Positions 1 through 64,000 of a stretch of DNA of 64,000 nt are shown in pieces. The DNA is taken from positions 248,001 through 312,000 of the forward strand of contig NZ_QEVW01000012.1 of NCBI RefSeq assembly GCF_003287275.1. Direction: 5' to 3'. The position numbers and the translations under genes are program-made. Under the pieces are notes generated by a model. The model saw only the letters and a program-made list of their open reading frames with translations, made no database searches and was not told the DNA's origin. Source of the stretch: Paenibacillus taichungensis (GTDB lineage: Bacteria > Bacillota > Bacilli > Paenibacillales > Paenibacillaceae). The stretch's first letter is position 1, and each line of letters starts with the position of its first letter.

Positions 1-282
1 GATACTGTCTCTTGTGGAAGGTGCGCCCACATGGGCAATTAACGTCATATGCCCTTTCAACCGGGAAGCCACATAGCTTAGAACCGCCTTGCGTTCGTCG
101 AGGTTATGATAGATGCACTCTCCTGAACTGCCACCTACGTATACGCCATGTACTTTCTTCTGAACATAGTAATCGCAAAGAGCATAAGTGCGCTCCTCCG
201 ATATCTGTCCATCATCCTCATAGCAGGCATAGAACGCCGGAATAACTCCTTTAAATTTCGTCAAATCAAACGCTGTTGTCAT
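1..282 (-). CDS. nanA: N-acetylneuraminate lyase / DHDPS-family aldolase (partial, N-terminal 94 aa)
   Basis: Only the first 94 codons lie in the window; the gene runs off the left edge. The translation begins MTTAFDLTKFKGVIPAFYAC and contains GVYVGGSSGECIYHNLDERK, the typical substrate-loop region of the DHDPS/NanA family of class I aldolases. In sialate lyases this family splits N-acetylneuraminate into ManNAc and pyruvate in the cytosol. The family Schiff-base lysine would lie beyond the edge. The start is an ATG preceded by GAGAGGACT. It follows the sialidase gene by 81 bp in the same direction, so it is probably the last visible gene of the sialidase/ABC operon, and that context favours sialate lyase over dihydrodipicolinate synthase. 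Confidence 0.8.
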   Translation of the reverse strand, partial: MTTAFDLTKFKGVIPAFYACYEDDGQISEERTYALCDYYVQKKVHGVYVGGSSGECIYHNLDERKAVLSYVASRLKGHMTLIAHVGAPSTRDSI

Positions 283-363
283 ATAAAAGTCCTCTCTTCA
301 CAGAAGACATGGGGGCTCAATGATTAATCCATTCAGCTCCCCCTGCCTCCTCATTAGGGTTGG

Positions 364-2565
364 TTAAGGTGCTTCAATCCACGACCTGTTCAGACGCACA
401 AGACTGATTTTGGAAGACGCAGGTTTTTCATAAAAAACAAAGATGGATTGATCAGGGCCTACAGCAATATCCGAATAGCCATTTTCCCCCGGATAGATTT
501 CTTTTGACTTATACCACGTTGCGGCATCATCACTGGATATGCGAATCGTCATATTGGTTCTGGCCGTCGTGCTTGCAGGATTCGTAAATAGAATATGACT
601 GGCATCGTACCGTTCGATGCTTGCCTGTACGACAGGATCGATCAGTGTGGTATCCGAGACAGGTGTGCTCCACGCACTGGTTACTTGATCCGTTGTCGAG
701 ATGGCTCTATAGCTGCTGCCTGGGTTTCGCATGTTCGTCATCAGTTTGCCGTTTGATAATTGAACCATCATGTTCTCATGGATCTTCGAAAATCCGGATG
801 GATTGGGTACAAGTGAACCTGCTTTCCACGATGCACCTCCATCGGTACTGTAGATCGTACCAACGGTGCTGTTCGTCCATCCGCTGGTTGTCAGATAGAT
901 GGGAATCACCAGCGTTCCGTTCGCGAGCTGAATGCCGTGACCCGGTCCCATTCCTGCACCGGACAGATTGGCAAAATAGTACGGATGATTTGGATTCTGA
1001 TAGTCGGCCAGCACGGAAGTAATTTCTCGGGTTGCCCCCCAGGTTAGTCCCTGATCGGTACTTGTGCGAATGAAATACTGACATGCCCCCCATTTCCAGC
1101 GGCTCCATAAAATGTGAACAACGTTGCTGTTCTTCTCCGCAAGCAGCATTGGATTCATCTCCGCCACTCCTTGAGACTTGCCGGGTGAAATCAAGATCTG
1201 ATCCGAAAATGTATCCCCCCCATCGGTGCTTCGTCTCAGCACAATATCGGTTGGTGTCTGGTCACCGCCAGTTCGTGCTTCCGCAGCAACAAGAACCGTG
1301 TTGTTGCTCGTGACAACAATGCTTGGAATACGGTACTGCCCGTATCCTTTGCCATCCGTGATATCAAAGAGCAGCTTTTCTTCCAGTACAGCGCTAAGCT
1401 GTTTAATTTGGGATAAAGACAGTACGCTATCGTAGACGGTGACATGATCGATGGAACCGGAAAAGTACCACTGTGATCCGCCGTTATCCACGTTTTTGCC
1501 GACCCACATTCCGTTCAGACCTGTCACATTGGAAAAAAAAGCTTGAGAAGAAGTCGAAGCCTTCTCCTCCCCGTCGACATAAATTTTGCTGCTGCCAGCT
1601 CCAATCGTAAGAATGGCGGTATGCCATTTTCCATCATTGTACTTTCCACTGGCACTTAATTTGGTGGCGTAGGCTCCATTATTGCGATTCTCAAAATAAA
1701 CCGTGCCGTTATTGATCGTAAAGGAAACATTGCTTGAGGGGTTCGTCGTATCGGATGCGCTGAGGAACGTTCCTGCTGCAGCCGAGCTTGAGGTTTTGAA
1801 TTTTACCGCGACAGAGCCTTGCGTAAGATTGGCTACACGTCCGATATCCGCAGTCTGATCGCGAGCATCTGAGGTGCCATTAAACGCCTGATTAACGGGA
1901 TAGGCTGCGACAGATGGTGAGACAGCCCCACTGAGCTCCAGCACCTCTGATGAGGCCAACGCACGGTTATACACTTTGACGTAGTCGATCTCTCCATTGA
2001 AATACCATTGTCCCCCGCCATTATCCACGTTTCGTCCAATCCACATGCCATTTAAGCTGGTAACCTGAGTAAAAAATGCAGTACTCGTGCTGTTACCTCT
2101 CAAGCTTCCGTCAATGTAAATATTCGTTCCCTTGCCATTAACCGTGAGCATTGCGGTATGCCACACCCCGTCGTTAACCTTGCCGGATGTCGTAATCTGG
2201 GTTGCATAGACGCCGTTTTCCCGGTTTTCGTAATACACATTTCCTCCGTTTAATGTCAGTGAGAGATTACTGGATGGATCTGCGGTGTGGGATGTACTGA
2301 ACAGCGTGAGTGCATTAGCCGCGCTTGTTGTTCTGAAGCGGACAGCAATGCTGCCTTGTTGAAGAGCGGCGACCGAACTTACATCTGCCGTCTTGTCGAC
2401 ATAGTCGCTGCTTCCGTTAAACGAACGTGCCACCGAATAATCAAGCGATACAGCATCCTGGGAAATGGCTGCCTCCGTTTGCCCCGGCAGACTGGTGAGA
2501 CTGGTTAACAGCATGACAGCACATAATGCAATTCTTAGCGTTTTTGGCAAGCGACGATTCATCAT
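364..2565 (-). CDS. Secreted exo-alpha-sialidase (GH33) with two CBM40-like lectin repeats
   Basis: A 733-aa exported protein with a signal peptide at residues 1-32. Two homologous beta-sandwich repeats follow, about 48-213 and 225-392; each has the QGS(I/V)AV(R/K)F(R/K)T and WHTA(M/I)LT patterns of the sialidase N-terminal lectin family (CBM40-like). The catalytic beta-propeller spans about 398-733. It shows the YRIP motif (411-414), four Asp boxes (near 446, 502, 573 and 677), an arginine triad (R412, R613, R669), the activating Glu E597 and the likely nucleophile Y697. It should release terminal sialic acids outside the cell. The start is the ATG pair after AGGAGG; an upstream in-frame extension lacks a ribosome-binding site. 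No sortase or cell-wall anchor is visible at the C-terminus. It lies between an ABC importer and a sialate lyase gene, which supports the substrate assignment. Confidence 0.9.
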   Translation of the reverse strand: MMNRRLPKTLRIALCAVMLLTSLTSLPGQTEAAISQDAVSLDYSVARSFNGSSDYVDKTADVSSVAALQQGSIAVRFRTTSAANALTLFSTSHTADPSSNLSLTLNGGNVYYENRENGVYATQITTSGKVNDGVWHTAMLTVNGKGTNIYIDGSLRGNSTSTAFFTQVTSLNGMWIGRNVDNGGGQWYFNGEIDYVKVYNRALASSEVLELSGAVSPSVAAYPVNQAFNGTSDARDQTADIGRVANLTQGSVAVKFKTSSSAAAGTFLSASDTTNPSSNVSFTINNGTVYFENRNNGAYATKLSASGKYNDGKWHTAILTIGAGSSKIYVDGEEKASTSSQAFFSNVTGLNGMWVGKNVDNGGSQWYFSGSIDHVTVYDSVLSLSQIKQLSAVLEEKLLFDITDGKGYGQYRIPSIVVTSNNTVLVAAEARTGGDQTPTDIVLRRSTDGGDTFSDQILISPGKSQGVAEMNPMLLAEKNSNVVHILWSRWKWGACQYFIRTSTDQGLTWGATREITSVLADYQNPNHPYYFANLSGAGMGPGHGIQLANGTLVIPIYLTTSGWTNSTVGTIYSTDGGASWKAGSLVPNPSGFSKIHENMMVQLSNGKLMTNMRNPGSSYRAISTTDQVTSAWSTPVSDTTLIDPVVQASIERYDASHILFTNPASTTARTNMTIRISSDDAATWYKSKEIYPGENGYSDIAVGPDQSIFVFYEKPASSKISLVRLNRSWIEAP

Positions 2566-2754
2566 GCAACATTTCCTCCTTTGATAAGGTTGCAAAAAAT
2601 GGTTCCCATCCTTTCATTGAACGAACAGGAAAAAGCGGATGATGCGTAATGCTTGCATTTACTATATAGCAGCCATGGATGCGCCCCAATACCCGGATAT
2701 TGACATCCAGGGTGCTTTTTTTACCTCTTCCTGCTCTGCAGGTTTTCACTTCGT

Positions 2755-3645
2755 TCACCCTTTTACGGCTCCCATGGTAATGCCTTGGGTAAAAGCTTTT
2801 TGGAACAACAGAAATATGAGAATCATCGGAAGCGAGGCCAGTGCAGCACCTGCCATTAACACGCCGTAAGGAGTCGTATATTCCCCTTGCAGCGTCGCGA
2901 GTCCCAAAGGCAGTGTCATCATCGGCGTGGAACGGGTGATAATCAATTGACTGAAATAATCGTTCCAGGCGTTAATAAAAGTGAAAATAGCCAACGCACC
3001 GAGTGCAGGTTTCAGCAGTGGCAGGATAATCGTTCCGAATAATCGAACCTCGGAGCATCCATCCATTTTGGCTGCTTCCATCAGCTCGGAAGGAATGGTC
3101 TGTGCGAATTGCTTCATCAGAAATACGCCAAATGGCCAGCCAATCGCAGGCAGAACAAGGCCTTTGTACGTGTCAATCCAATTGAGATCAGCAAGCATGG
3201 TGAAGAGTGGTACCAGTATCACCTGTTTTGGCAATGCCATCGCAGAGACAAACAGGATGAAAATGAATTTGCGTCCGGGAAAAAACTTCTTGGCAAGCAC
3301 ATAACCCGCCATTGAAGCGGTTAAACATACCCCGATCATCTCGGATGCAGCTACAAAAAAGCTGTTAAACCCCCAGCGCCACACGGGATTTTTAAACAGC
3401 ACCCTGAAGTTGTCCAGGGTCGGGTCCGTTGGAAACCATTGCGGAGGAATGGCAACGGCCACGTTCTGGACCTTAAATGCTCCGGTAACGATCCAGTAGA
3501 ATGGAAAGAGAAACAACAGTCCAAGCAAAACGAGTAGTAAGTTCGCAATAATGGTTGAAAAACCAGGCGCTTTTTTTCTCAGGTCCGCTCTGCTGGCCAG
3601 AGGACGCGGGCGTTGACTGGTCTTGACATTCGAAGAAAACATCAT
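2755..3645 (-). CDS. Carbohydrate ABC transporter permease, MalG-type (CUT1)
   Basis: A 296-aa membrane protein with six predicted transmembrane segments and the cytoplasmic EAA loop (MEAAKMDGCSEVRLFGTIILP) that docks the ATPase. It is the MalG-like half of a CUT1 sugar importer. The ribosome-binding site is AGGAGGTACAAGGC before ATG. It follows the MalF-like permease by 12 bp. No ATPase gene is present, as is usual for CUT1 operons in Bacillales, which share an MsmX-type ATPase encoded elsewhere. Sialic acid or sialoglycans are the inferred substrate because the sialidase and lyase genes lie just downstream. The SatABC-type CUT1 sialic acid importers are the closest known analogy. Confidence 0.88.
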   Translation of the reverse strand: MMFSSNVKTSQRPRPLASRADLRKKAPGFSTIIANLLLVLLGLLFLFPFYWIVTGAFKVQNVAVAIPPQWFPTDPTLDNFRVLFKNPVWRWGFNSFFVAASEMIGVCLTASMAGYVLAKKFFPGRKFIFILFVSAMALPKQVILVPLFTMLADLNWIDTYKGLVLPAIGWPFGVFLMKQFAQTIPSELMEAAKMDGCSEVRLFGTIILPLLKPALGALAIFTFINAWNDYFSQLIITRSTPMMTLPLGLATLQGEYTTPYGVLMAGAALASLPMILIFLLFQKAFTQGITMGAVKG

Positions 3646-3657
3646 GCCTTGTACCTC

Positions 3658-4554
3658 CTAGTACTCAACATCACTGCCGAGATATTTAAACTGAATAAAG
3701 GAAATGACGCCAATGACCAGAGCCAGAATAACACCCATGGCTGAAGCAATGCCGAAATTCCCCAGCATAAACGCCTGCTCATATACCCCGTACATGACAG
3801 TCGATGTGGAATACATTGGTCCCCCTGAAGTGAGGAGCTGGATGATGGCGAATACCTGGAAGGTATTAATCGTCGTGATGACGATAATGTACAGGTTGGT
3901 TGGCATCAGCATAGGCCACAAAATATTTTTGAAAATCTGCCAGCTGTTGGCCCGGTCCATTTGGGCGGCTTCAATATATGATTTGGGGATATTGCCAAGA
4001 GAAGCCACATATAGAATAATCGGCTGTCCCACTGACGTTGTTATAAGAACTACAATGATAGAAAGCAGCGCTGTTCGTGTATCACCGAGCCAACTGATCG
4101 GCTCCATGCCGAACAAACTGGTGATGTAGTTGAGAATTCCATAATTCGAATGGTAGATGGATGCCCAGACAACGGTAATGCTGACCACGGAAGATACGGC
4201 AGGGAGATAAAATACACCTCGAAACAAGGAGCGTAATCCTTCAGATTTTTTATAAATCATCATCGCAACGAAAAGCGAAAAGATCACCACAACGGGAACC
4301 GCGATCAGAACAATGAGCAACGTATTCCACATCGATTTACCGAAAGTCGCATCCTGGAAAAGAGTCTGGTAATTCTCCAAACCTATAAAGTCAAAGTCGC
4401 GAAGCGTGTATGAGAAAAAGCTGATATAGATGCCCTTCAGCATGGGATAGGCAACGAATACACTAAAGAAGGCCAGTGCTGGAAGCAAGAACAAGTAACT
4501 TGCAATCCAGTCACGCCAGATATGCTGCTTCTTTTGAAAGAATGTAAAATCCAT
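3658..4554 (-). CDS. Carbohydrate ABC transporter permease, MalF-type (CUT1)
   Basis: A 298-aa inner-membrane permease with about six membrane segments and an EAA loop (IEAAQMDRANSWQIFKNILWP). The start chosen is the ATG giving MDFTFFQKKQHIW, preceded by GAAGAAAGAAGGGAC; the open frame extends 22 codons further upstream without a ribosome-binding site. It pairs with the MalG-like permease 12 bp downstream and with the binding protein 77 bp upstream. Together these form the membrane channel of the proposed sialic acid or sialo-oligosaccharide importer. Confidence 0.88.
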   Translation of the reverse strand: MDFTFFQKKQHIWRDWIASYLFLLPALAFFSVFVAYPMLKGIYISFFSYTLRDFDFIGLENYQTLFQDATFGKSMWNTLLIVLIAVPVVVIFSLFVAMMIYKKSEGLRSLFRGVFYLPAVSSVVSITVVWASIYHSNYGILNYITSLFGMEPISWLGDTRTALLSIIVVLITTSVGQPIILYVASLGNIPKSYIEAAQMDRANSWQIFKNILWPMLMPTNLYIIVITTINTFQVFAIIQLLTSGGPMYSTSTVMYGVYEQAFMLGNFGIASAMGVILALVIGVISFIQFKYLGSDVEY

Positions 4555-4631
4555 TATGTCCCTTCTTTCTTCACTTCTTGACTGAGGAGAAGCGTGTATA
4601 GAATCACACGCTGTCTCCATATCTCAGTCTC

Positions 4632-6029
4632 CTATTTTGCTGCTGTGTTCGCTGTTTTGGCTTTGGCAATGGCATCATTGGCTTTGGTAGCAAATGCGTT
4701 CAAAGCTTCTTCTCCTGTAGCAGATCCCAATAAGGCGCGCTGTAATTCAGGGAACCAGAACGTACGAACTTCTGCATATCCATCCGCAATGGTTGGCGGA
4801 TCTGTTACGAATTTGCGGGCAAGCTCGGAGTACGTGTATTCAGGGTCGTCATACAGTCCGGTCACTGAGTTGCGAACGGATAATCCGCCCGTCTGAATCA
4901 GGCTTTTTTTGCCCCACTCCGGATCATTGGCTACAAAATCAATAAATGTTTTGGAAGCTGCAATTTTGGCTTCATCGTCATTATTAAAGATCGCCATCCC
5001 GCCAAGATAGGGTTCCAGCTTCGGTTCACTTCCATCCAGTGTCGGATACGGCAGAAGAACATCTTCAAACTCCGCTTGTTTGAGAGGTGCATTTTGTGCG
5101 CGGAGTACGGCTGAGTAGTTAATGCTGAACGCCAGCTTCCCCTGAAGGAACAAATCATTGACATCTGCCGCAGCCAGAGAAGCAGAGCCGGATACAACAA
5201 GACCATCTTTTTGCGCCTGTACGAGCCAGTCCAGCGCTGCCCCCGTATCTTTTGTATTGATCGCAACGGAAGTTCCTTCTTCATTCAGGAATCTGGATAT
5301 GCCCAGATTGGCTAGGTAAGCACGCGTCCCTTGGTCCCCTGCCTGGCTTTTCGCGTAGAACCCGGAAGGAATGACGTCGGGTGCTTTTTCTTTTACCGCT
5401 TCTAACGCTTTCTTGTATTCATCAAACGTCCAGGTGCGATCGGGTTTATCCAGCGGAAGAAGGTCCAGAGCTCCGATCTTTTCAAAAACGGTCTTGTTGA
5501 CTGCCATCATGAAAGGAGCGGTGTTAATCGGATACATATAAATTTTTTCATCCGCCATGGATTGCTTCCAAAATGCGGGGGCAATATCATTTTTGTCCTC
5601 GTCGGTAAACATGTCATCCAACGGAGCCAGCAGGTCTTTTTTGGCCCAATCAATAATCCGCCCTGGAGCATCATAGATTACATCTGGAGCAGAGTTCGTC
5701 GCAATGGCTACGTTCAGTTTTTGAGGTCCCCCGTCAAATGTAATCATCTCAAGGTTTACCTTGATGTCCGGATGCTTCTGATTGAACGCTTCGATTAACT
5801 GTTTCTCGTACTTGCCCACCTCTCCATCCAAGGCTTGATATGTAGGAAAGTTCCACCACGTGATTTCAACCGGCTTGCTCGTATCCTCCTGTTTTGAAGA
5901 AGTATCCTCTTTTCCCCCGCTGTTTTCGTTTGCCCCTCCGCTCTCCTGATTGGAACTGCACGCTGCGATCATTGAAACCATCAGAAGCAGGGAAACAAAA
6001 CCGGTTATCCGTTTCTTCACAGCTATCAT
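4632..6029 (-). CDS. Extracellular solute-binding lipoprotein of CUT1 ABC importer
   Basis: A 465-aa family 1 solute-binding protein. The N-terminus MIAVKKRITGFVSLLLMV leads to a lipobox ending MIAAC, so the protein is a membrane-anchored lipoprotein with a Gly/Asn/Ser/Glu-rich linker before the two-lobed domain. ITWWNFP near the start of the mature domain is typical of the family. The start ATG follows AGGAGGAATTCCG. It is the first gene of the operon permease-permease-sialidase-lyase. The promoter should lie in the 233-bp gap shared with the divergent yesN-like gene, whose product is the likely activator. The ligand is inferred as sialic acid or a sialoglycan from the neighbours, not from binding residues. 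Confidence 0.87.
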   Translation of the reverse strand: MIAVKKRITGFVSLLLMVSMIAACSSNQESGGANENSGGKEDTSSKQEDTSKPVEITWWNFPTYQALDGEVGKYEKQLIEAFNQKHPDIKVNLEMITFDGGPQKLNVAIATNSAPDVIYDAPGRIIDWAKKDLLAPLDDMFTDEDKNDIAPAFWKQSMADEKIYMYPINTAPFMMAVNKTVFEKIGALDLLPLDKPDRTWTFDEYKKALEAVKEKAPDVIPSGFYAKSQAGDQGTRAYLANLGISRFLNEEGTSVAINTKDTGAALDWLVQAQKDGLVVSGSASLAAADVNDLFLQGKLAFSINYSAVLRAQNAPLKQAEFEDVLLPYPTLDGSEPKLEPYLGGMAIFNNDDEAKIAASKTFIDFVANDPEWGKKSLIQTGGLSVRNSVTGLYDDPEYTYSELARKFVTDPPTIADGYAEVRTFWFPELQRALLGSATGEEALNAFATKANDAIAKAKTANTAAK

Positions 6030-6167
6030 CGGAATTCCTCCTCGTTTGTAAATACACGAAAAACGTTCTTTTCGTTATCTATCCTCAGAATAATTTAAAA
6101 TTATGGCATCGCAAATCCCTGGATTTTGATATCAGGGGTTCATTTCTTACTTCTTGACTAAAAATTC

Positions 6168-6196
6168 GTTTTACATTTCTGTTCTTTTTGTATAAT
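6168..6196 (+). promoter_or_regulatory. Candidate sigma-A promoter of the yesN-like gene
   Basis: TATAAT at 6191-6196 is a perfect -10 box. A weak -35 (GTTTTA at 6168-6173) lies 17 bp upstream. It points to the response regulator gene at 6263. The same gap must hold the divergent promoter of the binding-protein gene; an imperfect inverted repeat, CCCTG...CAGGG, lies around 6118-6138 and could be an operator. Confidence 0.5.
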
Positions 6197-6262
6197 GAAT
6201 GTAAACGGACTGCTTGTTTCTCTCTTGTGTTTACAAAATCCTTCAGATGCGAGGTGGTACTC

Positions 6263-7894
6263 ATGTGCAAGCTGCTGATCGTAGAAGATGAACTACTCAT
6301 TCGCACGGGATTAAAGCACTATTTCCCCTGGCATGAACTGAACGTACACGAAATTTATGAAGCAGAGAACGGTGCAGATGGGCTCAAGCTTGCGATTGAA
6401 GTTGAACCCGATTTCATTATCAGTGACATCCGTATGCCGGAAATGAACGGACTTGAGATGATTGAACGGCTAAGGCCGCTACTTCCTGACACTGTTTATC
6501 TGATCCTGACCGGTTACAACGATTTCGAGTATGCGAGACAAGCGATTCAACTTGGAAATGTTCATGATTATTTGAACAAACCACTTGTATATGAGGAAAG
6601 CATCCAATCCGTTCAATCGGTACTGGAGTTAGTTCAACTGAAGAAAAAGGAGCGAGAAAGACGTACATTTCTGGAGAAGGAACATCGAAAATGGAAGGAA
6701 AGCCTGTTTATGAAGCAATTATTCGATTCGATGGACGATAACGAATTTCCTGCCGAGATTACGGTTCTTTCCGACCAGAATCACCAAGACGTTATGTATC
6801 TCCCCATGGTAATGACGAATATTGCTGTCTATGGCAAGTCTCCTCTGCCTGTTCAGGAATGGACAAACGAGGTACTTGGCCTCATTGAAAAACATATCGA
6901 GACAATACCCATAACAATGGAAGGGGTTTCCACACCAATCCTTTCCTATCTGAATGAAAATAAAATGTATGTTATTGTGGCATGTGAATTGGAAAACTTA
7001 AATGTAAAACCGATCCGTGAGCATTTACAATACATGAATCTTAATCAGACACACAAAACCTATTTTGCCATCGGTTTCCCCTCTCCTTCATTTCAAAAGA
7101 TGGGGCAGCAACTCAAGCAGACTGAAGAATTACTGTTATCCCGATATTGCCTACCCGAATGCTACTACTTCTCACCTGAACCCGATCGAGTACCCCTTTC
7201 TGTCACGACGACGGGTAGCAAACTTGATGGAATGGAAAAAGCAAACCTCTTGACCGCCTTTGAGAATAAAGACATCCAGAGCATCCGTCAGCTCATTACC
7301 GGTTTCTCAAATCATGCTAAAAATCTTCAAGTCATAGTTGACAGTCCGCACCAATGGTTCGCCTTTCTTCAGGAACTTGTCAGTGTTATTCTTCGTTATG
7401 CTAGTCGGCATCACATCCCTGCCGCTCAAATCTACAGTGAAGATATTGTAAAACTAAGCTTCATCAACAAATTCCAAAACGCCGAACAGCTGTTCACCTG
7501 GCTTGCGGATTGGTCAGTGCAGTTGATTTCCTATACCAATGAAGACGTAAATCTTATGGAAAACGCCAAAGACTCGTACGTTTTTTCGGAAATCGAGAAC
7601 TTCATGAAGCAGCATCTGGATCATGATTTATCTTTACAGATGGTAGCCGAACGTTTTTTCTATAACCCCTCTTACCTGAGCCGTTTGTTTAAAACAAAAT
7701 TAAATAAAAATTACATGACCTACGTTACAGAACTGCGAATTCGTCATGCACAGGAATGTCTCAAGGATCCTGGCTTGTTAGTCAGTGACGTGAGTCATAT
7801 GTGCGGGTACAAAAGCTACAAACATTTTGTAAAAACATTCCGCAGTGTTACCCATATGACGCCCACACATTATCGCAAACGAATAGGGATGTGA
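6263..7894 (+). CDS. YesN-type response regulator with AraC DNA-binding domain
   Basis: A 543-aa cytosolic regulator. The receiver domain covers residues 1-120, with acidic residues in VEDE, phospho-acceptor D55 (IISDIRMPEMNG) and K106 (YLNKPL). A long variable middle region follows. The C-terminal 100 residues are an AraC-type double helix-turn-helix (MVAERFFYNPSYLSRLFKT and VSDVSHMCGYKSYKHFVKTF). The start ATG (MCKLLIVEDE) follows GAGGTGGTACTC. It is translationally coupled to the sensor kinase gene and divergent from the ABC/sialidase operon. In Bacillales such pairs usually activate the adjacent sugar-uptake operon, so sensing of a sialylated glycan or sialic acid is inferred. Confidence 0.88.
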   Translation: MCKLLIVEDELLIRTGLKHYFPWHELNVHEIYEAENGADGLKLAIEVEPDFIISDIRMPEMNGLEMIERLRPLLPDTVYLILTGYNDFEYARQAIQLGNVHDYLNKPLVYEESIQSVQSVLELVQLKKKERERRTFLEKEHRKWKESLFMKQLFDSMDDNEFPAEITVLSDQNHQDVMYLPMVMTNIAVYGKSPLPVQEWTNEVLGLIEKHIETIPITMEGVSTPILSYLNENKMYVIVACELENLNVKPIREHLQYMNLNQTHKTYFAIGFPSPSFQKMGQQLKQTEELLLSRYCLPECYYFSPEPDRVPLSVTTTGSKLDGMEKANLLTAFENKDIQSIRQLITGFSNHAKNLQVIVDSPHQWFAFLQELVSVILRYASRHHIPAAQIYSEDIVKLSFINKFQNAEQLFTWLADWSVQLISYTNEDVNLMENAKDSYVFSEIENFMKQHLDHDLSLQMVAERFFYNPSYLSRLFKTKLNKNYMTYVTELRIRHAQECLKDPGLLVSDVSHMCGYKSYKHFVKTFRSVTHMTPTHYRKRIGM

Positions 7895-7899
7895 ATGTT

Positions 7900-9708
7900 T
7901 TGAACCAGCAGCGGTGGTATCAGCGAATGCATTTCAAGCGTGTAAATCATCAAATCTTTGTACTCATGATTTTAATTATCACCATTCCACTTGCCATCAT
8001 GTCCTGGTTTATTTACCTTTTCTCCGTGCAATCCATCAAAAATGAGTACCAAAATAGCGCCAACCTCATCCTGAACAATTTGTCTTTCAATATTGATCAA
8101 TATCTGCAGAGCATTGAAAAAGGCACGCTCACCGCTCAACTGGACAGCAGTCTTCAGGATTCTCTTTACCGCTGGCTGCAGCATCCGGAAGAGGATCAAA
8201 ACTATCAATACCGAAATGTCATTGAGCAATTCGTCAGTACCATTGAGATTACGATTAAAAATGTGGATAGCGTCCAGATTTATGCAGGCAATCGGGTGTT
8301 CTACTCCGCCGATTTTAATCGTTACAGCTATGTGGAAACAGACTTTCTGAGCAAACCCTGGTATCAGGAGATCCTAAAAGCAAAGGGGAAAATTGTTCTT
8401 TTTGGCACACATAAACCTTTTCATCGTATTGGGGGAGATCAGGATCAGTCGGTCATTTCCATCGGCAGAGTCATTAATGTGACCGGAAGCAAACGTCCGC
8501 TAGGTGTCATACTTGTCGATCTGCGCCCGGACTCTCTGAAGGAAATTCTCAAGCTTTCCGAAAATAGCAATCAAAGCTTCATCATTGTTGATGAAAACGG
8601 AAATACCGTATATGCATCTGCGAGAAATGATTCAATGAATGTTGCTGATGGCAAGGAAATCATGCTGGAGAAGTCCGTATTGGAACAGGTTAGAAGGGAT
8701 ACATCGGGCAATTTTTACGCAACAATTCAGGGCACCCCCTCGTATCTTAATTTTGTTACTTCCGATTATTCCGGTTGGAAAGTCATTCAGTATGTGGATG
8801 AAAAACAAATGACCAAAAACGCGGATCTTCTTCGCTTCATTTTGCTTGGTTTTGCCGTATGCTCGTTACTTGTTGCCTTGTTATTTTTGGTGATTCTGTC
8901 TGCCAGAGTTACCAAACCGATTATTTGGCTAAGCAGACAAGTACGCACCGTTGGATCGGGCAACCTGGATATCCAGCTCAATACAAATCGTAAAGATGAG
9001 TTCGGGATCTTGTATCAAGGGATAAGCAAAATGGCTGAAGATTTGAAGGACCATATTGAAAAGTCATCACATATGATAGCCCAGCAAAAAATAGCACAAT
9101 ACGGCGCATTAAAGAGTCAGATTAATCCTCATTTTCTGGCGAATGCGCTGGAATCCATCCAAATGAAAGCCGTAATCTCAGGTCAACGTGATATCGGTGA
9201 GATGATCGGACTGCTGGGCAGAATGTTCAGGGTCCATATTCAAACCGGCAAGGAATTAGTCCCGTTGGAAGAGGAACTTGCCCATACGCGTCTGTATGTG
9301 CAAATCCAGCAAATGCGTTTTGGAGATAAACTGATTTATCGTGAAACATGTGATCCTCAAGCACTCAAATTACCTGTTGTACATTTTTCATTGCAGCCAC
9401 TTATTGAGAATGCCATTGTCCATGGACTTGAGCATAAAAAAGGAATTGGCCATCTGGAGATCACTGCTGAAATCACAGGCCAAACGATGCGAATTGAAAT
9501 CAGGGATGATGGGGTTGGCATCCAGGAAGAGCAACTGCTCGAAATGAGGAATACGTTGCAAGATCCGGCAAGCAGCCTGGATATGGAGCATATTGGCATT
9601 AAAAATGTTCATGACCGAATCCAATATCATTTTGGTGAAATCTACGGCCTTGAGATTGAAAGTGATCCGGCTGTCGGTACCACGATTACGATTATGTACC
9701 CCGCGTAA
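7900..9708 (+). CDS. YesM-type membrane sensor histidine kinase
   Basis: About 602 aa from a TTG start placed 5 nt after the response regulator stop; AGGGA lies about 10 nt upstream. An ATG at MHFKR is an alternative. A first membrane helix (about residues 18-40) is followed by an extracellular Cache-like sensor domain, a second membrane helix near residue 310, a HAMP linker, the His_kinase motif (SQINPHFLANALESIQ, with the phospho-accepting His in NPHF) and a C-terminal HATPase (PLIENAIVHGLEH, DDGVGI). It should phosphorylate the YesN-like partner in response to an extracellular glycan signal. The phospho-His block reads FLANALES where most YesM proteins have FLYNTLES. Confidence 0.87.
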   Translation: MNQQRWYQRMHFKRVNHQIFVLMILIITIPLAIMSWFIYLFSVQSIKNEYQNSANLILNNLSFNIDQYLQSIEKGTLTAQLDSSLQDSLYRWLQHPEEDQNYQYRNVIEQFVSTIEITIKNVDSVQIYAGNRVFYSADFNRYSYVETDFLSKPWYQEILKAKGKIVLFGTHKPFHRIGGDQDQSVISIGRVINVTGSKRPLGVILVDLRPDSLKEILKLSENSNQSFIIVDENGNTVYASARNDSMNVADGKEIMLEKSVLEQVRRDTSGNFYATIQGTPSYLNFVTSDYSGWKVIQYVDEKQMTKNADLLRFILLGFAVCSLLVALLFLVILSARVTKPIIWLSRQVRTVGSGNLDIQLNTNRKDEFGILYQGISKMAEDLKDHIEKSSHMIAQQKIAQYGALKSQINPHFLANALESIQMKAVISGQRDIGEMIGLLGRMFRVHIQTGKELVPLEEELAHTRLYVQIQQMRFGDKLIYRETCDPQALKLPVVHFSLQPLIENAIVHGLEHKKGIGHLEITAEITGQTMRIEIRDDGVGIQEEQLLEMRNTLQDPASSLDMEHIGIKNVHDRIQYHFGEIYGLEIESDPAVGTTITIMYPA

Positions 9709-9777
9709 GAAAGTCGCAGAATGGAGGAACACTTGTTCAGTAGACCTCTTTCTCCCTCCCCTATCACATCAAACAAA

Positions 9778-9805
9778 GGCAGCCATCCAAATGGATTAGG
9801 CTGCC
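9778..9805. terminator. Bidirectional intrinsic terminator
   Basis: GGCAGCC and GGCTGCC arms enclose a 14-nt loop (with an inner ATCC/GGAT pair) between the convergent kinase gene (+) and aminotransferase gene (-). T-rich stretches lie on both sides. Confidence 0.75.
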
Positions 9806-9830
9806 ATAACGTTTTATTTATTTCATGCTG

Positions 9831-11183
9831 TTACATCCCAAACGCTGCTTTCACCGTATCCACCAAAAACGTCAGGTCATCCTCTGTTGAGGAAAGTGGC
9901 GGAGCGATAATCAGGACATTGCTGAAGCCAGGAATAGTGTCTCCATTTTTACCGATGATGACCCCTTTTTGCTTGCAAGCGGCGATAATTGAACCAACAA
10001 AGGCATCGGATGAAGGTACTTTGGTTACTTTATCTTCGACCAGTTCGATACCGTACAGGAAACCTACTCCGCGAACATCGCCTACATTGGCGTGATCAAC
10101 AAGTGTACGCAATTCGCTTAATATTTCATTGCTCTGATAATCCACTTTAGCTACAATATTTTCCCGCTCTATGATCTCTATATTTTTAAGTGCTACGGCA
10201 CAGGAAGCTGGATGTCCCCCATAAGTAGACACATGCCGGAACTGATTATTATGCCCGGAGCCCTTGAAGGACTCGTAGATTTCTGCCTTCACTGCCGTTG
10301 CTCCAAGGGGTAAATAACCGCTCGTTAGCCCTTTTGCCATCGTAATGATGTCTGGCTGCACGCCCTCGTAATGCATAAAACCAAACATTTTGCCCGTGCG
10401 ACCATATCCCGAAACCACTTCATCCATAATGAGCAGTACATCATATTTCTCACAAATCTCGGCGACACGTTGCAAATAACCGTCAGATGGAATAATAACC
10501 CCGCCACCCGAAATGAAGGGTTCCATGATGACACCTGCGACGCTATCTGCTCCTTCCCAAACGATCATCTCTTCCAACATGTTAGCTGCAATAATATCTG
10601 CTTCCGGCGTATCCCCAAATGGAGAGCGATAGCGATAAGGAGGCTGTACATGCAGGAATCCAGGTGCAGGAGGATCGTACCGATGGCGACGATTAGCTTG
10701 CGCTGTTGCACTCAACGCTCCCAACGTATTGCCATGGTATGCCCGGTATCTGGAAATGAATTTATATTTTCCGGGATTTCCGTTTTGCGCATGGTATTGA
10801 CGAGCAATTTTGAACGCAGTCTCATTCGCTTCTGATCCACTGTTGGAAAAAAAGGTTTTATACTCTCCCCCACCCAACAATTCACTGATTTTTGCCGCAA
10901 GCTCGATGGCAGGCTCGTGACTTATGGTTAAGGGAGAATAGGATAATTTCATCATTTGCGCTGCGGCAGCATCAGCGATTTCCTTGCGTCCATGCCCCAG
11001 ATTTAAGCACCATAGTCCCGATACACCATCGAAATAGCGATTGCCGTCTATATCCGTGAACCACGAGCCTTCACCGGACGTCGCAATGATAGGATTGGCT
11101 CCGTCGATGTCTTTATAGAGGGCATGCCATAAATGCTTTTGATCTTTTTCAATCAATGTATGTGTCTCTTCCTTTGTTTTCAA
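9831..11183 (-). CDS. Class III (omega) aminotransferase, candidate taurine/amine:pyruvate aminotransferase
   Basis: A 450-aa fold-type I PLP enzyme. The GSEAN motif lies at 116-120, the PLP-contacting Asp at D254 (LIMDEVVSG) and the Schiff-base lysine at K284 (MAKGLTSGYLPLG). These enzymes move the amino group of an omega-amine to pyruvate or 2-oxoglutarate. It starts with TTG after GGGAGGAAATGAT. It is the last gene of the aldehyde dehydrogenase - TauE/SafE - alanine dehydrogenase - aminotransferase operon. Alanine dehydrogenase next door would regenerate pyruvate and release ammonium, which favours a pyruvate-dependent enzyme such as taurine:pyruvate aminotransferase. The amine itself cannot be read from sequence; beta-alanine, GABA or putrescine-type amines remain possible. 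Confidence 0.82.
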   Translation of the reverse strand: MKTKEETHTLIEKDQKHLWHALYKDIDGANPIIATSGEGSWFTDIDGNRYFDGVSGLWCLNLGHGRKEIADAAAAQMMKLSYSPLTISHEPAIELAAKISELLGGGEYKTFFSNSGSEANETAFKIARQYHAQNGNPGKYKFISRYRAYHGNTLGALSATAQANRRHRYDPPAPGFLHVQPPYRYRSPFGDTPEADIIAANMLEEMIVWEGADSVAGVIMEPFISGGGVIIPSDGYLQRVAEICEKYDVLLIMDEVVSGYGRTGKMFGFMHYEGVQPDIITMAKGLTSGYLPLGATAVKAEIYESFKGSGHNNQFRHVSTYGGHPASCAVALKNIEIIERENIVAKVDYQSNEILSELRTLVDHANVGDVRGVGFLYGIELVEDKVTKVPSSDAFVGSIIAACKQKGVIIGKNGDTIPGFSNVLIIAPPLSSTEDDLTFLVDTVKAAFGM

Positions 11184-11206
11184 ATCATTTCCTCCCCCGG
11201 TATGAA

Positions 11207-12343
11207 TTAAGAAACTGCAACGACTTCTTTTGTGACCAACGTTTCAAGAGGTGTAAATGGTAAATTCATGGCTTGTGCTACAGCTTGGAATGTGACCTCG
11301 CCCTTAAACGTGTTAACCCCTTTTGCTACTGCCGGATTGTTCAACACTGCTTGTTCAAATCCCTGGTTTGCAATAAACAGCCCATATTGACCTGTTGCAT
11401 TCGTTAAAGCGTAGGTCGCCGTTCTTGCGACAGCTCCCGGCATGTTGGCCACAGAATAATGTATTACTCCATGCTTCACATAAGTAGGCTGATCGTGGGT
11501 GGTTGTATGGTCAACGGTTTCAATGGAACCGCCCTGGTCAATCGCAACATCGACGACTACAGAGCCGGGCTCCATCTCCTTAATCATGCTTTCTGTCACG
11601 AGTTGAGGAGCTCTGGCACCCGGAATCAGTACAGCACCGATGAGCAGATCCGCTTTCTTGACCTCCTCAGCAATGTGGAAACGATCCGAGATAACGGTTT
11701 GCACGCGTCCTTCAAACAGATCATCGAGCTGTCTGAGCCGCTCCGGATTGACGTCAAGAATCGTCACATTAGCACCCAACCCAACCGCCATCTTCGCTGC
11801 GTTTGTTCCGACAACTCCGCCACCAATAATAACCACATTCGCAGGTTTTACTCCGGGAACACCGCTAATGAGCACACCTTTTCCACCTTGGAACTTCTCC
11901 AGAGAGTGAATTCCGACTTGAACGGACATTCTTCCAGCGACCTCACTCATCGGTGTTAAGAGTGGCAAGGAGCCATTGTCAAGCTGAATGGTTTCATAGG
12001 CGATAGCTGTCACTTTTTTCTCCATAAGCTTATGGGTCAATGCCGATTCAGCCGCAAGATGCAAATACGTAAATAAAATCAAATTTTTGCGAAAATAAAT
12101 GAATTCCTCTTGTTGAGGCTCTTTCACCTTCATAACCATCTCCGCTGACCAGGCCTCCGCTGCTGATGAAACAATCGTCGCGCCCGCCTGAACATATGCG
12201 TCATTGCTAATCCCGCTGCCCAGCCCAGCGCCATCTTCGATCTGTACCTCGTGTCCGGCATTCACAAATGACAAGACGCCTGCCGGGGTTATCGCTACCC
12301 GGTTTTCGTTGTTTTTGATTTCTTTCGGTACGCCTATAATCAT
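11207..12343 (-). CDS. ald: Alanine dehydrogenase
   Basis: A 378-aa cytosolic NAD-dependent enzyme that interconverts L-alanine with pyruvate, NADH and ammonium. The N-terminus [20 protein letters not shown], the TYLHLAAE segment with the catalytic His, and the Rossmann motif [14 protein letters not shown] are characteristic, and the length matches the family. It sits 23 bp upstream of the aminotransferase gene and 29 bp downstream of the TauE/SafE gene. In this setting it would deaminate the alanine formed by the aminotransferase, delivering ammonium and recycling pyruvate. The start ATG follows GGGAGTGTGTGAGAC. Confidence 0.95.
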
Positions 12344-12372
12344 GTCTCACACACTCCCGATTCAATTTGTAT

Positions 12373-13128
12373 TTAATACAATAATAGAATACCTGTAATA
12401 AAAATGATGGAATGGACTACGATTAAAAATGACTTTTCCGATATTTTTTCATTAAGTCGTTTGCCTGCAAAACCACCTGCATATATAAAAGGAATAAATA
12501 ACAGTACAAGCAGCAGATTTTGAATGGATAGGGTTCCGAGAGCCAAATAAGTCAGGATTTTAATGGAGTCCATAACGGCCAGCAGCATGGCAATATTTGC
12601 CGTAAACTGTTTTTTGGAGAATGATGAATCATGGAGAAATAATACGATTAATGGCAAACCACCCGAGTTCGCCGCTGCGCCAACAAATCCGGATGCAAAT
12701 GCGCCTAGCTGATAAAGAATCCTTTTTGGGGTGCTGTTACTAGCTGTTTCACCACTTGTTACCGTATCTTTCTTTTTACGACTTGCAATGAGCATGACTC
12801 CCATAACGATTGCACTAATACCAATGGCTGGTTTCAGAATATGATCAGCTACGTAGGCCAGGATGATACTCCCGAAGAGTGTACCTATTAAAGCCATCGG
12901 CAGCATTCTGGCAATTAACCTCCACTGAATCGATGCGCGATGCACTCTTGCACCTGTAAAATTGCTAAACCACAGAATGGGAGCCAACAGCGTCGTCGCT
13001 GTGGCAGAAGAAACGAACAACGTAAGAATTGGATTTAATATCATGCCGGCCCCAAAACCAAACCCTACTTTGGCAAGACCGCTAAGTACCGCGAAGAGAA
13101 TGAGAATTCCTACTAAACCTGCGCCCAT
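12373..13128 (-). CDS. TauE/SafE-family (sulfite/organosulfonate) permease
   Basis: A 251-aa integral membrane protein with about eight hydrophobic segments and two related halves, typical of the TauE/SafE (COG0730) family. Characterised members export sulfite, sulfoacetate or other small organic acids; most are uncharacterised. The N-half motif GFGAGMILNPILTLF and the C-half GFVGAAANSGGLPLIVLFLH match the family. It lies between an aldehyde dehydrogenase and alanine dehydrogenase genes, the same partners as in the known taurine-nitrogen route that excretes sulfoacetate. Export of the carboxylate left after nitrogen removal is therefore inferred. The ribosome-binding site is AAGGAGCTGAGAAGG. 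Confidence 0.83.
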   Translation of the reverse strand: MGAGLVGILILFAVLSGLAKVGFGFGAGMILNPILTLFVSSATATTLLAPILWFSNFTGARVHRASIQWRLIARMLPMALIGTLFGSIILAYVADHILKPAIGISAIVMGVMLIASRKKKDTVTSGETASNSTPKRILYQLGAFASGFVGAAANSGGLPLIVLFLHDSSFSKKQFTANIAMLLAVMDSIKILTYLALGTLSIQNLLLVLLFIPFIYAGGFAGKRLNEKISEKSFLIVVHSIIFITGILLLY

Positions 13129-13159
13129 TCCTTCTCAGCTCCTTATACGTTCCTTCGAT

Positions 13160-14578
13160 TCAAGTACGTACATAGACGGTTTTCCATTCCGTAAAGAATT
13201 TGATAGCATGACTTCCCTGTTCACGGAAACCGCCAATGCCTGTTGCTTTGATCCCACCAAATGGCATATGGGGTTCGCTATAAGTCGAAGGCATATTAAT
13301 ATGAACCAACCCAGACTCAATCTCATCTGTATACTTCATGGCCGTAGCAATATCTCTTGTGTAAATTGTTGAAGATAATCCGTATTCAATGGCATTGGAC
13401 TGTTTTAGGCAATCCTCAAAATCGGAGAATTGAATTAGCGCCAATACGGGGCCGAAGATTTCTTCATTCGCAATCGTCATCTGCTGTGTAACATGATCAA
13501 ACAGCTTGGGTTTGATGAAAAAGCCACCTTGCGCCCATTCTTCTTCTGGTTCATCCTCACCATATATGAGAGTTGCACCCTCTGATTTTGCTATCTCAAC
13601 ATACGAGCGGATGGTATCGTATTGCCGTTGATCCACTACCGGGCCAATTATTGATGATTCATCTGTCGGCAGACCCAAGGTTACATTATTTAACGTTGCA
13701 ATCATGTGATCGCGGAACGTTTCATATATCGAATCATGGACAAAAATACGACTTGTTGCAGTGCAACGCTGTCCCGCGTCCAATAAACCACCTGACACAA
13801 TATCCAGACAAGCCTGCTTGATATCCGCATCCGGCATAATGATAAATGGATTTTTACCGCCCATCTCCGCCTGAAAACGAACGCCTCGCGGCGCCAATAC
13901 CTGATGAATCGTTTGTCCTGTCCTCGTCGAGCCTGTAAACGTAACCGCCTTGATCTGTTCATCCGCTGCAAATGTTTCACTGACCAGAGGACCATCGGCA
14001 ATCAGCATGGTGACTACATTTTTCGGCACACCCGCTTCTTCCAACAAAGACATAAATTTTTGGGAGATCATTAGAGACTGCGGTGCAGGCTTCCACACAA
14101 TGCTATTGCCTGCGACCAATGCGGGCGCCATTTTCCAAATCGGAATCGCTAGAGGAACATTCCATGGTGTGATGACACCTACAGTCCCCAGAGGTTGTTG
14201 TTTGGTATAAGCGAACACGCCGGCTTGTCTGGAAGGGATGGTCTCGCCAGTCATGCGGTAACCTTCTCCTGCGAAGAAACGGAGAAACGAAATACTGCGA
14301 TGGATCTCAGCTACGCCATCCCGCAGGCATTTCCCCACTTCTGTCGTTACCAGAAGACCCCATTCTTCTGCTCGGTCCTCGAGCAATTGAGCTATCTTTA
14401 GCAACAGTTCTCCTCTCACGGGTGCAGGTACTTTACGCCAATTTTTTTGAGCTGCGGCAGCTGCGGCAATGGATTCCTCAATTTCAACCTTGTTCATCAA
14501 TGGAAATTCAGCTAGCACTTGCTTGGTGGATGGGTTAATTGAAACCAGTTTTTCCTGTTGCATGAATGTACTTGTCAT
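13160..14578 (-). CDS. NAD(P)-dependent aldehyde dehydrogenase
   Basis: A 472-aa soluble aldehyde dehydrogenase. Visible catalytic elements are N140 (TPWN), K163 (WKPAP), the FTGS loop near 214, general base E238 (AEMGGKNP) and nucleophile C272 (DAGQRCTATSR). The GQRCTATSR form resembles the oxoglutarate-semialdehyde dehydrogenase branch rather than betaine-aldehyde types. The start ATG (MTSTFMQQEK) follows GGGAGAGATGAC; a longer frame starting MMNSSSS lacks a site and would cover the operator. As first gene of the operon it would oxidise the aldehyde produced by the aminotransferase. If the amine were taurine, the substrate would be sulfoacetaldehyde (SafD role), but this is inference. Upstream lie a putative GntR operator and a GlnR/TnrA-type box. 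Confidence 0.9.
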   Translation of the reverse strand: MTSTFMQQEKLVSINPSTKQVLAEFPLMNKVEIEESIAAAAAAQKNWRKVPAPVRGELLLKIAQLLEDRAEEWGLLVTTEVGKCLRDGVAEIHRSISFLRFFAGEGYRMTGETIPSRQAGVFAYTKQQPLGTVGVITPWNVPLAIPIWKMAPALVAGNSIVWKPAPQSLMISQKFMSLLEEAGVPKNVVTMLIADGPLVSETFAADEQIKAVTFTGSTRTGQTIHQVLAPRGVRFQAEMGGKNPFIIMPDADIKQACLDIVSGGLLDAGQRCTATSRIFVHDSIYETFRDHMIATLNNVTLGLPTDESSIIGPVVDQRQYDTIRSYVEIAKSEGATLIYGEDEPEEEWAQGGFFIKPKLFDHVTQQMTIANEEIFGPVLALIQFSDFEDCLKQSNAIEYGLSSTIYTRDIATAMKYTDEIESGLVHINMPSTYSEPHMPFGGIKATGIGGFREQGSHAIKFFTEWKTVYVRT

Positions 14579-14593
14579 GTCATCTCTCCCACT

Positions 14594-14614
14594 TGTAAGG
14601 ATGTATTTACAACT
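14594..14614 (-). promoter_or_regulatory. Candidate GntR operator (copy 1), before the aldehyde dehydrogenase gene
   Basis: On the plus strand it reads TGTA-N2-GATGT-N2-TTACAACT. The same pattern occurs at 18543-18563 before the amidohydrolase gene. The core TGTA...TACA is an imperfect palindrome. It sits 16-36 bp upstream of the aldehyde dehydrogenase start codon, so a bound protein would block transcription or early elongation. A 14-bp perfect palindrome, TGATGAATTCATCA, lies right beside it at 14618-14631. Assignment to the GntR protein encoded at 14736-15515 is inferred from sharing between the two operons. Confidence 0.55.
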
Positions 14615-14662
14615 ACTTGATGAATTCATCATAAGATATAACGAATTGATTTTGTTTAATTA

Positions 14663-14679
14663 CGTTAGATTTTCTGACA
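14663..14679. promoter_or_regulatory. GlnR/TnrA-type box before the aldehyde dehydrogenase operon
   Basis: CGTTAGATTTTCTGACA matches the consensus TGTNANATTTTNTNACA at every fixed base except the first. It lies about 85 bp upstream of the aldehyde dehydrogenase start, on the promoter-distal side of the operator, a position compatible with activation. It suggests nitrogen control of the amine-degradation operon. Confidence 0.6.
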
Positions 14680-14697
14680 TGTTTTTTAAGAGAAATT

Positions 14698-14731
14698 AAA
14701 AAAGTGAAGAGCATCTGCGCTCCTCACTTTT
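14698..14731 (-). terminator. Intrinsic terminator of the amidohydrolase-MFS-gntR operon
   Basis: The arms AAAGTGAGGAGC and GCTCTTCACTTT (minus strand) have one mismatch and are followed by a T-run. It starts 5 bp after the gntR stop, so it separates this operon from the aldehyde dehydrogenase operon. Confidence 0.8.
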
Positions 14732-14735
14732 CCTA

Positions 14736-15515
14736 CTAAAAGTGGATCGGTCCAATAGGCATCAATTCCTCATGCATTGACCCAGCCTGGTTTTTTCCAA
14801 CTTGCTCAATCGTAAAGCGGAATCTTGAACCCAAATATAAAGCTTTATACTTCTCAATCGGCACATTTCTTTCGTTATGCGCTACACCATTCCATAAAAT
14901 CATTGGCGTTCCTGTGTCCACTTGCAAAAGCTCAGCTTCCTCGGCTAATGCCCCAACAGCCTGAAAGGATTGAGAAGAGCCCATGGCGACATGACCTTTA
15001 CGCTGCAATAAATCATATAAAGGCACCCCTTCGAGATCTTCCTCCAATAAGCCCGGATAGAGCTGGCAAGGGATAAATGAAGTTCGAATAGCAAGCGGTT
15101 CATCATTAGCCAGACGAAGGCGCACGATTTTAAACACATTGCTTCCTGGAATTATCGAGAGTTCTTCCGCAAGGTTGTCAGATGCCTGAATAATCTGGCC
15201 ATGAATCAGCTTTGCCTGATCCGTCAAACCACTTGCACGCATTCCCTCGGCAAACGTCGTAAATACATTTGCGTTTCCAGTGATAATTGGTGAGGAAACG
15301 AATGTTCCCAAACCTCTCTTTTTGATGAGATAACCTTCTTGCACAAGCTCACCAATGGCTTGTCGTACTGTGGGGCGACTAATACCATGCTGCTGTGCCA
15401 AATCCATTTCCGAAGGAATTTTCTCCCCTTTTTTTAATATTTCAGTATCAATCTGATGCAAAATCCATTCTTTCAATTGCGTATAATAAGGGAGTTTACT
15501 TTTGTTATCAATCAA
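14736..15515 (-). CDS. GntR/HutC-family transcriptional regulator (UTRA domain)
   Basis: A 259-aa regulator. The winged helix-turn-helix is in residues 1-75 (IPSEMDLAQQHGISRPTVRQAIGELVQEGYLIKKRGLGTFV). A UTRA effector-binding domain fills about 90-245. HutC-type proteins usually repress catabolic operons until a pathway metabolite binds UTRA. The start codon overlaps the stop of the MFS gene by 4 bp, so it is the last gene of amidohydrolase-MFS-gntR. A repeated TGTA...TACA element before both this operon and the aldehyde dehydrogenase operon is the likely operator, implying control of both and autoregulation. The inducer is unknown. Confidence 0.9.
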   Translation of the reverse strand: MIDNKSKLPYYTQLKEWILHQIDTEILKKGEKIPSEMDLAQQHGISRPTVRQAIGELVQEGYLIKKRGLGTFVSSPIITGNANVFTTFAEGMRASGLTDQAKLIHGQIIQASDNLAEELSIIPGSNVFKIVRLRLANDEPLAIRTSFIPCQLYPGLLEEDLEGVPLYDLLQRKGHVAMGSSQSFQAVGALAEEAELLQVDTGTPMILWNGVAHNERNVPIEKYKALYLGSRFRFTIEQVGKNQAGSMHEELMPIGPIHF

Positions 15516-16774
15516 TGTTCACTCACTCCTTTCGCCAATTCTGGAATGATCAATCGTTTCTGGCTGGATTGTAGGCCCAGGAAAGCCAGGAATATAAGGA
15601 TACCAAAAGCACTCAATAACCAGACGGCACCATTATAGGACCCGTCAAAAAAGTCAATGATAAGTCCCATCCCTACAGGTGCCGCAAATCCCGCGATCTG
15701 TGACCCTATATTTACCAGCCCAACGGCAGAGCCAATCGTCTCTTCAGGCAAACGCTTAATGGGAAGGCTGAAAATGATAACTGACAGGAAGGCAGAGAAT
15801 ATAGGCATAATCGATTGGTATATGATTACACCTGTAACCGATGCCGCGTGAAACATTAAATATACTGTTACAGCCAGCGCAATACCGCTAAATGCACCGA
15901 ACCATTTCTCTTGTCCACCTTTTACTTTGTCCATAACAGCTCCGGCAATCAGGAAGAAAACAATACCTGACACTGCCGGAATCATTTGCAAAATGCCCAA
16001 TGAAGATAGACTGATGCCACGTTCATTCACCAGATACGTAGGCATCCACGAAGATGTGCCCCAACTGATAAAGCCGTAACCGAACGATGCGATCATCAAA
16101 CTCCAAATCATTGGTGTTCGCAACAAAGCCTTAATATTACCCTTGGCTTGAGGCCCTTCTTGTTTGATGGGAAGGACATTGTTCGTGACTTGTTGCTTCA
16201 AGACGCTTGGTTTTAAGAAAATCCAGTACAATAAGGCAATGCACAGTCCACATGTCCCGATAATTAAAAACATGGTCCGCCAGCCAAATTGCACAAGCAT
16301 CGTTGTTGTGAGAATAGGTGCGATGACACCTGCTACGGTTAGCGCGGAAAGAAAAATCGACATGGCGCGAGAACGTCTATTTTCATCAATACTGGTTGAG
16401 ATCAATTTGGAACCTGCTGGGAAGAAACTTCCCTCTGCCAGACCAAAAAGAAAACGGATAACTAGCAGAGAGGCAAAAGACCAGGCTATGGCTGTTAAAC
16501 CCGTAAATATGGAAAAACCAATAATTGAAATGAATAAAATAATTTTTTCTCCAAATCGGTCCGAAAGCCAGCCACCCGGAATCTGCATGAGAGCATATCC
16601 CAAGAAAAAGATACTTAACATCAAACCGCTGGCTGAAGCGCTCAGCTGAAATTCATCAGAAATTTGCACAACCCCGAAGTTGATGACAAACCGATCAAAT
16701 GCAGAAAACAAATTTCCGATAAACAGCAGAAAAATGATCATTTTGGTATGTTTCAACGCTCCAGCTCTGCTCAA
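15512..16774 (-). CDS. MFS transporter, anion:cation symporter type
   Basis: A 420-aa transporter with 12 predicted membrane helices. The loop after helix 2 (GGWLSDRFGEK) carries the MFS signature, and the segment RFLFGLAEGSFFPAGSKLIS is typical of the ACS branch, which imports organic anions such as hexuronates, phthalate and pantothenate. It lies between the amidohydrolase gene (48 bp upstream) and gntR (4-bp overlap). It probably imports the substrate of the pathway; a negatively charged amide or sulfonate would fit the family preference, but that is inference. Confidence 0.87.
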   Translation of the reverse strand: MSRAGALKHTKMIIFLLFIGNLFSAFDRFVINFGVVQISDEFQLSASASGLMLSIFFLGYALMQIPGGWLSDRFGEKIILFISIIGFSIFTGLTAIAWSFASLLVIRFLFGLAEGSFFPAGSKLISTSIDENRRSRAMSIFLSALTVAGVIAPILTTTMLVQFGWRTMFLIIGTCGLCIALLYWIFLKPSVLKQQVTNNVLPIKQEGPQAKGNIKALLRTPMIWSLMIASFGYGFISWGTSSWMPTYLVNERGISLSSLGILQMIPAVSGIVFFLIAGAVMDKVKGGQEKWFGAFSGIALAVTVYLMFHAASVTGVIIYQSIMPIFSAFLSVIIFSLPIKRLPEETIGSAVGLVNIGSQIAGFAAPVGMGLIIDFFDGSYNGAVWLLSAFGILIFLAFLGLQSSQKRLIIPELAKGVSEH

Positions 16775-16821
16775 AGCATGTTCCTCCTTCTATTATAGAC
16801 GTTTCGTTTACACTGTCACTT

Positions 16822-18471
16822 CTAAACCCTTACAATCTTGTTCTCGTATTCGACTACACCATCAATGATGGTATACAAAACTTCTATATCTTTAATCTCC
16901 AGTGGATTGACTGCTGTTAGATCCTTATCCAACACTGCGAAATCCGCAAATTTTCCAATCTCAATGCTTCCGGAATCCTTCTCCTGAAAATTCAATACGG
17001 CTCCGTCGATTGTCATTGCTTTCAAGGCCGTAATCACATCGACTTTTTGCTCATGTCCCAATATGTCACCTTCTCTGGTTTGACGGTTCACTGCAGCCCA
17101 TATTAAGAATAAAGGAGAAATCGGTGTTACAGGACAATCTGAATGAAGGGTGAACAACAGGTTACGATCTACCGCATCTTTCAAAGGACTTATTCTTCTC
17201 GCGCGTTCGGGACCCAGAAAAATCTGCTCATGACGTTGGCCCCAATAATAGACATGATTGATGAAAAATGAACCCGCTACGTTCAACTCCGCCATTTTGT
17301 CCAAATCTTCGTTCGTCGCCATTTGCACATGCTCAATCCGGTGGCGATGGTCCATTCGTGGCGATTGTTGCAATGCAAATTTAAAACCTTCCAAAATTGA
17401 GCCAATGGCCCGGTCGCCGTTGCCGTGAATAGCAATTCGAAATCCTCGTTTGTGCAAGCTGGAAATAATTTCGTTCAGAGCGGCCTGCTCAAAGAATAGA
17501 TCTCCATACACTTCATCGTTGCAGTAATAAGGTTCTCTCAGAGCACCAGTCAACCCTTGTATTGACCCATCCTGAAACAATTTGGCACTGTCCAGACGAG
17601 CTCTTCCATTGGAGCGCTTCTGGATTTCCTGTGCCAACTCACTTGCAGTGTAATTTGAAAATACGCCCTGCTCCGTTAATAAAGAATTCATAATCATAAG
17701 CTGTAATCGCATAGGGGTAATGCCGCTTTTCGCCGCTTCGAGTATAATGTCGAGACTCTCCTGATCCCACACACCCGCATCCGTGTTCGTAGTAATGCCT
17801 TGCGCGACGTAATCTTGAGATGCTTCCCCCACTCGTTCCAGAAAAGTGGACTTATCCATTACCGGAAGTACCGATTGAAAAGCATTCATCGCAGGAGCTT
17901 CATACAGGACCCCGTTTAATCTGCCCGAAATATCACTGCCAAAATGGGGATTATCACCAATCTGTTCAGCATCAATGCCTGCTAGCTCAAACGCCCTGGA
18001 ATTGGCAACGGCAATATGACCGCTAATATGTGTAATGTAGACGGGGTGATTCGGAGCAACCTGATCCAGATCCATACGGGTTGGATGACGGTTGTCAGCC
18101 AGGGATGTATCATCGTAACTATGGCCCTGTATCCACTCTCCAGCAGACGTGCTGTCTACTTTCTCTTCGATCGCATGTAAAATATCCTGAATCGTGGCAT
18201 TTAGGGGACTGCTGCAATCCACGTTCCCCTTTAAGTAGGCACATGCCAGGATATGATTATGCGTTTCGATAAACCCCGGAATGACCGTTGCGCCTCTTAA
18301 ATTCATCACTCTGGTTTGTGCTGTCATGTTCAACTCATCTAAAGGCGGCTCCGGCTGGCTCCAAATACCGCTGATTCTGCCCTTGCTTACAGCGACCGAC
18401 CCTGCAATTTGATTTTTACTGTCCAACGTGATGATATTTGCATTGGTGATTAGTAAATCCACGTTTTTCAT
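16822..18471 (-). CDS. YtcJ-type metal-dependent amidohydrolase
   Basis: A 549-aa member of the amidohydrolase superfamily (Amidohydro_3/YtcJ group). Metal and active-site landmarks are ETHNH (the HxH motif), IHGNGDRAI, RHRIEH and HSDCPVTP; the N- and C-terminal strands form the small beta-sandwich. Family members hydrolyse C-N bonds in amides or cyclic amides, and no specific substrate can be read. It is the first gene of an operon with an MFS carrier and a GntR regulator. Next to an aminotransferase/aldehyde dehydrogenase operon with a shared operator, it may free the amine from an N-acyl or N-carbamoyl precursor. The start ATG (MKNVDLLITNANIITLD) is a typical N-terminus. Confidence 0.87.
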   Translation of the reverse strand: MKNVDLLITNANIITLDSKNQIAGSVAVSKGRISGIWSQPEPPLDELNMTAQTRVMNLRGATVIPGFIETHNHILACAYLKGNVDCSSPLNATIQDILHAIEEKVDSTSAGEWIQGHSYDDTSLADNRHPTRMDLDQVAPNHPVYITHISGHIAVANSRAFELAGIDAEQIGDNPHFGSDISGRLNGVLYEAPAMNAFQSVLPVMDKSTFLERVGEASQDYVAQGITTNTDAGVWDQESLDIILEAAKSGITPMRLQLMIMNSLLTEQGVFSNYTASELAQEIQKRSNGRARLDSAKLFQDGSIQGLTGALREPYYCNDEVYGDLFFEQAALNEIISSLHKRGFRIAIHGNGDRAIGSILEGFKFALQQSPRMDHRHRIEHVQMATNEDLDKMAELNVAGSFFINHVYYWGQRHEQIFLGPERARRISPLKDAVDRNLLFTLHSDCPVTPISPLFLIWAAVNRQTREGDILGHEQKVDVITALKAMTIDGAVLNFQEKDSGSIEIGKFADFAVLDKDLTAVNPLEIKDIEVLYTIIDGVVEYENKIVRV

Positions 18472-18542
18472 TTTGACTGCCCCCTTGCGAATGAATGATG
18501 TACTCTCTTTCCCCTGCTGTTTTAGTACCTTCTCTTGTCATC

Positions 18543-18563
18543 ATGTAGTGATGTCATTACAAC
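18543..18563 (-). promoter_or_regulatory. Candidate GntR operator (copy 2), before the amidohydrolase operon
   Basis: Plus strand reads TGTA-N2-GATGT-N2-TTACAACT, identical at all fixed positions to copy 1 at 14594-14614. It is centred about 82 bp upstream of the amidohydrolase start and overlaps a CATCA...TGATG inverted repeat. Confidence 0.55.
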
Positions 18564-18579
18564 TGATACTACAGTTATC

Positions 18580-18879
18580 TTAAAAAAAATCGTTCTTGTT
18601 GTCCGTATATGTGTTATATAATCTAACACTGTTTTTCTTTTTCTGATCTTGCTTGATATCGAACGTTCTAAATCCATCCTCTAAATGATTCGCGATTTCC
18701 ATAAGCATCTCAATATCCTTGAATGAATATTTTCGATTCCCTGTAGTTGATCTTTCGGGAAAGATCAGCCCCCGTTCCTCGTAATATCGAATTTTTCTGG
18801 CTGATAAACCTGTCAAATCGCAAACGGTTCCGATGGTAATCACCTTTCTCTCTTTATAATTGTCCTTGTCTTCTACCAT
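18580..18879 (-). CDS. TnrA/GlnR-like MerR-family regulator
   Basis: A 99-aa protein. Residues 13-75 (VITIGTVCDLTGLSARKIRYYEERG and GNRKYSFKDIEMLMEIANHLEDG) closely resemble the winged helix of Bacillales TnrA and GlnR, the MerR-type regulators of nitrogen metabolism. The C-terminal tail (about 76-99) is short and does not resemble the glutamine-synthetase-sensing tail of either protein, so it could be a divergent paralogue with different control. The start ATG follows GAGGTGAGATATTA. A perfect TGTNA-N7-TNACA box lies 27-43 bp upstream of the start, suggesting autoregulation, and a near-perfect one lies before the aldehyde dehydrogenase operon. Confidence 0.8.
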   Translation of the reverse strand: MVEDKDNYKERKVITIGTVCDLTGLSARKIRYYEERGLIFPERSTTGNRKYSFKDIEMLMEIANHLEDGFRTFDIKQDQKKKNSVRLYNTYTDNKNDFF

Positions 18880-18905
18880 TAATATCTCACCTCACTTGTA
18901 ATATG

Positions 18906-18922
18906 TGTAAGTTTAACTAACA
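18906..18922. promoter_or_regulatory. Perfect GlnR/TnrA-type box before the TnrA-like gene
   Basis: TGTAAGTTTAACTAACA fits TGTNA-N7-TNACA at every fixed base. It lies 27-43 bp upstream of the TnrA-like start codon. Confidence 0.65.
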
Positions 18923-19076
18923 TAAATTTGTTATTCATTATTACATCTCGGTGAGCATGTTGTACATAGTCTGATTTAGAAAACAATAAAAACTTAAAAT
19001 TATTGCCTTCATAGAGGATTTTGAGCCTTGGATTTGGTTAGGAGGATTGGATGATGAAAATTGGCGGAAATAAAAA

Positions 19077-19107
19077 AACCGGATTCCTCTTAATGAGGAA
19101 TCCGGTT
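19077..19107 (-). terminator. Intrinsic terminator after the carboxynorspermidine decarboxylase gene
   Basis: A 13-bp stem (AACCGGATTCCTC / GAGGAATCCGGTT) with a 5-nt loop is followed on the minus strand by seven Ts. Confidence 0.9.
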
Positions 19108-19128
19108 GTGTATTCAACTGTATACTGT

Positions 19129-20256
19129 TTAAGCCAATCTCATTTTGAAGTCCTGATAGCCGAACTCGCGAACCACTTCGCAATCGCCATCTTTTCTTTT
19201 CACTGCGATGGCTGGCAGCGGCATGCCATTAAATGTATTGGTTTTGACCATGGAGTAGATCGCCATGTCCTCAAATACTAATCTGTCCCCCGTTTTGAGC
19301 GGTTGGTCAAACGAATAATCGCCGATCACATCACCCGACAGGCAAGTTTGTCCACCCAGACGATACAGGTGAGGTTTTTCTCCCGCTTCGCCCGAACCGA
19401 TAAGCGGCGGGCGATACGGCATTTCAAGCACGTCCGGCATATGACATGTTGCCGAGGTATCAAGAATAGCAATGTCCATACCGTTCTTGTGGAAATCGAG
19501 CACAGAAGTCACCAGGAAGCCCGCGTTCAGCGCAACCGCTTCGCCCGGCTCCAGATATACTTCCAGGCCATATTTCTCCTGCATACGTTTGATGCAGGCT
19601 TCCAATCTTGCAATGTCGTAATCCTCGCGTGTGATGTGGTGTCCACCGCCGAAGTTGATCCATTCCATTTGTGGCAGCCATTGACCAAACTTCTCTTCTA
19701 CCGCATTCAGCGTTGTTTCCAGATCGTCTGAATTTTGCTGGCACAAGGTATGGAAATGCAGTCCGGAAACGCCTTCCAACAGCTCCGCGCGGAAATCTTC
19801 ATGCTTAGCACCGAACCTCGAACCAGGAGAGCATGGATCGTAAATCTCATGCCCCTCCTGAGTCGAGCATTCAGGGTTAATACGCAGGCCTACTTTTCGA
19901 TCAGCCTGAAGCGCTTTGCCCTTGAATTTCTCCAGTTGGGAGAATGAATTGAAAATAATATGATCGGTAATCGAAAGAATTTCATCGATCTCATCTTCGC
20001 GATAAGCTGGGGCAAAGACGTGGTTCTCTTTGCCCATCTCCTCATGACCGAGGCGGGCTTCATACAGCCCGCTTGCCGTTGCACCGCTCAGATATTCTCC
20101 AATGAGCGGATACATGGTGGTCATGGAAAATGCTTTCTGAGCCAGCACGATTTTGGCTCCTGTACGTTGCATGACACCGTTCAGAATTTTGAGATTTCTT
20201 TCGATAAGTCCTTCGTCAACAACAAAACATGGCGTCGGTAATTGCTCAAACCGCAT
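19129..20256 (-). CDS. nspC: Carboxynorspermidine/carboxyspermidine decarboxylase
   Basis: A 375-aa alanine-racemase-fold PLP enzyme. N-terminal LPTPCFVVDEGLIERNLKIL, the PLP-lysine region KIVLAQKAFSM, GLHFHTLCQQNSDDLE, WINFGGGHHIT and C-terminal DTSATCHMPD are hallmarks of NspC, which decarboxylates carboxy(nor)spermidine to (nor)spermidine. The start ATG lies 1 nt after the stop of the upstream dehydrogenase gene, so the two are translationally coupled. Together they form the aspartate-semialdehyde-dependent route to spermidine that does not need decarboxylated S-adenosylmethionine. Spermidine rather than norspermidine is the likelier product in a Firmicute. Confidence 0.93.
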   Translation of the reverse strand: MRFEQLPTPCFVVDEGLIERNLKILNGVMQRTGAKIVLAQKAFSMTTMYPLIGEYLSGATASGLYEARLGHEEMGKENHVFAPAYREDEIDEILSITDHIIFNSFSQLEKFKGKALQADRKVGLRINPECSTQEGHEIYDPCSPGSRFGAKHEDFRAELLEGVSGLHFHTLCQQNSDDLETTLNAVEEKFGQWLPQMEWINFGGGHHITREDYDIARLEACIKRMQEKYGLEVYLEPGEAVALNAGFLVTSVLDFHKNGMDIAILDTSATCHMPDVLEMPYRPPLIGSGEAGEKPHLYRLGGQTCLSGDVIGDYSFDQPLKTGDRLVFEDMAIYSMVKTNTFNGMPLPAIAVKRKDGDCEVVREFGYQDFKMRLA

Positions 20257-20257
20257 C

Positions 20258-21496
20258 TTAACGAACAAGCTCCGATTCTTTGACTTCTTCTGGCAATTCG
20301 TCAACGAGTACCGGATTGAAATCTTCAACCCATGGGAGACCCCATTTGTTCAACTCTTCCATGAATGGATCTGGGTTGAACTCTTCAACGTTGTATACGC
20401 CTGGTTTGTTCCATTTGCCTGTCATCACCATTGCTGCACCAATCATAGCTGGAACACCTGTTGTGTAAGAGATGGCTTGGGAACCAACTTCTTTGTAGCA
20501 TTCTTGGTGATCGCAGATGTTGTACACGTAGTACGTTTTGTCTTTGCCGTCTTTTTTACCTTTGAAAATGCAGCCGATGTTCGTTTTGCCCACAGTACGT
20601 GGTCCAAGGGACGCCGGATCTGGCAGTACCGCCTTCAGGAATTGCAGCGGAATGATTTGTTTGCCTTCGTATTCGATAGGTTCGATCGAAGTCATGCCAA
20701 CATTTTCAAGTGCTTTCAAGTGCGTAAGGTAGCTTTGACCAAATGTCATGAAGAAACGAATGCGTTTCAGACCAGGCATGTTTTTAGCCAGGGACTCCAG
20801 CTCTTCATGATAAAGAAGATACATGTCTTTCTCGCCAACTTCTTTGAAGTCATAGACACGTTTAATTTCCATTGGTTTTGTTTCGATCCATTCACCTTTT
20901 TCCCAGTATCTACCGTTAGCCGAAACTTCGCGGATGTTGATTTCAGGGTTGAAGTTGGTTGCGAACGGATAGCCGTGATCCCCACCGTTGCAGTCCAGAA
21001 TGTCAATATATTCAATTTCGTCAAAGTAATGCTTCAGGGCATAAGCAGAGAATACACCAGTAACACCTGGGTCAAATCCACTGCCAAGCAGAGCTGTAAT
21101 TCCCGCTTTTTCAAAACGCTCTTTGTAATCCCATTGCCATTTGTATTCGAATTTTGCCGTATCTTCCGGCTCATAGTTCGCTGTATCCATGTAGTTCGTT
21201 TTCGTTGCAAGGCATGCATCCATGATTGTCAGGTCCTGGTAAGGCAATGCCAGGTTCATGACGATATCCGGTTTAACTTCGTTGATCAGAGCGATCAGTT
21301 CGTCAACGTTGTCGGCATCCACTTGAGCTGTCGTAATTTTTGTTTTACCGCCGTCCAGCTTGGCTTTAAGATCGTCACATTTGGATTTCGTACGACTTGC
21401 GATGCAGATTTCCTCAAATACTTCGCTGTTTTGAACGCATTTATGAACTGCTACTGAAGCTACGCCGCCGGCGCCGATGATTAGTGCTTTTCCCAT
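20258..21496 (-). CDS. Carboxynorspermidine/carboxyspermidine synthase (saccharopine dehydrogenase family)
   Basis: A 412-aa NAD(P)H-dependent enzyme that joins aspartate semialdehyde to putrescine (or diaminopropane). The Rossmann motif ALIIGAGGVASVAVHKC opens the protein; GSGFDPGVTGVFSAYALKHYFDEI and LDCNGGDHGYPFATNFNPEINIREVS are characteristic of this branch of the saccharopine dehydrogenase family. The start ATG follows AGGAGAATGGAAA; a longer frame exists but has no site. It is cotranscribed with the nspC gene. About 90 nt upstream of the start lies an intrinsic terminator facing this gene and further structured sequence, so leader-RNA control is suspected. Confidence 0.92.
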   Translation of the reverse strand: MGKALIIGAGGVASVAVHKCVQNSEVFEEICIASRTKSKCDDLKAKLDGGKTKITTAQVDADNVDELIALINEVKPDIVMNLALPYQDLTIMDACLATKTNYMDTANYEPEDTAKFEYKWQWDYKERFEKAGITALLGSGFDPGVTGVFSAYALKHYFDEIEYIDILDCNGGDHGYPFATNFNPEINIREVSANGRYWEKGEWIETKPMEIKRVYDFKEVGEKDMYLLYHEELESLAKNMPGLKRIRFFMTFGQSYLTHLKALENVGMTSIEPIEYEGKQIIPLQFLKAVLPDPASLGPRTVGKTNIGCIFKGKKDGKDKTYYVYNICDHQECYKEVGSQAISYTTGVPAMIGAAMVMTGKWNKPGVYNVEEFNPDPFMEELNKWGLPWVEDFNPVLVDELPEEVKESELVR

Positions 21497-21584
21497 TTTC
21501 CATTCTCCTAACCCAATATGAATTTTTTTTAAATTAACTTCATTATTTTTCTCATTTTTCAACTTGTCGCCCGTTCTGAACCAA

Positions 21585-21634
21585 CAAAAAAAGCAAGGTG
21601 AAAAATGCCCCAAACGCGCATCATCACACTTGCT
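21585..21634 (-). terminator. Leader terminator (candidate attenuator) before the carboxyspermidine operon
   Basis: On the minus strand the arm AGCAAGTGTGA pairs with TCACCTTGCT (10 bp, one bulge) across a 22-nt loop that has an inner ATGC/GCAT pair, and is followed by seven Ts. No minus-strand gene lies upstream, so it most likely acts within the leader of the synthase gene starting at 21496. Confidence 0.65.
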
Positions 21635-21676
21635 TGTCGATATACATCATTAAAAAGACGCAAAGTTTCCATAACT

Positions 21677-21695
21677 AAAAAAGTTCAAAAGAACT
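21677..21695 (-). terminator. Weak second hairpin with T-run in the same leader
   Basis: AGTTC-TTTT-GAACT followed by five further Ts on the minus strand. The stem is only 5 bp, so termination would be weak. Confidence 0.35.
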
Positions 21696-21788
21696 CCTCT
21701 AGCGGAAAGCTTCTTCATGTATATCAATATCAGATCAGAGTCTATATAGCAAATAATTCGCCTTTACCACTCTTATTGACCGTTTCAC

Positions 21789-21829
21789 AAGTTGATGTGC
21801 AGATGCACTGGTTGTAAAGTAACCAACTT
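21789..21829 (-). ncRNA. Candidate three-way-junction RNA element in the carboxyspermidine leader
   Basis: An outer stem (AAGTT/AACTT) encloses two hairpins, GTGCA/TGCAC and GGTT/AACC. On the minus strand the segment CATCAACTTG (21788-21797) could instead pair with the 5' arm of the downstream terminator (CAAGTGTGATG, 21622-21632, one bulge). The two pairings exclude each other, as in transcription-attenuating riboswitches. The rest of the stretch to 22389 has another hairpin (GGCAAC/GTTGCC near 21861-21876) but no gene I can support. Confidence 0.4.
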
Positions 21830-22389
21830 ATAAAATTTGAGCTTTTAACTCAATCAATAAGGCAACATAAGTTGCCAATCGGCGTTTGACCCGGCTGTCC
21901 GTATGGCCTTAACTTCCTTAAGAGAAGTGGTCAAAAATTATCTGCTGGAAAGACCTGATTCATGTTGATATATCTGCTTTCCAAAATCACAGGTCTTACA
22001 ATATCAGATACATAAAAAAAAATCAAGCGATCTCTAAAAATTTATTTATTCATCATTTTGGAACACACATTTCGCTCTTAGGCATATCTGATTATAATGT
22101 CAAATCTTTAAGCGTTTCTTCCTAATGTCTCCAGCTATTCCTCAATTTTTAAACTGACATGACAGCGATAACGATGTGTAACATGGAAGTTGGATTACCC
22201 TAAAACAAGTTGATTAGGTAGAATAATCCTTTATTTTATTATATCGAAGATAAATTGTTACACGAAGTTATGAAAAATAAAGTATGTCCGAAAATATTTT
22301 CTTTCAACTTGAAATTTTATACATTTTTGATAGAGAGATATGATATATTTGGTATGTCATTTAAAATATATCCCAGAAAAGAGGATCTT

Positions 22390-22869
22390 ATGAAAAAAGC
22401 CGTTATGCTATTTGCTACAATTTTCATGTTTTTGCTTTCCATCGCTCCATCAGCATCTGCGGCTGGAGACCGCCTCATTTATGACATCATGTATAACAAT
22501 TCGATTCCACTCGTATCCAACAACGTCAGGTTTTCACTGCAATACAGCGTCTACGGCGACCTACAGCTCTGGGATAACCGCACACGCACGATGTTATGGA
22601 ACACCAAGACCAGTGACACGAGAATAAATCATTTCAAGATTGATTATTGGAGTGGAAAACTAGTGCTCCAGGATCCCCAAAACACACCTTACTGGACGTC
22701 AGACAACAAGGCATGGTCTACATCGTACTATGGTGCGGACAATCTGCCACCCAACCTCAGAGGTAACGTGCTTATCGTTCAAAACGACGGCAATTTGGTG
22801 CTGTACAATACAGAAACACCGAGTGCAGGCTGGTATCCTGTCTGGGCTTCCAATACAGGAGGTCATTAA
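22390..22869 (+). CDS. Secreted B-lectin (bulb-type mannose-binding lectin) domain protein
   Basis: A 159-aa exported protein. The signal peptide spans residues 1-24 (MKKAVMLFATIFMFLLSIAPS, cut after ASA). The rest is one bulb-lectin beta-prism. The third repeat keeps the mannose-binding pattern QxDxNxVxY as QNDGNLVLY; the first two (QYSVYGDLQLW and KIDYWSGKLVL) are degenerate. The start ATG follows GAGGATCTT; the frame extends upstream without a site. Single-domain secreted B-lectins in bacteria include carbohydrate-binding adhesins and lectin-like bacteriocins; which applies here cannot be told. It is a single-gene unit, with a long upstream gap and a strong terminator downstream. Confidence 0.82.
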   Translation: MKKAVMLFATIFMFLLSIAPSASAAGDRLIYDIMYNNSIPLVSNNVRFSLQYSVYGDLQLWDNRTRTMLWNTKTSDTRINHFKIDYWSGKLVLQDPQNTPYWTSDNKAWSTSYYGADNLPPNLRGNVLIVQNDGNLVLYNTETPSAGWYPVWASNTGGH

Positions 22870-22947
22870 GGTCTATTGTATTAAAGCACAAACTGTTTAA
22901 TCGAAGCATAATTTAATTGAACTTCCCTCATTCTTATAGGGTCTTAA

Positions 22948-22997
22948 ACTAAAAATACACTCCACACAGCGTAAATGTGTGCGAGTGTATTTTTAGT
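22948..22997. terminator. Bidirectional terminator between the lectin gene and cydC
   Basis: A long stem of ACTAAAAATACACTC against GAGTGTATTTTTAGT with an inner CACAC/GTGTG pair; A and T tracts at both ends serve the convergent genes. Confidence 0.85.
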
Positions 22998-23061
22998 ATG
23001 GAGAATGTTTAAACTGCAATGACGCATACTCTTTCATTCGTATCTGTGTATATCTTACTCT

Positions 23062-24795
23062 CTATACTCCAACTTCTCCAATCAACTGCCGCTCGATCTT
23101 CTTCATCTCATAAAAATAACCTTTTTGCTCCATTAACTCCGCAAAGGAGCCTGCTTCCACTACCCTTCCCTGTTCCATTACCACAATCCGATCCATCTCT
23201 TCCAGGCCGGTAAGCCGATGACAGATCAAAAGAAGCGTATCCTCTGCCGCTTGTGCGTAGAGATATTTCATCACACGTTCTTCTGTAACGTAATCCATTG
23301 AAGAAGTAGGTTCGTCGAGAAGCCATAACCGTCCCTTGCGAAGCATGGCCCGTGCGAGAGCCAGCCTCTGCTTCTCGCCGTCCGACAGGTTTTCCCCTTT
23401 TTCATATACTACATCGGTCAATGATGTATTGGGCAGCTGTACTTTTTCCAGGATATCTACCAGTTGTTCATCCGAATGTTCTTCATCATTCAACAAAAGG
23501 TTATCCCGGATCGTTCCCCGGAAGAAATGACTTTGCTGCAACACAACATTAGCCGTCTGCCAAATACTCACCTCATCCAGTTCCTTCACCGAAACGTCAT
23601 TTAATCGGATCTCCCCTGTTGTAGGTGTACGCAGTTTTAACAGCAATTCAATAATCGTTGATTTGCCTGATCCGCTCGGTCCGACAATCGCCGTTTTGGA
23701 GCCGGGTAAAATATGGAGCGTAATGTCCTTTAACGCCGGTCTCCACTCCCCTTCATATTGAAACGTAACATCGGTGAGATCAAGAGAAACAGCCTGATTG
23801 CCAGATAACGCTCCTTCTTGCCGTGTAGACACAGCCTGCCTATCGGAGGTCTGTATGGTTTCCGTCAATCGTTTGGCTGCGTGTTCGCTATCCTGCTTAT
23901 ACAAGGGCAATGTCGCCATTGCAGCAGCCTCTTCGAATACGGTTAGCGAGGCCATAACCAGCATTGCAAGAAACACGCCAGCAAGCGCTCCATCGATAAT
24001 CAGATAAGCACCAAGTGTCAGCACGCCCCAGGAAATAAGGAATGTAACCAAAGCATGCATAGATTGCCCGCGCAGCAGGTTACCGGCAGCCCGTTGCTGG
24101 TGGACCGTTAACGCAGCAGAAGCCTGCTGCAGCTGCTGCTCCCGATGAGTCAGTTGTCCGTACACTTTCAAATCCCGGAACCCATACAATACTTCGGTGA
24201 CTTCTGTGGAAAGCAGCGCCCGCTGTTCGCGAACGTGTCCATGTATTTTCCGCTGCCCAAGCAAAACTATTCCAGGTACAACCAATGTCGTTGTGAGCAT
24301 ACCTACTACAAACAAAACTACAATCCATAATGAAAAAGAAGAAGTAAACAACACTGTCGCCAAAAAGACCATAACAACAATAATCGGTGGATAAGCGACG
24401 CGCAAAAAATAATGTTGCAGGCTCTCCACATCCCCAACAATGCGGGCTAGCAGGTCCCCGCTTCGCTTTTTGTTCAATATACCCGGCGTCAAAGGAATGA
24501 GTCGGGCAAAAAAGGATGTACGCAAACGGCTAAGCATGGAGAACGTCGCCCGGTGGGAATACAAACGCTCTCCGTAACGGCTCGCCGCCCGAAGCAGTCC
24601 AAGCAGCTTGACCAGCGAAGTGAGTACAATTAAGGTGTACAGCGGTGGCGCAAATACCGTTTGCGAAATCAGATACCCGCTCGCCGAGAAGAGAGCCACT
24701 CCTGCAATCCCTGCAATAAACCCACCAAGAATGGAAAAAATGATATCCTTGCGCTCCTGAATCATGGCTTTGGACAAGATCGCTAGCTCATTCAT
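23062..24795 (-). CDS. cydC: Thiol-reductant ABC exporter subunit CydC
   Basis: A 577-aa half-transporter: six membrane helices (residues 1-310) and an ATPase domain with Walker [10 protein letters not shown], the signature LSDGEKQR (degenerate LSGGQ) and Walker B WLLDEPT. CydDC exports cysteine/glutathione-type thiols and is needed to assemble cytochrome bd. Its start overlaps the cydD stop by 4 bp. It is the last gene of cydA-cydB-cydD-cydC. Confidence 0.92.
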   Translation of the reverse strand: MNELAILSKAMIQERKDIIFSILGGFIAGIAGVALFSASGYLISQTVFAPPLYTLIVLTSLVKLLGLLRAASRYGERLYSHRATFSMLSRLRTSFFARLIPLTPGILNKKRSGDLLARIVGDVESLQHYFLRVAYPPIIVVMVFLATVLFTSSFSLWIVVLFVVGMLTTTLVVPGIVLLGQRKIHGHVREQRALLSTEVTEVLYGFRDLKVYGQLTHREQQLQQASAALTVHQQRAAGNLLRGQSMHALVTFLISWGVLTLGAYLIIDGALAGVFLAMLVMASLTVFEEAAAMATLPLYKQDSEHAAKRLTETIQTSDRQAVSTRQEGALSGNQAVSLDLTDVTFQYEGEWRPALKDITLHILPGSKTAIVGPSGSGKSTIIELLLKLRTPTTGEIRLNDVSVKELDEVSIWQTANVVLQQSHFFRGTIRDNLLLNDEEHSDEQLVDILEKVQLPNTSLTDVVYEKGENLSDGEKQRLALARAMLRKGRLWLLDEPTSSMDYVTEERVMKYLYAQAAEDTLLLICHRLTGLEEMDRIVVMEQGRVVEAGSFAELMEQKGYFYEMKKIERQLIGEVGV

Positions 24796-26630
24796 GCTAA
24801 GCCCCCCTTTCGTTGAACGTCAATCATCTCGGCATACTGGGGTAAACGCGCCATAAGCTCTTCATGGCGTCCCGTATCCAATAACACACCTTGGTCCATA
24901 AACAATATGCGGTCGGCATGTTGAATCGTATATAACCGGTGAGCCACCGTAATCATCGTGGCCGTGTCTGCCAATGTGGCAATAGAACGTTGCAATATCT
25001 GCTCTGTGCGCAGATCCAGTCCTACCGTGGGTTCATCAAACAATATGATGGATGGCCGCTTCAAAAAAGCACGCGCCAAGGCAACTCGTTGCTTTTCCCC
25101 ACCAGACAGCCCCCGACCTCCTTCACCAACCAAGGTATCGAAGCCATGCTCCAGTTGAGCAACAAGTTCGGCAAGCCCGGCATCCTCTGCCGCCTGCTCG
25201 ATTTCAGTTCTGGACACGTTCTGCCCCGCACCAATCGCAATGTTCTCAGCAAATGTACCTGCAAAAATATACGGATGCTGTGTAATGTAGCTAATCTGTT
25301 CGAACCATGCAGCCTCATCATATTTGGATAGCTGCTGTCCGTTTACCAGAACCTCTCCTGATGTTGGCTTCAGCAAACCCGCAATAAGATGGAGTAACGT
25401 CGTTTTCCCTGAGCCACTTTTGCCGACAATGGCAATGTGTTCTCTCGGATCAAGCTGTGCTCGACCCGTCTCAAGCTCGAATGATTCTGGCGCATATCGA
25501 AATTGGAGATGGTTCAATATTATGGACGGCGGCATGGAACTTCCATTGGAACGGTCCATTTGCAATGTCCCTATCCCGTTCTCCCTTTCCATCCGATCCA
25601 TGTTATCGACCTCGTCAATTCCATTGGATGTACCTGATCCTTCTTTGCCATCTGCCGATTTACTCTCCCCAGCTGTTTCCTCAAGCATCTGCTCTACCTT
25701 ACGAACTGCTCCCATACTTGTTCGCCCGCTGTGAAAAGCCGTTCCCGTATTTTTCAACAGACTGTAGAACTCGGGAACGAGAAGCAACACTAGAAACGCG
25801 GTGTGGAACGACATCGATTTGAATACAAGCAGCTGGATTGCCAGTTCAAGAGCCACGATACCGATGCTTAGCATTACGATCGATTCCAGCATGAACGTAT
25901 TGGTAAATGCAATCCGCAAAATGCCCATCGTGGCATCCCGATATCCCAGGCTGGTGCGTTCAATCTCCTGCTGCTGACGATGAGCCCGTCCAAATATTTT
26001 CAACGAAACCAGCCCTTGAAGAGAGTCCAGAAACGTACCGGAGAACTCGGCCAGCTGCGCATATTTCTCCTCTGATTTGTTCTTCGTTTTCAGTCCCACC
26101 AAAATCATGAACAAGGGGATAAACGGTGCCGTAAACAGCATAATGAAGCCTGAATTGGCATGCTGCATAAACGTTACCACCAAAATCAGAATTGGAATGA
26201 TGGCAGCCTCCATCATACGCGGCATATACTGACTGAAATAACTGTCAGCCTCATCCACAGCATCCAGAGCAACACTGACCTTTCCGCCTGTTTGTCCACG
26301 AAGGGTTGATGGTATCGATGCATGGGTCAAGTTTTGCAGCACGGCTGCGCGCATATTCTTCTTCGCACTGGAAGCCATATGCAAACCAACTTTTCCGTTC
26401 CCATAAGACAACCCCGTACGTACGACCATGACAGCCAAGAGTATCCCTAGCAGTATGACGACCGACGAAAGGGAGGCCTGCTCCACGAAAATCCGTTGCA
26501 CTGCTTCAGCAAGCAGCGCAGCCTGACTTACAGTTGCTGCACCCAGCGCAAGTGAAATCACTGCAAGGAGCACGAGACGTTTTCGCTGCCCAGACATTTG
26601 TTGAGAGATCAAGCTTGTTTTCCTCTTCAT
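24792..26630 (-). CDS. cydD: Thiol-reductant ABC exporter subunit CydD
   Basis: A 612-aa half-transporter with an N-terminal membrane domain and an ATPase with Walker A GKSGSGKTT, signature LSGGEKQR and Walker B ILFDEPT. It partners CydC. A low-complexity insert rich in Glu, Ser, Asp and Asn (around residues 335-375) lies between the two domains and is not typical of the family core. The start ATG follows AAAGGAGGAGAG. It lies 63 bp downstream of cydB. Confidence 0.92.
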   Translation of the reverse strand: MKRKTSLISQQMSGQRKRLVLLAVISLALGAATVSQAALLAEAVQRIFVEQASLSSVVILLGILLAVMVVRTGLSYGNGKVGLHMASSAKKNMRAAVLQNLTHASIPSTLRGQTGGKVSVALDAVDEADSYFSQYMPRMMEAAIIPILILVVTFMQHANSGFIMLFTAPFIPLFMILVGLKTKNKSEEKYAQLAEFSGTFLDSLQGLVSLKIFGRAHRQQQEIERTSLGYRDATMGILRIAFTNTFMLESIVMLSIGIVALELAIQLLVFKSMSFHTAFLVLLLVPEFYSLLKNTGTAFHSGRTSMGAVRKVEQMLEETAGESKSADGKEGSGTSNGIDEVDNMDRMERENGIGTLQMDRSNGSSMPPSIILNHLQFRYAPESFELETGRAQLDPREHIAIVGKSGSGKTTLLHLIAGLLKPTSGEVLVNGQQLSKYDEAAWFEQISYITQHPYIFAGTFAENIAIGAGQNVSRTEIEQAAEDAGLAELVAQLEHGFDTLVGEGGRGLSGGEKQRVALARAFLKRPSIILFDEPTVGLDLRTEQILQRSIATLADTATMITVAHRLYTIQHADRILFMDQGVLLDTGRHEELMARLPQYAEMIDVQRKGGLA

Positions 26631-26693
26631 GCAAACTCTCCTCCTTTCTATGAACCTGTGAGATTACTCCCTTATGTCACATACTGCATTTAA

Positions 26694-27707
26694 TTATTTT
26701 TTTCCCTTAACATAATCCGCATCAAACAGAAACAGTTTGAAAACCAGAATCAAGGAAGGAATCAACATACACATGCCACCGATAAACACAACTACCAGTG
26801 CGAAGCCCATCGCTGGTGAGGTCACACTATTTTGAATTGTAATGAACGGATCAAGGATATAAGGATATTGACCAATCCCGTAAGCGAAAAAGGCACAGAA
26901 AAATTGCAGCATGATACATATAAACGCTAATCCGTAGCGGCGGCCGTTATAGATCAGCCACATCGCAATCATGAAGAAGGCAACAGAAAGCGCAAGCAGC
27001 CACCATAAATCCATCATATTTTGAAAATGTCGCTCATTGTGCTGTCCCAAATAAATAAATGCAGTCAGTGCGATGATAATCGTCGGTGTGCTCCAGAACA
27101 GGGCATAGGTTCGCACCAGCTTCAATGCAGAGTGATCCTCTGCCCGCGACGCATAGAAGGCCAGAAAAGAGCTGCTAATGAACAATACGGATACAATTGC
27201 CAGTCCAACGATGCTCCAGGATAACGGATTGGTAAACAGCGTCCAGTAATCCAGAGAAACCGTCGAACCCTGCTTCACAATAAAACCACCTTCAGACAGC
27301 GTTAGCGCCACTGATAGCGAAGCGGGAATCAGCAATCCCGAAGCTCCATAAAGAAACAGATACACGATGTTATTTTTGGAGCCATAGTTCTCAAAGGCAT
27401 AAAACGACCCCCGAATAGCGAGTAAAATGACCGCAATGCTTCCCGGTACGAGCAGCGCTGATCCGTAATAATAAGCTGTGTCGGGAAAGAATCCGACGAT
27501 GCCAATATAGAAAAAGACAAAAAATACATTCGTAATCTCCCATACCGGTGATAAATAACGGGAGATCAGACGATTAATCAGGTGATCCTGCTTCGTCAAG
27601 CGTGCGTAAAAGGCAAAGAAACCCGCCCCAAAATCAATGGAGGCTACAATCAAATAGCCATACAAGAACAGCCAGAGTACCGAAATGCCAATCAGTTCGT
27701 AACTCAT
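26694..27707 (-). CDS. cydB: Cytochrome bd ubiquinol/menaquinol oxidase subunit II
   Basis: A 337-aa membrane protein with about eight helices. N-terminal segment YGYLIVASIDFGAGFFAFYAR and GSFYAFENYG match CydB. It forms the heterodimer with CydA that reduces oxygen to water using quinol at high oxygen affinity. Its start overlaps the cydA stop by 4 bp. Confidence 0.94.
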   Translation of the reverse strand: MSYELIGISVLWLFLYGYLIVASIDFGAGFFAFYARLTKQDHLINRLISRYLSPVWEITNVFFVFFYIGIVGFFPDTAYYYGSALLVPGSIAVILLAIRGSFYAFENYGSKNNIVYLFLYGASGLLIPASLSVALTLSEGGFIVKQGSTVSLDYWTLFTNPLSWSIVGLAIVSVLFISSSFLAFYASRAEDHSALKLVRTYALFWSTPTIIIALTAFIYLGQHNERHFQNMMDLWWLLALSVAFFMIAMWLIYNGRRYGLAFICIMLQFFCAFFAYGIGQYPYILDPFITIQNSVTSPAMGFALVVVFIGGMCMLIPSLILVFKLFLFDADYVKGKK

Positions 27708-29068
27708 GTACGCTCACCCTTTTCTGTAGACTGATTGCGCTTCTCCTTCATCCATTTCTCCATCTCGACTTCTGCCGGATTATTGTTGAATAAACGTCTT
27801 AATACGAGAACACACATCACTCCCAGAACGATGTAGAGGAGCAGGAAGAAGAAAAAGATCATTCTGATGTTGGGTGATGAAGTGGCGGCTTCCTCCACAC
27901 GCATATATCCCCGGATAATCCAAGGTTGTCGTCCCAGTTCAGCATAGAACCAACCCAGCTCAACCCCGAGAAAAGCCATTGGAGCACCCAGCGCTATGAT
28001 CCCAAGCAGCCACTTGTTCAGCTCATTGCGCTTTTTCCAGAACACAAACAGGAAGTACAGAACCGAGATAGCCAGCAGCGTAAATCCGATTCCCGCCATT
28101 AAATCAAACAGGTAGTGAACGAGCAGTGGCGGCCATTCGTCCTCCGGAAATTCCTCCAGTCCGGTTACCTCGGCATTAAAGTCACTAAAGGCCAGGAAGC
28201 TGAGCAGTTTCGGCAGGTGGAGGGCTCCTATAATTTCATGCTCTGCATTCAGCCATCCCAATAAAATCAAATCTGCGCCGCTCTCCGTCTCAAAATGCCA
28301 TTCCGCAGCTGCAAGTTTCTCCGGCTGATGCTCGGCCAGAAATTTGGCGGACACATCTCCCGCTAATGTGTTCAGTAAGCCGAACAGCAGAACCACCGCC
28401 ATCATGAGATTCAAGGCTTTTTTGTGGTAGGCGGATGCTCCTTTTCTCAGCATTGCAAAGGCTGCAATTCCGGCTAACAGGGCAGCTCCTGTCAAATAGG
28501 CCGAGCTTAATACATGAAACACCTTGGAGAATGTCGCCGTATTCAGCATCGCCTGCACCGGGTTAACCGCTGTGAATTGGCCTGCTTCCATGACAAAGCC
28601 TCCAGGCTGGTTCATGAAGCCGTTCACCGTCGTAATAAACACAGCCGACATACCTGCACCGGTGACGATGGGAATCGTCAGCAGCCAGTGGATGTATGGA
28701 TTTTTGAATCGATCCCACGTATACAAATAAATGCCCAAGAAGATGGCTTCAAAAAAGAACGCAAACACTTCCATGAATAGTGGGAGTGCTATGACATTGC
28801 CTGCCAGTTTCATAAAATTCGGCCACACCAGGGCCAGCTGCAGTGAAATCGCTGTACCTGTCACCACACCAACCGCCACAGAAATGACAAACCCTCTTGA
28901 CCACCTCTTCGCCATCAGTGTGTAATGGGGGTCCTTCTTGCGAATTCCCATGAACTCTGCAATTGCGATCATTAAGGGTACGCCGACGCCTAGCGTCGCA
29001 AAAATAGCGTGGAAGCCCAGCGTCATGCCTGTCACCAGCTTGCTCCACATCACCGTATCGATTGCCAT
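27704..29068 (-). CDS. cydA: Cytochrome bd quinol oxidase subunit I
   Basis: A 454-aa membrane protein. MTLGFHAIFATLGVGVPLM near the N-terminus carries the axial haem ligand His (H20); later segments include the quinol-binding loop region and GRQPWIIRGYMR, a CydA hallmark. The length places it with short-Q-loop Bacillus-type enzymes. The start ATG follows AAAGGAGGCAGTAAACA. It heads the cydABDC operon behind a 630-bp gap, where Rex and ResD control would be expected in this group. Confidence 0.95.
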   Translation of the reverse strand: MAIDTVMWSKLVTGMTLGFHAIFATLGVGVPLMIAIAEFMGIRKKDPHYTLMAKRWSRGFVISVAVGVVTGTAISLQLALVWPNFMKLAGNVIALPLFMEVFAFFFEAIFLGIYLYTWDRFKNPYIHWLLTIPIVTGAGMSAVFITTVNGFMNQPGGFVMEAGQFTAVNPVQAMLNTATFSKVFHVLSSAYLTGAALLAGIAAFAMLRKGASAYHKKALNLMMAVVLLFGLLNTLAGDVSAKFLAEHQPEKLAAAEWHFETESGADLILLGWLNAEHEIIGALHLPKLLSFLAFSDFNAEVTGLEEFPEDEWPPLLVHYLFDLMAGIGFTLLAISVLYFLFVFWKKRNELNKWLLGIIALGAPMAFLGVELGWFYAELGRQPWIIRGYMRVEEAATSSPNIRMIFFFFLLLYIVLGVMCVLVLRRLFNNNPAEVEMEKWMKEKRNQSTEKGERT

Positions 29069-29234
29069 TGTTTACTGCCTCCTTTCAAACTCTGTTCGAT
29101 TTTCGTACTGATTTGAATCTTTTAATTATTAGGTCAGTCAGCCCTCGGACTACGTTTTTTATCAGGTTGATAGAAACCCCACTAGACTGGTTCAGGGTCT
29201 ATCTATAAAGCGTTCCTCCATCGTTGTATGTACA

Positions 29235-29252
29235 AAGAGAATTTTTTCACAA
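29235..29252 (-). promoter_or_regulatory. Weak Rex-like half-palindrome upstream of cydA
   Basis: Minus strand TTGTGAAAAAATTCTC keeps the left half of the Rex consensus TTGTGAA-N4-TTCACAA but only part of the right half. A second TTGTGAA lies at about 29400-29406. The 29069-29629 gap otherwise shows no gene. Confidence 0.25.
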
Positions 29253-29629
29253 AGTATGAGACGAAGGAGCTTTACCACACCATCATTGTGTATTGATACA
29301 CATCGTTACTGGACTTAGCACGGTTTGGCGAGCAATGTTTTACCTGATACGGAAGAGCCAAAGTACTTAACAGGACCTAATAGTTAAAATTATTATATCT
29401 TTGTGAATTAGCAATTCAATCACTGACACGTCTTCGTCCCTAAATGTTCAAGAAAGGATCAACTCTTTCTGACAACTCGGTGAAAAGCGTAAAAAACACC
29501 CAAAGGGGCTATTGATTCATTAGGCACAACCGTGGTATTGCAATTTTAAATTCTACTATGCATGCAAGATGTTCTGGAAAACCGTTCGCGGTTGCCCGGA
29601 TTCTGATAGCATCTTACAAGTAAAACAAA

Positions 29630-29658
29630 AGAAGCCGCTCGTATAGCGAGCGACTTCT
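29630..29658 (-). terminator. Intrinsic terminator of the nosDLYF-thioredoxin operon
   Basis: A stem of AGAAG-CGCTCG against CGAGCG-CTTCT (one opposed mismatch) around a TATAG loop is followed by TTTTGTTTT on the minus strand. Confidence 0.85.
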
Positions 29659-29699
29659 CCACTTCTTTTTGTTCATAAATCTGCATAGCTTCAATTCTA

Positions 29700-30272
29700 T
29701 TACTGTACGGTATCCTCCAGCCATTGCTGCAAAGGAGTATCCTTGGTCAACTCACCGAGCAGAATGTGACTGAATATACCCTCCTGATCTATGATTAAGG
29801 TCGCTGGCAACCCGGTGATGCGATACAGGCTGGAGACCTTTCCGGTCACATCAATGATAAAAGGGAAATCGAATTGCTGTTTCTCCATGAATTCTCGAAT
29901 GGTGCCCTTCGCTTCCCCCACGTTGACAAACAGGGTCTCTACATCGTTTTGATACGTCTGAGCGATCTGATTAATCATTGGCATTTCCCTCACACAGGGC
30001 GTGCACCATGAAGCCCAGAAGTTAATCATGACGACTTTGCCCCGATAATCGGAGAGCTTGACCTGTTCTCCCTCTGAATTAACCGCAGTGAATTCAGGAG
30101 CAATTACACCTGCTTCAATAGTACCGGTTCGTTTGGGCTCGGATGATGAAGTCCCCTGGTAAATTGCCCACACAGCGGCCAACACAGCAGCCATTCCAAT
30201 CAGGATAGTTATCAAACTTCTCATTTTCGAATTCATTTTAGCACTATTTTTTTTCAATAAATTCACCTTCAT
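29700..30272 (-). CDS. Membrane-anchored thiol-disulfide oxidoreductase (TlpA/ResA-like)
   Basis: A 190-aa protein with an N-terminal membrane anchor (about residues 18-38) and an extracytoplasmic thioredoxin fold holding NFWASWCTPCVREMP, with the redox CxxC as CTPC, plus the cis-Pro segment ITGLPATLIID. ResA and TlpA proteins reduce cysteines of exported metalloproteins before haem or copper insertion. It overlaps the nosF stop by 4 bp (ATGA). Beside nosD, nosL, nosY and nosF, a role in reducing a copper-site cysteine pair or NosL is plausible. Confidence 0.87.
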   Translation of the reverse strand: MKVNLLKKNSAKMNSKMRSLITILIGMAAVLAAVWAIYQGTSSSEPKRTGTIEAGVIAPEFTAVNSEGEQVKLSDYRGKVVMINFWASWCTPCVREMPMINQIAQTYQNDVETLFVNVGEAKGTIREFMEKQQFDFPFIIDVTGKVSSLYRITGLPATLIIDQEGIFSHILLGELTKDTPLQQWLEDTVQ

Positions 30273-30982
30273 TTTAAGCCAAGACTATGATGAAATGCAG
30301 CATGAAGCGACCCGAACTGTTGACGAAAGTCTTCAGTAGGACCATTTCCCACATTACGTCCTTGGTTCATAAAAACAATCTGATCGGCAACATCATCTGC
30401 AATCTCAAGCTGGTGGGTGGAGAACACGACCATCTGTCCCTCCGCCTTGATCTGTTTGATCAGATTTGCAAACTCCTGCATCCAGAAGGGATCCAGTCCA
30501 TTCGTCGGCTCATCCATGATCAGCAGCGGAGGCTTGGCCAGCAGAGCCTGGGCAAATAACACACGCTGCCGCATACCTTTGGAAAAGGTCGTGACCCGTT
30601 TCTTTTTTTGATCGGCCAAGCCTACCATCGTTAGCACTTCCGTTACTCGCTCTTTGGGCACTCTCCTAAGCGCCGCCCAGAACTGGAGCACTTCCTCTGC
30701 GGTCAAGCCCTGGTTGAAATGATAATCATCGGGCATATACCCGATCTGTTCCGAATATCGCTTTCGTTCTTTGGACCAGCGCATCTTGTTTATAATGATT
30801 TCACCCGAGGTAGGTTGAAGAATACCTGCAAGCATACGCAGAACGGTGCTTTTTCCCGCCCCATTTCCGCCACATAAGGCAAGCACATGACCGGAAGAAA
30901 CGCGAAAGGATATATCTTCAACGATCTGTTGTTTTTTTATGGATTTACACAATCCAACAATCTCTGCTTCCACGTTATCCAT
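30269..30982 (-). CDS. nosF: ABC transporter ATPase, NosF-like
   Basis: A 237-aa ATPase with Walker A GGNGAGKST, signature FSKGMRQRV and Walker B LLIMDEPTNGLDP. The start chosen is the ATG of MDNVEAEIVG after AAAGGGGGCGTTCTC; it overlaps the end of nosY by 8 bp. With NosY and NosD it forms the NosDFY complex, which in nitrous-oxide-respiring bacteria drives copper-sulfur cluster assembly of NosZ. No nosZ is present here. Confidence 0.82.
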   Translation of the reverse strand: MDNVEAEIVGLCKSIKKQQIVEDISFRVSSGHVLALCGGNGAGKSTVLRMLAGILQPTSGEIIINKMRWSKERKRYSEQIGYMPDDYHFNQGLTAEEVLQFWAALRRVPKERVTEVLTMVGLADQKKKRVTTFSKGMRQRVLFAQALLAKPPLLIMDEPTNGLDPFWMQEFANLIKQIKAEGQMVVFSTHQLEIADDVADQIVFMNQGRNVGNGPTEDFRQQFGSLHAAFHHSLGLK

Positions 30983-31799
30983 GAGAACGCCCCCTTTCCC
31001 AGATCCCGTAAACTGCCACGATCGAACATGCAATCCACAGCAGGCATATCCCCATAAAGATCCAGCTCCCGCTGGATGGCTGTACCCAATCTACCCACTG
31101 ATAATATTCAGGTCCCAGTATCGAGCCCCCTCCAAGTTTGATCACCACAAACAAACGTACCAGCTCAGCCGGATTGATGAAGGTTAGAACGGTGAGTAAA
31201 GGTTTTATCCACTGATAAGGCATGAGACCCAATACGGAGATTAGAAGCGTAGGCCATCCGATCACAGCAAAAAACCAAACGGAGACGGATATCGTTAACG
31301 CTTGCCAGCGATTTTTGGATAACGAACCGATAAACAGTGCAATAGTCAGAAATAGCAGCACCAGTCCACAGGAGAAGACCAGAAACAAAAGGTACGTCAT
31401 AACATCCAAAGGGCTGCCCACCCATCCACTAAGAAGTCCCATCAGGCCATAACCGAATGTAATGATCGTCATTAATACAACCGACAGACCCAGATATTTG
31501 CCAACAATAAAAGACATCGTACCGATAGGGTATGTGGACAACAGCTGCCAGCTGCCCTCTTCCTTTTCAGAAGTCAATGAGAATGAGCCCAGAAAAAGGG
31601 TCATCAGCGGCAACAGATAAAGAATCAGATTTAACATGGAACCTGTCGTGCCAGAGTATCCTGCTACAAAATTCTGAGAGTTAATGATCAACAAACTCAG
31701 GCTAAATACGCAGAAAAGAATCAAAAATGAATATGCCCAAGGGTTGCGAAATCCCATTTTCATCTCTCGTCGAACGACTTGCAACATATCTCCCATCAT
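30975..31799 (-). CDS. nosY: ABC-2 type permease, NosY-like
   Basis: A 274-aa membrane protein with six predicted helices. The N-terminal MLQVVRREMKMGFRNPWAYSF and the conserved TSEKEEGSWQLLSTYPIG segment are typical of NosY/ABC-2 permeases. It lies 23 bp after nosL and overlaps nosF. It should be the membrane part of NosDFY. Several ATGs cluster at the start (MMGDM), and the first is used. Confidence 0.82.
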   Translation of the reverse strand: MMGDMLQVVRREMKMGFRNPWAYSFLILFCVFSLSLLIINSQNFVAGYSGTTGSMLNLILYLLPLMTLFLGSFSLTSEKEEGSWQLLSTYPIGTMSFIVGKYLGLSVVLMTIITFGYGLMGLLSGWVGSPLDVMTYLLFLVFSCGLVLLFLTIALFIGSLSKNRWQALTISVSVWFFAVIGWPTLLISVLGLMPYQWIKPLLTVLTFINPAELVRLFVVIKLGGGSILGPEYYQWVDWVQPSSGSWIFMGICLLWIACSIVAVYGIWERGRSHG

Positions 31800-31822
31800 G
31801 CATCACCATCTTCTTTGGTCAT

Positions 31823-32398
31823 TTACTTATGGCCTGAATCTTCCGTTGATTCACTTTCCTCATGTGTTTCTTCATGCATGCCCTCACCCATTCCCTCTTC
31901 GGAATGCCCATGCTCACCCATCATATCCATCGTTTCTGTGTTTTGTTTCCAGTCGTGGGAGGCGAGGTCTTCAGCAGTCATGATCGTTCCCACACCCTGC
32001 TCGGCAACAAATGCTTCGGCAGACGGTTTATCCTTGAAATTGAGAATGCCATAAGCCATCGGTGTACGCAGTGAAGCATCATATACATACGTCGCTTTGC
32101 TGTACTCAATCCATTCCTTGTCATTATAATCACGAACAAAATCCATCCCGATATTATCTGTTCCGTTCTCTTCTTTCCACTGGTGCATACAACCAATGTC
32201 ATCAAATTTATAATTTTTACCGTCTTTCGTGGTAAGCTGCGTGGCATAGGCATCATCTTTCACCTGCATTTTGCAAATGGCACAGATATCCACGTCTTCA
32301 TTGATGGGCAATGCCTCGTATTTTTTTCCGCAAGCTGTTAATAACAGCACCCCAAAGAGAAGCACCATAACTGTTTTCCAATATGTTTTCATTTTCAT
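31823..32398 (-). CDS. nosL: NosL-like copper-binding lipoprotein with His/Met/Glu-rich tail
   Basis: A 191-aa lipoprotein: signal peptide to LLTAC, then CAICKMQVKDDAYATQL with the CxxCxM pair of NosL, which binds Cu(I) and hands it to NosD. The domain ends near residue 150. The last 40 residues (from NTETMDMMGEHGHSEE) are rich in His, Met and Glu and could hold extra metal ions. The start overlaps the nosD stop by 4 bp; an upstream in-frame extension lies within nosD and is not used. Family assignment is firm; the tail's function is inference. Confidence 0.88.
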   Translation of the reverse strand: MKMKTYWKTVMVLLFGVLLLTACGKKYEALPINEDVDICAICKMQVKDDAYATQLTTKDGKNYKFDDIGCMHQWKEENGTDNIGMDFVRDYNDKEWIEYSKATYVYDASLRTPMAYGILNFKDKPSAEAFVAEQGVGTIMTAEDLASHDWKQNTETMDMMGEHGHSEEGMGEGMHEETHEESESTEDSGHK

Positions 32399-33759
32399 TT
32401 TCGTAATCCCCCCATTTTGATCATAATAAAAGTGGCCATGCCCAGCAAAATGCATCCGATGATCCAAACCCTGGTTGGCTCTTTGTCCGCTTGTGTACCT
32501 TGTGTACACGACTTCGTCGTCTGTGATTCCGCTTTCATACTCATTAATGGCGATCTGTCGCTTGTCCACTCTGCCTTCCCTTCCGTAAACAAGTTGCTCA
32601 TAAAGATCATGCCTGGAGATTGAAAAAAAAGCTGGTAGGCTGAATTTCGGTTGACTACTTGCTCATAAAAAGGATTAATCCCATAGGACAGTTCACTGAT
32701 CCCATCATTGTTCAAATCAAGACCCTGAAAGGAATCCCAGTAATTTTCCTTCATCTCATTGTTCCGGCTCTCCATCGCTGAAGCTTCAATCACATTCGAA
32801 ACAAATTGGTTTCCAGTAAACTGATTATCCTCTGCAAGCACGAGCTGAATTCCGATGAAATTCCGAAGCACCGCATTGCCGCGAATTTCATTTCCTGAGG
32901 ATTCAGCAATGTTCATGCCAACACGATTACCTTCCACGACATTGTTATGAACCGAGGATTGCTGTACGTCATACAACAAAATCCCTTGTGAATGCACATT
33001 TTCGTTCTGTTTGCGAAAGGAATTACCCGATACAACCGTATTCTTGACGCCCATGACCATGGCTCCGGTACTGTTGTTCTCCCCCACATTGTCCATAACA
33101 GAAGAACCATCGATATACATACAATGAATGCCATACCTGGTATGTAACAGTGTGTTGGCCTTCACCGTAAGATTGCGACTGTTCTCCAGGTAGATACCAT
33201 CCCGCATACCCGTAATTTTGTTGTCTTCAATGTGGGTACGATGGGAATTGTACAGATCAATGCCATTCCCCTTTTGACCACTGGAAGCAGACTTCGGTCC
33301 AGCCCATGAAATGGTATTGCTATGTATGCGCCCGTCGACGGAGCCCCGCAGCACAATTCCAAAACTTTGACTCTGAATAACCAGGCCCGTGATCTCTACA
33401 CGGTCTCCTTCAACCTGAATCGCTGCAGTGGGTTCGTTTGTTAAGTGTCGTACCGTGAAACCCTGCAAAGTCACTCCTTTTGAACGAATGGTGATTGCGG
33501 ATTCAGCTTCCGTATTCCATAGCGTTACGGATGAGTCTCCTCGAATGGATATATTCTTGTCTATACTTACCGGACCAGAATAAATACCCGGCTCAAGAAC
33601 TAGCACATCTCCAGATTTAGCATCATCAATGATTGACTGAAGTGGAATAACGTCTTTGGTTTCAGGAGCAGCGTTTGCAGTGACAAGCGGGTAAGATAGC
33701 GGGATCGCCAGTATCCCTATAAACAGCAACATACCCAGGACAATCCGTCCGTTTAACAT
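32395..33759 (-). CDS. nosD: NosD-like right-handed beta-helix copper-handling protein
   Basis: A 454-aa exported protein: signal peptide in the first 32 residues, then PL6-like CASH repeats forming a parallel beta-helix (repeats such as NRVGMNIAESSGNEIRGNAV and the terminal YWDSFQGLDLNNDGISE), then a C-terminal membrane helix (VWIIGCILLGMATFIMIKM). NosD receives copper from NosL and works with NosF/NosY in maturation of nitrous oxide reductase. The second ATG of a pair lies 5 nt after AGGAGG and is used. It heads nosD-nosL-nosY-nosF-tlpA; nosZ is missing on both sides, so its client is unknown. Confidence 0.88.
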   Translation of the reverse strand: MLNGRIVLGMLLFIGILAIPLSYPLVTANAAPETKDVIPLQSIIDDAKSGDVLVLEPGIYSGPVSIDKNISIRGDSSVTLWNTEAESAITIRSKGVTLQGFTVRHLTNEPTAAIQVEGDRVEITGLVIQSQSFGIVLRGSVDGRIHSNTISWAGPKSASSGQKGNGIDLYNSHRTHIEDNKITGMRDGIYLENSRNLTVKANTLLHTRYGIHCMYIDGSSVMDNVGENNSTGAMVMGVKNTVVSGNSFRKQNENVHSQGILLYDVQQSSVHNNVVEGNRVGMNIAESSGNEIRGNAVLRNFIGIQLVLAEDNQFTGNQFVSNVIEASAMESRNNEMKENYWDSFQGLDLNNDGISELSYGINPFYEQVVNRNSAYQLFFQSPGMIFMSNLFTEGKAEWTSDRSPLMSMKAESQTTKSCTQGTQADKEPTRVWIIGCILLGMATFIMIKMGGLRK

Positions 33760-33956
33760 CATAACCTCCTTTATGAAGCACACTGCTCATAGTGTACATA
33801 AAAACAAATTTTTACCATATAGCTCAATCTGGCTATAGGGCTGGACGTTTTGTGTCCAAATTGTGAGATCATTGTGGTGAAAAGCAGAGAAAGTGACATC
33901 CTCATCCACTTAACAAAAAAACAGAGAGAACGCTCCTTTATAGTAAAAAAAGCTTA

Positions 33957-34610
33957 TTACAGACGATTGTGGTCTGTAATAAGCCCTTGCTCCAGCGCAT
34001 AACGTGTCAGTTGAACACGATTTTGAACCTGCAGTTTTTGCAAAATGTTTTTCAAATGATTCTTGACCGTATACTCTGAGATTGTATAATTCACAGCGAT
34101 TTCTTTGTTGGTCCATCCTGCAGCCACACCATATAGAATATCCTTTTCCCTTGTCGTTAGTGGAACGTCAGGTTCTTTTTTCTCCGTTAGGGAGACATCC
34201 TTCAGGATTTGGTAAGCCACCTCCCGGCTCAATGGAGCTTCTTCTGTCACGATGGAATGAAGATATGCCAACCACATGGACGGTTCCAGATTTTTGAGCA
34301 GATAACCCTGAGCTCCCCGCTTCAACGCTTCCAGAAGGTGGAGTACATCATCCGAGACGGTAATCATAACAATTTTCACATAAGGAAAGGCCAGTTTGAT
34401 CCGCTGTGTTGCTTCGAGACCGTTCATAATCGGCATCTGAATGTCCATGAGGATTAGATCGGGAAGCCACTGTTCTGTATAATCAATCGCCTGTTGACCG
34501 TCCGATACGACGCCAATCACCTCGAAGCCGGGATCCATGGATAAAATTTCACATATGGCTTCCCTTGCATGAGCGTGATCGTCTACAACAAGTACGCGAG
34601 TATGGCTCAT
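33957..34610 (-). CDS. NarL/LuxR-family response regulator
   Basis: A 217-aa regulator: receiver domain with D56 (LILMDIQMPIMNG) and a C-terminal LuxR-type helix-turn-helix (LTTREKDILYGVAAGWTNKEIAVNYTIS). The start overlaps the kinase stop by 4 bp, so the pair is co-translated. It lies 198 bp upstream of nosD in the same direction, so the nos-like operon is a plausible target, but no binding site was found. Confidence 0.9.
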   Translation of the reverse strand: MSHTRVLVVDDHAHAREAICEILSMDPGFEVIGVVSDGQQAIDYTEQWLPDLILMDIQMPIMNGLEATQRIKLAFPYVKIVMITVSDDVLHLLEALKRGAQGYLLKNLEPSMWLAYLHSIVTEEAPLSREVAYQILKDVSLTEKKEPDVPLTTREKDILYGVAAGWTNKEIAVNYTISEYTVKNHLKNILQKLQVQNRVQLTRYALEQGLITDHNRL

Positions 34611-35452
34611 AACATCTCACCGTCCTTTGAAAATTCGACAACAGTATACTGCTGCTCCCTACGGATTTGCATGTTAAAGTTCAGCTCATTCATCCGCTCT
34701 CTCATGATTTTCAGTCCATATCGATCCTTTCGTTCAAAGGGATTCATCTCAAATCCTTTTCCATTATCTCGAATCGTGACATTCCAGCACTTCTTGTCTC
34801 CGTTTCCCTGAATCCATCCATTGGAAGCAGATGCGTGCTTTTGAATATTAAAGAGAGCTTCCCGAATACAAGCTAGCAGTTCTACTTTCTCTTTGTTAGT
34901 AAATGCATCCTCCGGGATGCTCCAATCCAGTTCGATTCGCACGGGGATATCTCTGGCAATTCTTTTAATTTGACCAAGTAGTGTGACCGATTCGTTCATA
35001 GCCAAGGCATAGTTAGCATTAGGATCATAGCGCAAGTCGGCAATGGCCTGGCGTACATAACGATTGACTTCATGAACCGTTTTTTTGATCGAATACACAT
35101 CGTCCAGCTGTTGATCCTGCTTGGCCTGTTCCTCCAAACGTCCCACTTTCACCGATAATAAAAAAAGGGATTGGGCGATTCCATCATGAAGTTCTTTTGC
35201 CAGCTTTTCACGGGATTCAAGCGCGACTTTGGCCGCACGCTCATGTTCCAGTTCTTTTTGAATACGTTCCAGGATAAGAAACAGCCGAGTTAACAACGTT
35301 ATACTCACAACATATACAATGACTGGCGTAAGCCAGTTGCCCAAATTCATTGATATATAGGGGAGCAGAAACTGATGTCGTACATATTCCCAGAGACCAA
35401 CGGTCAAAGTCGGAATGAGCAAGATCATCCACTTGATTTGTTTGTAAGACAT
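34607..35452 (-). CDS. Membrane sensor histidine kinase (HisKA_3, NarX/DesK type)
   Basis: A 281-aa kinase with two membrane helices in residues 8-60 and almost no extracellular domain, so it probably senses a membrane or redox signal. The dimerisation/phospho-acceptor box is SREKLAKELHDGIAQSLF, and the HATPase has IQKHASASN and DNGKGFEMNP. It cognately pairs with the NarL-type regulator (4-bp overlap). It follows a broken OmpR-type regulator gene by 30 bp. The start ATG follows AGAGGAGGAGAAT. Confidence 0.9.
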   Translation of the reverse strand: MSYKQIKWMILLIPTLTVGLWEYVRHQFLLPYISMNLGNWLTPVIVYVVSITLLTRLFLILERIQKELEHERAAKVALESREKLAKELHDGIAQSLFLLSVKVGRLEEQAKQDQQLDDVYSIKKTVHEVNRYVRQAIADLRYDPNANYALAMNESVTLLGQIKRIARDIPVRIELDWSIPEDAFTNKEKVELLACIREALFNIQKHASASNGWIQGNGDKKCWNVTIRDNGKGFEMNPFERKDRYGLKIMRERMNELNFNMQIRREQQYTVVEFSKDGEML

Positions 35453-35482
35453 ATTCTCCTCCTCTGAACTGCAATATAAGAA

Positions 35483-36212
35483 TCAGTGAGGCAAACGAAG
35501 AATATAGCCGAACCCCCACAGGGTGTGAATCAGATCTTCCCGATTCGGCACATGCTCGGATAGTTTGTCACGCAAACGTTTCACATGGGTATCCACGGTT
35601 CGATAATCGAGATCTTCCTCATGCTCCACTTTCCAAACAATTCTCAGCAAATCCTGTCTGGAGAATGCGATTTCCGCGTGTGTCGCCAGATGAAAAAGCA
35701 AATCAAATTCTTTGGGAGTCATATGAATCTCCTCATCTTCTACTGTGACTTTTCGGGAAGTAGGATTGATTAAAATAGAGGAGATCAACACTTCGCTTGC
35801 TGAATGGTCTTTTGGTACAGGTTTGATTAATCCGTTATAACGAGCCATCATGGTTTTGATGCGCAGCACAACTTCCCTCGGACTAAACGGTTTCATGACA
35901 AAGTCATCCGCTCCAGCTTTGAAAGCTTCAAGACGATTCCCCTCTTCTGACTTGGCAGTCAGAAACATGACGGGTATGCTTAAGTTGGCCGTAGAGATAT
36001 TGGCATATTTCAATCCCCTTAATATCGGGGAGAATCCAATCCAGAATGATCATGGCATACGAGTCATGATGAAGCTTGCTTAAGGCTTGCCAGCCCAGCG
36101 AAGCCTCCTCAACGATAAATTGTTCTTTCTCCAAATACTTTCGAAGAAGTCCACGGACCCGTTTATCATCATCCACAATCAATATTCTATTTTGCTGCAA
36201 GGTCCCGTTCAT
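35483..36212 (-). pseudogene. OmpR-family response regulator, frameshifted in the receiver domain
   Basis: Two overlapping frames together give one OmpR-type regulator. The first (from 36212, MNGTLQQNRILIVDDDKRVR) holds the N-terminal receiver with the phospho-Asp in LDWILPDIKGIEICQYL. The second (to 35483) resumes at ANLSIPVMFLTAKSEE and holds the rest of the receiver and a Trans_reg_C winged helix (YRTVDTHVKRLRDKL, LWGFGYILR). The break is at about 35991-35996, where one extra base (or two missing) shifts the frame. The start has a good site (GGAGGTAAGCC). Either the gene is inactivated or the assembly carries an error. Confidence 0.8.
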
Positions 36213-36322
36213 GGCTTACCTCCAAATCTTTGCGATATTCGGGTCATTTTCTTAGTTTCTCATTGTAAAGCCTCAAGCCAGTGAGTGAGCTTGATGTAAT
36301 CAGCATACCTTCAACGAACTCA

Positions 36323-36352
36323 AAAGGCATGACTCCATGGAGCCATGCCTTT
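36323..36352 (-). terminator. Intrinsic terminator of the siderophore-binding protein gene
   Basis: AAAGGCATG-CTCC against GGAG-CATGCCTTT (one mismatch), with TTTT following on the minus strand, 53 bp after the stop codon. Confidence 0.8.
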
Positions 36353-36404
36353 AATAATCTATCTCTGAATTGTAGACAATGTATGAACGAGATTATGTTC
36401 AGGC

Positions 36405-37487
36405 TTATTTCTTGCCGGTGACGGCTGTTACCACATCGTCGGCAACCTTGCCGTCTGCAATTGGGCCGGACATCATCCAATGTCTCGCTGACACTTTGAA
36501 CACATGGTTTTCCTTCACGGCTGGCATCGACTTCCACACATGGAGTTTCTCAATTTCCGTCGCTGCGGCGCTGTTCTTGTTGAAATCTTCTTCCGTGCTA
36601 ATCGATCCTCCGTAGATGGCAAACACATAATCAGCTCCAATGGAGGGCAGCTTCTCCAGCGATGTCGTGACTCCCCAATCGTCCTTAGTATCCTTCTGGA
36701 ATGCTGTAACGCTTTCGTCGGGAATTAACCCCAATTCAGTGTAGATAAGTGGAACGAAGCTCGGAAAGAACACCTGAAGATCCTTGTCCGACGGACGCAT
36801 GAAGACAACGGTTTTGTCCAGGCCCACAGCCGAAGTGATATCTTCCTTGGCCTGGTTCAGTTTATCAGTATTCGCCTGAAGCACCTCCTGCGCTTTATCT
36901 TCAAGGCCGGTTGCCTTGCCGATTTCCACAATGGTTGTCTTCCAATCATCCGGTGAATAGGCAACGGTAGGTGCTATCTTGCTCAGTTCCTCGTACGCTT
37001 TGTCGTCGATGGCGTTTCGCTGTACGATGATAAGGTCAGGCTGGGTTGCCAGGATAGCCTCCAGATTCGGATTGAAATCCGCATTTCCAGCGAGGGGGAT
37101 GTTCAATGCTTTGAGTTGGTCATCCAAGTAATAGCCATCAAAGTCGTATGCATAAACCATCGGTACGCCCAGGGACAACGTAAGATCCTCAAGACCAAAT
37201 ACGGCAACACGTTTTGGATGCAGCGGAACTTCCGTTTTGCCCATGGCATGTTCGATGACCTGAGTCTGAGGCTCTTCAGCAGTTTGAGTGACTGCGTCTG
37301 CGTTTGTCTTCGGCGTTTCTGTTGCGGCTAGCTCCCCTGCTGTATTTGTTTTATTTCCACAGGCAACTAGCATAAGTGAAAATACCAACAGCATGAGCAT
37401 CAAACCTGCAAATCCGCGTTTCCTTCCGTTTGTAGTCTTTTCCAAACGACCTCTTCTAAAGAGATCATAATTTTCTGTGTGAGACAT
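36405..37487 (-). CDS. Iron-siderophore ABC transporter substrate-binding lipoprotein
   Basis: A 360-aa lipoprotein. An unusually long cytoplasmic N-tail (about 27 residues) precedes the hydrophobic segment and lipobox (LMLVAC). The mature part is a class III TroA/FepB-type binding protein (VPLHPKRVAVFGLEDLTLSLGV; ATQPDLIIVQRN). It should capture a ferric siderophore outside the cell. No permease or ATPase gene is nearby, so it must use one encoded elsewhere. A Fur-type box lies 25-39 bp before the start. The upstream AraC/binding-protein regulator is its likely activator. The ribosome-binding site is GGAGGGGAACTC. Confidence 0.88.
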   Translation of the reverse strand: MSHTENYDLFRRGRLEKTTNGRKRGFAGLMLMLLVFSLMLVACGNKTNTAGELAATETPKTNADAVTQTAEEPQTQVIEHAMGKTEVPLHPKRVAVFGLEDLTLSLGVPMVYAYDFDGYYLDDQLKALNIPLAGNADFNPNLEAILATQPDLIIVQRNAIDDKAYEELSKIAPTVAYSPDDWKTTIVEIGKATGLEDKAQEVLQANTDKLNQAKEDITSAVGLDKTVVFMRPSDKDLQVFFPSFVPLIYTELGLIPDESVTAFQKDTKDDWGVTTSLEKLPSIGADYVFAIYGGSISTEEDFNKNSAAATEIEKLHVWKSMPAVKENHVFKVSARHWMMSGPIADGKVADDVVTAVTGKK

Positions 37488-37511
37488 GAGTTCCCCTCCG
37501 CATTTCTGTAT

Positions 37512-37526
37512 TGAGAATGATTATCA
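37512..37526. promoter_or_regulatory. Fur box before the siderophore-binding protein gene
   Basis: TGAGAATGATTATCA matches the Bacillus 7-1-7 Fur consensus TGATAATNATTATCA with one mismatch. It predicts iron repression. Confidence 0.75.
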
Positions 37527-37588
37527 CATGATGATTATACAGATGTTCTTTGGCGAAGAAAATAGAAGAAGATGTCTACTTTGACCCA

Positions 37589-39199
37589 TTACCGGGCACT
37601 AAATAGCAAGTTTACTTCCTGGAGCAGAAGTTCATGCCGATTGGCTGTATGTTCCAGGATCGGTTCGCTTAACCAATGGCCTCCCTGTGTAAGATAGACG
37701 TGGCGGTTTCGTACGGCATGCAGCTGCTTCCAGCTTTCCGCATGTTGGAGCCTCTCCCACACCATTTGGGAAAGGTGATCCTTCATAACACTAACGATGA
37801 TGACGTCCGCATCAAATGCGGCAAGCTGTTCGGCTTCTACGTATCTGGTAAATTCAATCTGTTCCACACCTGAAGCCGGGGCAATCTTCAAATCGTCATA
37901 AAATACGGTTCCTGCCCTTCTGCCCCAGATCTGAATGCCCCGGGGAGACACACTTAATGAGATTAACTTTCCTTGTTGAAACGAATGAGGAAGATGATGA
38001 AGAACCGATTTCACTTTTTCCTCATATCGAAGAAGCCATCTTTCACCCTCATTCTCACGATCCAGAAAACGAGCCGTTCGCCGCAAATGTTGCCGCCAGT
38101 CTTCTCCGTGCCAACTTAGAAACAGCACCGGTGCGATATGCCGCAGCTTCTCCTTCTCCTCTTCGGGGATCATTTCGTCCAAGGCAACAATCCGGTCTGG
38201 CCTGGCCCGCATCAATGCTTTGAGATTGAAATCATAGTCGTGGCTGAGTGCCACCTTGACGTCATAACGATATTTTCGATGGTAATCATCTGTCCAAAAC
38301 TGATCAATGGGCGCTGCGAAGGGGATCATCTGCAGGGTCAGCAAATGCCCGATATTGGGCCAGCTGTACGCAGCTGTTTTGCATTTCCTGTTCGCAATAT
38401 ATGTACGAGGCGGTAGCCCGACCTGCTTTTTGAATTGGCTGCTGAAGTAGTGCTGGTCCTTGAAACCTGCCAATAGTGCGATGTCTTTCAGTGGTTGTCC
38501 TGCTTCCATCAGACGTTTGGCCTCGTTGGTGCGAATTTCTGCCAGATAGTCCATCGAACTCTGACCGAACTTCTCTTTAAATGATCTCATGAAATAATAG
38601 CGGCTCATGCCCGCTTCATCGGCCAGGTTCTCGATCGTGATTGTATCCTGATAGTGATGCAGCATATATTCCCTTGCTCTCTCGAGTGCGTTCTCGTGCT
38701 GGTTCTGCTTCTTGAACAGCAGATGCAGCAGGTCCTGGAAACCCGCTTGGCTTGCGAAACGATCTGTTGAATCACCCGTATGCCAGTAACCGACAATTTT
38801 TTCGCAAAATTGCTGCACCTGTGCATCTGGAAACGTGATCGACCGACCAAGCTCGGTCAACAAACTCACAGAGGACTCCTTCTGTCCATCAGATGGAATG
38901 ATGCCGAAATGAATCCGGTATACGACCTGCTCTCCATCTGTTAAGTAAACGGTCTCGACTCGTTGTCCTGGTAATACACAATGGGCACTATTCGGAACGA
39001 ACGGATGCGGTATGCCATCGATGACGATTTTGCCATGACGATTTGCAGCAACAAGAATGACATGATCTGGTGTTTCTTCGTATACCAAACGATAGGCTTT
39101 GTTGACCGAATCCTTGAATACGTTCTTTAACCCATACCATGCGAGATCTGCTGCTGTCTGTCCTTCACCCTCCGGGTGATTTTGTTGTACATGTGTCAT
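37589..39199 (-). CDS. Btr-like AraC regulator fused to a siderophore-binding domain
   Basis: A 536-aa protein. N-terminal cupin-like region (about 1-150), AraC double helix-turn-helix (about 170-270, IENLADEAGMSRYYFMRSFK and PLKDIALLAGFKDQHYFSSQF), then a cytosolic TroA-like periplasmic-binding-protein domain (about 290-536) with no signal peptide. This is the layout of Bacillus Btr (YbbB), which binds a ferric siderophore in the cytosol and activates uptake genes. It lies 101 bp upstream of the siderophore-binding lipoprotein gene, its likely target. The start is the ATG of MTHVQQNH after AGAGGGATGCG. A Fur-like box lies upstream. Confidence 0.88.
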   Translation of the reverse strand: MTHVQQNHPEGEGQTAADLAWYGLKNVFKDSVNKAYRLVYEETPDHVILVAANRHGKIVIDGIPHPFVPNSAHCVLPGQRVETVYLTDGEQVVYRIHFGIIPSDGQKESSVSLLTELGRSITFPDAQVQQFCEKIVGYWHTGDSTDRFASQAGFQDLLHLLFKKQNQHENALERAREYMLHHYQDTITIENLADEAGMSRYYFMRSFKEKFGQSSMDYLAEIRTNEAKRLMEAGQPLKDIALLAGFKDQHYFSSQFKKQVGLPPRTYIANRKCKTAAYSWPNIGHLLTLQMIPFAAPIDQFWTDDYHRKYRYDVKVALSHDYDFNLKALMRARPDRIVALDEMIPEEEKEKLRHIAPVLFLSWHGEDWRQHLRRTARFLDRENEGERWLLRYEEKVKSVLHHLPHSFQQGKLISLSVSPRGIQIWGRRAGTVFYDDLKIAPASGVEQIEFTRYVEAEQLAAFDADVIIVSVMKDHLSQMVWERLQHAESWKQLHAVRNRHVYLTQGGHWLSEPILEHTANRHELLLQEVNLLFSAR

Positions 39200-39241
39200 C
39201 CTAGCGCATCCCTCTTTTCGAATCTTCTTCAAAATTCTAAA

Positions 39242-39256
39242 TGATAACAATTCTCA
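39242..39256. promoter_or_regulatory. Fur-like box before the Btr-like regulator gene
   Basis: TGATAACAATTCTCA matches TGATAATNATTATCA with two mismatches, 43-57 bp before the start codon. Confidence 0.6.
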
Positions 39257-39389
39257 TTGTCAATCACAATTCTCTCATGCACCAAATATCATGTCTTCGA
39301 ATATGGATATCTACTAAGCCACAAATTTTTTAAACCTAGTAATAGAGCCCATTCATCAGGTTTTTCACAAAATTGATACCAATATGCAT

Positions 39390-39417
39390 TTGACAAAGCT
39401 ATATATTGATATAAAAT
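39390..39417 (+). promoter_or_regulatory. Sigma-A promoter of nrdIEF
   Basis: TTGACA (39390-39395) and TAAAAT (39412-39417) are spaced by 16 bp. NrdR box 1 fills the spacer, so a bound repressor would cover the promoter. Confidence 0.7.
39396..39411. promoter_or_regulatory. NrdR box 1
   Basis: Core CTATATATTG (9 of 10 to CTATATATAG), lying in the promoter spacer. Confidence 0.7.
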
Positions 39418-39426
39418 TAAGAAAGC

Positions 39427-39442
39427 AATCTATATATAGTGT
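39427..39442. promoter_or_regulatory. NrdR box 2
   Basis: Core CTATATATAG is perfect and is followed by TGT. It starts exactly 31 bp (three helical turns) after box 1, the usual tandem spacing for NrdR. Confidence 0.8.
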
Positions 39443-39483
39443 TTGTTTTTGATCACCTTTCATTTGTCAAGGAGGAAATGATA

Positions 39484-39843
39484 GTGCTAATTGTGTATGA
39501 TTCGATAACCGGGAATGTTAAGAGGTTTATTTCCAAGCTTCAACTGCCGGCTGTTCAGATTCAGCATCAAATGACGATTGATGAACCGTACGTACTTGTG
39601 ACATATACAACAGGTTTTGGACAGATACCTGATAAGGTGTCTTCTTTTTTGCAAAAAAACTCTAAATACCTGATTGGCGTGGCCGCCAGCGGTAACCGTA
39701 ACTGGGGTGAGCGTTTTGCCAAAAGTGCGGATTTGATATCTGCATCGTATAACGTCCCGGTTATTAGTAAATTTGAATTATCTGGCTCCAAGAGAGATGT
39801 GGAGTATTTTGAACAGGAGGTGAGCCGCATTGCGTCATATTGA
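39484..39843 (+). CDS. nrdI: Class Ib ribonucleotide reductase flavodoxin NrdI
   Basis: A 119-aa flavodoxin-like protein (LIVYDSITGNVKRF; TYTTGFGQIPDKVSSFL; GVAASGNRNWGERF) that supplies the oxidant for the dimanganese-tyrosyl radical cofactor of NrdF. The GTG at 39484 is chosen because AAGGAGG lies 8 nt upstream; the nearer ATG is too close to that site. It overlaps nrdE by 14 bp. NrdR boxes and a promoter lie upstream. Confidence 0.95.
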   Translation: MLIVYDSITGNVKRFISKLQLPAVQIQHQMTIDEPYVLVTYTTGFGQIPDKVSSFLQKNSKYLIGVAASGNRNWGERFAKSADLISASYNVPVISKFELSGSKRDVEYFEQEVSRIASY

Positions 39844-41914
39844 ATTAAATAACATGCTACTAAAGCGCGACTCTGATGGCTTCTTCCAGTTACATAAGGA
39901 TAAAGAGGCTGTAGAGGAGTTTATGAAAGAAATCAAAGATAAAAGTATGGCTTTTGCCAACATTGATGATCAGGTCCAATTCATGATTGATCATGATTAT
40001 TACGAGGATTTCTATGCTTCCTATACAGCTGACCAAGTTAGAACCGTATTTGAAATTACGCGTGGCTATCAATATAACTTTCCTTCCTATATGGCAGCGT
40101 CCAAGTTCTATACTGATTATGCATTGAGAACATATGACCGCAAAACATACCTTGAGCAATATGCGGATCGAGTAGCAGCCGTAGCACTTCATCTGGGTCA
40201 AGGACACTTCGATACGGCTTGTTTGCTGTCTCGTTCTATGATGGAACAGCGTCTTCAACCCGCAACCCCTACTTTTCTAAATGCGGGAAAAAGCCGGCGC
40301 GGTGAACTGGTTTCCTGCTTCCTGCTTGAAATGGATGATTCACTGAACTCCATAAACTATGTACTAAACACTTGTATGCAGTTATCCAAAATCGGTGGTG
40401 GCGTTGCTGTCAACCTGTCAAAGTTGCGTGCTCGTGGCGAAGCCATTAAAGGTGTTGAAGGTGCTGCTAAAGGCATCACTCCGGTTCTCAAGCTGATGGA
40501 AGACGGCTTCTCCTACGCCGATCAGATGGGTCAACGTAAAGGTTCCGGCGCTGCATACTATAATATTTTCGGTTGGGACGTTATGGAACTGCTGGATAGC
40601 AAAAAAATTAATGCGGATGAGAAAATCCGGCTGAAAACTCTCTCTATCGGACTTATTGTTCCTAATCGTTTCTATAAGCTGGCTCAAGATAATGAGCCTC
40701 TGTACCTCTTCGCACCTTATAGTGTCTATAAGGCATATGGAACACATTTGGATGATATGGATCTGGACGTAATGTATGATACCTTGCTGGCTGACGACCG
40801 GGTGAAGAAGAAAAAATCGCTCAGCGCTCGGGATATGTTGACCAAAATAGCCATGACACAACTTGAATCCGGCTATCCCTATATCATTAATAAAACCAAT
40901 GCCAATCAAGCGCATGCGTTGAAAAACGTAGGACAAGTCAAAATGTCAAACCTCTGCACAGAGATTTTCCAGCTCCAGGAGACTTCTGAAATTACAGACT
41001 ATGGTCAACCGGATATTATCCGCAAAGATATCAGCTGCAACCTGGCCTCCCTCAATATTGTTAATGTCATGGAGAGTGGCAAAATCAAGGAATCCGTTCA
41101 TGAGGGCATGATCGCACTGACCTCCGTCAGCGACATGACGCATGTTGCCAATGCTCCCGGTGTAGCAAAAGCCAATTCCGAAATGCATTCCGTTGGATTG
41201 GGTGCCATGAATCTGCACGGTTACTTAGCCAAAAACAGGATTGCTTATGAAAGCTCTGAAGCCAAGGATTTTGTACGTACCTTCTTTATGACCATGAATT
41301 ATCATTCTCTGGAGAAAAGTATGGAGTTTGCAGAGCAAACGGGTCAACGGTTCTATGGATTTGAACAATCGGATTATGCGACTGGGGTATATTTTGATCG
41401 TTATGTGACTACGGATTACCGTCCTAACACGTCCAAAGTACAGGAATTGTTTAAAGGCATTGTTGTTCCGTCTCCCGAGGATTGGAAGCAGCTTAAGGCT
41501 AAAGTGATGAAAAAGGGGCTCTATCATGCCTATCGGATGGCTATTGCTCCAACGGCCAGCATCTCTTATATCCAAAACGCAACATCCAGTGTAATGCCCA
41601 TCGTGGAACAGATCGAGACACGGACCTATGCCAATTCAACCACGTATTATCCGATGCCCTATTTGCAAAAGGATAACGTCTTCTATTACAAATCAGCGTA
41701 TCAAATGGATCAATTCAAAGTAATTGACTTGATTGCGGAGATTCAGCCGCATGTGGATCAGGGGATTTCAATCATTCTTCATGTAAACAGTGATGTATCC
41801 ACGCGAGAATTGGCTCGCTGCTACCTGTATGCTGCTCATAAAGGGTTGAAATCTCTGTATTATACAAGAACCAACAAACTGACGATGGAAGAATGCATTG
41901 CTTGTTCAATATAA
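39830..41914 (+). CDS. nrdE: Class Ib ribonucleoside-diphosphate reductase, alpha subunit
   Basis: A 694-aa catalytic subunit that reduces ribonucleoside diphosphates. Landmarks are QPATPTFLNAGKSRRGELVSC with an active-site Cys, SNLCTEIFQ, ISCNLASLNIVNVME, and the C-terminal CIAC pair that accepts electrons from thioredoxin or glutaredoxin. There is no N-terminal ATP-cone, as in class Ib. The start is TTG after AGGAGGTGAGCCGCA, overlapping nrdI. Confidence 0.96.
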   Translation: MRHIELNNMLLKRDSDGFFQLHKDKEAVEEFMKEIKDKSMAFANIDDQVQFMIDHDYYEDFYASYTADQVRTVFEITRGYQYNFPSYMAASKFYTDYALRTYDRKTYLEQYADRVAAVALHLGQGHFDTACLLSRSMMEQRLQPATPTFLNAGKSRRGELVSCFLLEMDDSLNSINYVLNTCMQLSKIGGGVAVNLSKLRARGEAIKGVEGAAKGITPVLKLMEDGFSYADQMGQRKGSGAAYYNIFGWDVMELLDSKKINADEKIRLKTLSIGLIVPNRFYKLAQDNEPLYLFAPYSVYKAYGTHLDDMDLDVMYDTLLADDRVKKKKSLSARDMLTKIAMTQLESGYPYIINKTNANQAHALKNVGQVKMSNLCTEIFQLQETSEITDYGQPDIIRKDISCNLASLNIVNVMESGKIKESVHEGMIALTSVSDMTHVANAPGVAKANSEMHSVGLGAMNLHGYLAKNRIAYESSEAKDFVRTFFMTMNYHSLEKSMEFAEQTGQRFYGFEQSDYATGVYFDRYVTTDYRPNTSKVQELFKGIVVPSPEDWKQLKAKVMKKGLYHAYRMAIAPTASISYIQNATSSVMPIVEQIETRTYANSTTYYPMPYLQKDNVFYYKSAYQMDQFKVIDLIAEIQPHVDQGISIILHVNSDVSTRELARCYLYAAHKGLKSLYYTRTNKLTMEECIACSI

Positions 41915-41957
41915 ACAAAATTCCCTTTTGGGTATGACGATTGGAGTTTGATATACC

Positions 41958-42920
41958 ATGCCGGCAATTCAAGCTGTGAACTGGAATCGGGCGGATGATG
42001 ATTTCACACTGATGTTCTGGAATCAGAATATTATGCAATTTTGGACCGATGACGAGATTCCTTTATCCGATGATAAAATGACCTGGGGCATGCTCAGCGA
42101 CATAGAAAAAGACGCTTATATGAAAGTTTTGGGAGGCTTAACCCTTCTGGATACGATCCAGGGCGGTGTAGGTATGCCGCAGATTATGGAGCATGTCGAT
42201 GGACTGCAACGCAAGGCCGTACTTAGTTTTATGGCAATGATGGAACAAATTCATGCGAAATCATACAGCAGTATTTTTACCACATTGGCATCAACCGAAG
42301 AAATCGACAGTGTATTTAAATGGGTGGAAGAAAATCCATATCTGCAAACCAAAGCGACGGTTATACGTCAGTATTACATGAACATTGAAACTTCAAAAGA
42401 TCTGTATATGGCAATGGCTGCTTCCGTTCTTTTGGAAAGTTATTTGTTTTACAGCGGCTTTTTCTATCCGCTCTATTTAGCCGGACAAGGCAAACTCACA
42501 TGCAGTGGTGAGATCATTGATCTGATTCTGCGGGATGAAAGTATTCATGGTGTATATGTGGGCGTGTTGGCCCAGGAAATATACGCAAGCTTTGATGAAA
42601 CCCAGCGGAACGATGTGTACCAAAGTCTAGTTGATCTAGTACAGCTTCTTCATCAAAATGAGTTGCAATATACGGAGGAATTATATACACCTATTCATTT
42701 GACCGAAGAAGTGGAAACCTTCCTTCGTTATAACGCTAATAAAGCGATGATGAACCTCGGGTTTGAGCCATTATTTGATGACGAGGAAGTTAATCCGATT
42801 GTGTTAAATGGCATCAGTACACATACCAAGCAGCATGACTTTTTCTCTAAAAAAGGCAATGGGTATATTCGGACTCTGAATGTAGAACCTCTGACGGATG
42901 ATGATTTCAAGTTTGAATAA
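41958..42920 (+). CDS. nrdF: Class Ib ribonucleoside-diphosphate reductase, beta subunit
   Basis: A 320-aa radical-generating subunit. NWNRADDDFTLMFWNQNIMQFW at the N-terminus and MEQIHAKSYSSIFTTL (metal ligands and radical Tyr) followed by LRDESIHGVYVG match NrdF. It forms the Mn2-tyrosyl radical with NrdI and partners NrdE. It lies 43 bp after nrdE; the terminator follows about 48 bp downstream. Confidence 0.96.
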   Translation: MPAIQAVNWNRADDDFTLMFWNQNIMQFWTDDEIPLSDDKMTWGMLSDIEKDAYMKVLGGLTLLDTIQGGVGMPQIMEHVDGLQRKAVLSFMAMMEQIHAKSYSSIFTTLASTEEIDSVFKWVEENPYLQTKATVIRQYYMNIETSKDLYMAMAASVLLESYLFYSGFFYPLYLAGQGKLTCSGEIIDLILRDESIHGVYVGVLAQEIYASFDETQRNDVYQSLVDLVQLLHQNELQYTEELYTPIHLTEEVETFLRYNANKAMMNLGFEPLFDDEEVNPIVLNGISTHTKQHDFFSKKGNGYIRTLNVEPLTDDDFKFE

Positions 42921-42968
42921 GTCATAAAGAATCATAATAAGGCTAACGTGTAGCCTATGAATATAAAT

Positions 42969-43004
42969 AAAGAAGGCTGTTCCTCCCAAAGGAATAGCCT
43001 TCTT
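42969..43004. terminator. Bidirectional terminator between nrdF and the biosynthetic operon
   Basis: AAAGAAGGCT-TTCC against GGAA-AGCCTTCTTT around a 7-nt loop; T-rich on both sides. It ends both the nrd operon and the minus-strand cluster. Confidence 0.9.
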
Positions 43005-43007
43005 TAT

Positions 43008-44051
43008 TTACTTTTCGAGCAATGAAATCAGTCTTTGCAGCAGAACGGGCTCTTCCTTGCGGAATTGCTCGAACCGGAGTTTTACCTTCGCAAACACGGC
43101 TTTGTCTTCACGAATTTCATGACGGATGTATTGATCCCTTAGCTTCATTGCCCTGGTGGTTATATCCTGATAACCATTCACCAGTTCTTCGTCGTAGGGA
43201 ATCACTCCCTCATCTATCAAGTAGGCAATCCGTTCACTCATCATTTTTTTGTGCTCCCAGAGCACATGAAGATGCCTCACATCATTACGGTCACCAAGAC
43301 GAGGATCGTTGCTCTCTACCGCATCATAGTACATTTGCAAATAGTCGTAGACGTCAATTCCGAAAGCCTGTTCGTCATCAGGAATGTAATTAATGCGATT
43401 CAGATGAGTTTCTCCGTTCAGGTAATCATGCAGTTGGTCGAGTGCTACAATTTTATCAAAAGGATAAGGAGAATGCGGCTCATATTTGTAAAAATAAGTG
43501 TGATGATCCGCGGTAAGCCCTTCTCTCAGCAGATGTCTCATGGATTGGACAGCATCCAGGAACTCCGTGAACGGAATCTGTACATTTTGGTACACTCCCG
43601 TGTGGTCGAACATGGAAGCATCAAAAACACGTCTCTCCCAATGGAAACCGTATAGAAAAAGATGATGAGGAAACGGTTCCTGCTGATAGGCCGCCGCTGG
43701 CGGTAGCTTGGCTTCGTCCAAAAATACGACACAATAATAGCCGCTGCGAATCTGATCCGCGAAAAATTGGGGCCAGGCGTCCAGCGCCAAATGCTCCAAA
43801 ATCGTATAATTCACAGAGCATGTGAGCAGAAATGGATTGTTGAAATTCAGTTCGTTGGGTTTGCCCCGAAAAAAATCGATATAAAACTGTCTGCCATCCT
43901 CTAGAAAGGTTTTCTTGCAGGACAACTGAATGAAATTACTGTAATACCAAGGAATCGTTTCCTCATGTGCACTGGTAATCGAAAGCGTGTAAGCCCAGCG
44001 CAGAAATCCTTTAAGCGGCGGATTTAACACCGGCAGCTGTACGGCATTCAT
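43008..44051 (-). CDS. Papain/C39-like protein, possibly BtrH-like acyltransferase (last gene of biosynthetic operon)
   Basis: A 347-aa cytosolic protein that I do not recognise firmly. Residues about 100-185 (RSGYYCVVFLDEAKLPP, then PFPHHLFLYGFHWERRVFDAS) resemble the strand-His-strand-Asp part of C39-peptidase-like and BtrH-type folds, with His in PHHLFLYG and Asp in FDAS as possible catalytic residues; candidate Cys residues precede it (QLSCKK, LLTCSV). BtrH moves a carrier-bound acyl group onto an aminoglycoside. The C-terminal 150 residues are charged and helical without known motifs. It follows the permease gene by 12 bp. Acyl transfer or peptidase activity is inferred from fold resemblance and the carrier-protein context. 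Confidence 0.5.
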   Translation of the reverse strand: MNAVQLPVLNPPLKGFLRWAYTLSITSAHEETIPWYYSNFIQLSCKKTFLEDGRQFYIDFFRGKPNELNFNNPFLLTCSVNYTILEHLALDAWPQFFADQIRSGYYCVVFLDEAKLPPAAAYQQEPFPHHLFLYGFHWERRVFDASMFDHTGVYQNVQIPFTEFLDAVQSMRHLLREGLTADHHTYFYKYEPHSPYPFDKIVALDQLHDYLNGETHLNRINYIPDDEQAFGIDVYDYLQMYYDAVESNDPRLGDRNDVRHLHVLWEHKKMMSERIAYLIDEGVIPYDEELVNGYQDITTRAMKLRDQYIRHEIREDKAVFAKVKLRFEQFRKEEPVLLQRLISLLEK

Positions 44052-44063
44052 TCTTTCTCCCCC

Positions 44064-44867
44064 TTAACTGCTTGCACTACTATATCCCTTCACAGCCTGT
44101 TTCCAGAGCAATCGTATAATTGTGAAGAGTATGAGCGAAGCGACCAGCGCCAGTCCTGTATAGAGCCAGCTGAGCTGTCCTAGCAGGAACATCGGTCCGA
44201 AATTGGTAATCAGGAACAGTGGAATGGCAAAGGTACCGATCCGCCGGACCCAAGTTGGATATATTGCCATTGGAAAATTGTTGGCGTCCCAGGCGGAATG
44301 GGCAATCTCCGATGCAGAGCCCGTCTGAACGAATCGAAATGACAGCAATGCAGGGATAATCATTAGACAGTATGTGATGATAACAGAGACGAATAACAGC
44401 AACACAAATCCAGCAAGCTGGAGAAACGTCAGAGGTATGTCCATAGCATGCCAGCCAATGCCAATCATGACGAAACCAACTAAAATATCAGGGATTGGCA
44501 GCGCCAGATCGACATAACGCAAGGAAGCCATAAATTGAAGAGAAACCGGCTTCGTTAGCATTAGATCAAGTGACCCGTCCTTAATATATTCCGGAATTTT
44601 CGTAAAATTGGTGAAAAACAGCCCGACATACATTCCTGTCACCACGGTGTGCATGCCTATAAATAGAAGCAACCCTTCTGGCGGTATGCCGTCGACGTGA
44701 AGATCGGTGCGGAACACAACGAGTACATATAACAGTTTGGCGAGCAGGTAGACGGATTCCACCAGCAGGCTCATCATGAAATTGCCCCGAAACTCCATCT
44801 GGGCAATGAGACAATTTTTGATGAACATACCATACAAATGTGCGTATTTTCTCATGGTTCTAAACAT
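44064..44867 (-). CDS. ABC-2 type export permease (COG3694-like)
   Basis: A 267-aa membrane protein with about six helices; FTKIPEYIKDGSLDLMLTKPVSLQFMASLRYVD is the conserved loop of this permease family. It pairs with the permease encoded 12 bp upstream and the ATPase before that. Such NatA/DrrA-type three-gene exporters often move natural products or lipids. The ribosome-binding site is CGGAGATCC. Confidence 0.85.
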   Translation of the reverse strand: MFRTMRKYAHLYGMFIKNCLIAQMEFRGNFMMSLLVESVYLLAKLLYVLVVFRTDLHVDGIPPEGLLLFIGMHTVVTGMYVGLFFTNFTKIPEYIKDGSLDLMLTKPVSLQFMASLRYVDLALPIPDILVGFVMIGIGWHAMDIPLTFLQLAGFVLLLFVSVIITYCLMIIPALLSFRFVQTGSASEIAHSAWDANNFPMAIYPTWVRRIGTFAIPLFLITNFGPMFLLGQLSWLYTGLALVASLILFTIIRLLWKQAVKGYSSASS

Positions 44868-44879
44868 ATGGGATCTCCG

Positions 44880-45689
44880 CTACCCCCCAACCGCTGAATA
44901 TTTCTTCATGGATATGCGCCACGTGAGACGAGATAGCCATAAAAACAGAAGTATCCACCCGCACTGGATGAGCAATCCTTGATACATCGCCGCCACTTCC
45001 GTTTTGCCGCTAAGTACATTGACTGGAAAATAAATGGTATACGGAAACGGCGTGTACTGAAGTGCCTCCACTATCGAATCCCCAAAAATCTCCAACGGGA
45101 ACATACCTCCGCTCAGAATATTCACAAGCAGACTCGTAATGACGAAAAAATAAGAGATTTCGTTCAGATAAAAAGCACTTGCACAGATGCAGTAGGAAAT
45201 CAAGAAATTGAGCAATAGCGCCGCCGACAACGTAACTACGAACAAGATCAGCCGTATGATCTGGAACTCAAGCACACCACCTGCAGATGAGATCCAGATA
45301 ATCCCGACGAGCAGCACAGCGGTAACGCCGTAATAGATCGCCTTCTGTCCGAAAAAGGATACTAGCCGATATCCGAAGTAACTAACCGGTTTGATCAAAT
45401 ACTTGTTGAGGCCGCCGTTCTTGATATCATCGACGATCTGGTGCTCGAACTGGGTGGCGATCAGTTTGGATACCAGGCCAGCCAAGATTGTATACAATAT
45501 GATCTGATTATATGAATACGAGAATAGCGCCGTTTCGCCGGAATGTTGGTACACCGCTGTCCATATAAAATATTGAACAAGAATCGGAAACGCAGCTCCG
45601 AGAAGACCGAGAAAGAAGTGAAATCGGTATTCCATCGATTGCTGCACACCCATCGAAAAAACAGCCGTATACAATTTGCGTCCAGTCAT
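44880..45689 (-). CDS. ABC-2 type export permease (COG4587-like)
   Basis: A 269-aa membrane protein with about six helices; HQIVDDIKNGGLNKYLIKPVSYFGYRLVSFFGQKA is the equivalent conserved loop. It overlaps the ATPase stop by 4 bp and lies 12 bp before its partner permease. It is part of the exporter for the presumed cluster product. Confidence 0.85.
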   Translation of the reverse strand: MTGRKLYTAVFSMGVQQSMEYRFHFFLGLLGAAFPILVQYFIWTAVYQHSGETALFSYSYNQIILYTILAGLVSKLIATQFEHQIVDDIKNGGLNKYLIKPVSYFGYRLVSFFGQKAIYYGVTAVLLVGIIWISSAGGVLEFQIIRLILFVVTLSAALLLNFLISYCICASAFYLNEISYFFVITSLLVNILSGGMFPLEIFGDSIVEALQYTPFPYTIYFPVNVLSGKTEVAAMYQGLLIQCGWILLFLWLSRLTWRISMKKYSAVGG

Positions 45690-46669
45690 CCGACCGATTC
45701 CTTTTGGTAGAGCATGGAGATACTCTCTTCGATCGGTACGTCCTCAATCGTCCAGTCAACGATTGGAAACGAATCAAGCACAGCACGCGACACTTCTTTT
45801 AGACGGTGTTTGGGCAGCTCCAGAACAACACTGTATTCGTCTGCGCTGATCATTTTCCCAAATTTGGCCAGACGCTGCTCGGCAACCGGCTCCGAGAACT
45901 GCAACTTTACAATTTTATGCTCGCCAAACAGATCATTAATCTTATGAAGATCTCCGTCATACAGAAGACTTCCTTCGTTAATGATGATTGTCCGTTTGCA
46001 CAGGTCCTCTACGTCCTTCATGTAGTGGCTGGTCAGCAGAACCGTGGCACCAAACTGCTCATTATAATATTTCAGAAATTCCCGCACCCTCTTCTGCGAA
46101 GGGAAATCCAGGCCGATCGTTGGCTCGTCAAGATACAGCAGCTTTGGTCGGTGGATTAGAGCTGCGATTAGCTCCATTTTCATACGTTCGCCCAAGGACA
46201 GCCTGCGAACCTGTACATCCAGCAAGTCTTGCACATCAAGCATCTCTGATAGTTCGGCAAGACTTCGACGATAGAGATCATCCTCGACGTCATAAATACA
46301 TTTGTTCAAATAAATCGAATCGCTGGCCGGAAGGTCCCACCAAAGTTGATTTTTCTGACCCATTACAATGGAGAACAGCCGTTTGAACTCGTTCTTTCGC
46401 TCCCAAGGTACATAACCAAGGACGTCGGCTTCTCCACTTGTGGGATATAGAATACCCGACAACATTTTGAGCGTCGTGGTTTTACCTGCTCCGTTCGGAC
46501 CCAGAAATCCAACGCACTCCCCAGGGCCGATATCAAAGGAAACGGATTTAACCGCTTCCTTCACAAGTGATTTGCGAGCAAACAAGTTTTTCAGTGAATG
46601 TTTGAGTCCTGCTTCTTTCCGGTAATATACAAACGATTTGTGCAGTTCTCGTACACGGATAAAGTCCAT
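45686..46669 (-). CDS. ABC export ATPase (NatA/DrrA-like, COG4586)
   Basis: A 327-aa ATPase with Walker A GPNGAGKTT, signature LSLGERMKME (LSGGQ variant), Walker B LLYLDEPTIGLD and switch His in TSHYMKDVE. A C-terminal extension of about 80 residues is typical of this drug/polyketide-exporter group. The start ATG follows AGGAGGAGCGGGG, 58 bp after the radical SAM gene. It powers the two permeases that follow. Confidence 0.9.
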   Translation of the reverse strand: MDFIRVRELHKSFVYYRKEAGLKHSLKNLFARKSLVKEAVKSVSFDIGPGECVGFLGPNGAGKTTTLKMLSGILYPTSGEADVLGYVPWERKNEFKRLFSIVMGQKNQLWWDLPASDSIYLNKCIYDVEDDLYRRSLAELSEMLDVQDLLDVQVRRLSLGERMKMELIAALIHRPKLLYLDEPTIGLDFPSQKRVREFLKYYNEQFGATVLLTSHYMKDVEDLCKRTIIINEGSLLYDGDLHKINDLFGEHKIVKLQFSEPVAEQRLAKFGKMISADEYSVVLELPKHRLKEVSRAVLDSFPIVDWTIEDVPIEESISMLYQKESVG

Positions 46670-46727
46670 CCCCGCTCCTCCTGAATGATTGCATGTTTTC
46701 CCTTATTGGTGCTTAAAGTTAAAGCGA

Positions 46728-47903
46728 TTAAACTCCGTTGTTATACAGAAGCACACATTTGGAGCAAATCGGTGTCAAACCGCAGGCTAGAATCTCGCGT
46801 TGTTTTCGCAGATCCTCACCATGAAAAATATCGGCCACACTTTCTTCATATAAATTACCAACACTGAATTCCGGAAAAAATTTGCATGGATTGACCTTAC
46901 CGTCTGGCATCACGTCCATCCGGTTCGAGATCGAGAAACACTTGGTCCGATTCATAGCCGGCTTTTCACTACCTCGAATAAAACCTTCTACTTCTTCGGG
47001 CTCCAACGCAGGCTGATAGCGGATACGTACATTCCACACTCGTGAATTGACTCGTTTAAATTCCTCAATTAATGTATCGTAACGATCTGGTGAAATGTGA
47101 AAAGTGAACGAGTGCCAGCTGTTCTTGTGGTCGCTTGCAAAGCGGGAGGCAAGGTGCGGAAAGTGCGCATCAAAGTAGGTATCCATTTTTTCCGCCGTAT
47201 CGGAAGGGATGTACCATGGGAAGCAGAAGTACACGGAATCAACGCCCAACTCTTCAAAGAATTCCATCAAGCTATACAGCTGATCAACCATCTGGTCATT
47301 TACGGTCAGAGCAACGGACACTTTACCTTTGTACAAGCCCTGCTTTTGAAGATCCAGCAGCAGCTGTATGGCATGAATTACTTTTTTGAATGTGCCTTTG
47401 CCCCGAATCGCGTCATTCTCCTTCTCGAATCCTTCCAGGCTAACCAGCATGACTAAATTCTTAGACATTTTCAAAATGGAATCCAGCTTTTGTTCAATGA
47501 GAATCGCGTTTGTACAAATGGTCGTATGCCGGTCTTCCTTGGCCAGCAGTTCTGCCAGTTCATCGAACTTGGAGTAAAATAGCGGTTCTCCGCCCCACAG
47601 GAACACACGTGATTTGCGTTCTCTCGTTTCGGCGAGCAGTTTCTCCACGACGGGAATCTCGATTTCGTCTCTCTTCACTTCACTGGCAAAGCCGTGATGA
47701 AAACCATCTGGATTCCATTCAAAACAATGCTTGCAGCGCAGGTTACAGCCGTTATTAAGCTTGATTCCGATCTCATAAGGCACGGGCGCGGCATACGTCG
47801 GGTCCTCCCGGCGTTTCCTTCCCGTTTCTGCGAGCGGAACGAGGGTTCTTTTCATATTTTGGAATGTCAGCTTATCAAACGTAACTGCTGTTTTCGGCTG
47901 CAT
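46728..47903 (-). CDS. Radical SAM/SPASM-domain enzyme
   Basis: A 391-aa enzyme. The CX3CX2C motif for the SAM iron-sulfur cluster is C53-C57-C60 (NGCNLRCKHC); FLWGGEPLFY is the GGE motif. The C-terminus has CX12GX4C (CFSISNRMDVMPDGKVNPC) and CX5CX2C (CGLTPICSKC), a SPASM-like auxiliary-cluster pattern. SPASM enzymes often modify ribosomal peptides, but some act on carrier-bound or free small molecules. No precursor peptide gene is present, so an ACP-bound or glycosylated substrate is suspected. The start ATG follows GGGGAGGAAAACG and overlaps the glycosyltransferase-like gene by 29 bp. Confidence 0.87.
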   Translation of the reverse strand: MQPKTAVTFDKLTFQNMKRTLVPLAETGRKRREDPTYAAPVPYEIGIKLNNGCNLRCKHCFEWNPDGFHHGFASEVKRDEIEIPVVEKLLAETRERKSRVFLWGGEPLFYSKFDELAELLAKEDRHTTICTNAILIEQKLDSILKMSKNLVMLVSLEGFEKENDAIRGKGTFKKVIHAIQLLLDLQKQGLYKGKVSVALTVNDQMVDQLYSLMEFFEELGVDSVYFCFPWYIPSDTAEKMDTYFDAHFPHLASRFASDHKNSWHSFTFHISPDRYDTLIEEFKRVNSRVWNVRIRYQPALEPEEVEGFIRGSEKPAMNRTKCFSISNRMDVMPDGKVNPCKFFPEFSVGNLYEESVADIFHGEDLRKQREILACGLTPICSKCVLLYNNGV

Positions 47904-48981
47904 ACGTTTTCCTCCCCAAATGATTGATTTTTGATCGCTGCTCCAGCAAACGTCTGTACAGCTCTTCGAGATGTTGTTCCGAGTAGTGTAGGGCTTTCCA
48001 TTCTGCGAACCGGATACCAAAACCACAAGACTGCCAATAGTTTGAATTCTGAAGCTCATGGTCGCCGAAAGGCTCCAACATAACAAAAGGTATTCCGTAG
48101 GACAACGAATCGTTCAATGTTGCTCCTCCAGGCTTGCTGATAATAGCAGCGCAATTGCGCATCATATCCGTGTAATCAGAGTAATTACGCAGCGGAATTG
48201 CCCGAAGAATGCCTTCTTCACGCACATATCGGTTCATTGGTGGAAACGAATGCCGCCCTTGGGCATCCCGACTCCACGGATTCCATGAAGCATCTGTACC
48301 GAAGTAGCGTGTGCTTCCATCGTCCTCCTCCACCTCTGAAGCATCGTAGACAATCACATTCAGCAAATAACCAAGTTGGCGAAGCTCACTAATCGTTGAC
48401 GCGTACGTTCCTATCCCCCAGCCGCCGCCATGGATCAAAATGCGTCCGTCACGCTGTGCATAAGGCAGGAGCTCCTTTTCATCTGAGGCAATATAGCAAT
48501 CTGGAGACAACCTTGAAGGCTCGTAAAGCCAGACATTATCGTAATCCGGATACAAGGACTTGTGTACTTTAAACGATGGCGTATCGCACGCATCCAAACG
48601 GATCAGTTGAATATCCAGAGACGTGTGCGCAATGGATTTGTACCTCTCCAGGATCGGGAGCCAAAAACCGGTAAACACAGCAAACTGGGACACGCCATCA
48701 CGTAACCAGGATTCCAACAGGAACTGAACTTCTGCTTCATTTAGGGAAGAATCTACAGGCTTGGCCAGCTTATGTCCCATAAGGGCAACGGAGAAATCGG
48801 CATGAAATGCTTTTTTGGTAGAATTAATCTTGGACCTGATTTCTTCATGATACAGATTCTCCAGCACGTGAATGCCTGTTTTAACACCTCTATCTTGCAG
48901 GTACGTATGCAGATGCATAGCCGGAATGTATGCACCAAGCGAATTGCCCGAAGCAAGCAGGGTAACCGAAGATGAATTCAT
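47875..48981 (-). CDS. GT-B fold glycosyltransferase-like protein (MurG/UGT type)
   Basis: A 368-aa protein. The N-terminal lobe opens VTLLASGNSLGAYIPAMHLHTYLQDRGV, as in GT-B transferases; the C-terminal lobe has ILIHGGGWGIGTYASTI and ISKPGGATLNDSLSYGIPFVMLEPFGDHE, which matches the nucleotide-sugar binding region of MurG/UGT-type enzymes (GG-x(n)-E/D-x-E). It should glycosylate a small molecule with a UDP- or dNDP-sugar, but neither is known. The start ATG follows CGGAGGCTGCGC. It lies 22 bp after the ATP-grasp gene. Confidence 0.72.
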   Translation of the reverse strand: MNSSSVTLLASGNSLGAYIPAMHLHTYLQDRGVKTGIHVLENLYHEEIRSKINSTKKAFHADFSVALMGHKLAKPVDSSLNEAEVQFLLESWLRDGVSQFAVFTGFWLPILERYKSIAHTSLDIQLIRLDACDTPSFKVHKSLYPDYDNVWLYEPSRLSPDCYIASDEKELLPYAQRDGRILIHGGGWGIGTYASTISELRQLGYLLNVIVYDASEVEEDDGSTRYFGTDASWNPWSRDAQGRHSFPPMNRYVREEGILRAIPLRNYSDYTDMMRNCAAIISKPGGATLNDSLSYGIPFVMLEPFGDHELQNSNYWQSCGFGIRFAEWKALHYSEQHLEELYRRLLEQRSKINHLGRKTYAAENSSYV

Positions 48982-49003
48982 GCGCAGCCTCCGCATTACA
49001 GAT

Positions 49004-50401
49004 TTAGTTGTACACTTTAATGGACAAGTCGGCGAGTACCTGCCTCAGGCTTACGATCAGTTCACTGCGATGTTCTTCGTCACGGCCCACCACCGAGATA
49101 TACAGTCGTCCCTTCGGCATTCCGCGATGACTCTGAATTCCCTCGGATTTTCGCCGAGAGGTCATAATACCATTCACCATTAAGGTGTTAGAGGAAATAG
49201 GTACAATTCCATACTTACCTTGCCCTCTGAATAGAAGACCAGATACATGCAGAGTGTCCATCAGACTTTCAAATGTGAAGCCTTCAGGTAGACCGAGAGA
49301 CAGAAAGGTAAGCAGGCCACTGTAGCCGTACATTTCCCATCCTTTGTCAAGGTAAGTATTAATAAGACCCATGGATTGGCGGGCGTTAATCTCTACAATG
49401 GGCACGATAACCCCGTCCTCCAGAATCATGGAATCGAAGCAAACGAAACCATGGTATCCATCTTCAAATAATATCCGAAGTGCCTTTTCCATTGTATCGA
49501 AATAACCCGCGTTCTCCAGCAGAAGAAGCAAAACTTCATCTGCTCTAATAGAACCGCCGTAATTCTGCTGCTGATTCAACATGCGCTGAACCGAAAGAAA
49601 CTCCCTCTCACCGTTCGTATGAATGAACCAGTGTGAGCTGAAATCAAGTTCTTTTCTCAGTAGTGGTTCCAGTAGAAATTGCGAGCGCATCCCCCTTCTC
49701 TCCTGCTTTTCCAGGTGCTCTCCTATCCTTCGCTGCATGGCTTCATTTTCAATGAGCAGGTTGCCCTTGCCGGAAACGCCAAATGGATCTTTTAGCAAAT
49801 ACGCCCCTCGCTTCAGCAACGTGTTTCCGACAGCCTGTACTTCTGCTACACTATTCACTTCCGTACCATAACACTGCTCTCCGATTTTGGTCAGGAGTCG
49901 GTTGGAGTAGAATTTGGAATTCACATGTTTAACCGTCTCAAGGTCCGGCAAAGAACCCAATGATCCAGCAACATGCATGTACCGCGCTGTATCAGCCGTA
50001 ATGGCATATGGAGATAGATGTTTTACGTTGTGGGTCAATATTTCTTCACACTGTCGACTGTCTGAAGCAAGACTGAACATGCACTGCTTGAATACGTCCG
50101 GTTCCGGTAGGTAGCTCTTCTCATCGTTCAAATCAAAGTGGTAACGGTTATGAAAAGAAAAACCTAACCCGTTCAGATACTCGTACAGTTTTGGATCGAT
50201 TTTGCAGCGGGTGTAGTGGATATCGTCAGGCTCGCAAAATGGAAATAACAGCTCGTCCATACATAGGACAATGGTTTCCCGGTCCTGATCAGGCATGGCG
50301 GGTAACTTGGCTAAGTTCGGATCTCTCCATCTCGTTTCGGGGTCAAACGTCCCCATAACGATCGCTGGAACCCCCCTGGCCTCACTTCTGGACATCTTCA
50401 T
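49004..50401 (-). CDS. ATP-grasp ligase (pre-ATP-grasp/BtrJ- or PGM1-like)
   Basis: A 465-aa ligase. The N-terminal 170 residues are a Rossmann-like pre-ATP-grasp region (AIVMGTFDPETRW, ETIVLCMDELLFPF). The ATP-grasp domain has RGAYLLKDPFGVSGKGNLLI (nucleotide-binding loop) and the metal site VEINARQSMG. A C-terminal segment follows the catalytic core. BtrJ of butirosin synthesis joins glutamate to the ACP BtrI; PGM1-like enzymes form peptide bonds. An ACP gene overlapping its start by 20 bp makes aminoacyl-ACP or ACP-tethered amide formation likely here. Confidence 0.75.
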   Translation of the reverse strand: MKMSRSEARGVPAIVMGTFDPETRWRDPNLAKLPAMPDQDRETIVLCMDELLFPFCEPDDIHYTRCKIDPKLYEYLNGLGFSFHNRYHFDLNDEKSYLPEPDVFKQCMFSLASDSRQCEEILTHNVKHLSPYAITADTARYMHVAGSLGSLPDLETVKHVNSKFYSNRLLTKIGEQCYGTEVNSVAEVQAVGNTLLKRGAYLLKDPFGVSGKGNLLIENEAMQRRIGEHLEKQERRGMRSQFLLEPLLRKELDFSSHWFIHTNGEREFLSVQRMLNQQQNYGGSIRADEVLLLLLENAGYFDTMEKALRILFEDGYHGFVCFDSMILEDGVIVPIVEINARQSMGLINTYLDKGWEMYGYSGLLTFLSLGLPEGFTFESLMDTLHVSGLLFRGQGKYGIVPISSNTLMVNGIMTSRRKSEGIQSHRGMPKGRLYISVVGRDEEHRSELIVSLRQVLADLSIKVYN

Positions 50402-50657
50402 ACAATGATTGCTCTTGCGACTGGCAGCTTTTCAGAAATGTCATAAATGTATCGATCGACTGGAGATGCTCATAATCAAATTCGTCATAGTCAATGATTA
50501 CGTTTAACTGATCCTCGACTTTGAGCATAAACTGAATCATTTGCAGGGAATCGAGACCAATATCGTTATTGAGTTCCGTTGCTGGGGACAGGGATTGGCG
50601 TAGTTCCGGTTGGTCTTCTTTGATAGTGCACAAAATATCTACGATTTTATCGTACAT
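50382..50657 (-). CDS. Acyl carrier protein (biosynthetic)
   Basis: A 91-aa carrier protein with the phosphopantetheine serine S37 in IGLDSLQMIQF and acidic helices typical of ACPs. It is the first gene of an operon with an ATP-grasp ligase, glycosyltransferase-like, radical SAM, exporter and C39-like genes, so it is a dedicated carrier, not the fatty-acid AcpP. The start ATG follows AAAGGAGTGTAGTT. A strong promoter lies about 123 bp upstream. Confidence 0.9.
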   Translation of the reverse strand: MYDKIVDILCTIKEDQPELRQSLSPATELNNDIGLDSLQMIQFMLKVEDQLNVIIDYDEFDYEHLQSIDTFMTFLKSCQSQEQSLYEDVQK

Positions 50658-50779
50658 AACTACACTCCTTTAAAGTGTGATAATTGTGGGTACAACCGAA
50701 ATTATTACGCTTACATATGCCATTCAAAACAAACCTGGTTTGGGTCTGATTTTCTCCTCCCTCTTCCAAAGTTACAATT

Positions 50780-50808
50780 ATTATCTTTATAATGACATTT
50801 TATGTCAA
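50780..50808 (-). promoter_or_regulatory. Sigma-A promoter of the ACP/ATP-grasp/radical SAM operon
   Basis: Minus strand TTGACA (50808-50803), a 17-bp spacer, and GATAAT (50785-50780). The leader to the ACP start would be about 115 nt and contains a short palindrome, AAACCAGGTTT. Confidence 0.75.
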
Positions 50809-50858
50809 GGGATAAAAACCTGTGATTTCGCACTCCCAACCAGGCTTCCAGCAACTAT

Positions 50859-50880
50859 AAAACCGCTATTGTAGCGGCTT
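50859..50880 (-). terminator. Small hairpin terminator upstream of the ACP promoter
   Basis: Minus strand GCCGCTA-CAA-TAGCGG followed by TTTTA. It lies upstream of the ACP promoter and faces it, with no minus-strand gene above it. It may insulate the operon from antisense reads out of the phosphotransferase region. Confidence 0.45.
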
Positions 50881-51004
50881 CCCAGCGTCGGCTTTCCGCA
50901 TTTCATTTTAGACGATTTTCTCCCTTTGATAAGATTAAGACAAATTGTTAAAATTTATGTACTAACGTTAGAATCCACCCATTAATAGAAAAGGAGGCGA
51001 GAAC

Positions 51005-51883
51005 GTGATTGAAATTAGGATTGAATTGGTACGTCAATTAATCGATAGTCAATTTCCGAAGTGGAAAGGCTTAACGATAACACCTGTAGAAAAAAGCGGG
51101 CATGATAACCGTACCTATCGATTAGGTGACGAAATGACGATTCGTTTACCAAGTCACGAACGTTACGCCTCTGCTGTAGAAAAAGAACTGAAGTGGCTTC
51201 CAGTTTTCAAACCTCAGCTGTCCTTGCCCATTCCAGCTCCCATTGCAAAAGGTGAACCTTCGGATGACTATCCCCTTCCCTGGTCAATCAACCAATGGAT
51301 TGCAGGCGAGACTGTCACGCATATCAACGTACTCGACCTAAGCGTTTTTGCCGAAGAACTCGCTACATTTCTGAGAGAACTCGAAGCCATTGATGGTAGT
51401 CATGGCATACCCGCAGGCATTCAAAATTTTCATCGCGGTGGGAACTTAGCGGTTTATGATACAGATACAAGGACCGTAATTGAAAAGGTATCTGGCCATT
51501 ACGATACAAAACTCATGACTGAAATATGGGAGCTTGCTCTGGCAACGAAATATCAAGCTGCACCGTTATGGCTGCATGGTGATGTTGCAGTAGGTAATCT
51601 GCTCGTGCAAGATGGACGATTATGCGGAGTTATTGATTTTGGAACTATGGGCGTGGGCGATCCTTCCAGTGATCTTGTGATGGCCTGGAACTTTTTTGAT
51701 GATGTAAGTCGTGAGATATTCCTAAGCTGCATGAATGTTGACCAAGACACGGTTGATCGTGCCCGTGGTTGGGCTTTGTGGAAAGCACTCATCTCCTACG
51801 ATTGGAATGAACAAGGCTCGGAAGCCTCGAATTGGGGAAAGCATGTCATAGATGTCATTATTCGTGACTATAAATCGCTCTAA
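51005..51883 (+). CDS. Aminoglycoside phosphotransferase (APH) family protein
   Basis: A 292-aa protein-kinase-like phosphotransferase. HGDVAVGNLLV is the catalytic loop (HGDxxxxN) and VIDFGTMGVGDPSSDL the DFG-like metal site. GHDNRTYRLGDEMTIRLPS is the nucleotide-binding strand-loop-strand. Members phosphorylate aminoglycosides or other hydroxylated small molecules, and chromosomal copies are common and often of unknown substrate. The start is GTG after AAAAGGAGGCGAGAAC. It is divergent from the ACP-headed biosynthetic operon, so self-resistance is possible but unproven. Confidence 0.85.
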   Translation: MIEIRIELVRQLIDSQFPKWKGLTITPVEKSGHDNRTYRLGDEMTIRLPSHERYASAVEKELKWLPVFKPQLSLPIPAPIAKGEPSDDYPLPWSINQWIAGETVTHINVLDLSVFAEELATFLRELEAIDGSHGIPAGIQNFHRGGNLAVYDTDTRTVIEKVSGHYDTKLMTEIWELALATKYQAAPLWLHGDVAVGNLLVQDGRLCGVIDFGTMGVGDPSSDLVMAWNFFDDVSREIFLSCMNVDQDTVDRARGWALWKALISYDWNEQGSEASNWGKHVIDVIIRDYKSL

Positions 51884-51898
51884 GTATATGAGCCTAAC

Positions 51899-51936
51899 AA
51901 ATCCCTACGCGGGCGCACAGCCTCGCATAGGGATTT
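51899..51936 (+). terminator. Intrinsic terminator of the phosphotransferase gene
   Basis: AAATCCCTA against TAGGGATTT with a 20-nt loop that contains a further GGC/GCC pair; ATTTTTGC follows. Confidence 0.85.
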
Positions 51937-52128
51937 ATTTTTGCTTATCCGTAGATTTGTTTTGCATTTATTTCAGCCATCCCATTTAACCCCTAAATCT
52001 TGCAATATTAATTACAAATCAGTGTTGACATTGAGCTTAGGATAAAGCAGTTCGTTATAACGGGCTGGTGTGATGATGTGGTGGAGATGCATATATGAAC
52101 TGGGGAGCGTAAATTGATCTTTCTATTG

Positions 52129-52149
52129 TGAATTTTTCATATACTGAAA
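52129..52149. repeat. Direct repeat with internal palindrome, copy 1
   Basis: A 21-bp unit containing TTTCATATACTGAAA, preceded by TGAATT. Copy 2 at 52296-52316 differs at one base. The stretch 51937-52335 has no gene I can support. It also contains a run of eight Cs. Confidence 0.6.
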
Positions 52150-52295
52150 TAATAATATAGTGCGCGAAGACAGGGTGCATTGAGTTGATGTTTGAAGTTT
52201 CACGATTAAATTCCCCCTTAATTCTTGGATGGAAATCTGGAGGAACCCCCCCCTCTCCATAGATATAGCTAATACGCTTTTATCTTTTATTGTTA

Positions 52296-52316
52296 TGAAT
52301 TTTTCATATAGTGAAA
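52296..52316. repeat. Direct repeat with internal palindrome, copy 2
   Basis: Same 21-bp unit as at 52129 with C changed to G at its centre (TTTCATATAGTGAAA). The repeats start 167 bp apart. Confidence 0.6.
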
Positions 52317-52335
52317 ATATAAGGTTGTTGCGAAT

Positions 52336-52362
52336 AAAAAAAGCCGCCTTTGAGGCGACTTT
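52336..52362 (-). terminator. Intrinsic terminator of the aldo/keto reductase gene
   Basis: Minus strand GTCGCCTCAAAGGCGGC followed by seven Ts. Confidence 0.85.
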
Positions 52363-52395
52363 GGGATAATCACGCTAATTTTATAGCTGAAAGAA

Positions 52396-53289
52396 TCAAG
52401 TTCGTCCAGTCCAATCAGTTCCCGCTACTTCTTTCCACCGTTCTCTAATCTCGTCGTATAACTCCTTACTCAGAGCTCCTTTGGCGACAAGATCGGCATT
52501 TTGCTGCCAACGGTTAGGTTTGGCTGTACCCACAATTGCCGTGTCTACCCCTTCTGTACTGAGCGTAAAACGTAATGCCGTTTCAACGGCTGATTGTGCA
52601 TCTTCGCTCAGAAATCCATAACCAAGTTCATTCAAGCGCTTCCAGTATACAAAGGGATATGCTTCTTCCGGAAGCGAGTCATACGTCCATGCCGCATTGG
52701 CAATGGGGCGTTTGGAAATAACACCCATATTTCTCTTTCTCGCTTCTGGCAGCGTCAGATCGATGGCTTCCTGATCGGCAATGTTCAGCGAGGTTTCCAA
52801 GCTGTCGAACACACCTGTCTGAATCGCATAAAGTGCATCTGTCGTATCGCCACTATATCCAATAAATCTTGTTTTCCCGGCTTCCTTGGCTCGTTGCAGC
52901 ACTTCTATGACTGCTCCTTGCCGAAGTACTTCTTCAGAGCAGCTATGAAGATGGATTACATCAACGTATTCCGTTCTTAGTCTACGAAGACTACGGTCAA
53001 TCGTCTGCTCTAATACTTTGGCGTCCCAATCTGGGCCATCTATCCCAGCGGCATGTCCACATTTGGTAAATAAATAATAATCGTCTCTGCGATGTGATAG
53101 CACGTCTCCAATTAACTCTTCACTATCCCCATAACATTCAGCCGTATCAATGACGTTTAACCCTGCATCCAACGCACTGTTAAGCAATGTTTCTACATCT
53201 GCTTTGGATACGTTCTTGCCGATCTCCGCTCCACCAAACCCAAGTGTACTTACTTTCATGCCAGTGTTTCCGTAATTACGCAGTTCCAT
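52396..53289 (-). CDS. Aldo/keto reductase
   Basis: A 297-aa NADPH-dependent TIM-barrel oxidoreductase. NVIDTAECYGDSEELIG carries the catalytic Asp and Tyr; DVIHLHSC holds the active-site His; IVGTAKPNRWQQN is the coenzyme-binding end. The substrate is unknown; the closest general type is the YdhF/YccK-like group. It forms a single-gene unit with its own terminator. Confidence 0.88.
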   Translation of the reverse strand: MELRNYGNTGMKVSTLGFGGAEIGKNVSKADVETLLNSALDAGLNVIDTAECYGDSEELIGDVLSHRRDDYYLFTKCGHAAGIDGPDWDAKVLEQTIDRSLRRLRTEYVDVIHLHSCSEEVLRQGAVIEVLQRAKEAGKTRFIGYSGDTTDALYAIQTGVFDSLETSLNIADQEAIDLTLPEARKRNMGVISKRPIANAAWTYDSLPEEAYPFVYWKRLNELGYGFLSEDAQSAVETALRFTLSTEGVDTAIVGTAKPNRWQQNADLVAKGALSKELYDEIRERWKEVAGTDWTGRT

Positions 53290-53442
53290 GGATCATTTCC
53301 TCCAAGCTTCGTGAATTTGGTTACAGATAATGAAAGTTCATATAGTACAAAGTAGTCCTCGGTATGTATTACCCTTATGTTGGGTATTACTCCCACTTGT
53401 TCATCTTACTTTATTTACTCCAACACGGATACACCCGTTGAA

Positions 53443-53931
53443 TCAGGTTACGAAAAACTGACTCGGGTTCCCCAGTTCAGGATGAAATTTCTCACGGAAG
53501 CGTCCTCCCGTATATTCCCCTATGATTTTTCGCCAGAATGCCTGAGCAATGACATTGTTGCGAACCTGGGTTACTTTCCACCTTCCTGGAAAACGTCCAA
53601 ACAGCTCATAAGCTGCCCGGGTGCCCACTCCACTACGCCGATATTTTTGCATTACAAAAAACTCGGTCAAATAGTAGTCATTATCTTTGCCGCCTGGTTC
53701 ACAACGCTCTACTAATGCAAACCCTGATGGTGCCTCATCACTCGTAATCAAAAAAGGAAACTTCCGGTCTTCCTCTGACCAAAACGCGTCCAATCCGGGA
53801 TACTCCGGGAAAATACCGTTACTATCCACATCAATATTCAAATATTTGGTAAAATCATACAGATAAAATTGCATTAAGTGCCGAATCACCTGACTGCGTT
53901 CCCAGGGAACCAGCTCTATGTTTATCTTCAT
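53443..53931 (-). CDS. GNAT-family N-acetyltransferase
   Basis: A 162-aa acetyltransferase. The acetyl-CoA loop is MQKYRRSGVGTRAAYELF, followed by W-x-VTQVRNNVIAQAFWRKI. The acceptor is unknown. The start is ATG (MKINIELVPW) after AGGAGGTGAACCGG; an earlier in-frame GTG overlaps that site. Confidence 0.87.
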   Translation of the reverse strand: MKINIELVPWERSQVIRHLMQFYLYDFTKYLNIDVDSNGIFPEYPGLDAFWSEEDRKFPFLITSDEAPSGFALVERCEPGGKDNDYYLTEFFVMQKYRRSGVGTRAAYELFGRFPGRWKVTQVRNNVIAQAFWRKIIGEYTGGRFREKFHPELGNPSQFFVT

Positions 53932-54105
53932 CCGGTTCACCTCCTCTGCTCTACTTATAACTCATACTTTAAAGCTTTACATCGCCAAGGGCAAGGAAGA
54001 TAGATGTGTGTTATTCCGGTTCCGTGAACAGGCTGTGACGATCTAAATATGGTAAACTAGGATATAGCATATTTTAGAAATTATTTTAACATGGGGGTGC
54101 CGAAC

Positions 54106-55197
54106 TTGACCAATGTGCAAAAAGAGATTGACCGACGCAAGCTGGATGACAAACTGCCTTCCATGCCTTGGTTCGTTCAGCAATTCATTGACTATAAATT
54201 ACCCGATTTATCTCCTTCAACTTTGCTTGAATATTTAAGGGATTATGAAGCCTTCTTTGGCTGGTTACGCGCGGAAGGATTATCCGAAGCAAGCTCCAAT
54301 AAGGAAGTTACATTGCTTGAACTGGAAGTCCTTCGAATGGAATCAGTGACATCATATCGATTATTTTTGGCCACCAAGCGTGAAGGAGCCAACTCCAGAA
54401 TCACGGTTTCCCGCAAGCTTTCTTCTCTGCGTTCACTCTTTCATTATTTAAGTCAGATTGCGGAAGACGAAGATTTCTACCCCCTGCTGAAACGAAATAT
54501 TATGGCGAAGATTGAGATCAAACGTACCCATAAACCCAAAGATACAGCAGCCAAACTAAAGGGTAAACTTCTGGAGGAAGAAGAGTTACTGGAGTTTATC
54601 GGATACATCCTTGAAGGATATGCCGTGGATATGGAAAAGAACAAACAGGCGATTTACTCGCATGACCTAAACAAAGAACGAGATGCCTGCATCGCCAGCC
54701 TCATTCTGAATTCGGGTCTGCGTGTATCTGAAGTGGTGAACCTGAACGTGGATGATCTGGACCTCAACAATAAGCTGCTGTATGTATATCGCAAAGGTAA
54801 TAATGATGAGACGTTTAAGACGCCAGTGTATTTTAGAGAACAAGCCAAGGATGAACTCGCAACCTATATCAATCTGCGCCAGTCACGTTACCGCACACCC
54901 AAACGGGAAAAAGGCTTGTTTATCGCTCTTCGCAATGGAGAGTCAGAAGGAAGTCGGATGACCAAACGAGCCATACAGGCCATGATCATGAAGTACGCCA
55001 AACAATTTGGCAAGCCGTACCTGACTGTGCATAAATTGCGCCATTCTTTTGCGACCGACTATTATTTGCAAAATGATATCTATAAAACGAAGGAACAGCT
55101 TGGACACGCTTCTACGGAAACAACCGAAATTTACGCGCACCTCACGGATAAAACGATGTCTGAAGCGATTGAACGACGTACAGATGATGGGATGTAG
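54106..55197 (+). CDS. xerS: Site-specific tyrosine recombinase XerS
   Basis: About 363 aa. The N-terminal SAM-like core-binding domain spans residues 20-150, and the catalytic domain has Arg in LILNSGLRVSEV, Lys in YRKGNN, HKLRH, HAS and the nucleophilic Tyr in TTEIYAH. It matches the single-recombinase XerS system of Firmicutes that resolves chromosome dimers. The start is uncertain: a TTG (LTNVQKEIDRR) follows GGGGGTG at 6 nt, while an ATG 15 bp earlier lacks a site. No dif-like site was recognised beside the gene. Confidence 0.87.
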   Translation: MTNVQKEIDRRKLDDKLPSMPWFVQQFIDYKLPDLSPSTLLEYLRDYEAFFGWLRAEGLSEASSNKEVTLLELEVLRMESVTSYRLFLATKREGANSRITVSRKLSSLRSLFHYLSQIAEDEDFYPLLKRNIMAKIEIKRTHKPKDTAAKLKGKLLEEEELLEFIGYILEGYAVDMEKNKQAIYSHDLNKERDACIASLILNSGLRVSEVVNLNVDDLDLNNKLLYVYRKGNNDETFKTPVYFREQAKDELATYINLRQSRYRTPKREKGLFIALRNGESEGSRMTKRAIQAMIMKYAKQFGKPYLTVHKLRHSFATDYYLQNDIYKTKEQLGHASTETTEIYAHLTDKTMSEAIERRTDDGM

Positions 55198-55254
55198 CCT
55201 ATTGATGCAACTCAGCATGCAGATTTATTAGATCCATTACAAGGTAACTTAAAA

Positions 55255-55293
55255 AAGCGATTCTTCCAAGAGAATGTCTTGAAAGGATCGCTT
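55255..55293 (+). terminator. Intrinsic terminator of xerS
   Basis: AAGCGAT-CTT-CAAGA against TCTTG-AAG-ATCGCTT with small bulges; short T-rich tail. Confidence 0.7.
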
Positions 55294-55378
55294 CTTCATA
55301 TTTATTGCTTCGCAAAATTAATAAAACATACTCTTTTCCTTACATTTCATTTCATTAGTTTACATAATAATTATTTCG

Positions 55379-55924
55379 TCATAATTTTCTTTTTTCTTCG
55401 TGACACTCAAGCGAAACCAGCCATCTTGCTATATCCCCTGTCTCAAGAACAGAATGCCAAACAAGGTTCTCTCTTACCTCCATATATTCTTTCTTATCAT
55501 GCACCAGCCATGAAACAATCCCAATTACATCCTGTAACGTCTCGATCAGAGAAAAGTCTTTTTCTTCACGGACCATGACTAATTTGGGATATGGCGCTTG
55601 TTTGTATCCCTCAATGAGAATCCAGTCGTACGCTGATAGATATTTTATCATGTCTTCCAACGAAGTCGCTTGTCTTTCAATGAGTGCGGTACGTTTCTCC
55701 GACATAACAACGACTGCATCGGCCCCTGCTTGAGCAAAGCCGTAGGAATCGGTTCCTTCGTGATCCATCTCAAAATGATCATGTCCATCATGTTTAATTA
55801 CAGCCACTCTTCGTCCAGCAGAAGTAAGGTAGCGAGTAAGTGCAGCAATTAAGGTGCTTTTGCCTGTGTTTTTATATCCAACAATCTGCATGATATATGG
55901 TGAACTGCTGCTTATTTCAGACAT
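55379..55924 (-). CDS. mobB: Molybdopterin-guanine dinucleotide biosynthesis adaptor protein MobB
   Basis: A 181-aa P-loop GTPase-like protein: Walker A in QIVGYKNTGKSTL, KHDGHDHFEMDHEGTDSYGFAQAGADAVVV and LIEGYKQAPYPKLVMVR match MobB. It assists MobA in forming the guanine dinucleotide form of molybdenum cofactor. The start ATG (MSEISSSS) follows AGGTAGGTCATAC, 7 bp after the moeA stop. Confidence 0.92.
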   Translation of the reverse strand: MSEISSSSPYIMQIVGYKNTGKSTLIAALTRYLTSAGRRVAVIKHDGHDHFEMDHEGTDSYGFAQAGADAVVVMSEKRTALIERQATSLEDMIKYLSAYDWILIEGYKQAPYPKLVMVREEKDFSLIETLQDVIGIVSWLVHDKKEYMEVRENLVWHSVLETGDIARWLVSLECHEEKRKL

Positions 55925-55931
55925 GTATGAC

Positions 55932-57227
55932 CTACCTGACATGACCCGTGGGAAGTCTGAGAATTTGAACCTGTTCACCAGCAGGAATGCCTTTTTTCTC
56001 AGGCGGAACAATGATCAGGCAGTCGCTATCTTTAATAGTAATCATGACACTGGATTCGTCCACACGCGATGCTGAAGGTTTAGCATACACCCTTCCGTTT
56101 CGTATCTCTGTCCGTCCGCGTACAAAGCGCGTGAAATTGTTGACCTTCGTATAGTCATCATCCAATATCGCTGTCCATTCTTCCAAATATGGATGAGCAT
56201 CAGCCTGCATCGTACGAATCGTTGGCCGAACAAATAACTCAAAGCCGACAAAACAAGCCCCCGGATTGCCCGAAAGTGCAAATAGCAGCTTGTCATTAAC
56301 CACAGCAGCCGTCGTAACACTGCCGGGACGCATGGTCACTTTGTTAAACAGCATCTCCATATTCCCTTCCCGAACCAGGTCACCCATAATATCATAATCC
56401 CCAACCGATACCCCACCTGTTGTGACCACCATATCATTATGTTCAAGCGCTTCTGTAAGCTTCATACGTGCCGTATCTACATCATCGGCAATCGAACCAT
56501 ACATAACCGGCTCACCCCCCGCTTCAACGACCAGAGAACGAAGCATATAGCTGTTACTGTTCCGAATACGCCCAGGTTGCAATGGCTCGTCCACCTCCAA
56601 CAACTCTGTACCTGTTGCAAAAATGGCTACCTTGGGGCGTTTGTATACAGGCACTTGACCTACGCCGAATGTCGCCAGCACGGATTGTTCACCTGCCTGA
56701 ATAATCGTTCCTGCTTCCAGCAGCAATTGGCCCTCATGAACTTCCAATCCAATTGGCGTAATGTTAGCATCAGGCTGAATATGGCGCTTAAGAGCAATCC
56801 ATTGTTCCCCATGCTCTTCTTTACTTTCAGTCATCTCCATCATAACAACAGCATCTGCACCTTCCGGCACCTGAGCTCCTGTCATGATCCGAGCAGCTGT
56901 ACCTGATGTAATCGTAAGATCCGATGTATACCCGCATGGAATTTCATCAATGATACGAAGCCAAATCTGCTGCTCGCTGGATGCTTCAATCGTATCCGAA
57001 CTCAGAATCGCGAATCCATCCATTCCGGAACGACGAAAGAATGGGTAAGGATGGGGAGCATGAATCGTCTCAGCAAGCGTTCGACCATGTGCTTGCTCAA
57101 GTGTTACTTTTTCTGTTGAACCCAAACCGACATGAGCAGCAACTTTCGCCTGCGCATCCGTTACTTGTATAGCTTTACGGATAAATTTCGAAGTCGTCAT
57201 ATCCGTTGAATGTGAATTTATTTTCAA
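55932..57227 (-). CDS. moeA: Molybdopterin molybdenumtransferase MoeA
   Basis: A 431-aa enzyme that inserts molybdate into adenylated molybdopterin. FFRRSGMDGFAI, GTAARIMTGAQVPEGADAVVMME, IFATGTELLE and VTTGGVSVGDYD are MoeA landmarks, and LSGNPGACFVGFELFVRP follows. The start is TTG after AGGGAGG. It forms an operon with mobB. Confidence 0.94.
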   Translation of the reverse strand: MKINSHSTDMTTSKFIRKAIQVTDAQAKVAAHVGLGSTEKVTLEQAHGRTLAETIHAPHPYPFFRRSGMDGFAILSSDTIEASSEQQIWLRIIDEIPCGYTSDLTITSGTAARIMTGAQVPEGADAVVMMEMTESKEEHGEQWIALKRHIQPDANITPIGLEVHEGQLLLEAGTIIQAGEQSVLATFGVGQVPVYKRPKVAIFATGTELLEVDEPLQPGRIRNSNSYMLRSLVVEAGGEPVMYGSIADDVDTARMKLTEALEHNDMVVTTGGVSVGDYDIMGDLVREGNMEMLFNKVTMRPGSVTTAAVVNDKLLFALSGNPGACFVGFELFVRPTIRTMQADAHPYLEEWTAILDDDYTKVNNFTRFVRGRTEIRNGRVYAKPSASRVDESSVMITIKDSDCLIIVPPEKKGIPAGEQVQILRLPTGHVR

Positions 57228-57373
57228 TGGTGATAGAACCTCCCTGAGTCATTTGTTCATATTTAAAAAGTGTAGCCCGAAAGCTAGGTCATGACAAGTA
57301 CTCTCCAACATCCCATTCACATGAAAGACGAATCGTCAGTCCATAATATGTAAGAGAAAAGGAGCTGATCTTA

Positions 57374-57664
57374 TTGAACCAACGATGCGAATTATGTGGA
57401 AGGGAGCCCGTCGAGACAACAGTTCATCACCTGACACCTAAAGAAATGGGCGGAACACACATGCCTACTGCCGATCTCTGTATCCCTTGCCACAAACAAA
57501 TTCATTCTCTATATACGAATCGCGATATTATTACCTTAGGTTTAACCGAGATACAGGCGCTAAGGAAAGATGAGCGCATCGCTCCTTATATCCGCTGGAT
57601 TCGCAAACAACCTGCCACAACCATTCCTCGTGTTCGAAAGTCTCATCATGTCCGCAAATCGTAA
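57374..57664 (+). CDS. Small HNH-type zinc-site protein
   Basis: A 96-aa protein: CELC at residues 5-8, VHHLTPKEMGG, then LCIPCHKQIHSLY, the order of an HNH nuclease (zinc CxxC...CxxC with HH and H). The tail is basic. Function is unknown; related short HNH proteins are common in Bacillales chromosomes. The start is TTG after AAAGGAGCTGATC. Confidence 0.78.
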   Translation: MNQRCELCGREPVETTVHHLTPKEMGGTHMPTADLCIPCHKQIHSLYTNRDIITLGLTEIQALRKDERIAPYIRWIRKQPATTIPRVRKSHHVRKS

Positions 57665-57777
57665 AACAAAAAGAACAGCATCCAAGGTCATGTTCAGTGG
57701 CATAGCTCGCTCCACCTTACCTTTTCACTGTTCTTCTGCTAATGCTTTAATATTGCGGGTCCCATTCATGAGAAGTG

Positions 57778-58524
57778 CTACCTACGCCTCATAATTCGGC
57801 CGCCGCCAACCCTCGTTTTGGGCTTTTTATAGGAACTCTTCGGTGAGTCAAATAATCCTCCAAGGCCGCCACTACTTTTATTACGATCAATTGTGCCTTT
57901 GCTTTGTTCCTTATTCCGGCTGAATAATCCTCCACCGGAGCCTACGCTTGAATCCTTATCGCTGCCACGACGGGTAATCGATCCTTTTCGGTCAACGGTA
58001 ATCGGGGGAGCAACCTTTTTATCGCTGCTCGTCGGTGTCCGATAGGATCCTTCCCTTGGCTTATACGTGTCCTTGTTCGTATACCCCCGATACGTACCTG
58101 CCCCTCTACCCCCGAACGAATCAAACAAATTACCGATTAATGTTGCGGTTAAGTACCCTTGCAAAAAGGACGAATCATAATTCTGCCGAACATATTCCTT
58201 TGAATCCACCTCAACCAAGGTGTCTTCCGCGTTATTCGGGTCTTGCTGCAAATGATAATACTGGTCCTGATACACCAGGAACATCCGCTCTGTATTTTCC
58301 GCCGAGATCTGATCCGGCTTCCGCTGTTCAGATAATTCCTGAGCAACCTCTGGAACGGTGCGATCGGCAGCTCGGTACACATAGGATGTCGTATTACCAC
58401 TGCCGCTGACCGATTCAAGCGGATATGTGTCCTGAACGGAAGGTGCTCCGCACGCGGACAGCAGGGACATCACAAGGCTGAGGACCAGCATTAATTTTAA
58501 TCCATGTGCCAAGCGCTTTTTCAT
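57778..58524 (-). CDS. DUF4247-domain lipoprotein
   Basis: A 248-aa lipoprotein (LVMSLLSAC lipobox) with a conserved N-terminal domain to about residue 150 and a long Gly/Ser/Arg/Lys-rich tail ending MRRR. It matches DUF4247 proteins of Paenibacillus, whose function is unknown. It is the third gene of DUF350-DUF4178-DUF4247. Confidence 0.75.
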   Translation of the reverse strand: MKKRLAHGLKLMLVLSLVMSLLSACGAPSVQDTYPLESVSGSGNTTSYVYRAADRTVPEVAQELSEQRKPDQISAENTERMFLVYQDQYYHLQQDPNNAEDTLVEVDSKEYVRQNYDSSFLQGYLTATLIGNLFDSFGGRGAGTYRGYTNKDTYKPREGSYRTPTSSDKKVAPPITVDRKGSITRRGSDKDSSVGSGGGLFSRNKEQSKGTIDRNKSSGGLGGLFDSPKSSYKKPKTRVGGGRIMRRR

Positions 58525-58535
58525 TGGAACCTCTC

Positions 58536-59048
58536 CTAGCTCGAACGAATCACTTTGATATCCGCAGGAAGAATGGACTCACCCTCATACAGCGTAAATC
58601 TTCTGTCTTGCCACTCCACACGCAATAGCATGTTATCATCAGACTGATATTGCCATACTAATTGTTCCCCAGCCTGACCATAGGGTGTCCTGCCTGCAGT
58701 GGTTACCATTCCTCCGTATTCTTCCTCCAGATGATACGCACGTCCATCCAAATCCAGCAATGTAGGCACCTCATCTGGTGCATCGAGACGGCCATCAATT
58801 GGTGTATAGAGGGCATACCGGGTCATTTCCCGTTCTTCAATATGCAAATGTCGGATTGCCGTGCCATCCTGCAACGTGAGGACAGCTGCATTTCGCGCTC
58901 GATGATGTACCCGCCCAACAACTTCATAGGTGACCAGCGAAACCTCACAGATATCACCAGGCGCCAGCTGAAGCATTGTTTTCTCTACCTTAGGCGGTTC
59001 AGGTTTGGCTATTATCCCTTTAATCCGTTTCCACACACTCATACCCAT
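58536..59048 (-). CDS. DUF4178-domain protein
   Basis: A 170-aa cytosolic protein; LAPGDICEVSLVTYEVVGRVHHRARNA followed by WEYQ-type beta repeats (VWQYQSDDNMLLRVEWQDRRFTLYEGE) suggests a DUF4178 beta-rich domain. Function is unknown. It lies 17 bp after the DUF350 gene and 11 bp before the DUF4247 gene. Confidence 0.72.
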   Translation of the reverse strand: MGMSVWKRIKGIIAKPEPPKVEKTMLQLAPGDICEVSLVTYEVVGRVHHRARNAAVLTLQDGTAIRHLHIEEREMTRYALYTPIDGRLDAPDEVPTLLDLDGRAYHLEEEYGGMVTTAGRTPYGQAGEQLVWQYQSDDNMLLRVEWQDRRFTLYEGESILPADIKVIRSS

Positions 59049-59065
59049 TACTCCTGTTCTTTATC

Positions 59066-59467
59066 TTATAAACAAGCTGCAATAATTAATGCGCCCACGA
59101 TATGTAGTGCACCTGAGAACAAACCATAACCTGTCTTGCCCTGCTGTATTCCTGTATCCAGATCCAGGTTAGCCCATCTCCGGATCATAAAGTGAACCAC
59201 ACTCTCCAGTATCAACAAAATGACAAAGGAAACAACGGATACCAGCAACGCTTCTCCAAGATGACCCGCTGTCGAAATGGAGGTAGCGAGTACATACCCT
59301 TGAGCAAACAGCTTCATAACCATACGTGTCGTAACGGCCATATTGCCCGCCTTGACTTCGGCAAAATCCTTATACTTCGTGAATAAAGAATCCACATACA
59401 TTAAGACAAACAGCAAAACCGAACCCGATAACGTCCAGACCAGCATTGCCAAAATGTTCAAATCCAT
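59066..59467 (-). CDS. DUF350 (YjfL-like) membrane protein
   Basis: A 133-aa protein with four membrane helices in two repeats; LFVLMYVDSLFTKYKDFAEVKAGNMAVTTRMVMKLFAQGYVLA matches DUF350. Genome-context work links DUF350 and DUF4178 genes with PspA and polyamine-related genes; pspA is the next gene upstream here, behind a hairpin. Confidence 0.78.
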   Translation of the reverse strand: MDLNILAMLVWTLSGSVLLFVLMYVDSLFTKYKDFAEVKAGNMAVTTRMVMKLFAQGYVLATSISTAGHLGEALLVSVVSFVILLILESVVHFMIRRWANLDLDTGIQQGKTGYGLFSGALHIVGALIIAACL

Positions 59468-59503
59468 TTACATAGCCCCCACATCTCAACATGAACCGCA
59501 ATT

Positions 59504-59538
59504 AAAAGCGAAGGAGAAACGCTGGTCTCTCCTCCGCT
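59504..59538 (-). terminator. Intrinsic terminator between pspA and the DUF350 operon
   Basis: Minus strand AGCG-AGGAGA against TCTCCT-CGCT with small internal loops, followed by TTTTAATT. Confidence 0.6.
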
Positions 59539-59563
59539 GGTGCCCCTGCTTGCTTACAAGGTT

Positions 59564-60235
59564 TTAGTTCTTATTTTCGTATTGCTTCATCAACGCTGCC
59601 AGTTCATCCTCAACAGCCTGATCTTTGCCCAGCTTCTCGAACTCATCATCCAGTGATTTACCTTTGGACGACATCTCATTGCTGGCTTCAGCCTGAGCTT
59701 CCATCTGCATCATTTTTTCTTCCATACGCTTCATGCCGGCACTTGCAGTATCGGAGCCAAATCCGTTCAGCGCCTTGTTGATTTCGGTTTGAGCTTTTGC
59801 CGCGTTGTAGCGCGCAACCAATGTTTCACGTTTATTTTTCATTTGCGTCAATTGTTTACGCATTTCGTCCAGCTTGCCACGAAGGTTATCGGCAGAAGCC
59901 TTGTTTTGGTCATAGCTTGTTTTGTATTCGGCCATCTTCTCTTCAGCGACCTTCTTCTCTTCCAGTGCCCGACGGGCCAAATCCATATTCTGTGCACGCG
60001 CTGCTGTATGTGCTTGCTCCTCACGTTTCTTCACGAGAGCTTCCTGTTCTTCAAACAGCTGCTTGAATTTCTTCTCGATGGCAATCTGAGCAGCAACAGC
60101 TTTCTCCGCATCTTCCAAATCTTCCTGCATATCCCGGATATATTGATCCGTCATCTTGATCGGATCTTCTGCCTTGTCAATAATAGAGTTAATGTTAGAC
60201 ATCGTTAAATCGCGCAATCTTTTGAAAATGGACAT
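59564..60235 (-). CDS. pspA: PspA/IM30-family membrane-stress protein
   Basis: A 223-aa almost wholly helical coiled-coil protein. MSIFKRLRDLTMSNINSIIDKAEDPIKMTDQYIRDMQEDL is the PspA/LiaH N-terminal amphipathic helix and hairpin. It coats and repairs damaged cytoplasmic membrane as an ESCRT-III-like polymer. The start is ATG after AGGAGGAATACC; an upstream frame is not used. Confidence 0.92.
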   Translation of the reverse strand: MSIFKRLRDLTMSNINSIIDKAEDPIKMTDQYIRDMQEDLEDAEKAVAAQIAIEKKFKQLFEEQEALVKKREEQAHTAARAQNMDLARRALEEKKVAEEKMAEYKTSYDQNKASADNLRGKLDEMRKQLTQMKNKRETLVARYNAAKAQTEINKALNGFGSDTASAGMKRMEEKMMQMEAQAEASNEMSSKGKSLDDEFEKLGKDQAVEDELAALMKQYENKN

Positions 60236-60364
60236 TATGGTATTCCTCCTAGTCGATAGTTCATCCTTGTATATAATCATACATACGTGGCAATGTTCTA
60301 CTCGTTTCAATTTTAACAAAAAAAATCATAAAAAACGATTTTAGCCTGCCTAGCCTATATGGAA

Positions 60365-60709
60365 CTATTGAATCAATCGACCCGTTTGGCACAGCTCTTC
60401 ATCAAGCAGTTTCTCTGCAGTCTGCACAATCTCATCAATCTGCATCCGCGTAATTGCATCAAAGTGAATCCCCATCACTACGGTAACGGTTACCTTTAAA
60501 TGAAGGGCAGCCTTACGTGCTAATCTCTCACACAGTTCTTGTTCTTTATGTCCTGGAATATGGACTGTAGCCCCACTCACTCGTTCACGGTCTGGATAAA
60601 ATGTGGCTACTGCTCCAATATGTGATCTACCTCCAGTTACCATAAACACTTTGTCTTCCCCTGCCTCAATCACCTGTAAACGAACGGAGTTTAAATCGTA
60701 GGTACTCAT
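60365..60709 (-). CDS. LpdD-like (prenyl-flavin decarboxylase accessory) protein
   Basis: A 114-aa soluble protein. VTGGRSHIGAVATFYP, HIPGHKEQELCERLARKAA and GIHFDAITRMQIDEI fit the LpdD/gallate-decarboxylase subunit D family, which helps mature UbiD-type decarboxylases. No ubiD or ubiX gene is in the window, so its partner is unknown. The start ATG follows GGTGGAGCAGG. Confidence 0.55.
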   Translation of the reverse strand: MSTYDLNSVRLQVIEAGEDKVFMVTGGRSHIGAVATFYPDRERVSGATVHIPGHKEQELCERLARKAALHLKVTVTVVMGIHFDAITRMQIDEIVQTAEKLLDEELCQTGRLIQ

Positions 60710-60877
60710 CCTGCTCCACCTGTCCTTTTAAATATGTAATATGTATATGTAATATGTAATGGTGGAATTATGGCTCCAATTTAATGATTCAGCAGTGAAA
60801 CATCTCACATCATGCATAAATACGGATGGCCCCGGGCATACCATAGAGAACGCAATTTGGGAAAAGGAGGCACGAAC

Positions 60878-61666
60878 ATGCGTATACGCCTCATCATGTT
60901 ATCCATCATGGTCATTCTTCTGGGAGGAAGTTATGCTCCTGCTCAGTTATGGGCTTCTTCAAGCCCGCAAACCGAACCTGCTTCGAAATCTGATTCTCCT
61001 GAAGAAGAACAGTTGACGCTGGGACAACTCAGACAGAAATATGCAGATACGTTCAAAACCAATGGCCCCTCAACAAAAAAGGTTGCTCTGACTTTTGATG
61101 ACGTACCTGATCCCCGTTTCACCCCGCAGGTCCTGGATATTTTAAAAAAATATAAGGTGCGGGCTACGTTTTTCATCGTGGGACATCGCGCTGAGAAACA
61201 TCCGGATTTAGTGAAACGCATGGTGAAGGAAGGGCATATTGTTGGCAATCACAGCTACAATCACCCGGAGTTCAGTAAGTTATCCATGAATGCATTTCGC
61301 AAACAAATCTTACATACCGGGGACATTATTCGAAATCTGGTGGGTTACACTCCCAAAATGATTCGTCCACCTTATGGTGACATTAACGAGCAACAGCTGC
61401 AATGGGCTGCTAAACAACATTACAGCATTGTGAACTGGAACGTCGATTCTCTGGACTGGAAGGGCCTCACCAAAGAGGAAGTCAAACAAAACATCCTGTC
61501 CGCCGTCAAACCGGGTTCCATTGTGCTTCAGCATGCAGGTGGAGGTGTAGGATCGAAGCTAAATGGGTCCATCGAGGCGTTGCCTGAAGTTATCGAGGAA
61601 TTGCGAAACCGCGGGTATGAGCTGGTGACTTTGGACGAAATGCTGGAACTGCCAAAGGGTAAATAG
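60878..61666 (+). CDS. Secreted polysaccharide deacetylase (NodB domain)
   Basis: A 262-aa exported enzyme: signal peptide (MRIRLIMLSIMVILLGGSYA), then the NodB domain with TFDDVPDPRF (motif 1), HSYNHPE (metal His pair), RPPYGD (motif 3), WNVDSLDW (motif 4) and VLQHAGG (motif 5). It should deacetylate peptidoglycan or chitin-type sugars in the cell wall. Motif 1 usually reads TFDDGPD; the Gly to Val change is unusual, but the two catalytic Asp residues remain. The start ATG follows AAAAGGAGGCACGAAC. Confidence 0.9.
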   Translation: MRIRLIMLSIMVILLGGSYAPAQLWASSSPQTEPASKSDSPEEEQLTLGQLRQKYADTFKTNGPSTKKVALTFDDVPDPRFTPQVLDILKKYKVRATFFIVGHRAEKHPDLVKRMVKEGHIVGNHSYNHPEFSKLSMNAFRKQILHTGDIIRNLVGYTPKMIRPPYGDINEQQLQWAAKQHYSIVNWNVDSLDWKGLTKEEVKQNILSAVKPGSIVLQHAGGGVGSKLNGSIEALPEVIEELRNRGYELVTLDEMLELPKGK

Positions 61667-61695
61667 GTCAAGGAATTCAGAAGTCGGATTTTACA

Positions 61696-61741
61696 AAAGG
61701 GTGTTCTTCAATCACGATATCGTGATTGAAGAACACCCTTT
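61696..61741. terminator. Perfect 46-bp palindrome, bidirectional terminator
   Basis: A perfect inverted repeat with arms of 23 bp from AAAGGGTGTTC to GAACACCCTTT and centre CGATATCG, between the convergent deacetylase and LysM/3D genes. Confidence 0.85.
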
Positions 61742-61800
61742 ATTGTTTAATTTAGATGTAGTTGGAGTCACATATGATGATGTGCAGCTAAGCTTTGATT

Positions 61801-62457
61801 TTATTTCAAAATGTAAAGTTCAACATCCTGAATACCAAAGGTATTTACGGATTGCTTGCTGCCAGGAATAAAGATATCAATCTTGTGCCCTTTTATGGCA
61901 CCACCCACATCACGAGCCGTAGCGACGAATGCCTGTTTGGGCAGTCCTGGATGTGTATGACCTGTCACCAGTACCTTTGTACCCAATGGAATAATACTCG
62001 GGTCTACTGCGATCGTGCCCAGTTCAAGCGGATTACCGAAGTAATCTACAGCACCCCATCCTCCATTTTCAGAAGCATCAGAAGAGTATGCCGTTGCTTT
62101 GACGTCAACAGTTTTGCTGTAATCAAACGTTTTTCCCCAGGCTTGTACAACTTTACTATCTGCATTAACGTCAAGGCTTGCGGCAGTTACCGTTTTAGCT
62201 GCTGCAGCAGAAGCTGTGTTCGTTGTTTTACCAGGGATCGTGATTTTCAAACCACCATAAATGTTGTAGGCTGAAATGTCATTATTAGCTTTAATAAGAG
62301 CGTTAAGTCCAACTCCATATTGTTTGGATAAGGTGTAGAAGGTATCCCCCTCTTTGGCCACATGAACTGAATCAGCATGAGCCGGAACGGCCTGAATGAG
62401 CATTGCTGCTGTCAGCAAAGCTGTTGCTGTTTTGGCTATACGTTTCTTGTTAATCAT
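61801..62457 (-). CDS. LysM and 3D-domain cell-wall protein (YocH-like)
   Basis: A 218-aa exported protein: signal peptide (cut after AHA), LysM repeat (VHVAKEGDTFYTLSKQYG...ITIPG), an Ala/Thr linker, and a C-terminal 3D domain (GTIAVDPSIIPLGTKVLV, ARDVGGAIKGHKIDIF) with its three conserved Asp. Relatives such as YocH are wall-associated muralytic enzymes with a lytic-transglycosylase-like barrel. The gene is preceded by a c-di-AMP riboswitch, which in Bacillales lowers such genes when c-di-AMP is high. Confidence 0.92.
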   Translation of the reverse strand: MINKKRIAKTATALLTAAMLIQAVPAHADSVHVAKEGDTFYTLSKQYGVGLNALIKANNDISAYNIYGGLKITIPGKTTNTASAAAAKTVTAASLDVNADSKVVQAWGKTFDYSKTVDVKATAYSSDASENGGWGAVDYFGNPLELGTIAVDPSIIPLGTKVLVTGHTHPGLPKQAFVATARDVGGAIKGHKIDIFIPGSKQSVNTFGIQDVELYILK

Positions 62458-62473
62458 GGTCTTCCTCCCTCAT

Positions 62474-62650
62474 TATGCCTGCGAAGTTAGTTGTCGGATT
62501 CGGATGGAGGAAACCACCCTATAGGTTCAATTACATTAATAATTTTATGTAGCCCTAATTCACCCCAAGCCGTGTGCAAATGAATCTTCCCCAAGCACAC
62601 TCTGCATCGTTACATCCCCCACACTCCCAACTCCGGAAGTTTCGGCAGGA
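62474..62650 (-). ncRNA. ydaO/yuaA-type c-di-AMP riboswitch
   Basis: On the minus strand it keeps the ydaO core: TGCCGAAAC, CTTGGGGTGAATTAGGGCT, and CCGAATCCGACAACTAAC before TTCGCAGGCAT. CCTGC near the 5' end and GCAGG at the 3' end can form P1. It lies 17 bp upstream of the LysM/3D gene. ydaO riboswitches are typical of wall-hydrolase and potassium-transport genes. Confidence 0.9.
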
Positions 62651-62832
62651 ACAAATATATCACAATTTTGTAACCAAGAGTCGTAGTAAATGTTACCATC
62701 TCGCTAATTCACTTCAATACTTTTGCTGAATTCAAGCGGTTTTTTCAAAAAAATGTCTATTTGAGCTTATATCGTTGATGACAGAAACGTTACTTTTTAT
62801 GTATATCTGTAAGTATCCTCCCATAACAAACA

Positions 62833-62861
62833 ATCCCTGCCGACGGGTCGTCGGCAGGGAT
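62833..62861 (-). terminator. Intrinsic terminator of the amino-acid ABC transporter operon
   Basis: ATCCCTGCCGAC against GTCGGCAGGGAT with a 5-nt loop, followed by TTGTTTGTT on the minus strand. Confidence 0.9.
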
Positions 62862-62941
62862 CTATGAGGTGATGAAATTCTCATACGCAGTATAGATTTT
62901 GCATTTTTATCCTAATCTTCATCCTTAATAACTTGGATGGA

Positions 62942-63670
62942 TTAGAGCACTTTAGCAAGGAAGTCACGTGTACGTGCATGCTTGGGCTCGCCAAACACTT
63001 CGGCAGGCGTTCCTTCTTCTACAATTACCCCGCCATCCATGAACAGGATACGATCTCCTACTTCACGTGCGAAGCCCATCTCATGCGTTACTATTACCAT
63101 AGTCATTCCGCCCTCTGCAAGCCGCTTCATGACATCCAGTACTTCACCGACCATTTCAGGGTCCAGTGCTGAAGTAGGCTCGTCAAACAGCATGACATGC
63201 GGCTGCATCGCAAGAGCTCTTGCAATGGCTATCCGTTGTTTTTGTCCACCGGACAGCTGATTTGGATAGGCGTCTTTTTTGTCAAAGAGGCCAACCGTCT
63301 TGAGCAAATCTGCGCAAATTTGTTCCGCTTCGTGTGCAGATTGTTTTTTCACTTTAATGGGAGCAATCGTAATGTTCTGCTGCACCGTTTTGTGCGGGAA
63401 CAGATTGAAATGCTGGAATACCATCCCCATTTTTTCACGAGTTGCATTAATGTTATGTTTGGGGTTAGTAATCGACACACCTTCGAAATTAATTTCACCG
63501 GAAGTTGGCTGTTCCAGCAGATTCAGGCAGCGCAAGAAGGTACTTTTCCCCGATCCGGACGGACCGATGACCACGACAACCTCGCCTTTGCCAATTGTTA
63601 CGTTAATGCCCTTGAGCACATCGTTATTTCCATATGATTTGTGTAATTGTCTAACGTCTATCACTTGCAC
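62942..63670 (-). CDS. Polar amino-acid ABC transporter ATPase (GlnQ-like)
   Basis: A 242-aa ATPase with Walker [10 protein letters not shown], signature LSGGQKQR and Walker [23 protein letters not shown] and [10 protein letters not shown] are typical of the GlnQ/HisP amino-acid importer group. It starts with GTG and overlaps the permease gene by 20 bp. The amino acid imported cannot be read from the ATPase. Confidence 0.93.
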
Positions 63671-64000
63671 TCAACTTCCTTTCCAGTCGACCCAGCAGCT
63701 TGGACAAAATGAACGTCAGCACAAAGTAAATGGCCGCTGCAATCAGGAATGGATTCATTCCTTGGTACGTAATGTTTTTGACTACACTTGCTTGGTACAT
63801 AATGTCCACCATACCAATAACTGAGATGATGGAGGATTCCTTGATAATGGTCACGAACTCATTACCGATCGCCGGCAACACCGCTTTGAACGCTTGTGGA
63901 AGCACAATGAAGCGCATTGCCGCACCTCTGCCCATTCCCAGGGAACGAGCTGCTTCCAACTGGCCTCGATCCACACCCTGAATACCAGCCCGGAAAATCT
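63651..64000 (-). CDS. Polar amino-acid ABC transporter permease (partial, C-terminal)
   Basis: The C-terminal 115 residues of a HisM/GlnP-type permease; the start lies beyond the window. [21 protein letters not shown] is the EAA loop, followed by two membrane helices and the [14 protein letters not shown] segment. It forms an importer with the GlnQ-like ATPase downstream. Confidence 0.92.

Follow-up and report, generated by a model that had tools for sequence, protein, structure and literature searches.

Judged by analogy, the closest working analogue of the operon described here is lincosamide synthetase of Streptomyces (CcbD/LmbD, CcbC/LmbC, LmbN-CP/CcbZ-CP, LmbT/CcbT). This system comprises an amino acid bound to a carrier protein, a glycosyltransferase and a cysteine-protease-fold amide synthase (PMC12945683, PMC4351081); activation is performed by an adenylation domain (PMC4351081), and CcbD uses a Cys-His-Glu triad to couple the amino acid on its carrier protein with an amino sugar (PMC12945683). 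The operon in the window (i.e., the 64-kb stretch of Paenibacillus taichungensis contig NZ_QEVW01000012.1 that was analysed) likewise has a carrier protein, a glycosyltransferase-like protein and the CcbD fold, but it encodes an ATP-grasp protein, and no AMP-binding domain was found in it by Pfam scan. To our knowledge, lincosamide synthetase has no radical SAM enzyme or ABC-2 pump of the kind present in the window operon.

With the butirosin side-chain system (BtrI, BtrJ, BtrK, BtrO, BtrH, BtrG) and BtrN, the operon shares an ACP, a PGM1-family ligase, a papain-fold relative of BtrH_N and, as regards BtrN, the auxiliary cluster site of the radical SAM enzyme. It differs in that neither a BtrK-like or other decarboxylase nor a monooxygenase nor a BtrH with a His-Cys pair was found in the window operon by Pfam scan. 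CtaG (closthioamide) and AziU2-U3 (azinomycin), members of antibiotic pathways, share the fold of the last protein of the operon; as far as we know, their clusters differ from the window gene set. PGM1 and BesA join two free small molecules, and ligases of this type share the full-length fold with a pre-ATP-grasp domain; the window ligase is 12–17% identical to them and is paired with a glycosyltransferase gene in all 80 loci examined (best 80 of 116). No described pathway with the window gene set was found in the literature searched, in agreement with the sequence-only reading, which knew of none.

Operon organization and promoter

An ORF scan of the window placed all eight ORFs on the minus strand between 43008 and 50657 (Table 1), with successive junctions, from the ACP gene onwards, of −20, +7, −29, +58, −4, +12 and +12 bp (negative values being overlaps). 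In pairwise comparisons with five related operons, the eight genes had dN/dS values of 0.012–0.181, and the ORFs are therefore not a chance array. The tight minus-strand operon behind one promoter that had been proposed was thus borne out by coordinates, junctions (−29 to +58 bp) and promoter match.

Table 1 Features of the operon (positions in the window)
Feature	Position	Strand	Length (aa)	Basis or remark
Papain/C39-fold protein, BtrH/CcbD/CtaG group	43008..44051	-	347	Fold comparison
ABC-2 permease 2	44064..44867	-	267	PF06182, E 3.3e-37
ABC-2 permease 1	44880..45689	-	269	PF06182, E 3e-20
ABC-2 exporter ATPase	45686..46669	-	327	PF00005, E 1.6e-23
Radical SAM enzyme	46728..47903	-	391	PF04055, E 4.7e-21; PF13186, E 2.2e-11
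GT-B-like glycosyltransferase, UgtP/MurG/EryCIII-type C-terminal half	47875..48996	-	373	C-terminal similarity only
Pre-ATP-grasp/PGM1-type carboxylate ligase	49004..50401	-	465	Profile and fold comparison
Acyl/peptidyl carrier protein (ACP)	50382..50657	-	91	PF00550, E 4.2e-7
Sigma-A type promoter TTGACA-17-GATAAT	50780..50808	-		Motif scan, 11/12 to consensus
Dyad TGACATAAAATGTCA	50793-50807			Overlaps -35 hexamer of promoter

The promoter was the top scorer among 15 sites; the scan alone proves nothing, because 13.9 ± 4.1 sites are expected at its lower threshold. Relatives of the operon were located via the ATP-grasp protein, and the best 80 of 116 were examined. The exact string TTGACA-N17-GATAAT was present at most 250 bp upstream of the ACP gene in 24 of these 80, namely in 24 of the first 26 (L052–L075, not L076–L077) and in none of the 54 others, and flanking DNA was common to the window on at least one side in only four of the 24. 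In the alignment of relatives, the dyad TGACATAAAATGTCA was identical in L053, L054, L055 and L069, and TGACAGTCCCTGTCA and TGACAGTCCTTGTCA occupied its position in L072/L073.

Carrier protein, ligase and glycosyltransferase-like protein

The phosphopantetheine serine of the ACP lies in a DSL motif (residues 36–38) and was present in all 80 aligned sequences (window and 79 relatives; DSL 73, ESL 4, DSI 2, RSM 1), which together with the PF00550 match confirms the carrier protein with a DSL serine. For the ligase (scanned as P0002), no Pfam match above threshold was obtained, PF18604 and PF18105 included, and no NCBIfam cut-off was reached; among 38 members of its family, PF18105 was found in seven and PF18604 in four at E ≤ 0.1. 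Comparison with PGM1-type proteins of related clusters, one of which has matches to both PF18604 and PF18105, gave an hhalign probability of 100 (E 2.4e-45, 414 columns). The AlphaFold model (pLDDT 93.4) had its best fold matches in 8ynd/8ynq (ATP-grasp peptide ligase), in the PGM1 entries 3wvq/3wvr (named ATP-grasp protein; Foldseek E 1.5e-15 to 3.6e-14) and in 8yi6 (BesA), and K204, G208, G211, G213, E245, D323, E337 and N339 were invariant in 38/38 members. The call of a pre-ATP-grasp ligase was hence right in fold, with no Pfam model at threshold, and the structural comparison with PGM1 that had been suggested as a check gave a match, as it did with BesA and the peptide ligase. Since the nearest folds are named as peptide ligase (8ynd, 8ynq) and BesA, the acceptor may be an amine and not the ACP.

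For the glycosyltransferase-like protein, NCBIfam PRK13608 was matched below its cut-off (E 2.8e-7), no family reached its cut-off in the Pfam scan, and the profile matched the processive diacylglycerol beta-glucosyltransferase 9wde (E 1.5e-7) over profile positions 279–362 only. The similarity to MurG/UGT-like transferases covers the C-terminal half, and the protein is a putative glycosyltransferase.

Radical SAM enzyme and exporter

The radical SAM enzyme was scanned as P0004, i.e., the protein without its first Met, and its start ATG lies inside a 452-codon open frame. It contains CX3CX2C at 53/57/60 and one four-Cys auxiliary cluster site (C322, C340, C380, C383), and these seven cysteines were invariant in 8/8 sequences. 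The auxiliary domain aligns with BtrN, which likewise has a single site with four Cys ligands. The radical SAM/SPASM assignment is upheld by the two Pfam matches, and so is that of the ABC-2 exporter by PF00005 and by PF06182 in both permeases; the ATPase also matched the DrrA-like TIGR01188 (E 1.1e-56, below cut-off).

Last protein of the operon

The AlphaFold model of the C39-like protein (pLDDT 88.1) had matches at E ≤ 0.001 to 13 PDB chains, each of which is AziU2-U3, CtaG or CcbD (E 1.5e-7 to 2.2e-6). Comparison with BtrH_N proteins gave an hhalign probability of 94; the protein itself (P0008) had no match to PF14399 (BtrH_N) at E ≤ 1 and reached no Pfam or NCBIfam cut-off, and a 51%-identical relative matched PF14399 below cut-off (E 0.041). 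The protein was detected in 52 of the best 80 of 116 loci, and relatives from all 52 were aligned with that of the window (53 rows). H129 is present in 53/53 rows and, from fold and position, would be equivalent to the catalytic His128/His131. A conserved catalytic Cys was not found in this alignment, no column having Cys in more than 36/53 rows. The commonest Cys column (C45, 36/53) is not part of the first helix in the model; a Cys somewhere in aligned residues 5–40 occurred in 14/53 rows, ten of which (L087–L096) come from one clade with the Cys near residue 32, and among the rows listed only that of L110 had a Cys where this helix begins. In a smaller alignment with 40 of the 52 loci (41 rows), a Cys within that range occurred in 5/41 and C45 in 35/41. 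The PDB entries of CtaG name C11, H128 and D144 variants, whereas in the window family only the His is kept (D144 in 17/53). CcbD likewise has a Cys in its triad (PMC12945683), in contrast to the window family with no conserved Cys. Acyl transfer via a cysteine intermediate is therefore doubtful, and of the C39/BtrH-like assignment the fold stands, without a conserved catalytic Cys or PF14399.

Distribution and accessory genes

Conservation of the gene order beyond this strain, which had been named as a further check, extends far outside it. Among the best 80 of 116 relatives, 71 belong to Paenibacillus; the glycosyltransferase gene is directly downstream of the ATP-grasp gene in 80/80, the ACP is present in 79 and directly upstream of the ATP-grasp gene in 70, and a close radical SAM gene (>38% identity) and a close ABC ATPase gene (>55% identity) are found in 69 and 64, respectively. 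The radical SAM and permease genes are absent from the first locus in ten of these 80. In all five genomes tested out of those ten, they lie elsewhere, with the permease beside a second radical SAM gene, and the ABC ATPase remains at the first locus; the function is thus kept together though the genes are apart. Distances among ATP-grasp, glycosyltransferase, radical SAM and ABC proteins were correlated (r 0.94–0.97), which partly reflects the shared ancestry of the host species. Within the genus, relatives at E ≤ 1e-20 were found in 52/75 genomes, whereas 11/75 (own genome counted) have orthologues with identities of 76% or more, and the genomic surroundings of the operon differ between relatives.

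In 8 of the best 80 of 116 loci, the core is adjoined by a distinct butirosin-like module, i.e., a second ACP, a PGM1-type ligase, a DAP-decarboxylase-family enzyme and a BtrH_N protein in which a His-Cys pair is invariant. The core is therefore not that module, and the roles of its own ACP and ligase are probably different. The equation with BtrJ and BtrH in the sequence-only reading was, given this module and the missing conserved Cys, too simple; its outline is borne out in part, as regards a conserved carrier-protein biosynthesis and export operon with a pre-ATP-grasp ligase, a radical SAM enzyme and a protein of the BtrH/CcbD kind, while the loading of an amino acid onto the ACP by the ligase and its alteration there by the radical SAM enzyme are predicted steps. 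Sugar genes are found in relatives and are absent from the window operon: a glucose-1-phosphate cytidylyltransferase and an NDP-sugar dehydrogenase (above NCBIfam cut-off), a GH3 (above Pfam cut-off, just below the NCBIfam beta-N-acetylhexosaminidase cut-off) and a PIG-L deacetylase, the last a further likeness to lincosamide synthetase. Some relatives also have KAS III-like genes. As the tailoring genes differ by clade, members of the family probably yield several related compounds and not a single one.

Proposed pathway and alternatives

The gene set is shared by bacteria of the genus Paenibacillus and by a few unrelated bacteria, is uncharacterised and probably builds an amino acid-sugar small molecule on a carrier protein and exports it. 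The operon is tentatively read, at slightly less than an even chance, as a member of a widespread cluster family assembling a glycosylated amino acid (aminoacyl sugar or glycoside) in this way. From the observed gene set, folds, motifs, conservation and coupling across genomes, we infer the reactions, their order and the substrate as follows. The ACP would be phosphopantetheinylated at its DSL serine, and the ligase would convert a carboxylate to its acyl phosphate and hand the acyl group over to the ACP thiol; the carboxylate would most likely be that of an amino acid. With a sugar nucleotide as donor, the glycosyltransferase would glycosylate the acyl unit or its acceptor, and the radical SAM enzyme, with its BtrN-like single auxiliary cluster, would perform a redox step or epimerisation on the sugar or acyl part. 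Amide formation, here without the cysteine nucleophile customary in such proteins, would take place on the CcbD/BtrH-fold protein, which would hold an amine acceptor next to the thioester of the ACP; the dedicated ABC-2 pump would export the product. This reading is favoured by the constant partnership of the genes in the loci examined, the split loci, the correlated distances, the promoter string kept in 24 relatives of which only four share flanking DNA, the CcbD fold and the sugar genes of relatives; against it stand the similarity of the glycosyltransferase over the C-terminal half only, the peptide-ligase and BesA folds, the missing conserved Cys, the detection of the last protein in only 52 of the best 80 of 116 loci and the absence of the sugar genes from the window operon. 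A narrower version would see a new biosynthetic logic in the invariant ligase–glycosyltransferase pair with ACP and radical SAM enzyme: the amino acid is loaded via the ATP-grasp protein and glycosylated on the carrier, the conjugate is rebuilt by the single-auxiliary-cluster radical SAM enzyme and released by cysteine-less CcbD-fold aminolysis, and the unit moves across phyla (Bacillota, Methylococcales, Nostoc) with clade-specific decoration; this is rather unlikely.

The ligase might instead join two free small molecules while the ACP carries another acyl group loaded by the host, the product being a glycosylated small peptide or acyl-peptide. The best folds of the ligase (8ynd/8ynq, 3wvq/3wvr, BesA) agree with this, and because 8 of the best 80 of 116 loci have a further PGM1-type ligase along with another ACP, a decarboxylase and a BtrH_N protein, the core ligase need not be the one that loads the ACP. 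However, the ACP gene is nearly always present and mostly directly upstream of the ligase gene in these 80 loci, the two genes overlap in the window, and no adenylating or other loading enzyme was found in the window operon by Pfam scan. We consider this alternative unlikely, too. Still less probable is that acyl-ACP, the UgtP/MurG-like transferase and the pump serve the envelope, producing and translocating a glycolipid with an aminoacyl group or a glycan of the cell surface, not a secreted metabolite. The closest named relatives of the transferase are diglucosyl diacylglycerol synthases, membership of PF06182 does not by itself mark a permease for secreted products, and dN/dS against the five related operons is low (radical SAM 0.013–0.019, ABC ATPase 0.012–0.042); against it stand the patchy presence in the genus, the differing surroundings, the butirosin-like and KAS III-like genes of relatives and the fold relatives of the last protein, which belong to antibiotic pathways. 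Maturation and export of a ribosomal peptide by the radical SAM/SPASM enzyme, the C39-like protein and the ABC exporter, with the ATP-grasp protein as macrocyclase, would fit the C39-like fold beside an exporter and the fact that about half of the best 25 of 81 NCBIfam relatives of the radical SAM enzyme, none of which reached its cut-off, mature peptides or proteins. This is very improbable: no precursor gene was seen in the operon (junctions ≤58 bp) or in the leader (no conserved ORF in the alignment), flanks are common to only 4/24 relatives, the ACP is kept in 79 of the best 80 of 116 loci, and the ligase is PGM1-type, the auxiliary domain BtrN-like and the C39-like protein of BtrH/CcbD-type fold.

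Implications

The operon represents a cluster family that occurs in dozens of Paenibacillus genomes; the literature searched yielded no product for it. Because neither the ATP-grasp protein nor the last protein attains a cut-off in Pfam or NCBIfam and the glycosyltransferase matches weakly, domain-based genome mining may miss this family. Its wider interest lies in whether a carrier-protein-bound amino acid is glycosylated, and in whether an enzyme of the CcbD/BtrH fold forms amides without its cysteine.

Operon, promoter and genomic surroundings

The sequence-only reading had proposed an eight-gene operon in this 6.99 Mb genome, and this was borne out: all genes lie on the minus strand, with junctions of at most 58 bp. 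A TTGACA-17-GATAAT promoter was located 123–151 bp 5′ of the ACP start, and the end of the operon is convergent with nrdEF-like genes (named by eye). Among the best 80 of 116 confirmed loci in related genomes (L-numbers), the exact promoter string was present 5′ of the ACP gene in 24 (L052–L075) and was absent from the remaining 56. DNA resembling that of the window adjoined the operon upstream in three, downstream in four, and overall in four of these 24 loci (blastn, E ≤ 1e-5), L052 and L069 having little upstream DNA for this comparison. By tblastn, the nrdEF genes flanked the operon in L047, L048, L049, and L051, and were not found there in L046 or L050 despite genes 76–99% identical; the divergent APH-family kinase adjoined the operon in L047, L049, and L051, and was not found beside it in L046 or L050. 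Because the promoter string recurs in 24 loci, the flanks are common to few, and the nrdEF context varies, the conserved unit is the operon with its promoter, in changing surroundings.

An exact dyad with 5-base arms was found only in L053, L054, L055, L069, L072, and L073 (best 80 of 116 loci). As the dyad at this place in L072 and L073 differs from that of the window, a candidate regulator site is suggested. Elsewhere in the window, the AraC-type fusion and its PF01497 neighbour are likely an iron-siderophore regulator and uptake protein; an RNA of a family named from Streptococcus, a riboswitch, and a phage-integrase family gene were also recorded.

Coordinates of the operon and of other features in the window and in related loci
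Feature	Sequence	Position	Strand	Details
Eight-gene operon	window	50657 -> 43008	minus	junctions -20, 7, -29, 58, -4, 12, 12 bp
Dyad TGACATAAAATGTCA	window	50793-50807		overlaps promoter -35 hexamer
APH-family kinase gene	window	51005-51883		PF01636; divergent from operon start
AraC-type regulator fused to periplasmic-binding domain	window	37592-39250		PF12833 + PF01497
PF01497 protein	window	36408-37487		beside AraC-type regulator
Rfam SpF59 (ldcC) RNA match	window	21879-21933	minus	70.2 bits; gathering score 37.2
c-di-AMP riboswitch	window	62460-62657	minus	
Phage-integrase family gene	window	54091-55194		PF00589; near moeA-type gene
Second, distant ATP-grasp	L032	9279-10622	minus	27-29% identity; same genome
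Side observation in the Nostoc bin	L125	273-3236	minus	rSAM gene ~7 kb away, opposite strand, beside carbamoyltransferase-like gene (by eye)

Distribution and gene content of related loci

Within the genus, 75 genomes including the organism's own were surveyed; 52 contained a relative of the ATP-grasp protein (E ≤ 1e-20), and orthologues with at least 76% identity occurred in 11. The rSAM profile (E ≤ 1e-50) was matched in 4 of 398 sampled genomes of the phylum, two of them outside the genus. A contig scan of 84,980 species matched a pattern at 214 places, 116 of which were confirmed; since the scan confirmed 116, all counts out of 80 describe the best 80 of these 116. They derive from 78 genomes (P. 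athensensis and P. puerhi with two loci each) and comprise 71 Paenibacillus loci (69 genomes), four Clostridium, one Cohnella, one Bacillota bin, two Methylococcales bins (named Methylococcaceae in one case and Candidatus Methylumidiphilus in the other), and one Nostoc bin; metagenome bins account for four of the nine non-Paenibacillus loci, and for one Paenibacillus locus (L083).

The gene set is conserved outside the strain: the glycosyltransferase (GT) gene stands directly downstream of the ATP-grasp gene in 80 of the best 80 of 116 loci. An ACP was detected anywhere in 79/80 and directly upstream in 70/80 (10 without), a close rSAM in 69/80 (11 without one inside the fetched DNA), a close ABC ATPase in 64/80 (16 without), the permease pair in 54/80 (26 without), and a relative of the last protein (P0008, C39-like) in 52/80 (28 without a detectable one). 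These absences in part of the 80 loci, together with the promoter string missing in 56/80, count against the main reading, in which an aminoacyl sugar is assembled on the ACP and exported. The Methylococcales and Nostoc copies are nearest each other (rSAM 65–66% identity), which points to transfer between phyla, to be taken with caution as these copies are bins.

Some genomes held further copies. L040 and L041, copies of a related cluster within one genome, are decaying duplicates: several genes are fragmented in L040 and the ATP-grasp gene is in two pieces in L041. The second ATP-grasp in L032 has relatives of similar size elsewhere in the genus; no other operon genes were found near it, nor near its relatives in L042–L044.

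Split clusters and selection

The P. tyrfis/ehimensis/elgii type, represented by ten of the best 80 of 116 loci, retains the ATP-grasp, GT, ABC ATPase, and C39-like genes, with a detectable ACP in nine, and lacks the rSAM and permeases. In all five of these ten genomes that were tested, an rSAM (61–62% identity) and a permease (48–50%) were encoded elsewhere, on one contig within ~5 kb in four and on different contigs in the fifth. Each of the two second loci examined contained the permease pair, a second rSAM gene, and a gene resembling KAS III (by eye), and one of them a Gfo/Idh gene (by eye). The retention of exporter ATPase and permeases at separate sites speaks for a single pathway made up of these genes.

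Nei-Gojobori dN/dS was calculated for the window against L053, L054, L055, L069, and L058, non-independent pairs that each include the window; a sixth comparison (L072) had saturated dS and gave no ratio. Values were 0.013–0.019 for the rSAM, 0.012–0.042 for the ABC ATPase, 0.026–0.073 for the permeases, 0.033–0.070 for the ACP, 0.071–0.106 for the C39-like protein, 0.106–0.163 for the GT, and 0.140–0.181 for the ATP-grasp. The strongest constraint is thus on the rSAM step and the pump, and ligase and GT drift most.

Assignment of the core proteins

The ACP matched PF00550 and carries its serine in a DSL motif. The ATP-grasp protein (P0002) had no Pfam match above cut-off and no NCBIfam result; its profile was similar over the full length to PGM1-type ligases of related clusters, one of which matches PF18604 and PF18105. 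The core residues of the ATP-grasp fold were invariant in 38/38 sequences. For its predicted model (pLDDT 93.4), the nearest solved folds were 8ynd/8ynq (an ATP-grasp peptide ligase from Streptomyces), 3wvq/3wvr (presumably PGM1), and 8yi6 (BesA). The GT resembles diglucosyl diacylglycerol synthases, EryCIII, and MurG in its C-terminal part, with none of these matches reaching its curated cut-off. In the rSAM, a CX3CX2C motif is accompanied by invariant cysteines 322, 340, 380, and 383 of the C-terminal domain, which align with cysteines of BtrN, an enzyme that oxidises a secondary alcohol. The exporter genes encode the ABC ATPase and two PF06182 permeases.

Searches of P0008 against Pfam and NCBIfam were without result, and its profile gave four weak matches to sequences of solved structures (best E 0.071), all unrelated helical proteins. 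Its identity was resolved by fold search with the predicted model (pLDDT 88.1), where all 13 chains at E ≤ 0.001 were AziU2-U3, CtaG, or CcbD. According to PMC12945683, CcbD has a Cys-His-Glu triad and links an amino acid held on a carrier protein to an amino sugar through an amide; PMC10318531 describes BtrH_N as closely related to the C39 family. The ten BtrH_N proteins compared from related clusters all share an invariant His-Cys pair (12 of the best 80 of 116 loci have BtrH_N). The P0008 alignment comprised 53 rows, one for the window and one for each of the 52 matching loci among the best 80 of 116; H129 was invariant (53/53), the acid seen at D144 of the window's protein was present in 17/53, and no cysteine column was conserved (maximum 36/53, C45). 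Aligned residues 5–40 contained a cysteine in 14/53 rows, mostly in one clade near residue 32, compared with 5/41 in an earlier count over 40 loci; among the rows shown, L110 alone carries one at the beginning of the model's first helix. As global hhalign against BtrH_N-type profiles gave no reliable N-terminal alignment, the evidence for the missing cysteine is the family alignment together with the predicted start of that helix, and not a position-by-position correspondence with CcbD or CtaG. Lacking a conserved cysteine, the family may act by direct aminolysis, through another residue, or by ACP docking alone. The weakest links of the proposed mechanism are the role of this protein, the acceptor of the ligase, and the choice of donor and acceptor by the GT.

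Accessory genes, alternative readings and literature

Accessory genes were counted with one query each over all of the fetched DNA (E ≤ 1e-6), so that distant members may be missed and genes outside the cluster may be included; representatives were checked with Pfam and NCBIfam. Among the best 80 of 116 loci, a GH3 (beta-N-acetylhexosaminidase-like) gene and a zinc-type dehydrogenase co-occur in the same 13, and Gfo/Idh was found in 22, NAD-dependent epimerase/dehydratase in 17, FkbM methyltransferase in 13, glucose-1-phosphate cytidylyltransferase in seven, NDP-sugar dehydrogenase in six, KAS III-like in five, and PIG-L in four. These genes point to a sugar, perhaps one that differs between clades.

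The sequence-only reading had an amino acid loaded on the ACP, altered by the rSAM, joined to a glycosylated acceptor, and exported, with butirosin synthesis as the closest analogue (a BtrJ-like ATP-grasp is mentioned in PMC4431377). The outline stands and the analogue does not: eight Paenibacillus loci (L113, L120, L122, L126–L129, and L131; best 80 of 116) hold a second ACP, a second ligase, a PLP decarboxylase, and BtrH_N together, a butirosin-like acyl module beside the core that may supply gamma-amino acyl side chains. Since such a separate module co-occurs with the core, a simple butirosin-type module was rejected, as was a RiPP system, for which no precursor was seen in the operon or its leader.

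Open-access searches returned no paper combining ATP-grasp, radical SAM, acyl carrier protein, and glycosyltransferase, also with Paenibacillus and BtrH, and no carrier-protein biosynthetic gene cluster with the operon's gene set in titles and abstract beginnings. The Pbo cluster has rSAM, ATP-grasp, and carrier-protein genes, and glycosyltransferase terms are absent from the main text of PMC8473136. The term "undescribed" is valid only within these open-access searches. Carrier-protein-dependent assembly of aminoacyl sugars is of a known kind; the gene core of this operon is unusual.
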